64,000 nt of DNA, taken from NCBI GenBank assembly GCA_023627715.1, contig JAMAHW010000002.1:372001-436000 (forward strand), read 5' to 3'. Positions 1-64,000 of this stretch are shown in pieces. Position numbers and translations under genes: made by a program. Origin of the DNA: Periconia sp. R9002 (Eukaryota > Ascomycota > Dothideomycetes > Pleosporales > Periconiaceae). Under the pieces are notes generated by a model, which worked only from the letters and a program-made list of their open reading frames with translations, did no database searches and was not told the DNA's origin. Numbering within the stretch: the first letter of the stretch is position 1; each line of letters opens with the position of its first letter.

Positions 1-144
1 ACTGATAATCGGTTGCACGAAGCCCATGGAACGAAAATTGTCACGTATTATAAAAATTAATATTAACTAATGAGCGTTATACACATTCCATCAACCTCGT
101 TGTCGTCTCATGCACCCCGACCACATAAATCATACCACATCGCC

Positions 145-2286
145 TTACAAAACGACATGCACGGTCTGAGCAATGCTGGGGGTTCCCTGGCTGGAAATTG
201 CAAACAGATAGTAGTAACCCGGGAGAAGGATGCCGCTATCAGTCGGCAACTTCGCAGAATACTGGCCACCGCTGACAGTCATATCCTCGAGAGGGATACG
301 CCTCTGATCGCTGTTCACTGAGTGCGTGACCGATCCCATACGGATAAGCGAAACCTTTGCTGTTTCGCCATCAGCGAGTTGAGATACACTGAAGTTGAGG
401 GTTGCGCCGACTTGAACGGATTCTTGGGGAAGGCCGGCGATGACTGGGCGTGTGGCGTAGGTGCCGTCAGCGTTGAAAAGGAAAGGAGGCTCGAAAAATT
501 CGCCGTCAGCGTGGTCGACGGTCTTGTCGCAACCAGCGGTAGAGCCACGAATTTTACTGACGTAGCAGAGACCGCCACCGCCAACGAACACGCGGCTATC
601 GGGAAGAAGAATGGAGACAGAGTGGTAATTGCGGGGGACTGCGGACGCGGCCATTTGAGTCCACTGCTTGGTTTCAGGGTCGAAGAGTTCGGGAATGAGA
701 ACGCCGTTGGTGTTGGTGAAGACAAGAGATCGTGGTTGACCGCCAGTCACGAGAACAGTTCCGTCGGGAAAGACCACGGCGTTGGAGAAACCACGTTGGA
801 AGGTCATGTCGGAGACACGCTCGATAGTCGAAGGGGTGTTGGGTTCGCCAATCGTGGTGATGTGGGCGCGCTTGTTGGCATCGCTGTCAGTGTAGTCGGG
901 CGAACCTCCAGCAGAAAGGATCTTGCCGTTGACAGCATCGTACATGACGAAAATACCACACATGGCGTCGTCGGTGTCTCTGGTTCCAGCTTTGACAATA
1001 GATCCCTCGCCTTCAGTGCCAAACCAGTGCTGGTCCATGCTGGGGCCCGCCTGGAAAACGCTCCCGTCCTTCCAGCCAAACAGCCAGGCGTGGTTGTCTT
1101 CTCTCCAGATACCTTCGTGGTCAGTCGTGAGAATAGGCTTCACGTCGGCCCCGGGAAGGTATGTCCACTGCTCGGCCTTAGGGTCGTAAATCTCTCCGTT
1201 TTTGCCCTTGCGCGGACCAGAGTAAGCGCCACCAATGGTGAAGACTTTACCGTTCGAAAGAATCGTTGAGGTCTGGTAGCCACGGCCAATGGTCATGTCG
1301 GGGCCACGAGTGAAGTTGTTGGTGGCAGGGTCATAGATACTGACAGCTGCAGCATCGGAGCCTCCTTGGATGAGGATACGACCGTCATCGAGCTGGCTGA
1401 TACCGGGGCAAAACATGTCGTGATTTGTGTTAACGACTTCGCGATGCGACACGGCGCCACTGTCCAGATTAAGGTCACCGAACTGCGTCATGCCCGAAGC
1501 ACCACCAAATGCGTCCACTCCCCATGAGGAAAAGTACATGAGTCTGTCGGGTTGGGGAAATTTTGGCACAACATACGCAGCTACTGGGATGAGAGGCAGG
1601 CGTACGATGTCAGACCACTTGCCTTGAGTAGCAATGTTTGAGGTAGTGGGCACAGTGATCGTCGAGTAACGCTTGTTCTTGACCCAGACCAACGATGTAG
1701 CAGGCTCGGCTCCCTTGATGTGGCAGGCATTCTGATCGTGATCAAACACGGCTTTCTTACAGTCGTTGATGGTGGAGCACAGATCCGCGCACGCATTGCT
1801 AGTGGTAACCTGTTTGACCACTTTCACGCTCGCGCCTTCGTAGTCGGAACCAGGACAGATGTTGAAGGTTGCGCCTTTGGGGGCACGGTATGTAGTTTGC
1901 TCCACAGGGCAGACGGCAATAGGTGTCCTATCCTTGATCTCCGTGTCAAGACGAATGGTATTGAAACGTATATCCTGCTCCCAAAACATAGGGTTCCTGT
2001 CATCCTTGACGTGACAGATCTTGTCTTGTCTATCGTATACGGCCTTGCGGCATCTTGTGTCGTTACTGCAGATTTCTACGCAGGCTTGAGTGGTTCGAAC
2101 ATTCCGTACCATTTGTAGACTTGCTCCACCATGTGTATAATCGGTACCGGGACATGTCGTGTAAATCTGGCCGGCGCCAGAGCTCCAGGTGAATTCTTTG
2201 ACTGGACAGGCCTGTAGTGCGGCGGACGCGAATGAAACGAGTAGTGAAGAAGCGGGAAATGCCTGTATTAGTGTCGGCCTAACCAT
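145..2286 (-). CDS. Secreted copper radical oxidase (galactose/aryl-alcohol oxidase type, AA5) with two PAN-like domains
   Basis: Single-exon, 713 aa. A hydrophobic N-terminal signal (about residues 1-23) is followed by two similar Cys-rich PAN/apple-like modules (about 27-115 and 126-210), then the kelch propeller and a C-terminal DUF1929-type domain. All copper-radical residues of galactose oxidase are seen: Cys293 in NHDMFCPG, Tyr337 in GRGYQ, Tyr554-His555 in RNYHS and His655 in THSVNSDQRR. Cys293 and Tyr337 should form the Tyr-Cys cofactor. Family reaction: primary alcohol (galactose, raffinose or aryl alcohol) plus O2 to aldehyde plus H2O2, outside the cell. The second-shell Trp of Fusarium galactose oxidase is Tyr355 here (GGAYSG), which points away from a strict galactose oxidase. 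PAN modules in place of the N-terminal F5/8 carbohydrate-binding domain fit the Colletotrichum-type AA5_2 enzymes. Substrate is inference; the fold and active site are clear. Confidence 0.95.
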   Translation of the reverse strand: MVRPTLIQAFPASSLLVSFASAALQACPVKEFTWSSGAGQIYTTCPGTDYTHGGASLQMVRNVRTTQACVEICSNDTRCRKAVYDRQDKICHVKDDRNPMFWEQDIRFNTIRLDTEIKDRTPIAVCPVEQTTYRAPKGATFNICPGSDYEGASVKVVKQVTTSNACADLCSTINDCKKAVFDHDQNACHIKGAEPATSLVWVKNKRYSTITVPTTSNIATQGKWSDIVRLPLIPVAAYVVPKFPQPDRLMYFSSWGVDAFGGASGMTQFGDLNLDSGAVSHREVVNTNHDMFCPGISQLDDGRILIQGGSDAAAVSIYDPATNNFTRGPDMTIGRGYQTSTILSNGKVFTIGGAYSGPRKGKNGEIYDPKAEQWTYLPGADVKPILTTDHEGIWREDNHAWLFGWKDGSVFQAGPSMDQHWFGTEGEGSIVKAGTRDTDDAMCGIFVMYDAVNGKILSAGGSPDYTDSDANKRAHITTIGEPNTPSTIERVSDMTFQRGFSNAVVFPDGTVLVTGGQPRSLVFTNTNGVLIPELFDPETKQWTQMAASAVPRNYHSVSILLPDSRVFVGGGGLCYVSKIRGSTAGCDKTVDHADGEFFEPPFLFNADGTYATRPVIAGLPQESVQVGATLNFSVSQLADGETAKVSLIRMGSVTHSVNSDQRRIPLEDMTVSGGQYSAKLPTDSGILLPGYYYLFAISSQGTPSIAQTVHVVL

Positions 2287-3809
2287 GTTGTTGATGTTTG
2301 AGCCGAATTATGTATGTTATTATTATTGAAAGGAATAGAGAATGATCTGAGGGAATGGGATGCTCCTCCTGCTTGACGAACTGATTAAACGAGAGACAAT
2401 AGAATAAGAGAATGAATGACGATGTGGTATTAGGATAGTAAACGAGAGACAGTTGGGTCGAACAGCCCGTGAGGTCGCAAAGTGTAGTGCACTCGCAAGC
2501 TTGAGAAGCCCGGTAGCAGCGATCATCTCAGGGAACGACAAGTTCTTTAAAACATTGCGCACCCGTACCTACACCTCGCATTGCCGCTGGTTCCATCATG
2601 CGATTATTGATTCAGGGTGCTGATAGCGCAGAGCCTCACCACGGATACCAATACAGAACCCTGTTCGTTTCCGTCATCCCTATCCTCAAATCAGTTATCT
2701 AGCATGACGAACTGTGGCGCTAGAAAGGGCGGGTCATCGGCAACTAACTCGATGTTATCTACTACGTTATGCCAATGGCGTATCCCCTGAGTAGACCCAC
2801 CTTTACAACGGCTTGACACCGGATATTGGGACTATCTCGGCCACTTGGCAAAACACCAACAACAAGATGTACCCATTTCTCTCCAGCGCTTAGACACAGC
2901 ATCCTCCTGAAATCCTATATACGCGCAAAAATTTCCCTCGCTTGATGCTCTATTTTTTCATGTGTCTTCATCCGGATGCAATTGACGCCGCAGCAACATT
3001 CATCCTATCCAATATTTCTATCCAAAATTTTCCGTTTCAACGCAGACTATCAAAACTAAACAATAGGTGTCGACATGGTTCGCCCTACCTAACGGCTCCT
3101 ACTTAGCAAACTGCAGTCCGAGCCGACTCCGCGGGATATCGTGTGCATTTTTTCGCCTGCGCCTCCTTTCAAGACTCGATACAGTAAATATGGCGGTGAC
3201 ACGGCGAATGATGTGCTTCTGGCGGAAGAAGTTAATAGCGTGGCTTCCTAGTGTCCGTCAATTCATGTCAGGTGGCTCGGGCTAAGCTATAATAACTATA
3301 TTATAGATGAAACACACCCAACAAACAATCTTGAGTCAGATTCGTATGGTTCCTCGTTACTGGGTAGAAGACTTTCGCGTGCCACCCACCGCCAGTGGGT
3401 AAGGAGTTCCTTCCCCGGTTACTCGGATGTTTTTTTTCCTTGCGCAAAGGAATTTTTTATACCGAACGCGATGTACGAGCAGCGTGATGCAGAGCGTCTC
3501 GGAGCTGTTACCGCAATGCAAAATCAACCGCAGACTTTGTCAATCGGCAACGAAAGTCTGCATTATTTGGGGTTCGGTTATTCGGTAACTAGCTGAGAAG
3601 CAACCATATCTGATGTTGACCCAATATACACACTCCTTATTGACCGAATCGAAATACCGAACACACAATTATAAAAATGCGTTGCGTTTATTCGAATCCG
3701 ACCGTGATGAAAGACAATGCAAAATTGAAACCTCAGCTTTTGCGCAAATTCTACACTCAAACTTCGTGGACAGACCTTCACACGTCACTATCCACAGACC
3801 CTTCCGATC
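2287..3809. other. Intergenic, divergent promoter region
   Basis: About 1.5 kb between two divergent start codons. Short open frames here (for example 3067-3285) lack recognisable protein features. No repeat or RNA gene was recognised. Confidence 0.6.
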
Positions 3810-5042
3810 ATGTCCCGCAAGATAGTCATCATCGGTGCAGGATTCGCGGGCGTTTGGAGTGCTCTTTCCGCAAAGAGACTGATCGACAATAAGAACCAAA
3901 ACACATCCATTGAAGTCACGGTCATCGCTCCGGACTCAACACTAGTCATGCGTCCTCGACTCTACGAGGCCAACCCGTCCCACATGACCTACCCACTCGG
4001 GCCTCTTTTCGAATCTACCGGCATCAAATTCATCCGTGGCTATGTGGATCAGATCGATGCTGCAGAACACACGGTTCACTTCAGCTGTACCGAGACCGGC
4101 AATTCGAGCCTTTCGTATGACCGTTTGGTTCTCGCAGCCGGAAGCGACGTGATAAAACCTACTTCAGTCGCCGGGCTCCAGGATCACGCATTCAACATCG
4201 ACACTTTGGACGCTGCTGTGAAGTTGGAAGCTCACCTCGAGAAACTAGCCACGGTCCCGGAAAGCGATGCTCGCACCACAATTGTCGTGTGTGGCGCAGG
4301 CTTCACCGGCATTGAGATTGTGACTGAGTTGCCGAAGCGTCTTGCGCACATGGCTACCAAATTTCGACTTGTTCTTGTTGATAGCGCGAAGGTGCTGGCT
4401 TCCAGCCTTGGTCCTGGCCCTCGCCCCGTTATTGCTCAAGCCATCCAAGAGCTCGATATCGAAGTGAAACTAGGATCGAAAGTCACTTCGGTTGATGGGG
4501 AAGGTGTGACTCTAGCATCAGGAGAGCATATCGCGTCTAAGACAGTTATCTGGACTGCTGGAGTGCGCGCTACCCCTCTCGCGCGACAGATTTCCGACAA
4601 TAGAGATGAACTAGGTCGTCTATCTGTTGACAAGTATCTTCGCGTACCTTCTGAAAAGCACATCTTCGCAACGGGCGATGCCGCAGCAGCTGAAACAGAC
4701 AACGACGGTCACCATGCCATGATGTCTTGCCAGCATGCCATTCCGCTTGGTCGCGCATCTGGTTTCAATGCGGCTGCAGATCTTTTGGGTGAGCCCATGG
4801 TCGAGTATTCGCAGCCGGATTATACTACTTGTCTTGATCTGGGAGCTTGGGGCACAGTAGTGTCGAAAGGATGGGATAGGGAGGTTAAGATTACGGGGGA
4901 GCCGGCGAAGAAGTTGAAGCAGTGTATCAACCAACAGCTTATTTACCCTCCGCAGTCAGCTTCAGAAGCTCTTGAGCTTGCTCGGCCACTGTCCAATCCT
5001 TCTTTCGAGGAGGTCACTGCGTTGTTGGGAATTGCTGTATAG
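3810..5042 (+). CDS. FAD/NAD(P)-dependent oxidoreductase, type II NADH dehydrogenase-like
   Basis: Intronless, 410 aa. The N-terminus carries a Rossmann FAD site, VIIGAGFAG (residues 6-14). A second dinucleotide motif, VVCGAGFTG (159-167), should bind NAD(P)H, and FATGD (286-290) is the usual FAD-contacting aspartate motif. This is the two-dinucleotide-fold layout of pyridine nucleotide-disulfide oxidoreductases, without the CxxxxC redox pair. The best fit is an NDH-2/AIF-like NADH dehydrogenase oxidising NADH with a quinone or other acceptor. No mitochondrial presequence and no obvious C-terminal membrane anchor are visible, so a soluble cytosolic flavoprotein is also possible. The start is the first ATG of the frame and follows directly into the FAD motif. 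The lack of introns contrasts with most neighbours, but does not by itself show transfer. Confidence 0.85.
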   Translation: MSRKIVIIGAGFAGVWSALSAKRLIDNKNQNTSIEVTVIAPDSTLVMRPRLYEANPSHMTYPLGPLFESTGIKFIRGYVDQIDAAEHTVHFSCTETGNSSLSYDRLVLAAGSDVIKPTSVAGLQDHAFNIDTLDAAVKLEAHLEKLATVPESDARTTIVVCGAGFTGIEIVTELPKRLAHMATKFRLVLVDSAKVLASSLGPGPRPVIAQAIQELDIEVKLGSKVTSVDGEGVTLASGEHIASKTVIWTAGVRATPLARQISDNRDELGRLSVDKYLRVPSEKHIFATGDAAAAETDNDGHHAMMSCQHAIPLGRASGFNAAADLLGEPMVEYSQPDYTTCLDLGAWGTVVSKGWDREVKITGEPAKKLKQCINQQLIYPPQSASEALELARPLSNPSFEEVTALLGIAV

Positions 5043-5798
5043 ATTCAGTGATTAGCTCAAGATGCCTAGTTTTATTTGGAAATAGTCGCGAATACAGATT
5101 CTCCTCTCTCCTCCGGTATAGCTCATTTAAGGTGCCTATGAAATTGAAATTGAAATTGAAATTGATCCTCACAGAGTATCGCTACCCTGGGTATCGACAC
5201 AGGTGGGGGGGGGGTACACTGGGTAACGTCCTTGGCCAGGCTAAGGTGCCTATAATGAACTTCCATGCATAAAACACCAGCCCTGAAACGTTTACTGCCC
5301 TTGTTAGATGGCTCGCCCCAGAAATCTCGCAAATCATGAATTGTCACTGTGATTAAAAGGCTGTTCATAAACCAAGAGAGCACGGTCAATTTCTCACGAT
5401 ATATCAAAGAGATTATGGATGTTGCGAAACTTTGGAAGGAGTGTTAAACCCTTGCAATAGTTACTGTTTTAGTTTCGCGTATTGACGGCCAACGGTTGGC
5501 TAGATAATCAGCCCAGTTGCCGTAGATTCCACTTCCTCACAATGATACTTACCCAATAATTAGAAATTGAAGATGCAGCGCAACAGAAATTCCTAGAACT
5601 GATCACCTAGATACAACTTAAAAGCAGTCTCCTGGATATCATAGCCAAGAAATTCGCAGATCACCGTAAGCGTTAACCAGTTGGAAGGACACAGTTGAAG
5701 TCATTGCGCCACACATCAGGCACCCACATGACATAAAACCTCACTCCACTCGAACAAGACCCGACCCTCCCAACCCTCCTCCCTTTTCATAATAAAAC
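5043..5798. other. Intergenic; small (GAAATT)n tract
   Basis: No coding feature recognised. It holds about four tandem GAAATT units at 5140-5164 and a run of G at about 5203-5212. The DNA just before 5799 is C-rich and could be the promoter or 5' UTR of the GTPase gene. Confidence 0.5.
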
Positions 5799-6751
5799 AT
5801 GACATCCCTAAACACAAAAAACTATCCCTACTGGCTCGACGCCGCGATTCGCAGCGGTCTCTCTTCACCCCAATCCCCCAGCCACTTCACCTCCTTCCTC
5901 CAGACCCTCGGCATACTCACACCACCAACCTCCCTCACCATCTCGGCCTTCTCATCCGTATCGGTGAAAAACAAACGCACCATCATTGCTGGCCTCGACT
6001 GCGTCGGGAAAACCACACTCCTCCAATCCCACGTCTCCGTTGATCCTACTTCCTACGCCCGTCGTGATATTGCAATCCGCGTCCCTTTTATAGGTACTAA
6101 TATTGAGACGGTGGCACATCAGCGTTCGGGAAATGTATTTCATACTATTGATATAGGCGGGTGTGCGCCGGTTTCGTATAGTGTTTTTAATCGCGCGGTG
6201 TGTGCGCAGGGGGACGCGATTTTATGGATCGTGGATGCGAGTGATCGGGATCGGTTGGTGGAGAGTGTGGAGGAGTTTAGGAATAGTTTGGGGCTGTCTG
6301 GTCACCCCGAGGGGAGGTTGGGGCCGGATAAAGCGCAGATTTTTGGGAGGTTTGAGGGGGTGCTGGCGGTTTTGGTTAGTAAACTAGATGTTGAGGTAGG
6401 CCTTTTTTCGTTCTTTCATTTCGATTGCTGGCCGGGTGGTTGATGTAATGTCGCTAAATTTTGTGTAGGGTTCAATGACGATGGAAATGGTAGAGGACCG
6501 TTTTCGACCAGCACTGGAGAAATTTGGCGACGGGAAATGCGTATGTTCTTGACAAGTGATAGAATTCTATCTGTTTACCAAAACTAACGGCGGACTAGAA
6601 AATTTTTGAAGTGAATATTCGATCTGGTAAGGGGATGTCCGCAGCGATGAAATGGGTTGCTGGGCAGTTACAAAACAATACTTCTGCGCTGATGGATGAG
6701 AAAATTCGTTTGAGCGACAAAACCATATCAGTAGACGAGAAAAATACATAG
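5799..6751 (+). CDS. Divergent Arf/Sar1-like small GTPase
   Basis: Three exons (5799-6395, 6469-6540, 6599-6751), introns GTAGGC..TAG and GTATGT..TAG, both phase 0, giving 273 aa. G-motifs in order: P-loop GLDCVGKTT (65-73), Arf-like switch I PFIGTNIETV (96-105), G3 DIGGC (118-122) and G4 SKLD (194-197). Arf proteins have the catalytic Gln right after DVGG; here it is Cys122, and the usual NKxD is SKLD. Intrinsic hydrolysis may therefore be weak or absent. There is no Met-Gly myristoylation start; instead about 59 residues precede the GTPase fold. The family acts in vesicle trafficking or ciliary/membrane targeting, but no specific Arl orthologue is recognised. Its stop lies 66 bp from the stop of the convergent F-box gene. 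Confidence 0.8.
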
Positions 6752-6817
6752 ATCGTTGCATCTTTGATGAAGGACCGTTCACAAGCATCACAAGCCCCCT
6801 TCCAAAATTACACATTA

Positions 6818-8439
6818 TCACCTTGCCGTTCTCCTCGCAGCCCTTTCACACAAGCTCCTCAAAGCTTGATCATCTTCTACCTCGCAGTCAGGATACTTTT
6901 CAAGACTCGCCCTCTCCACATCTTCCCAACACACATAATAATCCGTGTCTTCCCACTTACTCGTGTACCTGCAATCCCAATCACTATAAATCACATACCT
7001 ATCCTCTAAAATCTTATTTTTGATGTCTCCCTCAGCTTCCCACGGCATCAGCGGCGGTCCACCATTGTATCCATACCTACTCGTCTGATTATGATCCCAC
7101 TCCTCAGATATCCCGAATACAACCCTGCGCAACCGCGGTAGTTCAGTCTCGAAACGAGAAAAGACGTCCGACCAGCGTGTCGCATACATAGGTAGTTTGA
7201 CCAACTTCTCGATCTCCTTATCTCTGCGCCCGGTAATCCATGGAACAAGTGAATGTCCGTAATATTCATGGCTTCCAGGCGGATGGGCGACCGGAAACCC
7301 ATCATCTCCCAACCAGCCATGAATTGCATACCCGATTTGATACAAGATAGAGCAGTGGTCCAGGTAGACTTGTTGCAGGGTCGCGCCGTGTGAAGTGATC
7401 CAATCAAACTGCGCTTCCTGTGCGAAGACAAAAAACCCGAGGCATAAGGATCGCATATGCGGAAAATGGATGTCTTTTAAATTTATGGTAGGGAAAAAAC
7501 CTAAACGCAGGTCGGAGTAGAGGACGAGTTTTTGAAGGTTTTGCGTGGTGGGTTTGAGAAAGCTGGAAAGGAAGCTATGCCAGAAGGTGTGGGAGCCACC
7601 TTTCTATATATTCCAGATTATGAGAAAACCGTATCATGATAGAGAGGTTCACATACCCTCAAGGTCCCACCACCACCATCCTCAATTTCTCCATGCGAGA
7701 TACTCATCCGCAACGACAAAAGACCCTCCAACAACCGCCGCCGCTCAGTGTGATCTTCCTCAGCTAGCCCTTCATCTTGGTAGTGTCGGATCCCTAGATG
7801 CTTGATCCGCGGCGCATTCGGACCGTCTAGGAAGGCGAATATCTGCTGTGAAAGTTTCAAACGATCTTTAGCTTCGTGTAAGATATCGCGACCGAAAGGG
7901 TCATCAACCTCGCCCACATGGCGATCGAAATGAATATTAACAGCGCTCAGAAATGGGAAATGTTTCAGGTCCCTTATACATGACCACCAGTCATCTATAT
8001 AATCAGGGACGTAGTGGAAGTCGGGAAGCATCGTGTCGAAGAGTGCACTAGGATGATGGTCCTGCATGGAACAATTAGACCAATGTTTCCGTGCGGATGA
8101 GTACTAGGCAACCAGAAAACTCACGCAGTGGGGTTCGCACGTGTACACGTCTACTTTCCGCACGTATTGCTTGAGTGTTTCGCTCTCCAAAATGTTTCGG
8201 AAGATCTGGGGGTCATATTTCTCATCTTCGTCAGAGTCTTCGTAATACGACTCTTCCTCTTCTTCATCATCGCTATCCGAACAGAAACGCGCATATAGCG
8301 TGACGCTAGAGAACAGCTGGCGAACCGCGACATCGTTCAACGCCCGATTCGTTAGACGAAGATTAGCTACATCTTCCTTATGCAAGTAACCGACAATTTT
8401 ATATGTTATCTCCACAGGAATAGACAGGAGAAGAGACAT
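6818..8439 (-). CDS. F-box protein
   Basis: Three exons on the minus strand (8439-8125, 8061-7657, 7603-6818) joined in phase 0 by GTGAGT..CAG (63 bp) and GTATGT..TAG (53 bp) introns, about 501 aa. The N-terminus is an F-box (residues about 4-45: LLSIPVEITYKIVGYL, then LRLTNRALN). An acidic Asp/Glu/Ser stretch follows (about 53-80), then a long region without recognisable repeats. F-box proteins hand substrates to SCF ubiquitin ligases through Skp1. The target of this one cannot be told from sequence. Such genes are numerous and fast-evolving in filamentous ascomycetes. Confidence 0.8.
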
Positions 8440-9185
8440 TGTATGTATGTTCGCACCCTGGTGTAGTAAGCAAGTTTGGAGATGATAGAAGGGTTTATGG
8501 GATATTAACCGTGTTGGATTTGGAAGATGTAGCTTAGCTCAAGGCTAATAAATCACAGATAAGCGCCTTACTAAGGAGCCCGTATACAATTTGGGTCTCA
8601 GTGATCAGGGGATCACCCCTCATGCGAAAAAACACAAGTGAATCTTTCTAGTGACCTCTTCTAGTAATGTACTCACAGGCTAGTAGAACTACTAGTAATC
8701 TATGTATTGAATAACGTTATAATTTATGGAAATTCTAATAGAGTGCTATCTCAGTAAGTAAACCGCTGGATACCCTTAATCAAGTCAATAGAATATATTC
8801 ACGTATGACCAGTAGGGGTAATTCGAAAAAATTGCTCATTTTTCTCCTCATTAGAAGGGGGCGACTGACCCTTGATTATTGAAAAGGACCAATAATTGTT
8901 TGTACGAAGAGTTCGAATAAAGATGTTTCCGACGCTTCAAGGTCGTACGGAATTGAGTGAGCGAAGAATAATGTGGACATCGTCCAGTTATACCACAGGG
9001 AATAAGTGAGCAAAAGAAGCGACCACAATATGAAGATAACGCTCGACAGTAAGTGTATACAAACACACATACATAGCTACATCTAACAAGACTCTTCACT
9101 TGCGAATAGGTATCGCATCATCTATCTCAACGATACGGAAGAAATTCGCGACAGTGAAGGACTAGGTGGAAATCATCAACCACAA
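8440..9185. other. Intergenic, AT-rich
   Basis: Between the 5' end of the F-box gene and the 3' end of VPS11. It is AT-rich, with several short CTAGTA-type palindromes around 8650-8700. No gene or repeat family recognised. Confidence 0.5.
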
Positions 9186-12100
9186 TCACTCTGCCGCAGA
9201 AGGTGCTCCAGCGCTGTTAATCCCCATTACGCCACGCCCAAACCATTCACTAACGACGGCAAACCCATCCTTGCCCCTGGCCAGCGCATCCTTGAACAGG
9301 TCATGCCTTTCCGCACTCTCGACCTGCGCGCGTCGAATCGCCCTGACAGTCTGATTCTGCGCGCTGCACAGCGGACACTCGACCTCATCGTCATTCTCCA
9401 CATTCTCACGCGCTTCGACGTCACCGCTCAAGCAGCGCTGGTGGAAACTGTGGTTGCACAAGAAGTGCACCATGGGGGGATCAAGGGCTTCACCGCAGAC
9501 TCTGCACCTCGTGGCTTGGAAAACGACGGGTTTGGACTCGAGGTCACGAAGTTTGGCGCGCTTGGCTTCTGTATCTGCGCGGAATGTGTCGATGGTTTTG
9601 CGGTTGGTTGCGATTTCCTGGCGCTCGCGGGCGATGGTGGTGGAGAGGTAAGATTTGATCATCCCCATGGTGGCTACTCCGTTGGTGGACAGGGTCTGGA
9701 TGACTTGGAGGGGCGCCATGAGGCTGTCTTCGTCGATCTTTTGAAGGATCATGTCGAGCTCATCGTTGCCTGCTTCAGCGAGGATTTCGGGCGATGAGGT
9801 GAAGTAGGCGAGAGCCGCGGGGTAGAGGGAGGGATCTAAGGGGCCGTACTTACGGAGTGCGCGGATTGCGCCTCGAACGTCGTTGGCAGCGGTGTAGGAG
9901 CGGAAGATGTCAGAGTGCAGGCCTTGTTGCTCACGGACAAGAATGGTGCCGTCACGGAAGTTGGAGAGATGCGAAAGGAGGAGCACGTTAGATGTGTCGA
10001 TAGGGATGTTGTTCCCTTGGACGAGTTTTTTGGCCTTGTTTTCCCATTCTTGACGTTCGCCGTCTTTCTTGAGCGACGCGGTGTGAAGATACATCTCGAA
10101 GAGTGTGGTATAAAGATCGACCTTGTCGTCTTCGCGGAGGTTTTCGGATTGGATGCAAGCTTCTAGAAACACGATAAAGTCGGATGCATGATCCACGAAT
10201 GCGGAGAAGGCGGTTCGCGGCTTGGGTATCTTGTACTCTGGCGCTGGTTCGTCGGTATTTGTCTCTATGATCTGGGCCTGACTTATGGTTGACTTGGAGT
10301 CACCCCCTGGTGGCGATGCGACGGCACTGGGATTCATGTATGGCAAGGGTAGCAGCGCAGCGAGATTTTGCACTGCACTAGACGCTACACCAAGTCCCAA
10401 ACCCATTCCCGAAGGTGATGGGGCATTCGGTATCACAATGGCGTCCTGCTTGGGCCTGAAGTTGCCGGTGTAATAATCAATAAAAAGCTGTGTAGTATCT
10501 TTCGGACACTGCTCTAAGAGGACTGTTGCGTATTTTAGGAGGTTGTAGAAGGCTGTTTCTGGGTCAAGACGCCAGATGTAAGCTAATGCTTCAGCGTAAC
10601 GCTTTGAATCTTCTATCAGTATATCAACAACAAGCTCGTGTTCACCATGCTTCCTGGCGAGATATGCTGCCTGGTCGAAATAGCCACCTTGGCGACACAT
10701 CAAGATGGCTGTGTCGAGATCAAATTTGAGATCATCGCCGGGTGATTTGATGAATTCCTCTAGTTTCGCTACGTCTTTGAGCTTGGCATAGCAATTCAAG
10801 AGAAGAGTGGTGTGATCTGAAGTCGCTTTATGGTGATCATGAAGCTCTTCCAGGTATTCGATGAGGTTGTGAATCCTTTGTGTATCTAGAAACTGATAGC
10901 AGTAGTGAGTATATGTCATTGAAGACAGCCATTAAACATACCTTTCTTATGACCTGAGACGGCTCCGTACTGTCAATGGCTTTGAGGTATTGTTGCATTG
11001 CAGTATCGTAGTCCTGTTTCTGGTAGAGGTAGTCACCGTACTTTCGCAAAATGACATTCTGCTGTGACGAATCCAAACCAGCTTTTTGGGCCATGTTGAT
11101 GGCCAACACATGCAGATTCCGTTGATACAAGATGTCCAATTTCTGCGCAAACGGCTTTTCGTGGTAACGAAAGATCTGCCACATGCGTCAGTATAAATTT
11201 TCAGGTTTAGATAGCTTCGCAATCGAACCTTTCCATCCGTAGTCAGCACAAAGAGGTCTCCCCACTCTGCTACAATAGCTTTGACCTCTGTTGACATTTG
11301 CTCCTGGTGGGCAATGAATCGCAGTTCGGTATTGAGCAGGGTGAAAGTGGAGGTATTGAACACATCCGACGCGCCCATGCCAAAAGCACGGAGCGGATTC
11401 GCACGAGGCATGCCATTGGATTTGGGAGGGGAGACGATGACTACGTAGTCCTTGAACATGGCAATCATTTTCTTCTCGCCTTCATATGTGTACGGTGGAC
11501 CCCGGCCATGCTGACCATAGTAGTATATGGCGTCGTTCCTTCCCACCACAATATCGCGCGTCGTTTTATCCACAGCCATACATCCCACTCCGCAGCCGTA
11601 TTCGTCGAGCGACTTTGCTGGTTGACCCTGTCCCCTACCAGAGATGACCAGTGTTAGGATGCGACCGGTTGTAGCTATGTACAGAGTGGTAATGTTGCCC
11701 TCGCGGAACTCGATCCCGGTGATGGGCTCTTCTGATTCGAATACGGTCCGTTGCCTTGCACCGCGGTCGTGGATCAGATCGCCCCTCACCACCGTAACTG
11801 CACCGTTCGCGAAGCCGACTGCCAGCTGAGAAAGATCGTCGAGGGCGGCGAAGGCGGAGATGGGGAACTGCTTCCGACCATTTTGTATTGTGAGGGTGCT
11901 CTGACACCTTGGAATGCCTGTCTTCTTCTCCAGCTTATCCAATGCCCATACCTTGAGTACGGGTTCACTGGAGAGGTCCTCGGCCACTGTAACCAAAAGG
12001 GACGTGCCTTGAACCTGCTTCATGTGCGTTATAGCGCCCGCATCGTGGGCTTTGAACGATCGCACAACCTTGAAGGCTGGCGAGAGAATGCGAACTATGC

Positions 12101-12339
12101 CATCCGCAGTGCCGAAGAAGATACTTTCTGAGCCAGAGACGACCGAGGTGACGTTGCCGGTCTCGGAAAGGAATGCGCTTTCGTCGGCGGGGAGCTTTAC
12201 TTCCGAGACATCGAAAAATTTGAATTGCCACTGAAATATTGGATATATATTAGCCTCCAGCGAACGGTAGAAGCACGTGCAGCAGGTGGAATGGATGGTG
12301 AGGAAGAGGGTATATTGTATGTACCGGAGTGACTGCCAT
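9186..12339 (-). CDS. vps11: Vacuolar protein sorting protein Vps11/Pep5, RING subunit of HOPS/CORVET
   Basis: Four exons (12339-12325, 12230-11229, 11175-10942, 10892-9186), all junctions phase 0, about 985 aa, usual for fungal Vps11. Exon 1 encodes only five residues (MAVTP) and joins WQFKFFDV, the conserved Vps11 N-terminus. A beta-propeller-like half is followed by an alpha-solenoid with clathrin-type repeats and a C-terminal RING-H2 (residues about 880-926: CRVC, then CNHSFHQRC, then CPLC). Vps11 is a core subunit of the HOPS and CORVET tethers on vacuoles and endosomes and acts in fusion. The intron 2 donor GTTCGA is weak, but the frame and conserved DGK/IFRYHEKP junction support it. 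It shares a promoter region with YRA1. Confidence 0.95.
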
Positions 12340-12956
12340 GATGAAAGGGAGTTTGATACTGTTACCAGTCCATCACCGCAGCAAAATCATTCATACATGT
12401 GTACGGGTGAAACAAAGTTAGTAGTATGCTTGCTTCCTGGTGTAATTGTACAGACAGCTGTCGACCATTCCAGAGCGATGATGCTATGGGCAGGGAAGCT
12501 GTTATGCCAAGATCTGTTGCTGAGTCAGCGACCGTGCTGCGCCTTCCGGCTCTCCCTTTCGCGTGCATTCTGCCTTCCCTCCATCACCATCACCACACTC
12601 TCTTCTACCCTCCATCTCACTCAACCCACCCTGCCCCACAACCTTTCATCGGTTCATTGCTCAAACTGAAACTACGCGCTTGATCTCCAGCAAAAGCTCC
12701 CTTTGCTGTACCCAGGCCACACTTCGCGACACGCCTACAATAACAGCGCGTCCACCGCCCCCAACAATACTCTCACTCCTTCCGGCGCGACAAAGCCATC
12801 AGCGTATCCAGCACCGCAGTCCGGAATCGCCTGTTGGCCGTCTTCTGTTGACTTATATCCGCTCACCAGCATCACAACCCCAACTCAACCACTCTGCCTC
12901 ACTCACCCGCCACTTCGCGACCCACGTCAACGTCATCAACAAACAACACCATCAAC
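12340..12956. promoter_or_regulatory. Bidirectional promoter region of VPS11 and YRA1
   Basis: 617 bp between the two divergent start codons. The YRA1 side (about 12560-12950) is strongly pyrimidine- and C-rich on the plus strand, like the 5' leaders of highly expressed fungal genes, and ends in CAACACCATCAAC just before the ATG. No clear TATA box was seen. Confidence 0.55.
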
Positions 12957-14511
12957 ATGTCCACCAACACCGAGAACAAGCTCAACACGTCGCTCGATGA
13001 CATCCTCAAGACCGAGCGCGCTGGACGCCGCGGACGTGGTGGTCGCCGTTCCAATGCCGGCCGTCGCTCTACTGGAGCTGCACCTGTTGGCGGAGTCTCT
13101 AAGCCCACCAAGCAGACGAAGCAACCCGTGAAGACCGCACCTGCTGTCCCCACTGGCCCTGCCGGAGGCGACCACAAGATCATGATCTCCAACCTAGTAA
13201 GCCTGCCCTCGCTCGCACGATCCGCTCGAACCACGCTCACCCGTTACCCAGCCTCAAGATGTAGATGAGAATCAACTCAAGGTATGTAAGACCTTTATAG
13301 GTCTTTGAGCCTGCTTTTTATCGAAATTTGCGAGCAAACGCGAGTCCGCCGACGTTGAGCACCGGGGCTCAATCTGAAGCGCGGGGTCGTCAATGTCATG
13401 CAATCAAGTCTTACTGAGATTCGTGCTGGGCAACCACGAGGAGTATAGTATCTTGTATCATGCGACACCCCAAAAGCCGCAGCGACGATTGTCAGAAGTT
13501 CCATGTCCAAATCGTAGGTCCCCAGACTGGTCTATACGCCAATACTCACCGTATTGATGCAGCACATAGCAGAGAAGGGCTAGCATCGTTCCTACAGCTG
13601 AAAAGAGTCGCCACCAACCTGTCTTGCAATGAGGGTCAGATGCCAAACAATGAGTGGGCAGAGGCATCAATATGCATGCAGGCATCAGAGCTCGTGTTGA
13701 CAACACAGATGCTCCCCTCGCAGACATGGCGCACTCTACGCTGGAGCCGTCTTAAAGTCTACCCTATCCTATGAAAGCCCGCTGCCAGGCCCTGAACATG
13801 GACTCTGCATTCCGAGTAGCTTCTTCCCACGATCCTGGATCCTGGATCCGACGATTACCGCATCCCACCGTGTCCGGACTCGCTCATCTTGCTTTTAGTT
13901 TTGCTTGATATCATTCCCCGAAGCCCACTAATATACGCCTTGTAGGAATACTTCTCCACTGCCGTGCAGGTCGGTCGACCCAAGAAGGTTGTGGTTCAAT
14001 ATGGAGCGAATGGCCGTAGTTTAGGCACTGCCACCGTTACCTTTGTCCGCCAGGACCAGGCCGCCAAAGCCACCACCGCCCTACAGGGTGTCAAGATCGA
14101 TTCCCGCCCCATCCGCGTCGAGATGGTAGTCAACGCCGCCAACGTGCTTGCCACTACCCGTGCCAACAGTCTTGCAGAGCGCGTCACGTAAGTTCATCTA
14201 CCTCTACCGCGTATCTCTGCATCGCGCTAACTGAATGTACCAGCCAACCTAAGAAGGACAAGCCTAAGCCGGCTACCGAAACGAAGGCTGCCCCCGCTGG
14301 TGGCCGTACCGCTCGCGGTCGTGCTGGCCGTGCTGGTCGCGGCGGCCGCGGAGGTCGTGAGCGCACCAAGAAGAAGACCCACGAGGAATTGGACGCTGAG
14401 ATGGCGGACTACTTCCCCGCCGGAGAAGGCAGCAACGATGCGGCGGTCAATGGTGGTGCTGTTCAGGCTGCTGCTGGTGGCGATACGAACATGGACGACG
14501 AGATGCTCTGA
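12957..14511 (+). CDS. yra1: mRNA export adaptor Yra1/ALY-REF
   Basis: Four exons (12957-13196, 13252-13281, 13946-14187, 14244-14511), 259 aa. The N-terminal LNTSLDDIL motif is the conserved UAP56/Sub2-binding element, followed by an Arg/Gly-rich segment. The single RRM runs from KIMISNL in exon 1 through a 30 nt microexon (PQDVDENQLK) into exon 3. The C-terminal part is RG-rich and ends with a second conserved box (KKTHEELDAEMADYF). ALY/Yra1 joins TREX and hands mRNA to the export receptor Mex67. The second intron (13282-13945, 664 bp, GTATGT..TAG, CTAAT-type branch near the 3' end) is about ten times the usual intron length in this window. That recalls the long intron used for autoregulation in budding-yeast YRA1. 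Confidence 0.93.
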
Positions 14512-16258
14512 TTTGGTTTACAACTCGAGACCGGGTCATGTCAGCGACCAAATTCCTTCACTTCTTTTTTCTTTCTTTCGTTTGTTGCCGGGCGACACAA
14601 TCAAGGCCTTCAGAATGATTTAATGCGACTTTGCTCCTTGTTGGATCCTCGTGGCGAGGAACACATTTTCAGCAAGTACAGCGATTTGGCAACAGTAAGG
14701 ACCATTCCTCTTGTACAGTATTAGGTGACACCGAGCTCTTGAACTTCAGGAGCTTCCCTCGGAATGCGGATAGATAATAAAATCAATCACAGATAATGAC
14801 GGCTCTCTTCGCCCTTCTAGCTTGCATGTATTTTGCCACAATCTTTTATCCCTACCGTTGTAGTCGCCAGCAAACCGCGCTGGCCGCTATTTTGAATGAA
14901 GCTTGTAATAGCAAAGCTTACCACGACAGTCCAGGGCCCCGCCCGCAAAGTGGATCGACTAAGATAGGCTACGCAAGAGTCCGCCAGAGTTGGGCTTGCG
15001 GCACCACATGGCAGACACACAACCAATGGGCCGAAACAGGGTGCACTTGAGTTCTCCACAGCTCCGTATAGGTATTTCCCTTGGTGCGGTATCACGCCAC
15101 GAGTGGGCGATGGATTTGAAGCTTTCCCCGCAAGGTTCTAAAAACAGTCGTCGCCGATAACCAGAGAAGGATCAAGGAGATTTTACGTTGGCCAATGGAA
15201 AGGTCATCCGATATTTTGCTGAAAGCTTACTGTGGCACTGGAGAAGACGGTCGAAAGGGCAGATGAGAGACTAAGTGGTAGCGTACGTGGGAAAGACCAG
15301 GGGAGGACCCCACCAAACAAGGGCTACATGATCGGAGAGCAGACCGTGTCGCAGGCCGGCTCCACTGTTGGCGGGGTAAGGGATAGGACGTGAATGTGGT
15401 CACAGCTGGTGTACAGATGTTGCTACATCTTACAAAGCAGGCGTATCAACGGCCAAAGGGGGGGTTTACGGTGCCCTGCCCTCGCTCGAAAGGAAGCCGA
15501 AAAATGTGGGAGATGGGATCTCGTCTATGCCTATTTGAGCTGCATCAGCAACGGGTGTGCAAGGGCTTGATGCTGAAGTCAGTCATGGCTTCGGTCTATG
15601 TGTTAGAGAAAGACTAGGTATTCTGGACAAGGCGGCGACTATTTTGTCGGGGGAAATGCAGGCTGGGCATGGGACATGATTTGCAACGGCGGCGATGGCT
15701 CGGAATTGATTTCGGTGGACCAGCGGTAGGCAGAAAATATAGTATGGCATTTTTTTTCTCACATCCCCAATGGCGAAGGGCCAAGTGCACCCACGCCTCA
15801 TGATGCTGGTGAGGATGGAGCGGAGATGGACACCGCTACAGGGGAGAGAAGTGGGCGGGGGAGGGGAGGGGTTCGACTAGTGAGGGGGCATACGCTCTCG
15901 ACGCTTGCCTCCGCCACTCTCTCCTCAACCACGACACACGATAGGCTCCGCACCCACACCCTGCGGCGACATTGTACGCTGCATCTCCCAATGGCCGAGG
16001 CTAGCTTTTGCTGTCTCCATGGATCTAGCAGCCTCTTGGAGCACTTTCGGCTCAAGACTGCCCCGTCCATGGACCACGGATGCTGTCATTGACACCCCTC
16101 CACGGCTTCCCCCCTCCCCTTAGCCATGACTAAACATCAAGTGACGCCATCTACTTAAGTAGGCCTTGCCCGCCCCTCACTTCGGTCGTTGCTAGTTGAA
16201 TTTGCCTCACTCTCCCTTCTCAATTTTATCACATACTATATACAGACTTGACATCAAC
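14512..16258. other. Intergenic; aldehyde dehydrogenase promoter at the right end
   Basis: No gene recognised in 1.7 kb. The right part (15830-16190) contains several CCCCT/AGGGG pentamers, the core of the stress-response element used by Msn2/Msn4-type factors, and a CT-rich leader before 16259. A role of these sites is inference. Confidence 0.4.
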
Positions 16259-17874
16259 ATGGGTGACCTCTCCATCAAGCTTAAAACTCCCCACTCGGGC
16301 GAGTATGAACAGCCCACCGGCCTGTAAGTCACATTGTAGACATCACGCATTGTGAATCATCCGTCCATCCTGCTCACCCAACGCTCAGCTTCATCAACAA
16401 TGAATTCGTTAAAGGCGTAGACGGAAAGACGTTCGAAGTCATCAACCCCACCGACGAGTCGGTCATTTGCTCCGTCCACGAGGCAACCGAGAAGGATGTC
16501 GACATTGCCGTCAGTGCCGCGAGGAAAGCGTTCGAAGGGACATGGAGGAAGACGACACCCAACGAACGTGGCAGGCTTCTTTCCAAGCTTGCCGACTTGT
16601 TCGATGAAAACACAGATCTCCTCGCCGCTGTCGAGGCACTAGACAATGGAAAATCGGTCGGTATGGCCAAGGTCGACATTGCCAATTCCTCCGGCTGCTT
16701 AAGGTACTATGGCGGCTGGGCCGACAAGATCGAGGGTAAGGTTATCGAGACCACGCCCGATACCTTCAACTACACCAGGAAGGAGCCTGTATGTGCTGCT
16801 CGCCCACAGTAGACATGTGCAATACGCTAACCTGATAATCAGATTGGCGTCTGCGGCCAAATCATTCCCTGGAACTTCCCTCTGCTTATGTGGTCATGGA
16901 AGATTGGCCCCGCCATTGCGGCTGGTAACACGGTGGTTCTCAAGAGTGCCGAACAGACTCCTCTCAGTGCCCTCGTAGCAGCAACCCTCGTCAAGAAGGC
17001 AGGTTTCCCTCCTGGTGTCATCAACATCATTTCTGGATTCGGAAAGGTAGCCGGTGCCGCCATCTCGTCGCACATGGACATTGACAAGGTTGCCTTCACT
17101 GGTTCCACCCTTGTTGGCCGACAGATCATGAAGGCCGCAGCCGGCTCCAACCTGAAGAAGGTTACCCTCGAGCTCGGTGGCAAGAGCCCCAACATTGTGT
17201 TCGAGGATGCCGACATTGATAACGCAATCTCCTGGGTCAACTTTGGTATCTACTTTAACCATGGACAGTGCTGCTGTGCAGGTTCCCGTGTTTACGTGCA
17301 GGATACCATCTACGACAAATTTATCCAGCGCTTCAAGGAACGGGCTGCCCAGAACAAGGTCGGCGACCCATTTGAGGCCGATACCTTCCAAGGTCCGCAG
17401 GTATCCCAATTGCAGTTTGACCGTATCATGAGCTACATTGAGGAGGGCAAGAAGGCAGGTGCGACGGTGGAGACGGGTGGTAAGCGCATCGGCGACAAGG
17501 GCTTCTTCATCGAGCCAACCATCTTCTCCAACGTGACAGAGGACATGAAGATTGTACAAGAGGAGATTTTCGGCCCTGTCTGCACCATCTCCAAGTTCTC
17601 GACCAAGGAGGATGCTCTCAAGCTCGCACACAACACCACATACGGCCTCGCAGCTGCCGTGCACACAAGCAATCTCAACACAGCGCTCGAGATCGCCAAC
17701 GAGCTCCGAGCCGGAACCGTCTGGGTCAACCAGTACAATATGCTCCATTGGCAGCTTCCGTTTGGAGGTTTCCACGAATCTGGAGTAGGTCGTGAGCTGG
17801 GCGAGGCGGCGCTGGACAACTATACACAGGTCAAGACTGTATCGATCCGTTTGGGCGATGCGTTGTTCGGTTAA
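16259..17874 (+). CDS. NAD(P)-dependent aldehyde dehydrogenase (AldA/ALD5 type)
   Basis: Three exons (16259-16323, 16389-16788, 16843-17874) with GTAAGT..CAG and GTATGT..CAG introns, 498 aa, the family length. Active-site features: Asn166 in PWNFP (oxyanion), Glu265 in LELGGKS (general base) and GQCCCAGSR with the middle Cys299 as nucleophile. The reaction is aldehyde plus NAD(P)+ to carboxylate. The close match to the fungal AldA class suggests acetaldehyde oxidation to acetate in ethanol and amino-acid catabolism. The start ATG follows a CT-rich leader and the motif TCAACATGG. No mitochondrial presequence is obvious, so a cytosolic enzyme is favoured. Confidence 0.95.
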
Positions 17875-18000
17875 GGGGTGGAATCAAAAATTGTGAGCTG
17901 GGTTGACCATGATCGAATTTCTTTTCTGCTGTTACGATGTGTTATGTAGTGTCACGATAAATGAATGAATACCATTGATACACATAATGATAATGTGGTT

Positions 18001-18101
18001 GTGGTCGTAAGAAGGTATTCTGGGGGTGACCGGGTCGGATCGTGGTCCCACGTGGGGAAAGTAGGGCGGCGCGCTAGTGCTGCATTGGGACTAAGCAGAA
18101 C
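18001..18101 (+). repeat. Direct repeat, left copy
   Basis: About 100 bp just after the aldehyde dehydrogenase. It matches 20095-20180 in the same orientation (shared core GTGGTCCCACGTGGGGAAAG, then CGCGCTAGTGCTGCATT and CTAAGCAGAAC), with an extra 15 bp or so near its start. The two copies bracket a 2 kb block of degraded coding and repeat material. Confidence 0.8.
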
Positions 18102-18311
18102 CCTTCCCCGCCTATGAATCTCACTGATAGGAAACAGAAACTTGAGTTACACAGAGAATTGGCTGGATCGACAGCGCAACGACGTCGCATTGCCGTGTCT
18201 GTATTCTCCAGGTTATTTGGATCAGCCTTGCTACGCTCACAACTGATACTAGGCATCTGTTGAAATGAAATGCCCTCTTCAAGTTGCAATGGCACTTGCT
18301 TGAGTCGTGCG

Positions 18312-18438
18312 TTAAACTCGTGCTCCAGATACAGAGTCGTTTGTTGTCAAGACACCACGTGGCGTGGTGTATTGAAACATTCATCACTCATTGTATCACC
18401 CCTGGTTGCGTTAAGCTGACTTTGTACCCACGATATAG
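18312..18438 (+). mobile_element. Introner-like element, copy A
   Basis: 127 bp, TTAAACTC to GATATAG, with a 6 bp longer body than the standard 121 bp copies (3 bp is an extra GTG after the first eight bases). Flanks are GTGCG on the left and GTGCT on the right, a near-perfect 5 bp target duplication. It keeps the sub-terminal TACAGAGTC/GACTTTGTACC pair, the palindrome ACACCACGTGGCGTGGTGT, an AGCTGAC branch-like site and the terminal AG. It lies at the 5' edge of the zinc-finger remnant starting at 18439. Confidence 0.85.
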
Positions 18439-18985
18439 GTGCTATTCACCGCAGTGGCCATCACGCTCAAGCAGGTCCCGGGGCTCAATTGCACTTCGTC
18501 TTTGAAGCAAGGGGTCAGGTTCAAAGGCTGTATCCCGTCTTGTTCCAATTGCGCGTACAACTTCCGCCCCGGCGAAGTCCATTTCTGGCGACAAGGTTTC
18601 CCACATACTCAGAGCCTTTTGCAGACGTTGCTACCGCTACAGCCAAGAACATCCTGGAGAGAATTGACCTCAGCGAGGCAAAGTTTCTGGAATGTGGCTC
18701 TGTCAAAATTGCCAATTTTATGAGACAGCACATAAACAATCGGCCAATAGCGCCGAAAGAGCTGCACACCTTCTGAAGAAAAAGGAACAGGCTGACGCAA
18801 AACCCGAAGACGGTATATGTGAAGCCATTCACTGCAACGCCGAACATGGCAAACGAGGGTCGATCTCCAGACTTTTCTTCTGCAATTCATGCATTGGGTA
18901 CGAGTATACTCGCAAGCGTTCGATCAACAACAGTGAGGGTATCGAATGGCAATTGCAGCGAAACGAGAAAAGGCGTGCTAAATAA
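18439..18985 (+). pseudogene. Zinc-finger (GATA-like C-x2-C) protein remnant
   Basis: Two frames of this stretch hold paired cysteine motifs. The first has CSNC, about 100 bp upstream of WLCQNCQFYETAHKQS. The second, FFCNSCIGYEYTRKRS, resembles the first (C-x2-C-x2-YE-x3-K/R) and is preceded by CEAIHC. That is the layout of two GATA-like fingers, but spacing differs from canonical GATA and no continuous model could be built: the frame changes near 18596-18675, where GT..CAG bounds could form an intron. It may be a small gene with an unresolved start or a decaying copy. No function is assigned. Confidence 0.4.
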
Positions 18986-18992
18986 GCTCCGC

Positions 18993-19125
18993 CATTGATT
19001 ATGTTCTCTGGTTTCCTCCCATACTCCCCATTGATACATTTCTCTGGCCGGTGATTCATTTCACTGGTCATTGATCTATTTCTCTGGTTTTTTCCAGCAC
19101 CCACCATTCATCCATTTCTCTGGCC
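18993..19125 (+). repeat. Minisatellite, CATTTCTCTGG unit, copy 1
   Basis: Degenerate tandem array of the motif CATTGATTCATTTCTCTGG separated by short C-rich spacers, about four units. The same unit recurs at 36560-36722, also downstream of a Cys-rich zinc-finger-like reading frame. Confidence 0.75.
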
Positions 19126-19409
19126 TGCTGTTGATTCAAGTCTTCAGCTTGTATTGTCCATTGGTTGAGCTTCCTGGACTTTACAATTGAGTTAGCACCT
19201 AATGCAGTCTTTCGCTGGCGCACCTGTCATACATGATCCCATCTCTTTTCTTTGTCGACGTGAGGCTCATTTTCCAAGTAGACGGGACGTTATTGTCATT
19301 CTCTCCTGAATTCAGCAGAGGACTCTTCTTGCATTGCTCATCGATTGAGCAGTCAAACATATTTTTCCGCGTCATTGGAGCCTGATCACAAACAGGCTAA
19401 CTTGAGAAT

Positions 19410-19764
19410 AGTTCGACTCCGCCAGCAGAGAAGGATCTGAATCTACCTCTGATACGAATGTTGACGTCGCCGAGGTGTTGACTAATGGAGCAGCAAACGA
19501 AGACGTTTACACGACTGCCGACACAGATGTCTCAGCACAGAAAGATCAGCATCTACCTCCGATACGAATGCTGACGTCGCCGATGCGTTGACTAATGGAT
19601 CAGCAAACGAAGACGTTTACACGACTACCGACACAGATCTCGCAGCACAGGACGTTGTAGACGCCGTATCCGACAGTGTCCCCTCAGCGTAGTTCTACGA
19701 GGGCGATGTCCCCTTAGCGTGGTTTTACGAGGGCGATAACGAAAGCGACTTCGACAACGAATAG
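19410..19764 (+). pseudogene. Degraded acidic coding remnant with a 110 bp tandem duplication
   Basis: Codon-like sequence reading Thr/Asp/Asn-rich peptide (TSDTNVDVAEVLTNGAANED). It is repeated once with a 110 bp period (about 19430-19540 and 19541-19650), which is not a multiple of three, so the second unit is out of frame with the first. A further short repeat (FYEGD twice) is interrupted by an in-frame TAG near 19691, and the frame ends at 19764. The parent gene is not recognised. It may belong with the zinc-finger remnant upstream. Confidence 0.45.
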
Positions 19765-19948
19765 TCTACTTTCGTCACAGAAGAACGAATAGACTTTTGG
19801 ATAATCCGTTGGTTAGTGGTGGAAGTTGGGTGGTTGATGAATGCAGAAAAGTGGTGTTTTCAAAAACCCAAAACTATGATCGTGGTTACATCTCCTCTTG
19901 GATTAATTCTTGGGTTAGCACTTCACCGTAGACCTAAATTAATAGTAA

Positions 19949-20089
19949 CAGGGGCTCGTTTCGCAGGTCTCAATAGCGTTATCCATAAATCAGATAACTA
20001 TAAGACATACTACGTAGGTCGTGCAGCTTCTAATTCGTAGAACCTATTAGACCTCCTAATATATAATTTCCTGGCGTGGCACCCCTCTG
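19949..20089. mobile_element. Degraded MITE related to 42280-42445
   Basis: The right half aligns well with the intact element at 42280-42445: shared inner blocks CAGATAACTAT, GACATACTA and GCTTCTAATT, and a terminal CTGGCGTGGCACCCCTCTG followed by TA. The left terminal repeat is badly eroded (CAGGGGCTCG..), so the left boundary is approximate. Confidence 0.6.
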
Positions 20090-20094
20090 TAGTT

Positions 20095-20180
20095 GCGGTC
20101 GTAAGAAGGTATCGGATCGAGTGGTCCCACGTGGGGAAAGTAGGACGTCGCGCTAGTGCTGCATTTGGTCTAAGCAGAAC
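20095..20180 (+). repeat. Direct repeat, right copy
   Basis: Partner of 18001-18101; see that entry. It starts directly after the right end of the degraded MITE and lies about 260 bp upstream of the DDHD gene start. Confidence 0.8.
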
Positions 20181-20441
20181 GGTTGCGTCAGAGGCCCGTG
20201 TGTCTCTTCATCTGATGGGCCTACAGGCAGACAACTTTCCTCAACATCAGTACATTCCCAACTACCTACACTTTTAGTCTTCAGGCTACATATTGCTGTG
20301 CGCGCCCAAAAAGAAACACGCTTACTTCCGCTATGACTCCACGTGTTTCTGACTTTCCAAGTATTGTTGTTGCGCTAATATGAAGTACGCCGCTGGCTGC
20401 TTCCATCAGAACGACTCTAACTTTCATTACCACCACCACAT

Positions 20442-23336
20442 ATGACGAACACTCGCTTTTCTAATGCTGCCCCCGTCAGCACAATGGGGTCATCATATCA
20501 ACAACAACACACCACGTCCAACCCATATTCCTCCTCGCATACCACCGACCCCCCGCCGCCCATCAACGTTCGCTACTTCTACACATCCCCTCTCGCCATC
20601 GACGACCCGTTATCCCCGCTCCCTCCCCCCGCCACTGGCTCCTCCACGGCCAAAAAACAGCCCCCCAGACCTTTCTCTGAATTTGATAACAATGAGATTA
20701 ATCGGACGTGGTTGGGACTACGGAAGAGGATTCTGAGGTTCTGTGAGGAGGTGGGGGAGAAGGGTGCGGCCGATGATGGAGAACCAGGGACTCCGATTAA
20801 TCCCGCGGTCGATAGGTTGAAACGAAAGAGGGGGGGTAGTGCGTCTAGTCAAGATGGGCGGAGCAGTTCCCAAGCACGAGACATTCCCACTCCGACGACT
20901 CCGAGCGAAGGGCGTGCTTCATCGTCCACTGAGGATGGAGCGAGATCAAGCTCGAGTGGAAGGGCAAGAGCATTTACACTCACTGGCTCCCTGAGGGCTA
21001 TGGAACCCACTGATTCTTCACCTTTGTCTACTACAGGAACCCCGTTCATTCGAGCTCCCTCCAGAGAAGACCCCCGGAGACCCGCATCTAGAGAGGCTCC
21101 CGCCCCTTCCCGCCCGGCCCCGCTAAATGAAGCCGATAGCTACCTATGGGACGACGACATGAAGCCTGTCTTGCCCGGGTTGAAGGACAAGGGACCTGCA
21201 CGGACGCCGTCGAAACCGAAGGCCGGTCCCGCCGCAAAAGTGCCCGTGGGGGTGTCTAGGTTACACCACGTGGTTTTGGATACCGAGTCTCCACGGATGG
21301 AACCCATATATTGGAAGCCTGTCAATGATATAGCTGCCGTGTTGCGGGGCACATGGTTCTACAAGGACACTATGCTGCCTGTCGAGGTCGATGTTGCAAA
21401 TATGCTCGAACTGGGCTACCTGGAATTGATGCCCTGGACTGAGACTTGGAGAGATGAGCTGAATAGCGCGATCGAGGTGGGTGCGCTAGGAGAGATGAAG
21501 ATACTGCATAAGCTCTGGCCTGAACGACCCATTAAAATGGAAAGCCGTCCTAGCAGTTCGCAGCAGATGTCTTCTGGTGGCTTGATGCAGAATACGCTTC
21601 CCGAGGAACCACCAGACCCTGATCAAGAACGTGCAAATATTGTAGAGGGGGCCTGTGATTTGATCGATATCTCTACGGGTCCAGACGGACCTGACAACAA
21701 GGCCGCCGGGGACAGTGAATACGGCCGTGCAGGACGGAAGAACCTGTACCGTAGCGCTGGCGTCATATATTCAAACGATAGCGACGCCTACATACTACGT
21801 CCATCCCTTCAGCCTTCCAATTACTATGGCCGACGTCCGCTGGCAAACTATATCCGCAAAGGCAGATCCATTGGCTTACACGTCGTGCGCGGTTTCGACC
21901 AAGCCATTTGGGACAAATTGCACCCGCCGAAGAGGACCCCCATGGCGCAAATGGCACGGGAAGGTGTCTCATCAGCCCAAGCAGGTGTACCGCCGAATCG
22001 CAGACAAAAGTCGGACCCCACGCTGGCACAGTCGGAGAGGCCTCAAGTAACCGATCTGGTTTTCGTGATTCACGGTATAGGGCAGAAACTTTCTGAGCGC
22101 ATGGAGACGTTTCATTTTACACACGCTATCAACGCTTTTCGCAGAGAGGTGAATGTTGAGCTGGGTTCCAACGATGTGAAGAGGAACCTACGGAGAGACA
22201 TGGGCGGAATCATGGTCTTACCGGTATGTATCACCTCGTGTCGCATACATCTCCAAGATTCTAACTTCACCTAGGTCAATTGGCGTATTGGGATGTCACT
22301 CGAGGATGACCCTGGGGCAGTGGCTGGAGCCGAAACCGATGACCCTGCAGTTAATAAGTATACTCTAAAGGACATCACGCCCGACACTCTCCCGTCTGTA
22401 CGTGGTATCGTCAGCGATGTCATGCTTGACGTTCCGTACTATCTCTCACCTGAACACCACCCGAAGATGGTGTCTGCCTGCATCAACGAAGCGAATCGCA
22501 TCTACCGTCTTTGGTGTCAGAACAACCCTGGATTCTCCGAATGGGGTCGTGTTCATCTCATCGCACACTCTCTCGGCTCTGTCATGGCCATGGACATCCT
22601 CAGCGACCAGCCTAGCCAAGTCGATCCTGCGCTCGGCGATCCTTCCTTCCCTGCATCTAAACTGCCGACCGACCACTTCATCTTCAACACCAAATCCCTC
22701 TTCGTCTGCGGCAGCCCCGTCGGCTTCTTTCTTCTCCTCCGCAACGCCCAGCTCCGCCCCCGCAACGACAAAGACAAGCCCGGAGCCGATATCTCCTCGG
22801 CCCGCACACCTGGAGTAGCTGGGACGCGCGGAACCTTTGGCTGCATCGCCGTCGACAACATCTACAACATCGTCAATGGCTACGACCCTGTGGCCTACCG
22901 CCTGAATGCCGCCGTCGACGTCGCTTACGCCGCCATGCTTAAACCCGCCATAATCCCATCTGCCAACACATCCATCTTCTCCCTCGCCAACCCCTTCCGT
23001 GCCTCGTCTTCCGCCTCGGCCGCGGCCCTCTCCGCATCCGCTAAACCCCCCACCGCGCGCCTTCCCTCCAACGTCGAGCTCGAAACGCACGACTTCTCCC
23101 GCGAGGAAATCGCAGAGAAGCGCGCATACCTCCTCAATGACAACGGCCAGGTCGATTTCTACCTCAAGTACGGCGGTGGCGCGCTCGAGATTCAATATCT
23201 GACCATGTTGGGCGCGCATAGTAGCTATTGGATCAGTCGCGATTTCGTGCGCATGATTGTGCTCGAGGTCGGCAGGACGATTGGTAGGGATGGCGTGTTG
23301 GAGGGTATGAGGGCAGTGAAGCGGGGGGTGAGGTAG
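20442..23336 (+). CDS. DDHD-domain phospholipase (PA-preferring PLA1 family)
   Basis: Two exons (20442-22223, 22275-23336; intron GTATGT..TAG, phase 0), about 947 aa. The first 150-250 residues are low-complexity Ser/Pro/Arg-rich. A DDHD N-terminal region follows (residues about 280-470), then FVIHGIGQK, a lipase oxyanion-type strand. The nucleophile elbow is AHSLGS with Ser693, and the DDHD domain follows (FVCGSPVGFFLLL, NGYDPVAYRL, GAHSSYW). Family role: intracellular phospholipase A1 acting on phosphatidic acid and related lipids at membranes of the secretory pathway or mitochondria. The length and domain order fit fungal DDHD proteins. The start ATG is the first of the frame, after a CACCACCACATATG leader. 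Confidence 0.9.
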
Positions 23337-23866
23337 GGCGCATAAATATATCCTTTTTCTTCATTCGGCGCCTCTTTACATTTTTTTCCCCTTGTATCTT
23401 TTTTAGAAGCGGGCATAGTTGGCGTTTTGTTAGTTTCGACAAATGAATACATTGGGAATGTTTCGTATGTGTAGAATAATCATCTGATGAAGTCTTTTTG
23501 GGGGAGTTTTGTAGGAGTAAGAATACACCTATTTCTTTGGGGCTGCTATAAGGGGTTCCATCTGGTAAAAGACAAGTCCGGTATGCAAAGAAGTGGCTTT
23601 AGATCTCAAGCACGTCCCCAAGGGAAAAAGAAAAATCGACTCTACATTTAACTAACGCCTACTATCTTTTCCAAACAGTATGTTCACATTAGAAATGCTT
23701 GTATACGCTATACTGCAGCTTTCGTCGCCGTCTTAAGAACGGCTGTGGAAGTGGTGCTGGGGCTTTCTTCACTTACTTCCTTCCTATCATTCTCACTTGA
23801 TAGACCAAATCTCTTTGACAGCCCACCAAACCCCCAACCTCCCTCCTCCCTCAACCCCACCTCAAC
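23337..23866. other. Intergenic between convergent genes
   Basis: 530 bp between two stop codons, holding the 3' UTRs of the DDHD gene and the carboxylesterase. T-rich runs at 23380-23405 are compatible with 3'-end processing. No other feature seen. Confidence 0.5.
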
Positions 23867-25916
23867 CTACCCACAAACCGCAAACCCATCCGCAAACCCC
23901 TTCCCCACAACCCTCGACGCCGTCCCATTCCCACCAAACATCACCACCTCACTCTCATTCCCACTCCCATCATACAACGGCCATTCCAAGCCATCCGCGT
24001 TCATAGGGTTCGTCCGGGGGTTGGTCGCGAAGTGGACCCAGAAATCTAAATCCCCCCCGACCAACTATAATTAGCAAACGTATACTCGGAGAGATGTAGA
24101 GGTAGATGGGGGAATGGGGGAGGGGGAACTACGCACCTTCCATGTCAAAACTCGTCTGCCACTCGAGTTCCGTCGAGTTGCCGCGGAATTGATAGTGTGT
24201 GCCGAAGACGAGGGGGAGGTCGGCTGCGTAAGCACATTGACGTTAGTCGATTGTTTTGGTTGTGAAGGTTGGTTGATTGGACTCACAACTGTGCATGGCA
24301 CCTAACCAGTACCGCGGCGTGATGTTGGAGAAGTTTCCTGCGGTGAGGTAGCGGTAGGTTGGGAGGTTGTAGGTGAGTCGTCTCCTGTGTGATGGTTAAG
24401 GATTTGCTTTTTGAGGGGTTTGGAAGGTTTGGGGATGGGGGGAGGTGTTACTCGAGTTCGGATTTCACGGAGCATTCCAAGCCAGGGCCGGTGAGGACCG
24501 GTGGGGGCGCGGTTTGGTTTTTGGAAGTGTAGCCTGTGAAGGCGGCGTTTTCGTTGGTCGTGTAGCCTGTTATTAGCGGCTAGGTCACGGAGGTAAATCA
24601 TTAGCAAAAGTTCGACAACCTCATTGTGAGGGATTAAACAGTAGGACGTACCACGGTAGCAACAAGCCCCTTCTCCGCCCTCTCCGTATCATTCGCAAAA
24701 ACGGTCACATTATCCACCACCGCGTTGAACCGCGGCGTCGTCACGTTGGTCCCTGGAAGCAAGGATCCTTGTACCAGATCTTGAAGACGTAAGGCTGGGA
24801 TGCTTTGCATGCAGGCAAGTTCCGCAGAGGCATTGAGACCGCCGCAGTCTGCGGCTTTTGCGACTTCTGAGAAGGCCTCGGGGTCGATTTCGGTGAAAGC
24901 GGTGGCGGCGCCCGACATGGCGATTGCGCCGTGAACGATGGGGTCGGAGGGGTTGGCGTAGAGGTATGCGGTTACGAGGCCCGCGCCTTTGGTTATGTGG
25001 TGTTAGGAGGTTTTTCTGGGGAAAAGGAGTGGAAGGATGGGGTGTGGAACGTACCGGCAGATTGACCCCATATGACCATTCTTTCGGGGTCCCCCCTGCT
25101 GGTTGTTAGCAAAACGATGACTTATTTTGAAGGAGATTGAGACGTACCCGAAACCCGCGATATTCGCTTTCGCCCATTCGACGCTGCGCTTGTTAGACGT
25201 GGTAACTATGGATTCGAGCCAGCTATACTTACACCAATCTCGCATCCTGAAATCCCGCGTTCTCCATCGCCCCCCTCGCACCAGGGAACCCAAAAATATT
25301 AAGACGGTAACTATACCCATCAATCAGCCACATCTAACCTCCAAATACACCTCCCAAAGACCACCTACTTGAACGTGATAACAATGTGACTCTTCATCCT
25401 CTGCACCCACTGATCAGGAACCTGATACGGCGCATGCCCACCACCCTCCTGCAACCCTCCTCCACAAGCCCAAATCAACACCGGCAACTTTTCCTCCGTA
25501 CTCCCGTCCCTATTCCTCCCCTCCCCGATCTCCCTCCGCGGCGCCCAAATGTTCAAAAATAAACAATCTTCCCCCTGCGGATCCTGATTCTGGAACTCGG
25601 GCACGAGCTCCCAGAACAAGCCTGTATGGGTCCCGCTCTGCTGGAAGCAGATGGGCTTGTAGTCGCGGGCGTAGTAGTGGACGTTGCTGTCGACTGCGGG
25701 CTCAGGGGGAAGGAAGCGCTTGGAGCCAGTGGGAGGGAGCCCGTAGCGGATACCAAGCCATTGGTGTACGTCTGGAACCGAGGGAGAGACGAAGCCGGTG
25801 TAGATCCCCGAGGTGGTGGAGACGGTTAGGAGAGGGTCGATTGTGATATTGGTGGTGGTCGAAGTGGAGAGGGGGAGGATGGGGAGGAAGGACGCGAGAA
25901 TTGTCAAAGGTTTCAT
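23867..25916 (-). CDS. Secreted type-B carboxylesterase/lipase
   Basis: Nine exons on the minus strand: 25916-25369, 25310-25233, 25183-25148, 25095-25055, 24986-24652, 24579-24452, 24384-24287, 24223-24137 and 24045-23867. Every junction keeps frame, giving about 509 aa. The start is MKPLTIL with a hydrophobic signal peptide (about 1-18); an in-frame ATG 41 codons upstream would disrupt it. Family marks: EDCLFLNIW (about 116-124), NYRLNIFGFPGA at the first junction, GGDPERM then GQSAGA with nucleophile Ser233, and a late Met-His-Ser-Ser-Asp-Leu-Pro carrying the likely catalytic His. The oxyanion-loop HGGG of most members is CGGG (151-154). Fungal homologues hydrolyse esters extracellularly. 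Substrate unknown. Eight introns, two exons under 45 nt, is the most fragmented structure in the window. Confidence 0.88.
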
Positions 25917-26772
25917 TGTTATCGCGGTAGATAGTGTCAATGGGCAATTGAAGCGTGTGAGAAGGTGGTTCACGGTGATACTAAATATGCAGAGGTAGAA
26001 TCCAAAGCAATATATCAGGGACCCGTCGTATACGAACACAAACGTGCGTCTCGATCGCTATATTATAGGAGAGCAGCTCGTACTCTACTATTTACAGGTA
26101 TATAATACGTACTATGTCTTCAGCTTCATCTCCCCCACTATACCCATCAAGCTTCCGGTAAAAGGCTTCTCGTACGCTCGCGTGGCGGGTACGCGCAATT
26201 AGCCACTACTTCCGAGATCATCGCCAGCATTTTTATTGTCCGAGGAACGCAATGACGACGTTTCCTCGTCAGTATACGATCCTTCGTTCGACCCACGCCA
26301 AATTCCTACTAATCTCGGCCCAAGAAGGTATACCAAGAGATCTCGTTTATCGAAGGGGAAAAGTCAATTGCGGGGGAGCTTTTGATTTGCGTAGAATCGC
26401 TGCTGTAGAACGGGGTCGATATTATCCAGTTGCCGGGGTTGTTGTGCGGGGAGCAGTTTGTGAGTGGATGTTGTGGTTGGGTTGAGGATGCCAAGCCGGC
26501 TGTTTTTGGCTTCCTTTCATGACGTCGGTACAGTAGTTTTAAATGATCAAATTGGGGATATATTGAGGAGAGCGTGATTGAATGTAGGATGTAACTTCCA
26601 CGGCTTGTTGGAGGATGAAGGAACATCTGGGAAGTGAAAATATTCATTAATAGCAGGGTTATAAAGCTGGTCTGAATGTCAGAAGTTAAAGGTGATTTTT
26701 CATCGTCTACCTCAAGCTTATAAGTTAAGTAGAAAGGAATCTGAGCAAGCCGCTAGAATACGGGAATATTTG

Positions 26773-27072
26773 TCAAGCAGGTCCCTGCCGCCTGTCAACG
26801 TGTAAGTGTCGAAATGGTTTAAGTGTTATTCCCTGTTCCCTACAAAGGAAAACGTTCCTACGTGGAACAAGTCCTTCGTAGGTGAGATCGCCGTAAACAA
26901 CCACTTCAAGGGACGGCAGGCCATTTATTCCGAGCGCCCATTGAGCAAAATTGTCAAATTCTTTTGTAAGTTCCACGGGTTTGATACCCCAATAGAAAAG
27001 AAAGAAGAAAAAAAAAGGCTGATAAGTGGTAAATTGTATTAGCCTGACTACAAGTTGCAAAGAACTCTTCAC
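26773..27072 (-). pseudogene. Possible fragment of a fungal hypothetical protein
   Basis: A reading frame of about 75 residues, from KEFDNFAQWALGINGLPSLE to the stop, has protein-like composition and recalls the C-terminal part of fungal F-box-type hypothetical proteins (FDNFAxWAxGxxGLPxL). The upstream part of the frame is Phe-rich junk from an A-rich run on the plus strand. Treated as a relic; the family match is from memory and unsure. Confidence 0.25.
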
Positions 27073-27085
27073 AAATTAGCTAACA

Positions 27086-27178
27086 GATACAAATTGTCAC
27101 TTTCGGAGACAGTGTCGTAGCCTGGATCTTCGCTGGATTGACGGCGTCAATCACTGAAAAACCCGAAATCCTGAGAGG
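27086..27178 (+). other. Exon-like fragment
   Basis: 93 bp preceded by GCTAACAG (branch site plus acceptor) and followed by GTACGT (donor), open in one frame (IQIVTFGDSVVAWIFAG..). It looks like an isolated exon of a lost gene, but no flanking exons could be joined. Confidence 0.2.
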
Positions 27179-27817
27179 GTACGTGTAATCATCTCTTTGT
27201 CTCTTGATTAATGAGCTATTCCTCATATCACTTCTCTTGCATCCATTACAAGATTCATCTTGTTTTTGTAAGTGTGCATCCTAAACACAGAATTTTAACC
27301 AGTCTCCTAGATTTCCAGAATGAGGTGCAGGCTATCAAGCCACAAACACGTACAAAACCAGTAAGCACAAAGTTTCGAGCTGAGCTTCAACTCTTGTTTC
27401 AACTAAATATGACAATATTTTGAATATTAATTCTACCTCGTCGTGTAAAACCACACGTATGACATCAATCTTGTGTTACTTAACCTGGCCATACAAAGAT
27501 AGAATACATACTCACATAGAGCTGTATGTTTTCTGAATTCGGGTACAGAATAAAATCTCAGAGTTGCCGTATCGTGATGATATTAGGGGGAAAAGTCGAT
27601 CTGGTTTGACGCTCGCAAATATTCTGACTCAGACGTCGATTCTGTGCCCACTTTTACTGATTTGACACTCAATGGAAGTGCTCACTTCTTACTGCAATGT
27701 TGCATGAAAATCAGACATCCCCTTGACTTCACGCCGCACGACGGTGCAGTCATGATTGCGATTGGCTCATGATCCCTGCTCGGCCGTGCCGCATCCCCTC
27801 CGGCTAGGGTCGAAATG

Positions 27818-27938
27818 TTGGACTTCAGGTACAGAGTCGTTTATTATCGAGATACCACATAGCGTAGCGTATTTAGATGCTAACAATGTACTATAACCAC
27901 CCTAGTTACATTTAACCAACTTTACGCCCACGATATAG
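27818..27938 (+). mobile_element. Introner-like element, copy B
   Basis: Exactly 121 bp, TTGGACTTC to GATATAG. Left flank AAATG, right flank GTATA, so the duplication is eroded. Branch-like ACCAAC is 20 bp or so before the terminal AG. Intergenic. Confidence 0.85.
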
Positions 27939-28967
27939 GTATATCAGGTATCTAAAGAATTGGGAGAGCGAGAAAGGGTTTGATGCTTCCGCGGACCGTC
28001 GACTCGAACAGAGCGGAATGCAACGTGCAAAAACGTGCTGCCCCTCGGAATAACCAAATACCACAACTCTGGGTGATAGAATAAGCCGGATAAATATAAA
28101 ATGAAACTTGCAGCTCTTATGTACATGCGAAGACCGAGACCACTGGACCCCTAACCATTCATATCAGAAAAGCATATTGATTCGACGGAGGCATACATGC
28201 AATCAGCGCCGGAGTTGGCTAGCATACTCGAATCAATTCTCTCATAGACCTTAGCCCCAGTAATCACACTCTGGCGACATCCTCTTGTTATTTCCTTAAA
28301 TATACATCACCAGAACATGGATGATCCCACAATTCTACATTAGAAAGCATCCGACGAGGCGGAATGCGGCCGAGAGCAATCGATGCACAAAATGAAGGGA
28401 AAGGGTTCCAGATAATGGTAATACACCTAGCATTACGTGTCGTGAACGTTCTGGCTGGATTGGTAAACACATCGCTTTATTGTTCATCACCGTCGTTTTC
28501 ACTACATGAAAGGTTTGCCATTCGAGAACGAGTCAGCCGGTGAAAGCGTACAGTAATTCAGATGTCAAATCATGAACAGTCGTCATTTTTGGTATCTGGT
28601 CATTTGGTTATCGAAAGTCGTAGCAATCCAACAACTTGATCAAATAATTTTACGGGGTTGGCAATCAATCGCCCACGGGAATCGCAGCTTCCAGAGTGAT
28701 ATGATTTGCAACATGAATTCGACGGCAAATGCCAGACTTTGATGATCTAAGATGCAGTGCAAAAAACGAAAAGGTATTGTGGCGTAGTCAATATGCGGAG
28801 CCCCTGTCCTTTCGCTTGTCTCTGGATTTACCTAACAGCTCACTTTGCACATTGACTCAGCTAAGTGCCTCAGTCTCGCATCATGCATCAATCCTCTTCG
28901 TTGCTCGGGGATACAAACAGCAGAAAAGGGAGGTATCTTCTGACGCTATGAAGTAGCTCGGAGGTAC

Positions 28968-30293
28968 ATGCTCTTAAGAAAGCGTCGCCGCGTGCAAATT
29001 GGCTCCGTAGCGAAAATGCCCCTGTCCTCGAGCAGCCAGCATGGAGAGCGAGCGAAACGTGCTGCGTGTGACCGATGTCGTTCACAAAAGCTACGGTGCG
29101 ATCGACCTGGTATTGCTCCTGACCCAAGCAATCCGTTACCGTGTGTTCGCTGCACACGTTTAAGGTCTTTATGTATTACCAGTCCTAGTCATCGGCTTGG
29201 TCGTCCCGCGGCATTACCGTTGCATAGTATGCATAGCGACTCGATGGGACAGCTGTACCCGTCCTCTTCCATGGCTACATCATGGCAAAATCAATCTAGC
29301 ACCGTGTCGCACAACGGTGGAATGGACACATCACTGTCAGCTAGCCTAATTTCGGATCCTGGCCTCGCAGCATCTGGAAGTACCCCCGCGTGGAGCACTC
29401 CTAATCTCGATGCTGCCACGTCGCACACAAATTTAGAGCAGGCCGTACATCAATCTCCTTCGCATTGTGCTTGGAAAACGGCCGCTGGTATTCCTCAGGG
29501 GCCAGAGATTAGTTACTCACAGGGAGACGACACCAGATCGGCGACTGAAGGGGACATGGACGATCCACAGTTCGACCTCTCGGGCTTGAGCATGGACGCA
29601 ATTATGGGATCGGTCATGAGAATGGATACTGAGCCCTTTCCTATTGTTCGGCCTCAAACCTCGTCTTCTTCTATAATGGATCAGGGCCAAACAGAGCCTT
29701 GTAGTGTCGATTCGTTGACGTACGAAGATGCACTTGCGGAACTTCTGGCACTCGGTACGAATCTCGTAGCGAATGTGAAAACGTATCGGGCTTCTCTTGA
29801 CATGGATGTTGAGAGTCAAAGGTCTATACTCCAACGCAGTATGGCCACGTCTAGACAGCTGCTTGGGGTCCTCGAATCCATCGTTCTGCAAGCACCCTCC
29901 TCTGAATCCGACCTGAGTCTCAAGATTGTCGATGCGCCAGCATTACTTGCGCAAGCCTCCAGCTGCTATATATTGGAGGCTAGGCAATGGAACGTCATTC
30001 TCACCAGCATGTTGCGTATTCTCAGAACGTCGCCTACAGATGTGGGGAAAATTGCTCAAGTTATTCCTAGCACCAAAATGAAAGGACTGATGTTCAATAC
30101 TGCCATGCTGCAGGTCCATCTTTTCCTACAGACCTGCATGCATACCTCCCAGGCTCTATGCAGGCAGATGGATCGCATCACTGAGGTTTTTTCCGAGCCA
30201 GGATCCTCGCATGTGGACACAAACGAAGTGTTACAGGGCGTAAGAAGTATTCATATTATGATTTTAAATGTCGTTGAAAGACTCCACGTCTAG
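28968..30293 (+). CDS. AflR-type Zn(II)2Cys6 transcription factor
   Basis: Single exon, 441 aa. The binuclear cluster is C34-x2-C37-x6-C44-x14-C59-x2-C62-x6-C69, preceded by basic residues, within [17 protein letters not shown]. The rest matches the layout of the aflatoxin-regulator (AflR) family: a Ser-rich middle and a C-terminal helical region with the [12 protein letters not shown] and [14 protein letters not shown] stretches. Members switch on neighbouring secondary-metabolite genes by binding TCG/CGG-type palindromes. Met17 (at 29016) is an equally plausible start because the zinc cluster lies after it. Neighbours are an MFS exporter and fragments of a P450 and of a megasynthase reductase, so this is likely the regulator of a decayed cluster. 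Confidence 0.88.
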
Positions 30294-30664
30294 TGATAAT
30301 ATAATAGCATCAACCATCCATCTTATACCTACTCTCTAACCCTTCATTTCACAATCTGAAATACTCACACACATACTTCATTTGGTTCGATATCCACCAA
30401 CCCTTCTGCTCTTAGTCGCATACAGAAATTTTGCCAGACAACCCCAAACAAATTTCAGACTTTTCTAGACCTCCGGCCGTCACCAAGAAGCATACTAGCC
30501 CAGTTTCTTTTCCCAAGCAGGAGGCGTACCAGGAAATTCCATGTCGAATTTTCAAATCCTCTTCGCAATGACAATTTTCGCGTGCAGAAAATGGAGAACA
30601 ACTATGTTTGCATGACCTAGCTCGCAGTCAGCTTTATCGCCGCAGCTCTAGGCATTGTGAGGTT

Positions 30665-30945
30665 TTACGTATACCCTTGGGATGAGCTCCCCATTAGCCC
30701 TTTAGACCAGGTGATTTTTGCGGCTGTCATAATGCAGCGTTGGTATATATTCTCAAAGCTTCTTCTATGACGGTATGAAGATATCTCAGGCCTTTTGAAG
30801 AGTTCTTCAACAGCACTTGAACCCACTGGTATCTTCCTCCTAGCTGTTTTAACCCATAACGTACGTTCGAGACAACTGCTAGCCGGAGAACGGGAAACCT
30901 TACCAACGAATGAATCCAATTATTTAAACACAGCGAGAAACACAA
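30665..30945 (-). pseudogene. Cytochrome P450 fragment (K-helix region)
   Basis: One frame reads KGLRYLHTVIEEALRIYTNA, a clear match to the P450 K-helix region, including the E-x-x-R of EALR. The continuation is in another frame (30665-30919), and the haem-binding Cys loop and the rest of the enzyme are missing. So it is a truncated, frameshifted relic. Confidence 0.7.
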
Positions 30946-31058
30946 TCTATGGACAAAACGCCTTCGAAAAATGCTGCGGCCTTCTGGATAATCGACATTC
31001 CTCTGAAGCCTATGAGAGAGAATGTCATGACGAAGTTTTCAATCTACAGGATATATAG

Positions 31059-31179
31059 TTAAACTCCAGGTACAGAATCTTTTGTTATCGAGACACTACG
31101 TGGCGGGGCGTATTAAGACACTAATTATGTACTGTAACCACCCTAGTTACATTTAACTGACTTTGTACCCGCGATACAG
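31059..31179 (+). mobile_element. Introner-like element, copy C
   Basis: Exactly 121 bp, TTAAACTCC to GATACAG. Flanks TATAG and GATGC give no clear duplication. ACTGAC branch-like site and terminal AG kept. Intergenic, between the P450 fragment and the MFS gene. Confidence 0.85.
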
Positions 31180-31813
31180 GATGCATATCTCTGCATTCTA
31201 GCAGGCTTTTCCTAAGGTATATTGATCATGTATAATCTTGGAGCCAAATTCATTTGTATTATCGTGATCGTCTTATTCGGAGCACAACTTTCGAACAGCG
31301 CCACCAGGCCCGAACGCAGTCAACTTCCCACCATCAACGTGTCCGAAGATTGATGAAGCCTCGCCAAAAGGTCCAGTGGCCTAACCCAAGCTTACGTGAC
31401 AAGGTTTCGTCCCAGGCCATAATCCTACCGACTCAAAGGGGCAGTCGGGCCAAGTTTGCGCCGTTTCATTCGGAGACTTCTTAGTCAGCAGCTGCACGTA
31501 CGGTGACATGCGGGTGAATAGACGACCCGAGTTATATTACTATACTGGGGTTAGCCCCGTGATTCTGTTAATTGCAAGCATATTTTCTGTCACATTCATA
31601 ATAACGTCTTCCTCTACAGCCAACGTTGGTGAGTATGTGGAGGATATCTCATCTACCTTTTTCTCATAAATTGCGTATCAATAGTCTTGTTCATCCGTAA
31701 AGATTCGTGTGCTATCTTGTCATTGCTGTCCTCTTGCAATTGATTGTTCTCACCACTTTGGCAGATATTTGTACTTCCAAGCCACAGCCATTGACATTCA
31801 GCAAAGAGTTGCA

Positions 31814-33668
31814 ATGGTGTCAATCGACAGCGCTACAGCGCGAACAAGCCCATCTGCCGAACAAAAGGATGAAGAGAGAATCGAATTGCCTTCGACAGTT
31901 CTAACACCTCATAAAGATTTTCAATTCTGGATGATCATGGTCGCACTGTGCATGACTGGTCTCCTTGGAGCGCTCGAAAACACCGTCGTTACCACATCTT
32001 TGCCGACAATAGTCGCAGCCTTGAATGTCGGGCAAGACTACGTGTGGATCACAAATGTATTCTTTCTGACGAGGTGAGCCTCTCATCCATCGAACGCTGC
32101 GGTTCATTTCCTGAATGTTTTCCAGTGCTGCTGTGCAACCTTTTTTTGGCCAGGTAGCCAACATCTTCGGTCGCCGTTGGTTGGCTATATCCATCGTGGC
32201 CATCTACACACTTGGGAGTGGCATTTGCGGCGGTGCAAATTCTGGCGGCATGCTTATAGCCGGTCGAGCGATCCAAGGCATAGGATCCGGAGGCGTGAAT
32301 ATGATCGTAGATGTCATAGTCTCGGATCTTGTACCTCTTCGTCAACGAGGCAACTACATTGCTATTGTCTTGACGGTTTACTCCATCGGGACATCCCTGG
32401 GCCCGTTCATCGGAGGGGCACTCGTCGACACGACTTCCTGGCGTTGGGTATTTTATATCAATCTTCCCGTAGGTGGGACCGCCTTGGTCATGCTTTACTT
32501 ATTCCTGAGAGTGGAATGGAATAAACAAGCAACATTCTCAGAACGCATCCGGACGATCGATTTTATCGGTAATGGTATTATCATGGCGTCAACCGTGGCT
32601 ATTCTCTGGGCGTTGACTTATGCCGGTGCCCGCTATCCCTGGTCTTCATGGCATATCATAGTACCACTGGTGCTTGGCTTCGTTGGTTACGGCATCTTTG
32701 CTGTGTTTGAAGGCTCCAGTTTGTGCAAAGAACCAGTCATGCCTTTACGCCTGTTCAGCCATCGGACGGCCTTAATTATATATTTCAACACGTTTTTGAA
32801 CTCGACTTTGCTGTACTGGGCAATGTTCTTTCTTCCAGTCTATTTCCAGGGCGTCTTACTTTCTAGCGCGTCGCGTGCCGGGGTACAGATGCTACCCATC
32901 GTTCTTGTTGCAGTGCCTGGTGCTGTTGTCGCTGTCATTATCCTCTCAAAATATGGCCGCTACAAACACCTTCACATCGTAGGTTTCGCGCTGATGACTC
33001 TTGGACTTGGGCTCTTCAGTATCATGGATGATAGCTCCTCGACGGCCAAATGGGTCATATTTCAGGTGCTCGGCGCACTTGGCTCCGGTATGATTCTGAA
33101 CACGCTACTTCCCGCATTTCAGGCAGGCATTGAAGAGAAGGATCAAGCTGCCGCAACGGCTAGTTGGTCTTTCATACGCAGCTTTGGCAATGTATGTTGA
33201 ACTCCAGATACAAATTCGTTTATTATTGAGACACCACGTAGTGTAGCGTATTAAGACACTAATAATGTGCTATAACCACCCTAGTTACATTATACTAACT
33301 TTGTACCCGCGATATAGGTATGGGGCGTGGCAATCCCCGCTGCGATCTTCAACAATCAATTTGTCGACGAAGCGCGTGCAATAGACGATCCCAGGTCTGA
33401 GATACTGGTGGCGGGAGGAAGAGCATACGAATACGCGTCGCGCAACTTCGTCACTTCTTTCTCGGAGCCCGCAAAGCAGCAAATTATCGATGCTTTCGTC
33501 GTGTCGTTAAGAATGGTGTGGCAGATTTCCATCGCCTTTACAGGTCTTGCATTTGTCTTGTCTTTCTTCGAGAAAGAGATTCCTCTCCGGAATGAACTTG
33601 ACACAGAATTCGGTATGGAAGGAAAGAAGGAGGGCGAAAAATCCCTTGGGAAGCCAGTCACCATTTGA
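31814..33668 (+). CDS. MFS drug/metabolite exporter (DHA2, 14-TMS type)
   Basis: Three exons (31814-32073, 32126-33191, 33318-33668), 558 aa. The start is chosen at MVSIDSATA because a hydrophilic N-terminal tail then leads straight into TM1 (FWMIMVALCMTGLLGALE). Motif A-like FGRRW, motif C-like LGPFIGG and about 14 hydrophobic segments mark the H+-antiport efflux group that includes toxin and multidrug exporters. The first intron is an ordinary 52 bp. The second (33192-33317, 126 bp) is a mobile introner-like element plus its 5 bp target duplication. Removing it restores SFGN-VWGVAIPAAIF, the conserved reading of this family, whereas unspliced reading stops at once (TGA). Beside the AflR-type gene it probably exported the cluster product. 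Confidence 0.93.
33197..33317 (+). mobile_element. Introner-like element, copy D, acting as an intron
   Basis: Exactly 121 bp, TTGAACTCC to GATATAG, inside the MFS gene. It is flanked on both sides by GTATG (33192-33196 and 33318-33322), a perfect 5 bp target-site duplication. The left copy of GTATG is the intron's 5' splice site; the element's own TACTAAC and terminal TATAG are branch site and acceptor. The intron is therefore duplication plus element, 126 bp. Confidence 0.9.
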
Positions 33669-34048
33669 TGAGAAGCTCGGGCATTGAGGTACACATCGAA
33701 TCAATCATGTTAGATACGTTGAGCGTTATAGGTAATTTTCACAGATGATTTAGAGCAGCTGTTGATTGATACTATGTGTACCTTAGCCAGTAACCCAACT
33801 CAAGGCAAGGGTGGCTCCTCAAGGATTCGAAGACGGTTCACCAGCATCCGAATCAATTCTACACCGGCCCACCTCGTTAGATGCTCGACGCAAAGAAACT
33901 TGGCTTTAAACTGCAGCCCGCCAAACGCTAGGCTCTACCTGCGATTCTCTTAGCACCTGCTATAGATTGATTGCTCTAGTCTTTTATAGTGTCACGATAA
34001 TGAACGAATACGAATACCATTTCAACATGATATCCACTACTTGCATCA

Positions 34049-34553
34049 ATGAGGATAACTTCCTATGAACATGACCTGGAAAAAAAATGTTCCAAGAGTG
34101 TTGTCTGGATTTTGACTGGTAGTACTGGCATTTTAGGCGCCAAATTACTCACCCTGCTTCTTGACGATGCTAGCATCACGACCGTACATTGTATTGCTGT
34201 GCGGGATCCCAGCAAGTTCATCAAAAGCGTTTCCACAAACGTTAAAATCAGAATCTACCAGGGCGATCTCAATATGCCTCATGGAGGCGGTGTTTGCGAA
34301 GAAAAATAACAGAGAGCCGCGGTATATCAATGAAATTGGATCTACGGACTTGAATCTTGGAGATCTGCGCTCGTTTGTAAGGGATTCAGGCGGGATGGAG
34401 CGTTCGGTGAAGAGGCTGGCGTTGGGAAAATGGATTGATCTGGCCGAGGAAATCGGGTTGAATCCCGCGGTTGCGGCTTTCTTTCGTCGCGTGGAGAGGG
34501 ATGCGGATAGTCGAGTTCAGTATCCTAGGTTGGTGAAAGGGGTTAGGTCCTGA
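34049..34553 (+). pseudogene. PKS-NRPS/NRPS terminal thioester-reductase domain, internally deleted
   Basis: The left part (34049-34300) reads VVWILTGSTGILGAKLLTLL then VHCIAVRDPSK and YQGDLNMP, the NAD(P)-binding start of a terminal reductase (R) domain. The right part (about 34285-34553, another frame) reads STDLNLGDLRSFVRDSGGME and ends PRLVKGVRS-stop, the usual C-terminal end of fungal PKS-NRPS megasynthases. The roughly 200 or more residues in between are missing, and the frames do not match. What is left is a scar of a megasynthase gene; everything upstream of the R domain is gone from this window. Confidence 0.75.
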
Positions 34554-34705
34554 TGCTCCTTCCTCCTCACCCTGATCCGCAACACCGAAATGTCGAGTAT
34601 AGTCCTCATCTTTCCCAAACCGCGACTTTGTGGTTTTCTGCCAATAAGGTTTCTCACGGTATGCCATCTCCGCATTTCTTCGATTGCGGCTAAGGGAGGT
34701 CGCAC

Positions 34706-34826
34706 CTATATCGTGGGTACAAAGTCAGCTTAACTTAACTAGGGGTGATACAATGAGTGAAGAATGTCCTAATACACCACGCTACGTGGTATCTTAATAA
34801 TAAACAACTCTTTACCAAGAGTTTAA
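34706..34826 (-). mobile_element. Introner-like element, copy E
   Basis: Exactly 121 bp on the minus strand, TTAAACTC to GATATAG. Flanks (minus strand) ATGTG and GTGCG differ by two transitions. Palindrome CACCACGCTACGTGGTG and AGCTGAC branch-like site intact. Lies 54 bp from copy F in the same orientation. Confidence 0.85.
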
Positions 34827-34880
34827 CACATACCCTATAGTGTGGCGTGTTATTCCTTAAAACAACAGCCATTCACACAC

Positions 34881-35001
34881 CTATACTGTAAATACAAAGT
34901 TAGCTAAACTCAACCAGAAGTGACATAATGAGTGATGAATGTCTCAATACACCACGCTACGTGGTGTCTCGATAGCAAACGCCTCTGTACCTGGAGTGTA
35001 A
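34881..35001 (-). mobile_element. Introner-like element, copy F
   Basis: Exactly 121 bp on the minus strand, TTACACTCC to GTATAG. Flanks (minus strand) CTATG and GTGTG. Contains AGCTAAC as branch-like site. Same orientation as copy E. Confidence 0.85.
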
Positions 35002-35200
35002 CATAGCGAGAGACATCTCTTCATTGATTAGTGAAACTACGTAGGTAGGTAAACAGAAGGAAATCGTTATGCGTTGTTGGAAGGGGCAGGAGTGCTCGGG
35101 AAGACGCTATTCCATATTGGGTAATCGGTAGCTTAATAAGGCAGTTGCTGCTGCCAACTACAACCAACAACTCGAATTAATTCTCTCGTAGACCGTTACA

Positions 35201-35201
<1 letters not shown>

Positions 35202-35240
<39 letters not shown>

Positions 35241-35258
35241 TCTCTCTCTCTCTCTCTA
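35202..35258 (+). repeat. (CA)n followed by (TC)n microsatellite
   Basis: About 18 CA units directly followed by about nine TC units, just upstream of the first ATG of the zinc-finger gene. Confidence 0.95.
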
Positions 35259-35285
35259 TCTAAAATTTTCTCGAAATCCGAGACC

Positions 35286-36310
35286 ATGGCCTCCATCAAC
35301 GCCAACTCTGTCTCTTGAGGCCTGCCATGATTGGCCTCTCGGTCAATGCCAACATGGGAATGACTGTACACGCGAGCATCACGAAAACCTGGATCCATCG
35401 CTGCCCTACAAAAATTCTGACGAGTACACGGTACCCGACAAAGTCAATGCAGCATGCATAAGATGCATGCAGAGAATGTATCCGGCAAGTCTACCCTGCT
35501 GACCATCTGAGTGGGTCTCATATACTAACAGTCTGTAGTGTGACAAAGCGGGACGTGGAGGCGAGGATGACCCTTGCTCGGAATGTCGTTGGTTCGGTGG
35601 GCAGAATTGCCACTGTATCCTTGCCAAGGATACAAGCTACAACGACCAGATATGGTCAATCATGATGAGGCGTGGCAAGGATCACAACTACACTCTCCCA
35701 CCCTTCAGGGGAAGGGAAGAGTTCAACAAGAAGAAATCGCCTCCTGCGCCAATGCCAGCGGACAAGGTGAAGCAAGACTGGCAAGGTGAGACCAAGGAGG
35801 CACTCTTGGCCAAGCCAGATATGCTGTCCGCAGATGTACGCGCCTGCCCCAGGGCATACTTGTATCCCCCTCGCCCTTCCAGTGCCATGAAGTCTTCACA
35901 GAAGTGGGCCGAATCGAACAAGCGTAAACGGGAATCCGATTCTGGGGTGGATGCTCAAGTCGATCGATCAACAACGGGTTCGGCGTTCCCGGTTTTCCCA
36001 CCACAGCCAGACTTACCGGTTTTCCCACCAGGGCTAGACTTCCCGCGACCACCACCTCGACCACCAGCTCATCCTCAGTTTGGCGAGGTGATAACTGTAT
36101 CCTGGTCTTATTCGAACAACAGGTGGACGTATACATACGCATCTGGCGTGGAAATCTGTAGCCCGCCAATGCCTGCTCCCATGGGTGAAGTACGTTTTCT
36201 ATCGATAGTACGTCAGAATGTTGTTAACCATATTATAGCAGAGCAGCAAGTCTACTGAGCAGAGCGGAATCAGCGGCGGCTTTGCGACCCGTCAGAAGAG
36301 GCAGCGCTGA
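35286..36310 (+). CDS. Zinc-finger protein (CCCH-like plus CxxC pairs), 5' end unresolved
   Basis: Three coding blocks join in one frame: about 35320-35484, 35539-36189 and 36239-36310 (stop). The first intron appears to be a GC-AG intron (donor GCAAGT, TACTAAC branch, acceptor GTAG); the second is GTACGT..TAG. The first block has ACHDWPLGQCQHGNDCTREH, a CCCH-type arrangement (C-x7-C-x5-C-x3-H), then ACIRC. The second has CDKAGRGG then PCSECRW and a long Pro-rich, basic tail. The CxxC pairs recall small Cys-rich domains common in fungal unknown proteins. The ATG at 35286 sits in a good context (GACCATGG), but its frame closes after ten codons; the zinc-finger frame has no ATG of its own nearby. 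Either an upstream exon or a one-base lesion is implied. Confidence 0.5.
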
Positions 36311-36559
36311 ATCTTGCTGCTGCCGCCACCACCCCTACCACTGCCACGAGCCCCGCCACCGCCGCCCCGACCGATCCCATGGAGTCACGCATGGATGAAT
36401 CCGCCGTCAAGAATGACGGATCTATCGGTTACGTATCGAGCAATGACGTCTAGAGGGCCTCACTTGATCATTTCGCGCACGCTTTGTACAGCTTATGTAC
36501 TATTCTCTCGGTTGTTGACCGACTACATGATACCCCGGCGCTCTTATTCACGCCCAGCT

Positions 36560-36722
36560 ATTGGTTCAGTTCTCTGGAATTTCCCTACTTGCTATTGATT
36601 CAGTTCTCTGGCTTCTTCCCACACTCACCATTGATTCATTTCTCTGGCTTCTTCCCAAACTCGCCATTGATTCATTTCTCTGGTTAATTACCACACTCCC
36701 CATTGATTCATTTCTCTGGGTT
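36560..36722 (+). repeat. Minisatellite, CATTTCTCTGG unit, copy 2
   Basis: Four to five units of about 36 bp built on CATTGATTCATTTCTCTGG plus CTTCTTCCCACACT-like spacers, more regular than the related array at 18993-19125. Confidence 0.85.
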
Positions 36723-37668
36723 TCGATAGTACCTATTAATTGAGTTCTTTAACTTTTGTCGATCACTGGCATGTTGACTGATATGTGATGATCATTGTAT
36801 ACCGTTGCGTAGTATATATTTCAGTTTCATTCACGCTTAACAGAAGGCAGCTACGGATGAGGCAGGCAGGGAACGTTACGCCACGCACGGTCCAACTTCC
36901 ATCAAACCGCCGCAAGAACTTTGTAATGCTGATCAGATCTTGGTAGCGTTCGCGGCCATTCTAGGCTTCGATTCCTGCTAGCCAGCAATCCTAGGATCCA
37001 CCAAACCCCATAATGGTATCACTTTTTTTTTTTTACCCGAACATTTTCGTCTTTTTGTTACAAAGTTTTCACCCCCACCTTTTTGAAACACTTGATTGAA
37101 TTGGGCCTGGACAGTCTAGGTGGTATTCGTACTATTAAAATTGTCTTCAACTTATGTAGCCAGGACGTTGCTATGATTGTGTTTTGTACTGTGTCGATCC
37201 CTCGGGCGAACACATTGCTACGCCACGATAAACAACCGTCTGATATTTCGATGTGATTTTTCTGAATGAATAGAGTCTTGACATAGAAAATGAAAAGAGT
37301 AAGGTACCGACGATTGATATTACGTTCTTGCACGTTCGTCGACCGGACGAGCAGGGTCATGTGATCTCTACCCTGTGACTTCCATGCAATCCATGTTTTT
37401 TCCCCTCAGCTACGCTCAAGGTACATTGATCAATTAATGTTAGAGACAGCTTTACATAGTGAGACTACGTAGCACTGTAAAAAGACAGGAGAATCGTTTG
37501 GCATGGATCGTACGGTAACTATACTTATTGATGCCAACACTAGAAATACCTGATGTTAGGGTTTTCCAATCGATGTATTCAATTGGAAAACCTTAGGTAC
37601 AAAACTATATACACCAATCTCTCTTTCCCCATCCTTCTCCACTTACGCACCCGTCACCACTCCTCCCA
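36723..37668. other. Intergenic; contains a perfect hairpin
   Basis: No gene recognised. At 37560-37592 there is an inverted repeat, GGTTTTCCAAT and ATTGGAAAACC, with an 11 bp loop. It lies about 80 bp beyond the stop of the alpha-galactosidase gene, in its likely 3' UTR. Confidence 0.6.
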
Positions 37669-39507
37669 TCACCCAACCATCAAAGATTGCTTCCTCTCAG
37701 CCTGACCAGCAGAAGCAGCGGCAATAGTACCATTCCCCTCACACTCCCCCTTCACCAACAACACCGCAGTGTCATGGCTCGCCACCTCGACCGTGAAATT
37801 CCCCGCCACACACCCCTTCTCCTCCCCACTCCACACATCCAACACCTCATACGCCTTCCCGACCTCCAACTCGGGCACCTCACTCCAAAGCGCGCTCTTG
37901 TTCACACTCTTCTCCTCCGTATTCAACATCAACACCAAAACCCCCTCCTTCCCCCTCCCACTCCAATACTCGGCCGGCCAGTCCATATCGAACGTCCAAT
38001 CCGGATTGTGCCCCCACTTGTAGGGCTGCGCGGGGGCGCCGTAGACGTCGTCCTGGTTGAAGGCGAGGAGGTGTTTGTTTAGGAGGATGGAGAGGAAGTC
38101 GGGGTTGAGGGAGGGGAGGGGCGTGCCGATGAAGAGCGGGGATTTCATGGCGGCCCAGAGGGCGAAGTGGGAGCGGGATTCGGCGAGGGTGAGGGCGCCG
38201 TTGCCGACTTCGAGCATGTCGGCGTCGTTGTGGCCCCAGAAGTCGGTGTGGTGCGAGAGGAAGGAGTTGCGGTTTAGGATCATGAGGATGGACCACCATT
38301 CCGCTTGGAGGGGATGTTAGTGTGGGTGTGGGCTATGGAGGGTATGAGGGGTTTGAGGTTTCGGTTATACTGAGGGTAGGGTGGGAGTTGTGGGATTGTG
38401 ACATTCCATATTTCTTCTTTTCTTCTTTTCTTCTTCTCTCTGCTTTTGCCTTTGCCTTCCGTCTTTCCCTCTCGTTTCTTCTCTTATCAAAAATCGATAA
38501 AAATATAAACTTACGTATAATATCTGTAGTAATCCTCCACGCATTCCCCGTTTGATTCCCCCACGAAAAAACAGCAGCCTCACCACCCACACAAATATCA
38601 TACTGAATAGGGCGATCCTGTTTGACCAGCGCATCGCGCATGCGATTATACCGCTCCGCCGTTTTGGACTTGGAATAGTCGTAGCCTTCAGAGCAGAGGC
38701 CGGTTTGATCGATGCCTTTGTCTCGTTAGTCTGTATTGGAGGGTGTTTGGAGGCCGAGGGTGATTGAAGGGTGGGAAATTTACAAGTCGCGTTTTTGTAT
38801 TTCGGATCGGGGCCTTCATCGTTTCCGTCGAGGGTACAGACGTCGCATTCGTCCCGCCAGTTGGCTGGGACACCACAGCCGTCGTATTTCATGTCTGTTT
38901 TTGATGGCGTGGGTTGGTTAGTTTGTATTTCGGTGGGTTTGCCATTTTTGATGCGCTCTCTGCGACGAATAACGGACGAAGGCAGGAAAGAACAGGATCA
39001 AGAGCTATAATGGTGAAATAAACAGGAGAATATTATTGAAAAGAATAATGTAAAAGAATACTCACAATCAACCCCCCATTCAGCCCACGTCTCCGCATCG
39101 AGTTCCTCATATCCCAAACTGGCCGGATAACCACCACAAGTGGTATTCCCCGCGCTCGAATAAATCCCAAACAGCAATCCCTTCTCATGAACCTGATCCG
39201 CCAAACCCTTAATCCCATCGGGAAATCTCGTCGCGTTGGGCACGAGGCGATTCGTCTGGGGATCGCGACCATCTTTATTCGACCAGCAATCATCAACAAT
39301 GACGTACACATATCCTGCGTCTTTCAACCCGAGATCCACGAGTTTCGTAGCAGCGTCCAGGAAAACCTTCTCGTTGATGTCGCAGCGGAAGGCGTTCCAG
39401 GAGTTCCATCCTAGGGCGGGGAGTTTGCCGACGGAGTTGGGGAGGATGAGGGCGTGTGTTGCGGTTGCGGCGAGGAGGGAGAGGAGGGGAATAGCCGATC
39501 TAGCCAT
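37669..39507 (-). CDS. Secreted alpha-galactosidase, GH27
   Basis: Four exons (39507-39066, 38894-38784, 38715-38515, 38303-37669), 462 aa; introns of 171, 68 and 211 bp, all GT-AG and frame-consistent. The signal peptide is at about 1-19 ([19 protein letters not shown]). GH27 marks are LGWNSWN (32-38), the nucleophile Asp152 in YMKYDGC, formed across the first splice junction, and the acid/base Asp249 in WRITTDI, just before the third. Also [13 protein letters not shown] and the C-terminal beta-sandwich. The reaction is release of terminal alpha-1,6-galactose from raffinose-type sugars and galactomannan outside the cell. Size and order are typical of fungal AglB/Agl-type enzymes. Confidence 0.95.
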
Positions 39508-41212
39508 GCTGGGCTACCAATCTATCTATGAATCTATCGCGCGCAAGGGTATATAGTCGGAAAGAGGAAAGGAGAAAAAGGCGAGAGCGCAATCAAGAAA
39601 CGAGCGAGACCGGTCGAGCTTTTATAACATGTAGATGGACAAGAAGAAACCCTAGCAAACCCTCCCAAGATCTCCGGCTCTCTGCAAAGGGGTTGCATAC
39701 ATATGTACGTCGGGTAAGGGTATATGTACGGGTATATGTCAAATATCGAATCTGATCTGCTTGTTTTGGAAGGTTGGAGTGTGGAGGAGCGCAGGCGTAT
39801 AGTTTAGCGCCCATGCGCTATGACGACGGATACTTGGTAGAGCTATCGTGCCTGGCAGAATGGAGATCGACGGGGGACGTTGATTTGGTCTCCTGCCACC
39901 ATGTTCCACTACCAAGAAGATGCGATGCGCGTGCGGGCGTCAGCAGATGTGGTTCATGCAGGGGAGGTTGGTGGTTAGGGAAGTTGGAAATGTTTGTTTG
40001 GATGGATCCATGCTTATCTCTGGTCTTACGCCCGGCCAATGTTTACCCCGCAGACGCGCACCTCTCACACGACCTGGGGTTGTGGTTGGATTTCACGATG
40101 TTGATATCGAGTTGGTCGTACCGAATTGCGCTCAAGCTCGTGTATGCATGTCACAATCGATGATTTAGGCAATAAAGATCATCTTCTCTGGCTGGCGCTA
40201 TAATCACGTGATCCTACCGTATATCCCAAGGTCAGAGTAACCCCCAGCGCCAGTACTTGAGATGCCCAGAAGGTGTTCTTCCAGTCCAATTTCCGAGTAT
40301 TTTCACGTTAAAACCCATGTAAAAACTTAGGATAACCCGTAAAGAAATAATCACTACATTCTCATTTAACCCATCTTTCACATTCTTGACAAATTACCGA
40401 TTCTATCCCAAGAAAAAAAAAATCAATCAATCAATCCCTCTCGCAAACACTGACCAATCTTTTCTCCAGCCAGGAACACTGGTCCAGGGTTGCAGTTCAT
40501 GAATCCAAACTATCGGGGGAAAAGATAAGTTGGCACGAGGCTATTCGTGCACCATAGAACCACATCAATCGATGTGCAACTTGGTTATGTACCAGTTAGA
40601 TGTGTTTATGTTTATGCATCAGTACCTGTTGTTATGAGTTTAATTGGATTTGATCAGTAAGTCTTTAATTGGCCTTTTTTTCTGATAAAAATTGGAGGAA
40701 GAGAAATAGTTGAGAATAGAAGGGAAATGTTTGGGTGATGATATATTTAGCATGCATATGTAATATTGATGTGTACAGTACCTAGGTATGTATCCTGTTC
40801 CTTGAGGTGAAAGGGAGGGAATTTGACATTTATGTCTTCTGCAGTATTTTGATGTTGTTTTAAGATTCACTCCCCACAACTTCCAACCTAATCCATAAGT
40901 TGAATTAAGGAACCATCAATCTCGGTACCAAGACATCGGATGACCCTACACACCTACCCCGTGATGGCATATTGCCGGTAGCCAATAACTAGTTTCCATC
41001 TGATAACTCACTCCCTTTAGTTACTAATTCCTGCTATCGAGTGGATATCAGTAATCAGGCTCCGTCATCAACTTTACCGGTCAACTACTTTGGGCTCCTT
41101 GAAAGGCTAGATCATCAACGCGCATATTTCAAGTAGTAGTTGATTTGTTCCTCATGTGCTATAATTTGGGGACCTAATTTCGCGAACAATCCAGTCGCAA
41201 CAAAGAGTAGAA
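39508..41212. other. Intergenic, divergent promoter region
   Basis: 1.7 kb between divergent start codons. The left 650 bp has open frames (39774-40163 on plus) with no recognisable protein features. The right part is AT-rich. Nothing else recognised. Confidence 0.5.
39549..39556 (-). promoter_or_regulatory. TATA-like box of the alpha-galactosidase gene
   Basis: CTATATAC on the minus strand, 42-49 nt upstream of the ATG at 39507. Plausible core promoter if the 5' UTR is short. Confidence 0.35.
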
Positions 41213-42214
41213 ATGGCCAATTTACCACTTCAGCTCCAAATCGTCTCCGACCTGCACCTCGAAACGCCCATCGCTGCTCCAAGCTACCACAAGTACACCC
41301 TCGCCGTAGAAGCGTCCAACCTCTGTCTCCTAGGCGACATCGGCCTGGTCAAAGACTCCGGGCTTTTCACCTTCCTGCGCAGCACTCTCGAGAAATCACG
41401 AGGAACCAGAATTTTTTACGTCCTCGGTAACCACGAGGCATACCAAATCACATACGACTCCGCCGTGGAAAAACTTCGCGCTTTCGAAGCGGAAGCGAAA
41501 CATGAGTACGGCGGCCGCTTTGTCCTACTGAACAGGAGTCGATTCGACCTCGATGGCACCACCACCGTGCTAGGATGCACACTATGGAGCGCGATATCAC
41601 GCGAGCAAGCAGCAGAAGCGCAGCTCAGACTCACCGACTTCAACGAGCAGCGCGGGATCCGTGGGTGGTCGCTAGAAGACCATCTCGCGCACCACCAACT
41701 TGATCGCGAGTGGTTGAACGACCAGGTCCGCCAGTTGCAGGAACAAGAACCACATCGACGGGTCGCGATTTTGACGCATCATAGTCCTACTATGCAGCCG
41801 GAAGCGATAGATCCTCGGCATCGAGAAAGCACGCAATCAACGTGCTTTGCTACGGATCTGTCTTCGGAGGTTTGCTGGACTAGCCCTATGGTGAAATTGT
41901 GGGCTTTTGGACATACGCATTATAGCTGTGACTTCCGCGATAATCAGACGGGCAAATTGGTGGTTGCGAATCAGAAGGGGTATAGTAGTTTGAATGAACG
42001 GCAGAGGCGAATGAAGAGTGTTGTTGTTGAAGTTGGAAAGGAGGAGTGGGTGGTAAGGGAGATTGCGCCGCCGCCGCCGCTACAGAAGGAACATTTCAGA
42101 TCGAAAGCTGAGATGAATGAAGGGAAAATTAATGATGAGCCTAAAGGTGTATTAAAGTCTCGAAAACGTTTTGTGGAGAGGGTGCTAGGAAAGTTCCGTG
42201 GGCCTGCACGTTAG
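41213..42214 (+). CDS. Calcineurin-like metallophosphoesterase
   Basis: Intronless, 333 aa. All signature metal-binding blocks are present in order: SDLHLE (12-17), GD (41-42), GNHE (72-75), THHS (188-191) and GHTH (233-236). These bind a dinuclear metal centre for phosphoester hydrolysis. The C-terminal 50 residues are Lys/Glu-rich and look unstructured. No signal peptide, so likely intracellular. The family is broad (Ser/Thr phosphatase fold, including Mre11-, UDP-sugar- and nucleotide-hydrolysing members). The substrate cannot be named. Confidence 0.9.
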   Translation: MANLPLQLQIVSDLHLETPIAAPSYHKYTLAVEASNLCLLGDIGLVKDSGLFTFLRSTLEKSRGTRIFYVLGNHEAYQITYDSAVEKLRAFEAEAKHEYGGRFVLLNRSRFDLDGTTTVLGCTLWSAISREQAAEAQLRLTDFNEQRGIRGWSLEDHLAHHQLDREWLNDQVRQLQEQEPHRRVAILTHHSPTMQPEAIDPRHRESTQSTCFATDLSSEVCWTSPMVKLWAFGHTHYSCDFRDNQTGKLVVANQKGYSSLNERQRRMKSVVVEVGKEEWVVREIAPPPPLQKEHFRSKAEMNEGKINDEPKGVLKSRKRFVERVLGKFRGPAR

Positions 42215-42279
42215 TAAATACCTACATATAACCTATTCGCAAATAAGAAACGGTATGGTTCGTACATGTGGCTTATATA

Positions 42280-42445
42280 CAGAGGGGTGACACGCCGGGA
42301 GGTCACATATCGGGTAGCTAGTGTACTAGGCGTTATTCACAAACCAGATAACTATACTAGACATACTATGTAGGTTGTAGAGCTTCTAATTTGTAGAACT
42401 TATTAGTCCTCCCGATATGTGACCTCCCGGCGTGTTACCCCTCTG
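42280..42445. mobile_element. MITE with 35 bp terminal inverted repeats and TA target duplication
   Basis: 166 bp. The left terminus starts CAGAGGGGTGACACGCCGGG (42280-42314); the right terminus (42411-42445) is its reverse complement at 34 of 35 positions. TA flanks both ends (42278-42279, 42446-42447). Non-autonomous, no coding capacity. A TA duplication suggests mobilisation by a Tc1/mariner-type transposase. Inserted about 65 bp after the metallophosphoesterase stop. Confidence 0.92.
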
Positions 42446-42731
42446 TATGTAGGTAGTCCGTGATGAATGTGATGAGAGCAAGTGTTTGTGAGCATGAAAG
42501 CACTTGAGTGGTTCTGTGACGTTATGTCACGTGAGAACGCGTAGTTATCTCGCGTCCAGTAGGCGCTCGGACGTGCGACCTTGAACTCCTCCAGCTCCTA
42601 TCTGACGGCCTCGCGCTGTCCACCTTCTCAAGCCAGGGCTCAAATTTCTTTCCAAACGGATTTGGACGCGGTTTTGGCGATTTTGGACATACCTTAGTCA
42701 TCCTCTCACGATCCTAACGCTCCCAATCATT

Positions 42732-44040
42732 ATGCCTGAGGTGCGCCAGACGAAGTCACTATCAATGACCCAAACTAACAGAGTATAGATCGCGGAAATC
42801 TCACGCATCGTGCATTTCCTGAGGAAATATGCTGTGGGCAGGACGGTTAAAGCCGTCAAGACACAGGAGGACACCATTGTCTACGGCAAAGTTGGCACAT
42901 CGGCTTCTGCCTTTGAGAAAGCCATGACGGGCAAGAAGATTGTCGGCGCAAAGCAGCAGGGCAAATACTTCTGGCTAGAAATGGATTCATCGCCCCATCC
43001 TTTGATGCATTTTGGAATGTCGGGCTGGATGAAATTCTCCAACGACGACACGGCTTATTACAGACCAGCAAAGGCCGAGGAAGCCGAATGGCCGCCACGT
43101 TTTTGGAAATTCATACTGGAGCTGGAAGGGGATCCCAAATGCGAAGTCGCTTTCGTCGATGCACGTAGGTTGGGGAGGATAAGGCTGGTGGATGCAAAAG
43201 CGGAAGACATGCGCAAGACGTCACCATTGAAGGAAAATGGACCTGATCCAGTGCTCGATCCAGATGTCTTGACGGTGGAATGGCTGAGCAAAAAATTGAA
43301 GTCCAAGCGAGTGCCCGTCAAGGCTCTCCTACTAGATCAAGCCAACATCAGCGGGATCGGAAACTGGGTTGGGTATGTGTGATCTCCCTCGTCAGCCCTT
43401 TTTCTCACTGACACATGACAGAGATGAAATTATGTATCAAGCTCGACTTCACCCAGAGCAGTACAGCAACACCTTCACCGATGCACAGGTCAAACAACTG
43501 CACGATGCTATGATGTATGTATGCAATACTGCTGTCGATCTACTGGCGGAATCAGATAAATTCCCTGCGGACTGGCTCATGAAGCACCGATGGGACAAGG
43601 GCAAGAAGAATGGCGCAAAACTGCCCAACGGCGAAAAGATTACTTTTTTGAAAGTGGGCGGGCGAACATCTGCTGTGGTTCCGAGCCTACAGAAGAAGAC
43701 TGGTGCCGTGGCTGGGGATGTTTCGGAGGCAGCTGATGGTACAGAAGAAGAGGAGAGCACGCCGATGAAAGCGACCAAGAAGAGGGGTAAGGCAAAGAAG
43801 GAGGAGGAAGATTCAGAGGAAGAGGTCTTGCCAAAGAGCACAAAACGGGGCAGAAAGAATGTCAAGGAGGAAGAACCGGTTGAGGATGAGCCAGAGGAAA
43901 AAGAAGCACCCGCCGCAAAGAGACAGAGGGCTGCCGGTACAGCAAAATCTCGCGAGGGAAAAAAGGCTGTAGGCAAAGCAGTCAAGAAGGAAGAGGGTAC
44001 CAGCGGTCGAAGACGCTCCGGACGTTTATCGAAAGGATAA
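42732..44040 (+). CDS. Formamidopyrimidine-DNA glycosylase (Fpg/Nei family, fungal zincless type)
   Basis: Three exons (42732-42740, 42789-43372, 43422-44040), 403 aa. Exon 1 is only nine nt and encodes Met-Pro-Glu; Pro2 (Schiff-base nucleophile after Met removal) and Glu3 are the family's catalytic residues. The N-terminal beta-sandwich has MHFGMSGW and FVDARRLGRI. The H2TH helix region includes LLLDQANISGIGN and VGDEIMYQARLHPEQ. No C-terminal zinc finger is present, which fits fungal and plant Fpg. Instead the last 130 residues are Lys/Glu-rich, with several KR-rich clusters that could serve as nuclear localisation signals. Role: excision of oxidised bases in base-excision repair. Confidence 0.92.
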
Positions 44041-44580
44041 GGATATGGAGCGCTCGAGTGAGGCCACAGTACATTTTTGCGATGCGTATGGGATAGCTGT
44101 TTTGGCAACGCGAGTGTATATAGTTAATGTACGAAGACAATTTTGAAATCAAGTCGCTGAGTCACGGTAAAGGCTTGTTTCATAGGTATTCTGTCATTGA
44201 TCAGGCATGGTCACAAAGGGTGATGTTTGGGTGAAATGGATATTGATGAAGCACGTGCGCTCGGACGCTAAGTTGGGCGGCTTGCTGGCCCGCAAAGGCA
44301 ACACGGAAATTCAGAGCTCCCCACCATTTACGAACAACCCACCCTCGCCCACTTGCGGACACATCCCCCCCGGCTTGTCTGCCACCCGCACCTCATCCTT
44401 TTCTCTGCACTGGGCGTGGTGAAATTATAATTGCAAAATTTTCATCCTATACTACACTCACTTGGTCTCACTAGGTTCACGTCATCGAATCGACCCGCGA
44501 GAACTCGGCTGGCGTGAGCCCATTCAGCGCAAACACAAACACACAATCGTCATCGACCGGTCCAAGACAATACCGCCATC
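44041..44580. other. Intergenic, promoter of naa15
   Basis: 540 bp between same-strand genes. C-rich leader (44520-44580) with ACCGCCATC directly before the ATG of the next gene. Nothing else recognised. Confidence 0.5.
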
Positions 44581-47273
44581 ATGCCCCAGCCGCTTCCCTC
44601 GAAGGAATCCTCACTCTTCCGCCAGGTGGTGAAATTCTACGAGTCGAAACAATACAAGAAGGGCCTCAAATCTGCAGACCAGATTCTCAAGAAGCACCCC
44701 AATCATGGCGATACCCAAGCCATGAAGGCTCTCATCCTCAACTCGCAAGGCCACGGAGAAGAAGCATTCGCCCTCGGAAAGCTCGCCCTCAAAAATGACA
44801 TGAAATCGCACGTCTGCTGGCATGTGTACGGATTGCTCTGGCGGTCGGTCAAAAATTACGAGGAGGCGGTCAAGGCATACAAGTTTGCGCTGAGGATAGA
44901 ACCAGAATCGCAGAACATTCTGCGCGACTTGGCACTGCTTCAATGCCAGATCCGCGACTTCGAAGGCTACATTGACAGCCGGCAGAAGATTCTCAATGCG
45001 CGGCCACAGCTGAGGCAGAATTGGACCGGCCTCGCTATCGCTTACCATCTGTCAGGGAATTACAAACAAGCGGAGCACATTTTGGTCACATACGAAGAGA
45101 CGTTGAAGCAGGCTCCATCCAAAAGCGACATCGAGCATTCCGAAGCCGTCCTCTACAAGAACACCATCATCGCCGAATCCGGAGACATTGAGCGCGCGTT
45201 GAACCACCTACAAGAGATTATGAAGGCAAACCTGGACAAGACAGCAGTATTGGAGCTCAGGGCCAAATACCTGCTCCAGCTGGAAAGGAAAGATGAGGCT
45301 GTCAAGGCATACAGGGCGCTGCTCGCGCGCAATAGCGAATATCGGGCGTACTATGACGGGCTAGAAAAGGCGCTGGACCTAGACAGGTCCAATGATGAGT
45401 CCATCCCGAAGCTGCAGGCGCTATACGATGAATACGCAAGCAAGAACGAGAGGAATGATGCTGCACGGCGGATACCTCTAGACTTCTTGAAAGGTGAGCA
45501 GAGACGCAGAAGTCGATTGTATGAGGAGTTAATCCGCTTTCAGGCGATGCGTTCAGATCGGCGGCAGACCAATATTTGCGGCGCAAGCTCAACAAGGGCG
45601 TCCCATCGACTTTCCCAAACATCAAAGCTCTATACGCAGACGCCGAGAAAAAGGCAATCATCGAAGACCTCGTCCTGGGCTACGCGTCAGAAAAGAGCAT
45701 GAACGGCTCAGCAGAAGGCAAAACGCACGAAGAAACCTCGTCCCAGTTCGAGGACTCTGTACTATATTTCCTAGCTCAGCATTATACCTACGTGCGAAGC
45801 CGCAACCTGGAAAAGGCCATGGAATACATTGAGCGTCTGATCGAGAAAAATCCCAAGTCGGTTGACTACAACCAGATCAAAGCGCGGATATGGAAACACT
45901 ACGGTGACACTCAAAAAGCTGCAGACACGATCAACCACGCTCGCGAACTAGACTTGAAGGATCGCTACATCAACACAAAGTGCGCAAAATACCAGCTTCG
46001 CAACAACGAAAACGAGAAAGCCCTAGAAACTATGAGCAAGTTCACTAGAAATGAAGCCGTAGGAGGGCCTCTCGGAGATCTGCACGATATGCAATGCATG
46101 TGGTATCTGCTCGAAGATGGAGAGGCATACATGCGTCAAAACAATATTGGCCTCGCTCTGAAGCGCTTCACGGCCATTGCGGATATCTTTGACGTGTGGC
46201 AGGAAGATCAATTTGACTTCCACAGCTTTTCCCTACGAAAAGGACAGATCCGCGCGTACATCGACATGGTTAGGTGGGAGGACCATCTTCGGGACCACCC
46301 CTTCTTCACGCGAGCAGCGCTGTCTGCCATCAAACTTTACATGCGCTTATACGACAACCCGGATCTTGCAAAGGGATCTAGTGCAGATCTAGCTAACCTG
46401 GAGCCGGCGGAACGCAAAAAGGCTCTGAAAAAGATTCAAAAGGAGCAAGAGAAGGTGAAGAAGGCTGAAGCTGATCGAAAAGCCGCAGCAGCCGCCAAGG
46501 CCACTGCAAAGAGCGACGACGGTGAGGTGAAAAAGGAGGATACGGATCCCAAGGGCGAGAAGCTTCTGGAGACCAAGGAGCCTCTCGAAGTAGCCATGAG
46601 GTTCCTCACGCCACTCTTAGAGCTCAGCCCGCGGAACATCGAGGGTCAAGATCTTGGCTTCCAAGTGCATCTGAGGCGCGGTACGCGTATACCAGCTACT
46701 CAAACCAAGAAAACACTAATAGAGAGAATTCAGGAAAACCTTTACTCGCCCTCAAATGCCTCCAAGCCGCCAAAGAGCTCGAACCCAACCACCCCAGCGT
46801 CCACAAGAATGCCATCCTCCTGCGCCATTACCGTATGTTACACTCCTCTCCCCCTCAGCTTCAAACCTTCCCACGTACTAAACCAATCCCTCCCTACAGT
46901 GAACAACCTTAAAGAGCCCCTCCCGGAACCCGTCGCAGAATCCCTCAAGCAGTCTTTCACAGAACCCCCAAGCTCGGCCTCTTCAACGTCCGCTCTGCAA
47001 AAACTCAACGACGACTTCATCAAAGCACACGCATCCAGCGTACCCCACCTCCAGAGCGCCTACGATACCCGCCACTGCCTCGACGCCGCCACCAAACCCC
47101 AGAACGAAGCCGACCTCTTGAAGACGCTCGATCTCGACGCCATTTCGCTGCAGCAAGCTACGGCTGGCTTGGACTTGTTGAAGGAGTGGAAGAGCGATGC
47201 GAAGGCCCTGGAGCAGTACCGCGAGAAGGCTGCTGCGAAGTGGCCGAGCGCTACGGTTTTTGCCAAGGTGTAA
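44581..47273 (+). CDS. naa15: N-terminal acetyltransferase A auxiliary subunit Naa15/Nat1
   Basis: Four exons (44581-45493, 45544-46680, 46734-46832, 46900-47273), 840 aa. The start MPQPLPSKESSLFRQVVKFY is the conserved Naa15 N-terminus. The body is an array of TPR-like helical repeats from residue about 10 to 560 (KYEEAVKAYKxALxIEP-type units), and a Lys/Glu/Ala coiled segment lies at about 600-640. Naa15 wraps around the catalytic Naa10 and anchors NatA to ribosomes, where it acetylates Ser, Ala, Thr and Gly N-termini after Met removal. Introns of 50, 53 and 67 bp are all GT-AG. Confidence 0.95.
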
Positions 47274-47796
47274 GGACATTTGACGCATCTTCGCTGTTCT
47301 AATGTGAGATGGGGCGTGAGTGTGTGCATGTGCTTTTTTTGTCTGTATCTATCTGACTGGTAGAGGAGAGGATGAGAGAAGAGACGGGACCCGCGCTGTC
47401 GTGTGGTAGGTACGTATGTATATACGTATCAAAGGGTGTTGCCAGTCTTGTCGGTGGAGATATATATAGATTTGTTGTGTGTGGAAGCCGTGAATAAAAT
47501 AAAAGAATACTTTTTTTGATCAGTGGGTAGGGTGATATTTTTGAGACTGATGAATAAGGTGCTGTGACTTTTGAAAAAATGAAAACACAAGGGTAGTGGA
47601 AGGGGTTAGAGGGATGGGGAGGCGTAGACAGATTTAGAGATGTTACTTTTGTGGCATTGGTTCGAGAATAGGTACGTTTTATATGCTCGGTGAGTACGTA
47701 TGTGTATGTATGCCGTTTGCTATGCGAATGGAAAGAAGAAGAAAGAAAAAAACGCCAGGGTATCATGCAAGCCACTCCCTCCTCCTCTCTCCCCCA
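47274..47796. other. Intergenic between convergent genes
   Basis: 523 bp holding two 3' UTRs. T-run at 47511-47518 and an A-rich run at 47727-47752. No gene recognised. Confidence 0.5.
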
Positions 47797-48566
47797 TCAC
47801 TCCAACTCAATCCCCTCCCTCTCCGCCGCCTCCAAAACAAACTTCCTCGTCTTCGCATCGGGCGCACACTCCAATGGCGTCCTCCCCTCCGCATCCTTCT
47901 TATCCCACTCGGCCCCGCTCGTCAGCAAAAACAACGCCGCGTCTCCCCTCCCCTCACAAACCGCATGATGCAGCGCCGTCATCCCATCCACGTCCGACGC
48001 ATTCACTGGACTCCGCCCCCGTCCCAATAACTCCTTCATCACCGGCACACTCCCCACCGCCGCGGCGCGATGCAGCGCCAACTGCCCCCGGCGATCCTTC
48101 ACGCGCGCGGACGCTTTCGCGTCGAGCAGGAGCCGCACGACGTCGAGGTTGGCTTTCGAGGACGCGAAGTGTAGTGCGGTTTGCCCCGCGTTGGTTACCG
48201 CGTTCGGGTCGGCGGAGCGCGAGAGGAGGAGCGAGACGAGGGGTTCGCCGTCGGGGTGGGAGGCGGCTATCATGAGGGGTGTCCACCCGGAGCTGTCGGG
48301 GGTGTCGATGTCCGGGAGGGGCTTGTGGGCGAGGAGGAGGGTCACGATTGGGAGGTGTGCGTGGGAGACGGCCCAGTGGAGGGGGAGACGGGTGTCGGGG
48401 TCTACGAGGAGGGAGAGTTTGGGGGTCGTGGAAAGGAGCGATTCAACTTTTCGCGCTGTGGTGTGGTGGTTAGTTTGTTCTTGGTTACAGTGGATGGAGA
48501 TGGGAACTTACTGTGTCCTTCGCGGCAGGCTTGGTGGATTGCGTATTTGGCGTTTGCGTCTTCCAT
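47797..48566 (-). CDS. nas6: Ankyrin-repeat proteasome assembly chaperone Nas6/gankyrin
   Basis: Two exons (48566-48512, 48455-47797; intron GTAAGT..CAG, 56 bp), 237 aa, close to yeast Nas6. Six or so ankyrin repeats occupy almost the whole protein (for example GWTPLMIAASHPDGEPLVSL, then GQTALHFASSKANLDVVRLL). The N-terminus (MEDANAKYAIHQACREGH, then VESLL, then DTRLPLHWAVS) is characteristic of Nas6/PSMD10 rather than general ankyrin proteins. The family binds the C-terminal domain of ATPase Rpt3 during assembly of the 19S regulatory particle. Confidence 0.85.
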
Positions 48567-49197
48567 TTCTTCCTTCTCGTTTACGTCTTTCTTTCCCCTC
48601 TTTTCTGAATTGTGGGGTCTGGGCCTGTTGCGTTATCGATGAGGAAAATGTCTTTTCAATCCGCTGCTGGAGAAATTGCGTGGGCAAATGATGGGTTGGA
48701 AAGAGTGGTGGAGTGGGGCTTTCTTTACCGCGGGGAACCGTTATTTCTGCCGGGCGGTGAGGTCATAGCTCGAGGGTGAATGCTAGAAGATACGCTAGGC
48801 TGGAAATGGAAATGTGGTGTTGCTGTTGCTTGGAAGATTGATCAAAAGTGCTTTCTTCTTCGCAATTGATTGGTGTAATCAGTTACATTAACCTATAGTA
48901 TATACTTGCCTGTGTGCACGTCCTAGCCGTAGGCGTTACCTGTGATATTTACCTAATGTCGATACCGTGGGTGATGACACCAATCGTTTGCGAAGATGAA
49001 AAAAACACTTTCAAATAACATTAGAACATATAGTATATTTATAATATTGGTATAGTGCGCCGCAAATTTGAGTAGTCTCTTATCATTAAAATCGTTAATG
49101 GCGGTAGTAGTGCTAGGTTCCGAGGTAGTACGGGAAAGAAGATAGAAATAAAGATAAATGTCAATACCATAATCACCAAACGTTATTCGTGATTCTG
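48567..49197. other. Intergenic
   Basis: Promoter side of nas6 and the AT-rich 3' flank of the HET-domain gene. No gene or repeat recognised. Confidence 0.5.
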
Positions 49198-51509
49198 TCA
49201 TTCAATGCTTACTTTTTGAATCTGACCATAGCCAAACATACCATGATCATGGGCCTTCTTCTTCCAGGATACACTGCCTACCCGTTTGTATGTTCTGTCT
49301 CCTACCCTTGACTGAGCCAACACCAGTCCACTTAAAGTCCCGACATCAGTCGTACCTACGAGGACACACAACACCTCCTTCAGATTTCCCAAGCGATCAG
49401 ACGCACCACAGTCAAGTATCCACATAACCCTATTGTCTCCAATCTTCACCCACCAAGTCTCTTCGACCATCCTGCCGGACGAATCAACATCCTGTCCCCT
49501 TTTTATCAGGTTCGCACGGAACATGTAGCCTTTGACGTGTAACGTAGTTGATTCCACTGATACGGAGGAATCACTATCACAGCTTTCACATCGCACACCT
49601 GATAATTTTACTTGCAGGCGAGAGTCCAAATGTATGCGTTTGAAAAAGACCCGCGACTTCGGGGACTCGAGCTCGTAGCGCCACATCCACGACCATGACG
49701 GACAGTTCTCATAGCTCAACGTCGCCCGTGAGGACATCCGAACAGCTCGCGAGGTAGCAGGTGACCACAACAATCCTCTCGCAGCGTCGATGGCCCAAAT
49801 CCCACCAAGGTAATCGCTCTTTAAAACACCAGATATTTGAGACGAAATTCCAGCGAGCGCTCTGGAGCGGTCAGACGGTTTGGTGAGCTTCAGCTCAGAG
49901 TATATCTCCATCATCCTGTACCACAGATCGAGAACATCCTGATGAGAAGATCGTCCCTGGCAGGCGTCGGCGAATCTGGGTTTGAGTCCCTGTTCGGTAG
50001 CGTCAGAAGGGAAACTGGAAATTCCCCCACACTCGCATGCGAGCGACGAATTGCACTCCCAGACCAGTTCTGTGGACCCGATGTGGACCGTCCGAGGTGC
50101 TAGGAGCCTCTCTTGGAAGACCCACGCTCGCTGGAGTAACGGGGCTATTTTGTCCGGATCAATCATATCTGTGGATATTTTCTGACCGTTGATCAATTGA
50201 TGCGTGGCCCAGTGTGCGAGACGAGTGAAAAGCTGCGGGCCGTCGCTACTAGAAAGCCGTTCTAGACCATATATTTGTAGCGACTTGATGGAGGCTTCCC
50301 AGCAGCTCTTGTCAGAGTGTAGACCGGAGTGCGAGCGATTGCGGAAGAAACTGTTCGAGCTGTTCGAAGAGAAGGTCGCCGCAATGTTGAGAAGCGAGTT
50401 TGAATACACATTCGCCATTTTCAGCGATTCTTGGCTCCAATCGTCCTCATCGTCCTGCACGATACACAAGGAGTCAATCCAAACCCATTGGCTTCCAACA
50501 GCCCTCGTAATCGTCAGTGCATCTTGAAATACTGCAGGCAATTTCTCCCAGTCTATTCGTCTTTTATGCTGCTCGAGCGTTTTCGTGGTGGTTTTGAGCA
50601 TGCGTTCTGGGTCGCTACCCCAACAGTGGCTGAGCGTTAGATAGGGAGAATACGGTAACGACTTGGTTTCTACTAGTCGCACGACTTCATCGGTAATCTG
50701 GAGAAGACGTCTCGGAAGCTTAGATTTTGGTGGTGGGCACTTCTCGTGCTGCATGTTACAGCTCTGGAGCCAGCTTTTGATGGTGGCAAGGCAGTGAGGC
50801 ATAGTGAGCTGGCATGGCACAGCACTTGCGTGGCCAAAGGCTGGATGAATAGGAGTATAGCCTGAGGAAACACAATTGTAAGTATACTAAGTAATTATCA
50901 AAGACCGGCAAACCTATCCAGTTCAGTGTAGAATTCCAATCGAGGAAGTGAGGTCATAAAGGGCCAAGGTAGGGCTTTAGTTACCGTCGACGCGAGAAGC
51001 ATAAGCGGTCTACCACGACCAAGAATCAAATATACATCGAACAATCTCCTCTCATCGTGCCGAAAACTTTTCGCCAATCTTCTACGAATTACCGTATCAA
51101 ACTTCCATCCCAATTCAAGGTCCATCTTGTTGATCTCGTCCTCTTCCTCTCCACCCTCTTCTTCTTCTTCTTCTTCATCCAGTATCTTTTCTATTCCTCC
51201 ATTTTCAAAACCTCCATCGCCCAGATTTCCGTGCCAGCCATCCAGAACCACATCCCTCCATGCCTCAATCCCCTCATAAATAATGCAACACAATCGACAC
51301 CCCCGCCGCGCCGCGCCACGGATACGCTCTAAACTCGAAATGCGATACCGCATATCAGGGTGTCCACCCATGGGATACTGGTCCACCGTGCTCGGCCAGT
51401 ATCTGTTGTAGTCTAGGTCGAAGCAACCGCGACACACGACGGGTTTTCTTTTGGTCACGGCATGTTGCAATTTGATTGCGTCCGCCGTGGTTGTATCGCT
51501 GCTCCCCAT
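49198..51509 (-). CDS. HET-domain (heterokaryon incompatibility) protein
   Basis: Two exons (51509-50906, 50861-49198), 755 aa. The HET domain (residues about 270-430) shows its three blocks: YLTLSHCWGSD, then QWVWIDSLCIVQDDEDDW, and a later RAWVFQERLLAPR. An N-terminal Cys-rich lead (VCRGCFDLD and GCRLCCIIYE) is usual in these proteins. A (TTC)n tract encodes a poly-Glu run near residue 110-125. The 44 bp intron uses donor GTCTTT; a GTTTGC donor 8 bp earlier in the transcript would break the frame, so the weaker site is preferred. HET domains trigger cell death upon fusion of incompatible hyphae, but most family members are uncharacterised. Confidence 0.9.
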
Positions 51510-52925
51510 CTACTTTTGCTAATGTGATTTCTCGATCTGAATCACTGCAGGACGGTCTCTGTATTTAGTAGCACAAATGTAGTGGGGAGCGCAATATTTG
51601 ATGTGGGATTTGGGAGAAATGGTTGTATGTAAAGTGCTTGAAGCCTGTTTGATGTGTTGGCTGACACAGTGATAGCCCCCCTGTACGTACAGACCAATCA
51701 TGTAGTCTGCTAACCTGCAGCGCGGCTGTTGCCTAGCACCCTGGGTAACTTTTTAAATAACGATGTAGTGCGGTTTGGGATAGAGTGCGGTATTCGCGTC
51801 GCAAAATTTGGTCATGTAGTCTGCGGTGACCAAGGTTGGTTTGTTGTAAATGGAGTAACACCCTAATAGCCGTGTAGTGTGCTCAGGATCATTAATAATC
51901 TCGTCATGTCAAAGACCTTTTTTGTACGTGTATACTACAAAGGACTCAATAATTCCAGGCATTATTTGACCGCTGAAACATATTTGTGCACATATAACTA
52001 TGAGGATGTACAGAGTTCATGTTGTGTACTATCAAGAGACTACGTGGTGTGGCGTATTAACACTTAAATCATATCCTGTAGCTACCCTAGTTGTATAATG
52101 CTAATTATATTTGCGATATAGAACTGCAACAGTGTGGCCAAATCTTACGTATATGTAGCAAACTGCTATGATGCTCAGAATTGTTGAGTCTGTCTTTTGT
52201 GAAACACTATAATATTTAAGTAAATACAGTGGAAGCCCTCATTTCTCTCTCTTCGTGGCTCCAGGGACTATCATGCAAACGGCATAGCAAAGATCTGATT
52301 CCTCAAATCTACATACGAAAAAAGCATGAAAGTGGATTTTATATTCTAATCGTCGCAACATATTGATTACTTGCCGTATCAACAACAAGTGAGCTATCAT
52401 GCTAACGCCCTCGGTAAAGACGTACATGTGGGTAACTCTTTGTCTACATATCGTACTAAAGTATGCATTGTTCAACAACTAAATTCAATTTACATTCTAC
52501 TCTGAAGTCTTACATCTTCTCACAGAAAAGCGACGAGAGCGCGCTATAGCCCTTTCCTGCTCTTAGGTTACATCTTCATATCAATAACATGCAGGACAAA
52601 GTTACCCGGGGCGTCTTGTACAAATTTGAAGCATCCCGCTAATCCCCACTTCATTCGCTCTATAGAATAAATTCCCAGGTTAACATCAACGCTCAAGTGC
52701 TATCGTATCCAGCTCACAAAAAAAGAAAGAGAACACGTCCGGCACCGCGAAATATAAGCAGCACTGTGCTCAAACTCCATCTAGGTCGATGGTCGCCGCA
52801 CTCCCTTCCAATCGGAGTCAAGGAATGGAGGCATTGCTTTATAGGAACCATGTTCACCTGTTTTGATGTATCCCACATTGCTTCCATTCTTCACTTAAAT
52901 ATTAGTCAAAATGCATGTACTTTCG
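51510..52925. other. Intergenic, 1.4 kb, with one introner-like copy
   Basis: AT-rich DNA with no recognised gene, apart from introner copy G (about 51993-52121). Confidence 0.5.
51993..52121 (+). mobile_element. Introner-like element, copy G (degraded)
   Basis: The right half (GAGACTACGTGGTGTGGCGTA to GCGATATAG) matches the family; the left half is diverged and its boundary approximate. A GCTAAT branch-like site and AG end are kept. No target duplication recognisable. Confidence 0.7.
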
Positions 52926-54291
52926 TTAGTTTGATTGCGCTCGTACCTGTTCATTTTCTTCCTCTCCATCATCATTTTCCTCTTCATTTTTCTCTTCTAC
53001 TTCTTCCCTCTCAGTATTCTCTCTCCGTTCTTCTCCATCGTAATGCAAGGAAGATGAAGACAGCTCTATGTCGTGGGCATCTTGAATCAGACTGGGCTCG
53101 GATACGATTTGTCTATCATCATCCGATCTCCTCCATTCTCCCTCAATAACCCTGATTCCTGTGCCGTCGTCTCGAACAATACTGCCAAATATCGGCGGTG
53201 ATCTGCTTCGCACCGATGATATTGCCGAGGGTGATGGGCCTGTGAGCGGTGATCTTTGTGGTGGGATACTCATGTTCTTTATCTCCTCGGCAATACTTGG
53301 TGAGCTACGGGTATTGGGACTGGGTGGTTGCCGGGGCGGTGTTCGGCCTCTAGTGCGTGACGTTGGAGGACTCGATATATTCTCTGGGGAGATGCTTGTG
53401 CGACCCGGTGTAGGAGGTGTTATGCGAGGACCTTGAGTTGCTCGTGCTGTAAGACCTGGACTTGGTGAACGGCTTAGGTCATCGAAAGATCGTGGTGTTG
53501 AGTTATTGGAGGACTGGTGCAGAATTCGACGACTCTCTTTTCGAAGTGTCTTAGTCGTCGATCGCTCTATGTACGTTCTTCTTCGAATCATGGGACCGAT
53601 GTCTTGGACGAGTGGTTCTTGATTGGAGTGCAGAGACATCTCGAAATACTTGAAAAGAAGTTGGTGAATCTCCCTAGTAGCCCTTCTTTGTTGTTTGAGC
53701 TGACGCTCCGTCTGACGCCTTGTTTGAAGAGTCAGCAGGGTCCGGCTTAGCTGATCAGAAGTATTACAGTGCATTCAACAGGTCTTCGGGTACCTCTTGT
53801 GATTTCCTGATCAGTTTATCTATCCTTCTGTGTAGAAATTCGAGGTTGTGAAGCGAAACAAATAGCGAAAGGGAAGATTTAGCGCCCTCGAGAGCCGTCT
53901 TCAACCCTTCTATTGCTTTTCTCCCAAAATACCATCGAACTCGATCAAGGTAGCCGTGGAAACTTGGAAGATCGATAACACCTTCAAAAAATCTGCTCAA
54001 TAGCCGTTCGAATCCTTCCTTTACCGTCTTGCATTCTTGGAAAACCCCGTTGATATACTGTTCACGTTGTATTTTCTTTTGTGTGTTGGTTAGGTACTTC
54101 AGTCCTTTCTCCGAGTATTCACCAAACATCCGCAAACTTGCCGAGAAATTAGATAGGTCGCGACGAAACTCGTGAACTTGTTGAGGTGCGTATCGCACAG
54201 TGCGAATAAAATATCGCAGTTCAGAAGCCAACTTCAAAAAAACATCGGCCAGTTGAATAGCACTAGAAACCCCACCAAAGATCTCTGCCAT
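52926..54291 (-). CDS. Fungal STAND-type N-terminal domain protein with disordered tail
   Basis: Two exons (54291-53794, 53750-52926; 43 bp intron GTACCC..CAG, phase 0), 440 aa. The start MAEIFGGVSSAIQLADVFLK and following helices match the pattern of the fungal N-terminal (HeLo-like/Fungal_N) domain that heads many NLR/STAND and prion-signalling proteins. No NACHT, NB-ARC or ankyrin part follows. After a basic coiled stretch (about 170-230) the rest is Ser/Pro/Arg-rich (PPTPGRTS, PRQPPSPN) and ends in an acidic Glu run. The intron is short; without it the first block would end at a stop 13 codons later. Function unknown; the domain suggests an allorecognition or immunity-like setting. Confidence 0.65.
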
Positions 54292-54930
54292 GGTGTCGTT
54301 GAAGCGAAGACAAGACTCGAAAGCGGGCGGTCGTGTGAGTGCTTCCAGGCATCATTTATCTAACTAGCAAGGCTGAATGCCTTTCAGCCATCTTCTTATC
54401 AGCTTTCTAGACGAATGATTATTGCAGAAATTTTAAATGTGGTTGCAGTCTCTCTAGACCGGTGAACCTGAAATGGCGTTCCCCGGCGGGGTTCGCATGC
54501 GCAAGATATTTAAAACCGCTCCACCGGTTCGGTGCGAAGGCAAAGTAAGCGGGGAATAATTAGCATTCACAGGGAGCTATTCCGAAGGAGCTTCTGCCGT
54601 ACCTAGACTTCTCTCTTTCTTTCCGCATAATACCGAATAATGGTCCTGCTGCACTATAAGTTTCAACGGTGTACTAGGTTCACGTCCTTTCTGCCATGCT
54701 TGGTGTGTAAGAATCAATCCTAACTATGATGTTTGAAGTCACAGCAAGTACAGTCCCCACAGAATACATCATTGAAACTATGTCAGGTTCTAGCAATGAC
54801 AATATTCTGAGATGGCGACTTAAAAATCTATGTCGTGAGCAAAGTTAACAATCCGCTCGGAGTAATTCCTCAAATTTATGCCCAATCAATATTTTATCTC
54901 TAAGATAACGACATTCACTTCCGGAAACAC
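54292..54930. other. Intergenic
   Basis: Promoter side of the STAND-N-type gene and 3' flank of the GMC gene. No gene or repeat recognised. Confidence 0.5.
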
Positions 54931-56993
54931 CTATAACTTCCCCACATCCTCGAGCACAAGCTCACTCGCCTTCGCCCCGAGCAAAAACGTCGCGGCAGCA
55001 GGGAACGATCCCGGGTTTCTTGGGAATGCACTTGCATCGACAACCCTCAACCCTTTCACACCCCTAACTCTCAACCTCTGATCCAAAACCGCCATCCCAT
55101 CCCCATCACCGCCCACTTTCGACGTGCCTACCGGGTGATGCCCAAAGATCTGGTCCTCAATCCACTTGCGATCGATCTCAGGATCCTCACATACACCCTC
55201 ATCGTCCACATCCGCAGCCGGACACGGCGGTTCAATCGCCGTAACAGGCCCAACTGGGCCTTCAACAGTCTTCATTGACTTACGCGCGTGCGCGATGGCT
55301 TCTTGTAGCGCGGGGATATCTGTATCCGCTCCAGCTGTGAAGTGATGGAAATTGATATCAGGCGTGTCCGTTGGGTCATTGGATTTGATCTGTACAACTC
55401 CTTGCCCGTTCTGCGGATGCATCTTCACGATCTGCCAACCGAACGTAGATGGCGGGTCCGGTGTAAGCGGGTACGTTACATTCGCACCGCCTGGGGTGAA
55501 TCCACGGAGGACGCCAGGGGAGTTGAAGTAGAAGATGTCGCGTTCGTTGTCGACTGCCTTTTGAGTTTTGAAAAGAGCACCAAACCCGTTGTTGCCCGCT
55601 TGCGCGTAGGGACCCTGGCCTTGCCGCCAGAGCTCTAGGCACGGGTCGCCCGGTTGCCCGAAAGTACAGTTGTTGGGCACTGTAACATTGATTAGTGCGC
55701 GGCCTACGACGGGAAGCTCGTAGTTATCTTGGAGATTGCGGCCGACGCCGGGAAGGTCGGAGATGACGGGGATGTTGTGCTTCTGGAGCAGTTCTTTAGG
55801 ACCTATGCCGGATAGTTGGAGAATTTGTGGCGTGTTGAATGTGCCGCCCGAGACGATGACTTCGTTGCGGGCATAGGCGCGGTGGAGTGTTGAGTTGATA
55901 GTCGTGTTCCAGCGAGGGTCTGCACGATAGAGGGAAGCCCCAGTCATGTACTCGACGCCTATTGCTTTGGGAGTTTCTCCAGATTCGAAGAGGACTTTGG
56001 TAGTGAGGCTATTGAGTTGGAGGGTCAAGGGAAACTGTGGCGTGCCGTCTGGGTTTTCGGATGCTAGAGTTTCGAGAATACGGTCTCGGGGAGTGTAACG
56101 CCTCCAACCTTTCGTTACGTGGAATGGTAGACCCCACATTCCAATCTGTTGGTCGCGGTTTGGGCCTTCAAAGTTGCCATCGCTGGTAACATAGTCGACG
56201 ATTTTGCTGGGGTCAAGTCCAAGAAGCTTGGCCATGGCTCGCATGATGGGCAGGCGGAGACTAGTGTCTGGATATATGTCTCTCGTGCCGGTGTTGGTCT
56301 CAAGCCAGCCATTGAACCCGTGGCCTTCCGTTCCATTTGGGAGGTAGTTGTTTCGCTCGATCTTGGTCAGTATACGACGAATATCCTTTGCACTGTACGG
56401 TGTTAGTTCTCGTGAGTAATCCAAACTAAATATGAAATTTACCTCCAAATCACCTCCTCAGATCCCTCGTTGAAAATGTCCCAATCACTATCTGCCGGCA
56501 AGAAGAACGCCCCCGCATTTGTGATCGCACTCCCACCTAGAGTAGCGCCTCTGGGGTAGTACACCCCCATCATCTCCGCATTGGGGTCTTGCGGAGGCCC
56601 AGGAAATTTCCCAACCCAGTACCCTCCAGTCGAAAGGCGCCATACTAGCAGGTTGTACCGCTTGGTACGCTCAATATCGTCACTGTGTTTGACGAAAAAG
56701 CCCCATGTAACCGCTGCCCCGCCGCGACCTACAAACGCGAGGACCTGAGTCGCGATGTTGTCGGATTGGTCGTTGCCAGCTTCAATTAGGAGCACTGAGT
56801 GTCCTGCTCTTGCCAGATTTGTGGCGATTGTGCCGCCGCCTGGTCCCGATCCCGTGACGATGTAGTCGTATGTATTTGTCTCGTTGTCTGGGGAACCGGA
56901 TGACAGAGGGAGTGAGTCTGGGCGAGGCGCTGGTGAAGCAACCGTGAGAGTCGTCGCTGCTAGCGAGAGTGGTAGGAGCTGAAGGAGCTTCAT
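54931..56993 (-). CDS. Secreted GMC-family FAD oxidoreductase
   Basis: Two exons (56993-56443, 56392-54931; intron GTAAAT..CAG, 50 bp), 670 aa. Signal peptide at about 1-20. The FAD-binding Rossmann motif is GSGPGGG (48-54), with VLLIEAG ending the second strand. GMC signature 1-like YYPRGATLGGSAITN and signature 2-like GGTFNTPQILQLSGIGP are present. Near the C-terminus HPVGT holds the conserved His603; the second catalytic position, His or Asn in most GMC enzymes, appears to be Phe647 in PGSFP. Family members oxidise alcohols, sugars or aryl alcohols, and some act in secondary metabolism. Substrate unknown. Confidence 0.9.
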
Positions 56994-57050
56994 GATTGTC
57001 CGCGCTAGAGAGCAGGTATCTATGTCATTGCTCCAGAAGAAACGTGAGAC

Positions 57051-57058
57051 TATATATA
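57051..57058 (-). promoter_or_regulatory. TATA box of the GMC gene
   Basis: TATATATA 58-65 nt upstream of the start codon at 56993 on the minus strand. A classical position for a fungal gene with a short leader. Confidence 0.45.
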
Positions 57059-57508
57059 CGTTCGCGATTTGTGCTTACATTATGCAGGTATGCGGCACAA
57101 ATTGGGGTGATCTGACAGTGCACCATGTACATTGGTTTTCGCCACTATTTTGACTGCCGAGCGAGTCACCTAGGTTACGGTACTTGGAAATTGAGTTATT
57201 AGAATCAGCCATGGATCCGCATCCCTGCATGTGCAGATAGGATAGTTCGAGATGCGTTCTCCTTTGGACCTCTGCAGTAGGACATCTTGCTAGCTTGTGA
57301 TTTCTCATGGTATTTATCAATTTGCATGTCTTAGGTTACTTATCAAGCTTCAGACTGCAGACAGTCTGGCAGTTGTACTTGAACTCGAGACATATGAACC
57401 GATGGTTTCGCCAAGATCAATCCGGTAACACCACGTTACGTTTTCACCAGATAGAACATCGAAATGGCAGCTCATCCTGTAGGAACAACTCTTTTCTCAC
57501 CAATGACT

Positions 57509-57562
57509 CGAAAACAAATTTAAATCCCTCCGAAAACAAATTTAAATCCCTCCGAAAACAAA
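57509..57562 (+). repeat. 22 bp tandem repeat
   Basis: Two and a half perfect units of CGAAAACAAATTTAAATCCC plus TC. Confidence 0.9.
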
Positions 57563-57912
57563 GTACAGTTTTTGCTGAAATGCAGTTTATATACCTGTGT
57601 CTGTCAGACAATTACCGAGCCGTCCTGTAAAATAAGCGATCCTCGTTTACGCGGTTCCTCGAGCTTACTCCCCTTGACCTGCAGGATTTTATCCGAGGAA
57701 CAGTTTCGAAACACGTTGTGGCGGTTTTCTCTGGGATGGCGATTCATGGTTGGGGGCCTATTGTTGACTCAAGATTGCGCTATGGACGATTAAGCTATAT
57801 TTGAGAGTTGGTGGAGGACGGATGTGGACGTTTGAAAATGTACGGTCAAATAAACGCGAAGGCTGTGTAAACTGACTGGACAAGTGCGCGGGCATGTTGT
57901 TATCCCTCAGGC

Positions 57913-58031
57913 CGATATCGTAGGTACAAAATCAGCTCAACTCAACCAGGGGTGATACAATGAGTGATGAATGTCTCAATACACCACACCACTGGTGTCT
58001 CGATAACAAACGACTCTGTACCGGAGTTCGA
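57913..58031 (-). mobile_element. Introner-like element, copy H
   Basis: 119 bp on the minus strand, TCGAACTCC to GATATCG. The terminal AG has become CG, so this copy could not be spliced as such. Flanks (minus strand) GAGTG and GCCTG. Otherwise very close to the family consensus. Confidence 0.85.
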
Positions 58032-58410
58032 CACTCTGGAAGTGTACAGCATGTCACTTGGATTTATGTATTCATAATCCTATTCATTCTCGCAGTGTTC
58101 TCCAAAATCTACGAGTTGAAATATTGAGACTCCAAAAATGAAACTCTGAGATAGCAATGATATGTCGTACAACGGAAAATTTCATAATATTGTAAATCAC
58201 CCCAAGAATTTCACCGATTGATCCACACGAGAAAAGAAACATCGTCGTGTGGAGAGGGTAATCTTTGCAAGCCAGAAAACGTCGGTTTCCACAGCAAGAC
58301 CAGCAAGAAAATATACATGCACACGATGTCCCAATCCCTTCGTCCATTCCTCAAACCCACTCATCCAATCAGGCATCGATCTAAACTGGAATATCGGGCA
58401 TTATTCGAAA

Positions 58411-58841
58411 TTAAGCCTCCCGAAATTCATATCTCGCACCCTGGTGGGCCGTAGTACTGAAATATGCGCGTAGCTTTGCATACAACTGACGAAGGGCATT
58501 TCCATCTTTCAGACAGTATTCCATACATTCAGGCCACACTTGGTCTAAATTCTGCCCACCCCAAAGGGTGTTAGCAGGGTAAACGATTAGTACCGCGCTC
58601 ACACAATGAATCGGTCGGTTATTGGCATTATTTACGAAGTTGACGTGGTCATCATAGCTGATAACGTCAAACTTGCCACCAGGGTACTTTCTCCCGTATA
58701 ACGCCTTAGCATAACCTGTACACAGGTGGTTTTAGTGCTTTGAAATCATCCTTCTTACTTTACATACTTATTATTGTTCTTTTTGATAAGGTTCTCTCGT
58801 CCAATATCCTCGGAATGTTTCCTGATATCCAGTGTCGCCAT
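58411..58841 (-). pseudogene. Decayed member of an unknown two-exon family, copy 1
   Basis: Exon 2 (58715-58411) is open over about 100 codons and reads GYAKALYGRKYPGGKFDVIS, with a C-terminal LYAKLRAYFST. It aligns residue by residue with the copy at 59504-59959. A possible exon 1 starts at 58841 (MATLDIRKHS). The donor region AATAATAAGTATGT lacks the G present in the sister copy (ATAGGTATGT), and any splice leaves the frames mismatched. The family is not recognised. Confidence 0.5.
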
Positions 58842-59077
58842 TTGTAAAGTAAGGGAGCTTTTAAACTAAGGAAATGGTAGGATCGATAATTTTTGTTAAC
58901 TGGAGGTGCGAAACCATTATACTTATATAATGGGTTGATACTTTGTTGAGCTTCTGCGTCCTGGTTTGCATCAATCACGCGCTTCATTCTATGATTGTTG
59001 CTTATTAGCAAGGGTGATGACTTCATCTTCTGACGAATAGAAATTCCATGAAGCCATACAGCTAACGATAAGTGGTA

Positions 59078-59325
59078 ATGGATAAACAGCTCAAGCGAGT
59101 ATATAATGGTCATTTGCTTAATGTAGCTATCACCTCAGGTGATCACATACAATTAGGAGATCCAACTGAAATTCCGAATGACGAAATTTTCGAATATGAA
59201 ATCCTATCGGGAGCTTTATGCATGGTGTACGATTTTGCAGGTAACGGGTAGTTAAAACCCGTCTTAAAGGTGATTCGAAATAGCTCTTGATCTCAGCGAC
59301 ATCTTAAAGTCATACGGCACCACAG
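59078..59325 (+). other. Possible small exon on the plus strand
   Basis: ATG at 59078 opens 54 codons (MDKQLKRVYNGHLLN.., EYEILSGALCMVYDF) up to a GTAACG donor at 59241. A CACAG acceptor lies at 59321-59325. The downstream frame that looks protein-like (EYGASIERAFQQENLP) does not join in phase, so the model is unresolved. Confidence 0.25.
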
Positions 59326-59503
59326 AAACCAGAATATGGAGCTTCGATAGAACGTGCATTTCAACAGGAAAATCTACCTATCAAAGAGACAATCATGTGC
59401 ATGCCAACGCAATATACAACAAAACCCCAATGCGCCACTCCTTTCGCGATTCGCCTTGACTCATCCGCTACTTTTCCCTCTCGTCCTAATAATCTAATAT
59501 ACA

Positions 59504-59959
59504 TCATCCAGATCGCGTTCTTGAAAACCGCATCCCGTAAGACGATACACCACGTATATCCAAAGTGCGTTTTGGGTTCACCGAGCTCAACTCTTCCCTC
59601 AACTTGTTATACAGATCCACCAGCGCCCTTTCATCCCGGCAAATACCTGCACCCGCATCCCATACTTGCCTCGCCACAAACCACTGGCCAAATTGGTCAG
59701 GTGGATATAAGATGAGCGCTGTACAGCAAGCAGGTGGTTCCGCTTGTTGTCCAGGTTCGGTTACGTCGCCAAAAAAATATCATCTTCATAAAGGAGGACG
59801 TCGAACTCTCCACCATATGATTCCTTGAAATAGAGAGCTTTGGCGTAGCCTGCAATTTGGTTACTTTAATCTATAAAATATCCGAAGACTTCGGTACATA
59901 CCTATGATGTCTGATTTGATGGCCCTTTCGCGTTCAAAGAGTTCGAATGAATATCTCAT
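59504..59959 (-). pseudogene. Decayed member of an unknown two-exon family, copy 2
   Basis: Exon 1 (59959-59902, MRYSFELFERERAIKSDIIG) joins exon 2 (from 59849, GYAKALYFKESYGGEFDVLL) through a normal GTATGT..CAG intron. The frame then closes at a run of seven T (about 59780), while the neighbouring frame continues the similarity to copy 1 (ALILYPPDQFGQWF, LVDLYNKLREEL) up to a stop at 59504. One base at the T-run separates the two, so this is a frameshifted gene or a sequence error. Confidence 0.5.
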
Positions 59960-60669
59960 TGTGTGAAAGTGATAGTACTCAAGACGAAGTTAACTTTTGG
60001 CTTGAGATACTGATAGTAGTGAAAGAAGCTTCGTGAAGAATTAGTGGGAAAGTCCATAAATGATCTACTCAAGTATTCATAAATATGTTTGCTTACTGTA
60101 ACTCATGATTGGTAGCTAATCACGAGACTTTATTGACAATCGTTTTCTGACCGTGCAAGCAACTTGTTTCTATCACCTGACGGATTCAAATAATCAGAAG
60201 CGGATAATGACCTTTATCTCCTGTTTGGTTTGCAGTAGCTAAATAAGCAGTAATCTATACACATAAGGCGAACTAACATACTAACTATCAATCCGTACTT
60301 CGACACAGAATCGTGGAAAATGTTGGAATAGGACCCTCTATCTGCTCAACTAACATCTTTTGATTTATTCGTTGCTTGCACAGTGTAAAATGTTTTTCGA
60401 TTCATTAGAGAGAATCCATCTACCTATAGGGATTAGCATACAGAGCAGCTAGAAATAGTGATAGGAGTAGGCTCTAACACTCTAAATAATAGGCCCAGCG
60501 ACTGCAAATCATCAAAAATCTGCGGCATTCATGAGTTACGCATAAAGACTGAAGTGAGCGTTGGTGGATGTGTTAGGTTTGAGCTTTAGAATGAAAGGGT
60601 GTGTTACTAGTCGTGGTAATATATGCACATAATTGAGTACCATGTTCTATTAGCCTCATACATCTCCCT
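59960..60669. other. Intergenic, AT-rich
   Basis: No gene or repeat recognised. The right end is the 3' flank of the acyl-CoA synthetase gene. Confidence 0.5.
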
Positions 60670-62798
60670 TCACAGCCTCACCCTCTTCGCTTTGACATCC
60701 TCCCAATCTCCCTTCCCATATGCCACATACCCCTCCTGACCATCCGGCAACCAAACCCATCGATCCTCACCCGTGACCTTCTCCAAATCCACCCCCTCCC
60801 TCTTCAGCCGCCCCTTCTGCAATTTCATCGTCCCGGTATACTCCAACTCTTCTGCGACTCTCAGAAATATCGGAACCGCGTAGCCGGGTAGCAACTTTCT
60901 CACATGAGATGCGACCGATTTCCAGTCGACGTCGTGGAAGGCTGTGGAGGGGGCAAGCACAATGGATGCACAGCCCGCGCGGCCGTCGTAGCCGGGTAAA
61001 GAGACGCCGTAGACATTTGCTTCGATTATGGAGGGGTGCGAGGTTAACACGTCGGAGACTTCGTTTGTAGAGACGTTTTCGGACTTCCAGCGGAAGGTGT
61101 CGCCGAGACGGTCAATGAAGTAGACGAGCCCGGAGGCGTCTTGTCGCATCATGTCGCCGGACTTGAACCATCTGAGTGATGAAATCTATCAGTGACTGGA
61201 TTTTTGTCGGGGTTGATATTTCCACCTTCAAAAAGACGAATTAGAGAAACAACTCACAGATCCCCTTTTTCAAAAACATCTCTGATCCTCCGATTATTAG
61301 TAGCTTTCTCGTTTTGGTAATACGCAGGCCCTGCAGCATCCGTCTCCTCTGTAAGACGATGTAACACCTGTCCCGGCTCGCCATCCTTACACTTCACCGC
61401 CCACCCATCTTTGCCCCTTGAAATTTCCTCCGTGTCAACATCCATCTTAACCCTCACCTCATTATCGCCAAACCGCCAATTCCAAATCGCTCCACGCAGG
61501 CCAAGGGCTCCGACTGTGAACGGGCCTTCATTGGGGTTGACGATAAACCCCAGACCGTCTGTCGCGGCGTACAGCTCATTGATGACAGGAATGTTGAAGC
61601 GTTGGCGGAATGGCTCCCATACGTCTGGTCGCATACCATTTCCCCAGGCGCGTTTGACGACGTGTGCGCGTTCGAGTGGGTGAGGTGGGCTGTTGACGAG
61701 GTACCGGCACAATTCGCCAACGTACTGTATGGTCGTGGCTTTGCCGGCATGGACTTCAGGCCAGAATGTGCGATGGCTGAATTTCCGACCGAGCACGATG
61801 GTCGCACCGGCGTGTATGACCGCGGTTGTGCAGAGCGCGTGAGCAGCGCCATGGTAGAGCGGCATGCAGGTGTACATTCGGTCTTTGGGTGTGAGCTTGA
61901 GGTACTTCGATATAACACGCCCTGTTGTTAGTTCTTTGGATGTGCTGCCGATGACGCCCTTAGGAAGCCCCGTTGTTCCGGAGGTGTAGATTAGGGTACG
62001 GAGAGACTCTAGTGTAACTCTTTCGCGGAAGGATGGTGGAATGGGGGTAGTTTTGCGGAGGGCAGAGAAAATTGAGGGAGTGTAGTAGGTTATCTTGCAG
62101 CCTATTTCATCGAGTCGGCCGCGAACGGGTTCGACATTGGCTTTTATGGCCTGGTCGGCGATTAAAAAGCGGGTTTGACACAGCTATTTTGCCGTCAGTT
62201 GAGTTCCCAAACCGCCATCTCCAAGCTGGTCAATACGATGGGAGATGTGAGAATAGCATTACCTTAACACAATGCACCAATCCATCCCCCGTGAGATTCC
62301 AATTCACAAAACTCACAGACGACCCCAAGGCCTCAATGGCAAACCACACCATCAGATACTCGACCGAATTCCCTCCATCGAGTGCAACCATCTCCCCTTC
62401 TCCACCTTTCACGCCCACCACGTCCACCAACCAATTCGCAACTTTTGTCACATTCTCAAAGAACTCTCCATAACTCCACGTGCGGCCCTCGAAGATGACA
62501 AACGGCCAATCGTGGTGTTTAGGAGACGCAGCGTGCTCGGCGAGGAGGTCGTAAGTAAGGAGTTTGTGTTCATCGGCGCGTTTCTCGAGCCAGGCGATAT
62601 CTTTTGTGGTGGCGGTCGCTGCACCTTTTCCGTTTCTGAGATCATGTACAATGTGGAATTTTGCGTTGAGGTAGGCGGAGAGGGCGGTCAAAGAGGTTAT
62701 TGCTGTTAAGACGGGGACTGTTTGAGGAGGGTTCACAAGAGTGAGCCCTTGTTTCACGTAGAAGCGGAAGTAAAATTCAGAGAGAACTTACCCGCCAT
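60670..62798 (-). CDS. FATP-type very-long-chain acyl-CoA synthetase/fatty acid transporter
   Basis: Four exons (62798-62792, 62717-62263, 62183-61258, 61171-60670), 629 aa. Exon 1 contributes only seven nt (Met, Ala and one base); the joined start MAVPVLTAITSLTALSAYL gives the N-terminal hydrophobic segment typical of FATPs. The AMP-binding P-loop is YTSGTTGLPKG (220-230). The FATP signature region is YFIDRLGDTFRWKSENVSTNEV-like (480 onward), and the C-terminus ends in a basic KAKRVRL. Reaction: fatty acid plus ATP and CoA to acyl-CoA, coupled to uptake, at ER, peroxisome or plasma membrane. Length matches fungal Fat1/FatA-like enzymes. Introns of 74, 79 and 86 bp. Confidence 0.92.
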
Positions 62799-64000
62799 TT
62801 TCGCTTCCTCGTTCGCGGATTTTGGAGATCGAGTGAGTGAGGTGAGTGTTTTTTGACATATATCTCTTTCTCGTTTGTGTGGTTTTACCACGTAGACTCG
62901 CACAGCTTCACGCTCCACGATCTTTCCAACCCAAACGCAACACTAGAGGACACTAGCAACGGAAAAGGTATCCAACAGTCTCGACCCTAACCGCTCCGCC
63001 GTCCTCCCACAAGAGCCAAAACACAAAGTTTCTGTCCACTCGCACTCTATCAGGTTCGTAGGACAGAAACGACCAGCACAGTACCACCGAACAACCGAGG
63101 AAGCACGCAGCAGCAGTCTAGTCTTAGTCCAGTCCTCTAATATCCAAGCGTACCAAAAGAGGACGAGCACAACAAACGAATTCTCAAAGATCCCAATACC
63201 TCAATCTCTCAAAACAAAATAAAAAAAGAAAAGAAAGAGGGAAAAAGAAAGAAGAGGCAACGAAAGCAAAATCCCCAGCAAAACCGCACTTGACAAAAAA
63301 ACCGCCAGCGTGACGTGCGTGTGAATGGTTCTAGCCATGCCATCACGCATACCGCTTTTCACTATCTCAAGCTATCCACGACTTCCAATTGGACGGTACC
63401 CTACGCCCCGGTTCTTTGCTGCAAAACAACCCCTCCATCCGAAAACAGTAAATAAACGGCGGGAAAAAGCTGCCGAGGTAAGCATCTCCCATCTCAAAGT
63501 AGACAATGCGCGCAAGGGGGGAGGGAGCAACAGGCACGGCAAACGAATGCGGGGTAAAAAGTGCAAAGGCAGCGATAAACGAGTTAAGTTAGTGGAAGAT
63601 TGATCAACTACCTGATCTGAGTTACCGAGGCGGAACACGAACCATGTCATGGACGGACGCACCCGCGTGAGCGATGCATTTTCTTGATAGGATTTGGTTC
63701 TTTTTACCTTTATGGATATTTCAAATGCTATCATTTGAAGGGGGTGAAAATTAACGAACCAACCATAACCACGCATCGCCGGAATTACTTTAAGAAGTCT
63801 ACTGTAGATCATCCTTGCGTTCGCGTATGTACCTAAAAAGATACTCTGGATCTAGAAGGTCAGGATGGGTCTTTCTAGACTTTGTGTTCTTTTCGATAGT
63901 TTGGACTTGCTGATTGGGTTTGACTTACAGGAACAGTCTGCTGTTCTACACAAGGAAAGAGTCCCAGGATTAGTAACAAAAAAAGACAGCAGATCTTAGA
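62799..64000. other. Intergenic, right edge of window
   Basis: Promoter of the acyl-CoA synthetase gene, then a purine-rich stretch (63210-63270, A/G runs) and unremarkable DNA to the edge. An open frame at 63372-63812 (minus, 146 aa) has no protein-like features. Confidence 0.45.

Follow-up and report, generated by a model that had tools for sequence, protein, structure and literature searches.

Our analysis supports the view that the second intron of an MFS transporter gene in Periconia sp. R9002 is an inserted mobile element, whose predicted removal restores the codons that stood at the site before the insertion. The gene lies in the 64-kb stretch of DNA that was analysed as a whole (hereafter the window), part of the 42.9-Mb, 267-contig assembly that was searched as the genome. 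Very probably, a short non-autonomous transposon-like element duplicates three bases of its target, forms a composite donor with it and is removed as an intron; both the splicing itself and the role of a DNA transposase in the insertions are inferred. An earlier note on this DNA had proposed that the intron was born by insertion of a mobile element, and the proposal was borne out by the repetitive nature of the intron, since its right end recurs in at least 173 genomic places (at up to two mismatches) and in none with a reversed-pattern control. Three proteins of the window or genome found their best homologues in Periconia macrospinosa (91, 89 and 91% identity), a member of Periconiaceae, Pleosporales, Dothideomycetes, followed for two of the three by Periconia digitata (81 and 72%).

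The MFS transporter gene and its second intron

The gene was recognised by a Pfam MFS_1 match (32115-33197) and by its homologues, and the borders of its exons and introns are given in Table 1. The intron under study ends in ATATAG, and the presumed branch A at 33298 lies 19 nt upstream of the intron end. Both TACTAAC and the terminal TATAG, which the earlier note had assigned to the element, can be read at its 3' side. When the intron is retained, the frame stops at its third codon, and the conserved 116-codon C-terminus of the protein therefore requires intron removal. Alignment of the exon pieces as separate queries showed that SFGN and VAIPAA are separated by exactly three residues in 118 of the 120 best homologues (the two exceptions having gaps of -2 and 25), and the predicted splicing 33191/33318 leaves VWG, which are the three residues expected from the homologues. 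Because of this spacing, one of the two TAT triplets at the locus is target sequence and the other was added. The claim that splicing restores the original codons holds with one amendment, namely that the G retained after the acceptor belongs to the element and substitutes for that of the target. An Rfam search of 32800-33700 gave no match, and the structure of 33195-33317 folded as DNA was not unusual (z 0.21).

Table 1. Features of the MFS gene and copies of the element family in the window
Feature	Position	Strand	Basis
MFS transporter gene with intron	31814-33668	+	Pfam MFS_1, homologues, read borders
Coding exons, MFS gene	31814-32073, 32126-33191, 33318-33668	+	read from DNA
First intron, MFS gene, ordinary-looking	32074-32125	+	borders read from DNA against homologue P0001
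Second intron, MFS gene, 126 bp, GTATGT...ATATAG	33192-33317	+	frame, homologue junction, in-frame stop if retained
Mobile element, 123 bp, subfamily I	33196-33318	+	ends set from 115 copies
Left target duplication TAT, part of donor	33193-33195	+	covariation, 115 copies
Right target duplication TAT, in conserved codons V-W	33319-33321	+	homologues, covariation over 115 copies
Target G, first base of intron	33192	+	G at this place in 30/34 sense-open copies
TACTAAC, presumed branch point, element-borne	33293-33299	+	read from DNA; CTRAC in other copies
Element copy, subfamily II, flanks TGC / TGC	18311-18439	+	
Element copy, subfamily I, flanks AAT / TAT	27817-27939	+	
Element copy, subfamily I, flanks ATA / ATG	31058-31180	+	
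Element copy, subfamily II, flanks TGT / TGC	34705-34827	-	
Element copy, subfamily II, flanks TAT / TGT	34880-35002	-	

The element family and its target duplication

The element, GTTGAACTCC...GCGATATAGG, is non-coding and about 123 bp long, its ends being defined over 115 copies; the length of 121 bp given for it earlier had to be corrected. Apart from the right ends mentioned above, the left end was found in 124 places at up to two mismatches and in 154 at up to three (reversed-pattern controls 0 and 0), and a 141-bp query against the genome gave 40 scored matches among 200 candidates, with 84-100% identity. We read 129 loci and the window, which yielded 116 anchored copies with both ends, reduced to 115 as one window copy had been anchored twice; the ends of L111 and L139 were re-anchored before counting. 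Right ends with no recognised left end (25/113), copies over the mismatch limits and 25 of the 45 newly listed left ends were kept out of the counts. Since the copies were chosen by the similarity of their ends, old copies are under-represented.

Element length was 123 bp in 90 of the 116 anchored copies, and the family falls into two subfamilies, I and II, with 83 and 32 copies, respectively. The flanking triplets are mostly TAY for subfamily I and TGY for subfamily II, which might reflect a difference in target preference. Six copies lie in the window. Two of subfamily II in the same orientation (34705-35002) stand downstream of the MFS gene with 52 bp between them, and the window also contains tandem repeats at 19423-19650, 36560-36719 and 57509-57562 (units of 110, 36/72 and 22 bp) that are apparently unrelated to the element.

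MITEs are short, non-coding elements of high copy number with a fixed-length target duplication and a target preference, and the Periconia element resembles them in all these respects, its duplication having a fixed length of 3 bp. Unlike in MITEs, the inverted repeat of the Periconia element lies 11 bp inside each end, with 9 of 10 positions matched (reached in 6 of 20,000 shuffles), and the outermost 11 bp of the ends do not match as an inverted repeat. Furthermore, no larger element or autonomous partner sharing the ends was recognised in the fetched loci, and PF13359, the sole transposase family searched, was absent from the genome.

The target duplication was assessed by comparing the three bases left of GTTGAAC with the three right of ATATAGG. 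These triplets were identical in 61 of 115 copies, as compared to a mean of 24.3 after shuffling, and none of 10,000 shuffles reached 61; shuffling within subfamilies raised the mean to 36.7, and again 0 of 10,000 shuffles reached the observed value. With TAT and TGT omitted on either side, 12 of 34 triplet pairs were identical against 3.4 expected. Each of the three triplet positions matched more often than by shuffling (87, 88 and 79 of 115 against 71.5, 73.9 and 62.9, reached in 0 of 3,000 shuffles). Among the 54 copies with non-identical triplets, two bases matched in 25, one in 21 and none in 8. The alternative that the triplets are fixed parts of the subfamilies, TAY in I and TGY in II, was rejected, because the within-subfamily shuffles and the rare triplets still favour duplication, and because one TAT of the MFS locus sits in conserved codons.

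The earlier note had read the GTATG on both sides of the element as the duplication. Both copies of GTATG are present (33192-33196 and 33318-33322), but among the flanking bases tested only the three triplet positions covary, and the duplication is thus 3 bp long, TAT at the MFS locus. A duplication of all five bases was rejected, as neither the base before the triplet (67/115 matching against 63.1, reached in 221 of 3,000 shuffles) nor the base after it (31/115 against 30.4) showed clear covariation. The outer two of the five matching letters are a coincidence: G33192 belongs to the target and G33318 is the last base of the element, while G33196 is the element's first base and G33322 is again target.

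Splice signals, host genes and copies without a duplication

In the proposed mechanism, an element that starts with GT, ends with ATATAGG and carries a branch-like CTRAC upstream of its end would insert at targets preferring T-[A/G]-[C/T] and duplicate these 3 bp. Where a G precedes the target triplet on the sense strand, the insertion would spell G-TAT-GT...TACTAAC...ATATAG/G, and the spliceosome would take out the target G, one TAT and the element minus its final G. This final G would replace that of the target and leave the mRNA unchanged. For the MFS gene, the insertion target would have been GTATGG (codons V-W). The donor GTATGT of this gene consists of the target G, the duplicated TAT and the element's GT, so that the left GTATG, formerly taken as a donor provided by the duplication, owes to it only a part, and the acceptor ATATAG/G is supplied by the element.

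T-[A/G]-[C/T] describes the right triplet of 23 of 34 sense-open copies (at least 50 codons) and of 26 of 38 non-coding-like copies, whereas G stands before the left triplet in 30 of the former 34 as compared to 15 of the latter 38 (p-value 2e-5). The triplet preference being similar in both classes and the G being found mainly in sense-open copies, insertion sets the triplet and donor selection sets the G. A broader selection comprised the 37 sense-open copies that have a GT donor and at least 40 open codons on both sides, or at least 300 on one side and at least 15 on the other. Its donors were GTATGT (23 copies), GTACGT (6), GTAAGT (4) and others (4), and CTRAC was found near the acceptor in 36 of the 37, and in 60 of the 78 other copies. 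Intron phases 0, 1 and 2 occurred in 16, 9 and 12 copies. GT donors were missing from 8 of 45 sense-open copies.

Frames open in matching phase for at least 60 codons on both sides were found in the sense direction only for 25 copies and in the antisense direction only for 5; at a threshold of at least 40 codons, the figures were 34 and 8. Of all 115 copies read, at least 38 were non-coding-like. The family satisfies the definition of introners, that is, similar introns at unrelated positions and in unrelated genes of one genome, through 37 of its 115 copies (the sense-open GT set). Among the genes recognised near copies are those for an MFS transporter, RNA polymerase I subunit RPA2/RPA135, alcohol oxidase, nitroreductase, aldehyde dehydrogenase, a pyridine-nucleotide oxidoreductase, and ketoacyl synthase and polyketide dehydratase domains, and many short exon pieces beside copies matched no Pfam family. 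In the RPA2 gene (L018), the conserved NQSPRN closes the exon piece before the intron, which is followed by a split ATG and then by TAT CAG TGC (Y-Q-C). The left triplet of this copy is TAA and that of the exon TAT, which may point to an improved donor; TAA looks like a mutated TAT. On the minus strand of L018, a reading of the DNA alone places a 12-base exon between the element copy and a second intron. One MFS-like gene (L015, Pfam match below the cut-off) seems to hold two copies, flanked by TAT/TAT and TAC/TAC, both in sense open frames.

A subset of the family lacks the duplication: in 11 of the 37 sense-open GT copies (L023, L024, L027, L031, L033, L063, L073, L092, L117, L121 and L138), at most one of the three triplet bases is shared. 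Their left triplets are TAT, TAC or TAA. All 11 have G after TAG; eight were found by a pattern that includes this G, and the other three by similarity search (L117, L121) or by left-end search (L138). The two exon pieces adjoin with zero residues between them in 117 of 117 homologues aligning both for L024 (120 fetched) and in 4 of 4 for L023 (9 fetched), while for L092 Pyr_redox_2 profile position 152 falls on the penultimate residue of the upstream piece and position 154 on the initial residue of the downstream piece. Removal of the element restores the host protein at the MFS locus as well as in L024, L023 and L092. Since the exon triplets CCG, CTC and GCG of L023, L024 and L092 fall in conserved codons, the donor bases of these copies are not derived from the target. 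That these three are old copies with a mutated donor side was rejected on account of the same codons and of terminal element 10-mers with only 0-2 mismatches; for L063, L117 and L138, in which two bases differ, such mutation is possible.

Two copies without a duplication, L027:2500-2630 and L033:2426-2556, are 99.2% identical over 131 bp, and their match extends by one base (T) before the element and by CAT after it. The genes are unrelated and the remainder of the 5-kb loci is dissimilar. They share GTAA and not the exon-side triplet, which suggests, from these alignments, that the donor bases moved together with the intron. Among the 88 copies with intact ends (at most two mismatches across the two terminal 10-mers), 19 had at most one matching base: 11 sense-open GT copies, 2 sense-open copies with no GT and 6 others. 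The only one of these others with a GTA donor, L120, is probably mis-anchored and has a duplication after all. Confinement of the copies lacking a duplication to genes is suggestive only (two Fisher tests, p-values 0.065 and 0.075).

Competing explanations and known introners

An ordinary old intron between a chance pair of GTATG would need no insertion, and GTATGT is a common fungal donor, so that such a repeat is not rare by itself. The probability of this explanation is nevertheless negligible: it is refuted by the identity of the intron with the multicopy repeat described above, by the many copies of non-coding character and by the covariation of flanking triplets. It is also improbable that the transposon stays unspliced in the MFS exon and that the gene is broken, as might be suggested by the many family copies outside long open frames. 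Against this stand both MFS exons, which are open, conserved and exactly in phase, the presence of donor, branch and acceptor sequences, and the fact that retention would stop translation in all 37 sense-open GT copies. Nor is the last MFS exon accelerated, its divergence from three outgroup proteins not exceeding that of the P. macrospinosa exon (identities of 66.1/65.8, 62.3/58.8 and 50.5/48.2% for this gene and P. macrospinosa, respectively).

An arrival at the RNA level, in which a sister intron was reverse-spliced or captured by repair before a G and the TAT pair reflects the site and no duplication, would be in line with the 11 sense-open GT sister copies lacking a duplication, with the intron-exact state of the three of them that were tested, and with the interpretation of fungal introners as reverse-spliced in PMC9860276. 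For the MFS intron we consider it improbable, as the covariation of triplets, rare ones and those within subfamilies included, and the presence of the family outside open frames need a DNA-level duplication for most copies. Insertion of a transposon-like element with a 3-bp duplication remains our preferred reading of the MFS locus.

For the subset lacking the duplication, we tentatively consider that one family spreads by two routes, by DNA transposition with 3-bp duplications inside and outside of genes, and as an intron-exact unit that enters genes with no duplication. The second route might, on this still tentative proposal, start once the donor bases (GTAT, GTAC or GTAA) belong to the intron itself. 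If true, it would supply a link that has been missing between MITEs and the fungal introners that lack duplications. The same copies may have arisen by reverse splicing or by capture of an intron copy before G, by insertion of a DNA unit longer by one triplet and with no duplication, or by insertion during repair where one base matched. A DNA-level explanation or a strict site requirement is favoured by the G that follows every acceptor, and an RNA-level route by the apparent confinement to genes.

In Gozashti et al. 2022 (PMC9860276), the introners of Symbiodinium microadriaticum are described as DNA transposons that obtain a 5' splice site from the target duplication, a mechanism that PMC12403724 credits to Huff et al. 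2016. The Periconia family resembles the Symbiodinium introners in that the 3' splice site comes with the element, the 5' site stems partly from the duplication, the mRNA stays as it was (here by prediction) and many copies occur in unrelated genes. It differs in its duplication of 3 bp instead of 4, its short, sub-terminal inverted repeat, its ascomycete host and the part of the family with no duplication. The surveyed fungal introners of PMC9860276 are described as gene-biased and devoid of duplications, with ascomycetes as an outlier whose families have neither inverted repeats nor duplications; PMC12403724 (2025) repeats the absence of duplications in ascomycete introners and counts 0 in 288 stwintrons. 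The Periconia family as a whole departs from this absence of target duplications in fungal introner-like elements, and the subset of 11 of 37 sense-open GT copies fits it.

As with the introner-like elements of Dothideomycetes (Collemare et al. 2015, PMC4457414), near-identical introns occur in unrelated genes, but in the Periconia family 3-bp duplications are clear and many copies lie outside long open frames. According to PMC12403724, the sequence-similar stwintrons of Hypoxylaceae and Xylariaceae have inverted repeats and insert seamlessly; neither a duplication nor a bias among the exon bases next to them was found. Both are introns multiplied in ascomycete genes, and the Periconia copies lacking a duplication are likewise seamless; unlike the stwintrons, the Periconia introns are not nested, most copies have a target duplication and all 11 copies with no duplication have G on the acceptor side. 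Our search of open-licence papers, mostly by titles and the beginnings of abstracts, found no ascomycete introner family with duplications, and a search for Periconia and MITEs gave nothing useful.

Fungal introner families have been read as RNA-level. A donor derived from a duplication being known from the sources cited above, the Periconia family adds an ascomycete case with duplications, and the copies lacking them are possibly the larger point. A Pleosporales family with locus-specific 3-bp duplications, copies both inside and outside open frames, and composite splice sites indicates that introns can arise from transposons in ascomycetes as well, and its sister introns with no duplication allow one to ask if introns of such origin go on to spread in a different way. 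For each copy with a duplication an empty site can be predicted, which for the MFS gene would read AAT-GTATGGGG with no intron.
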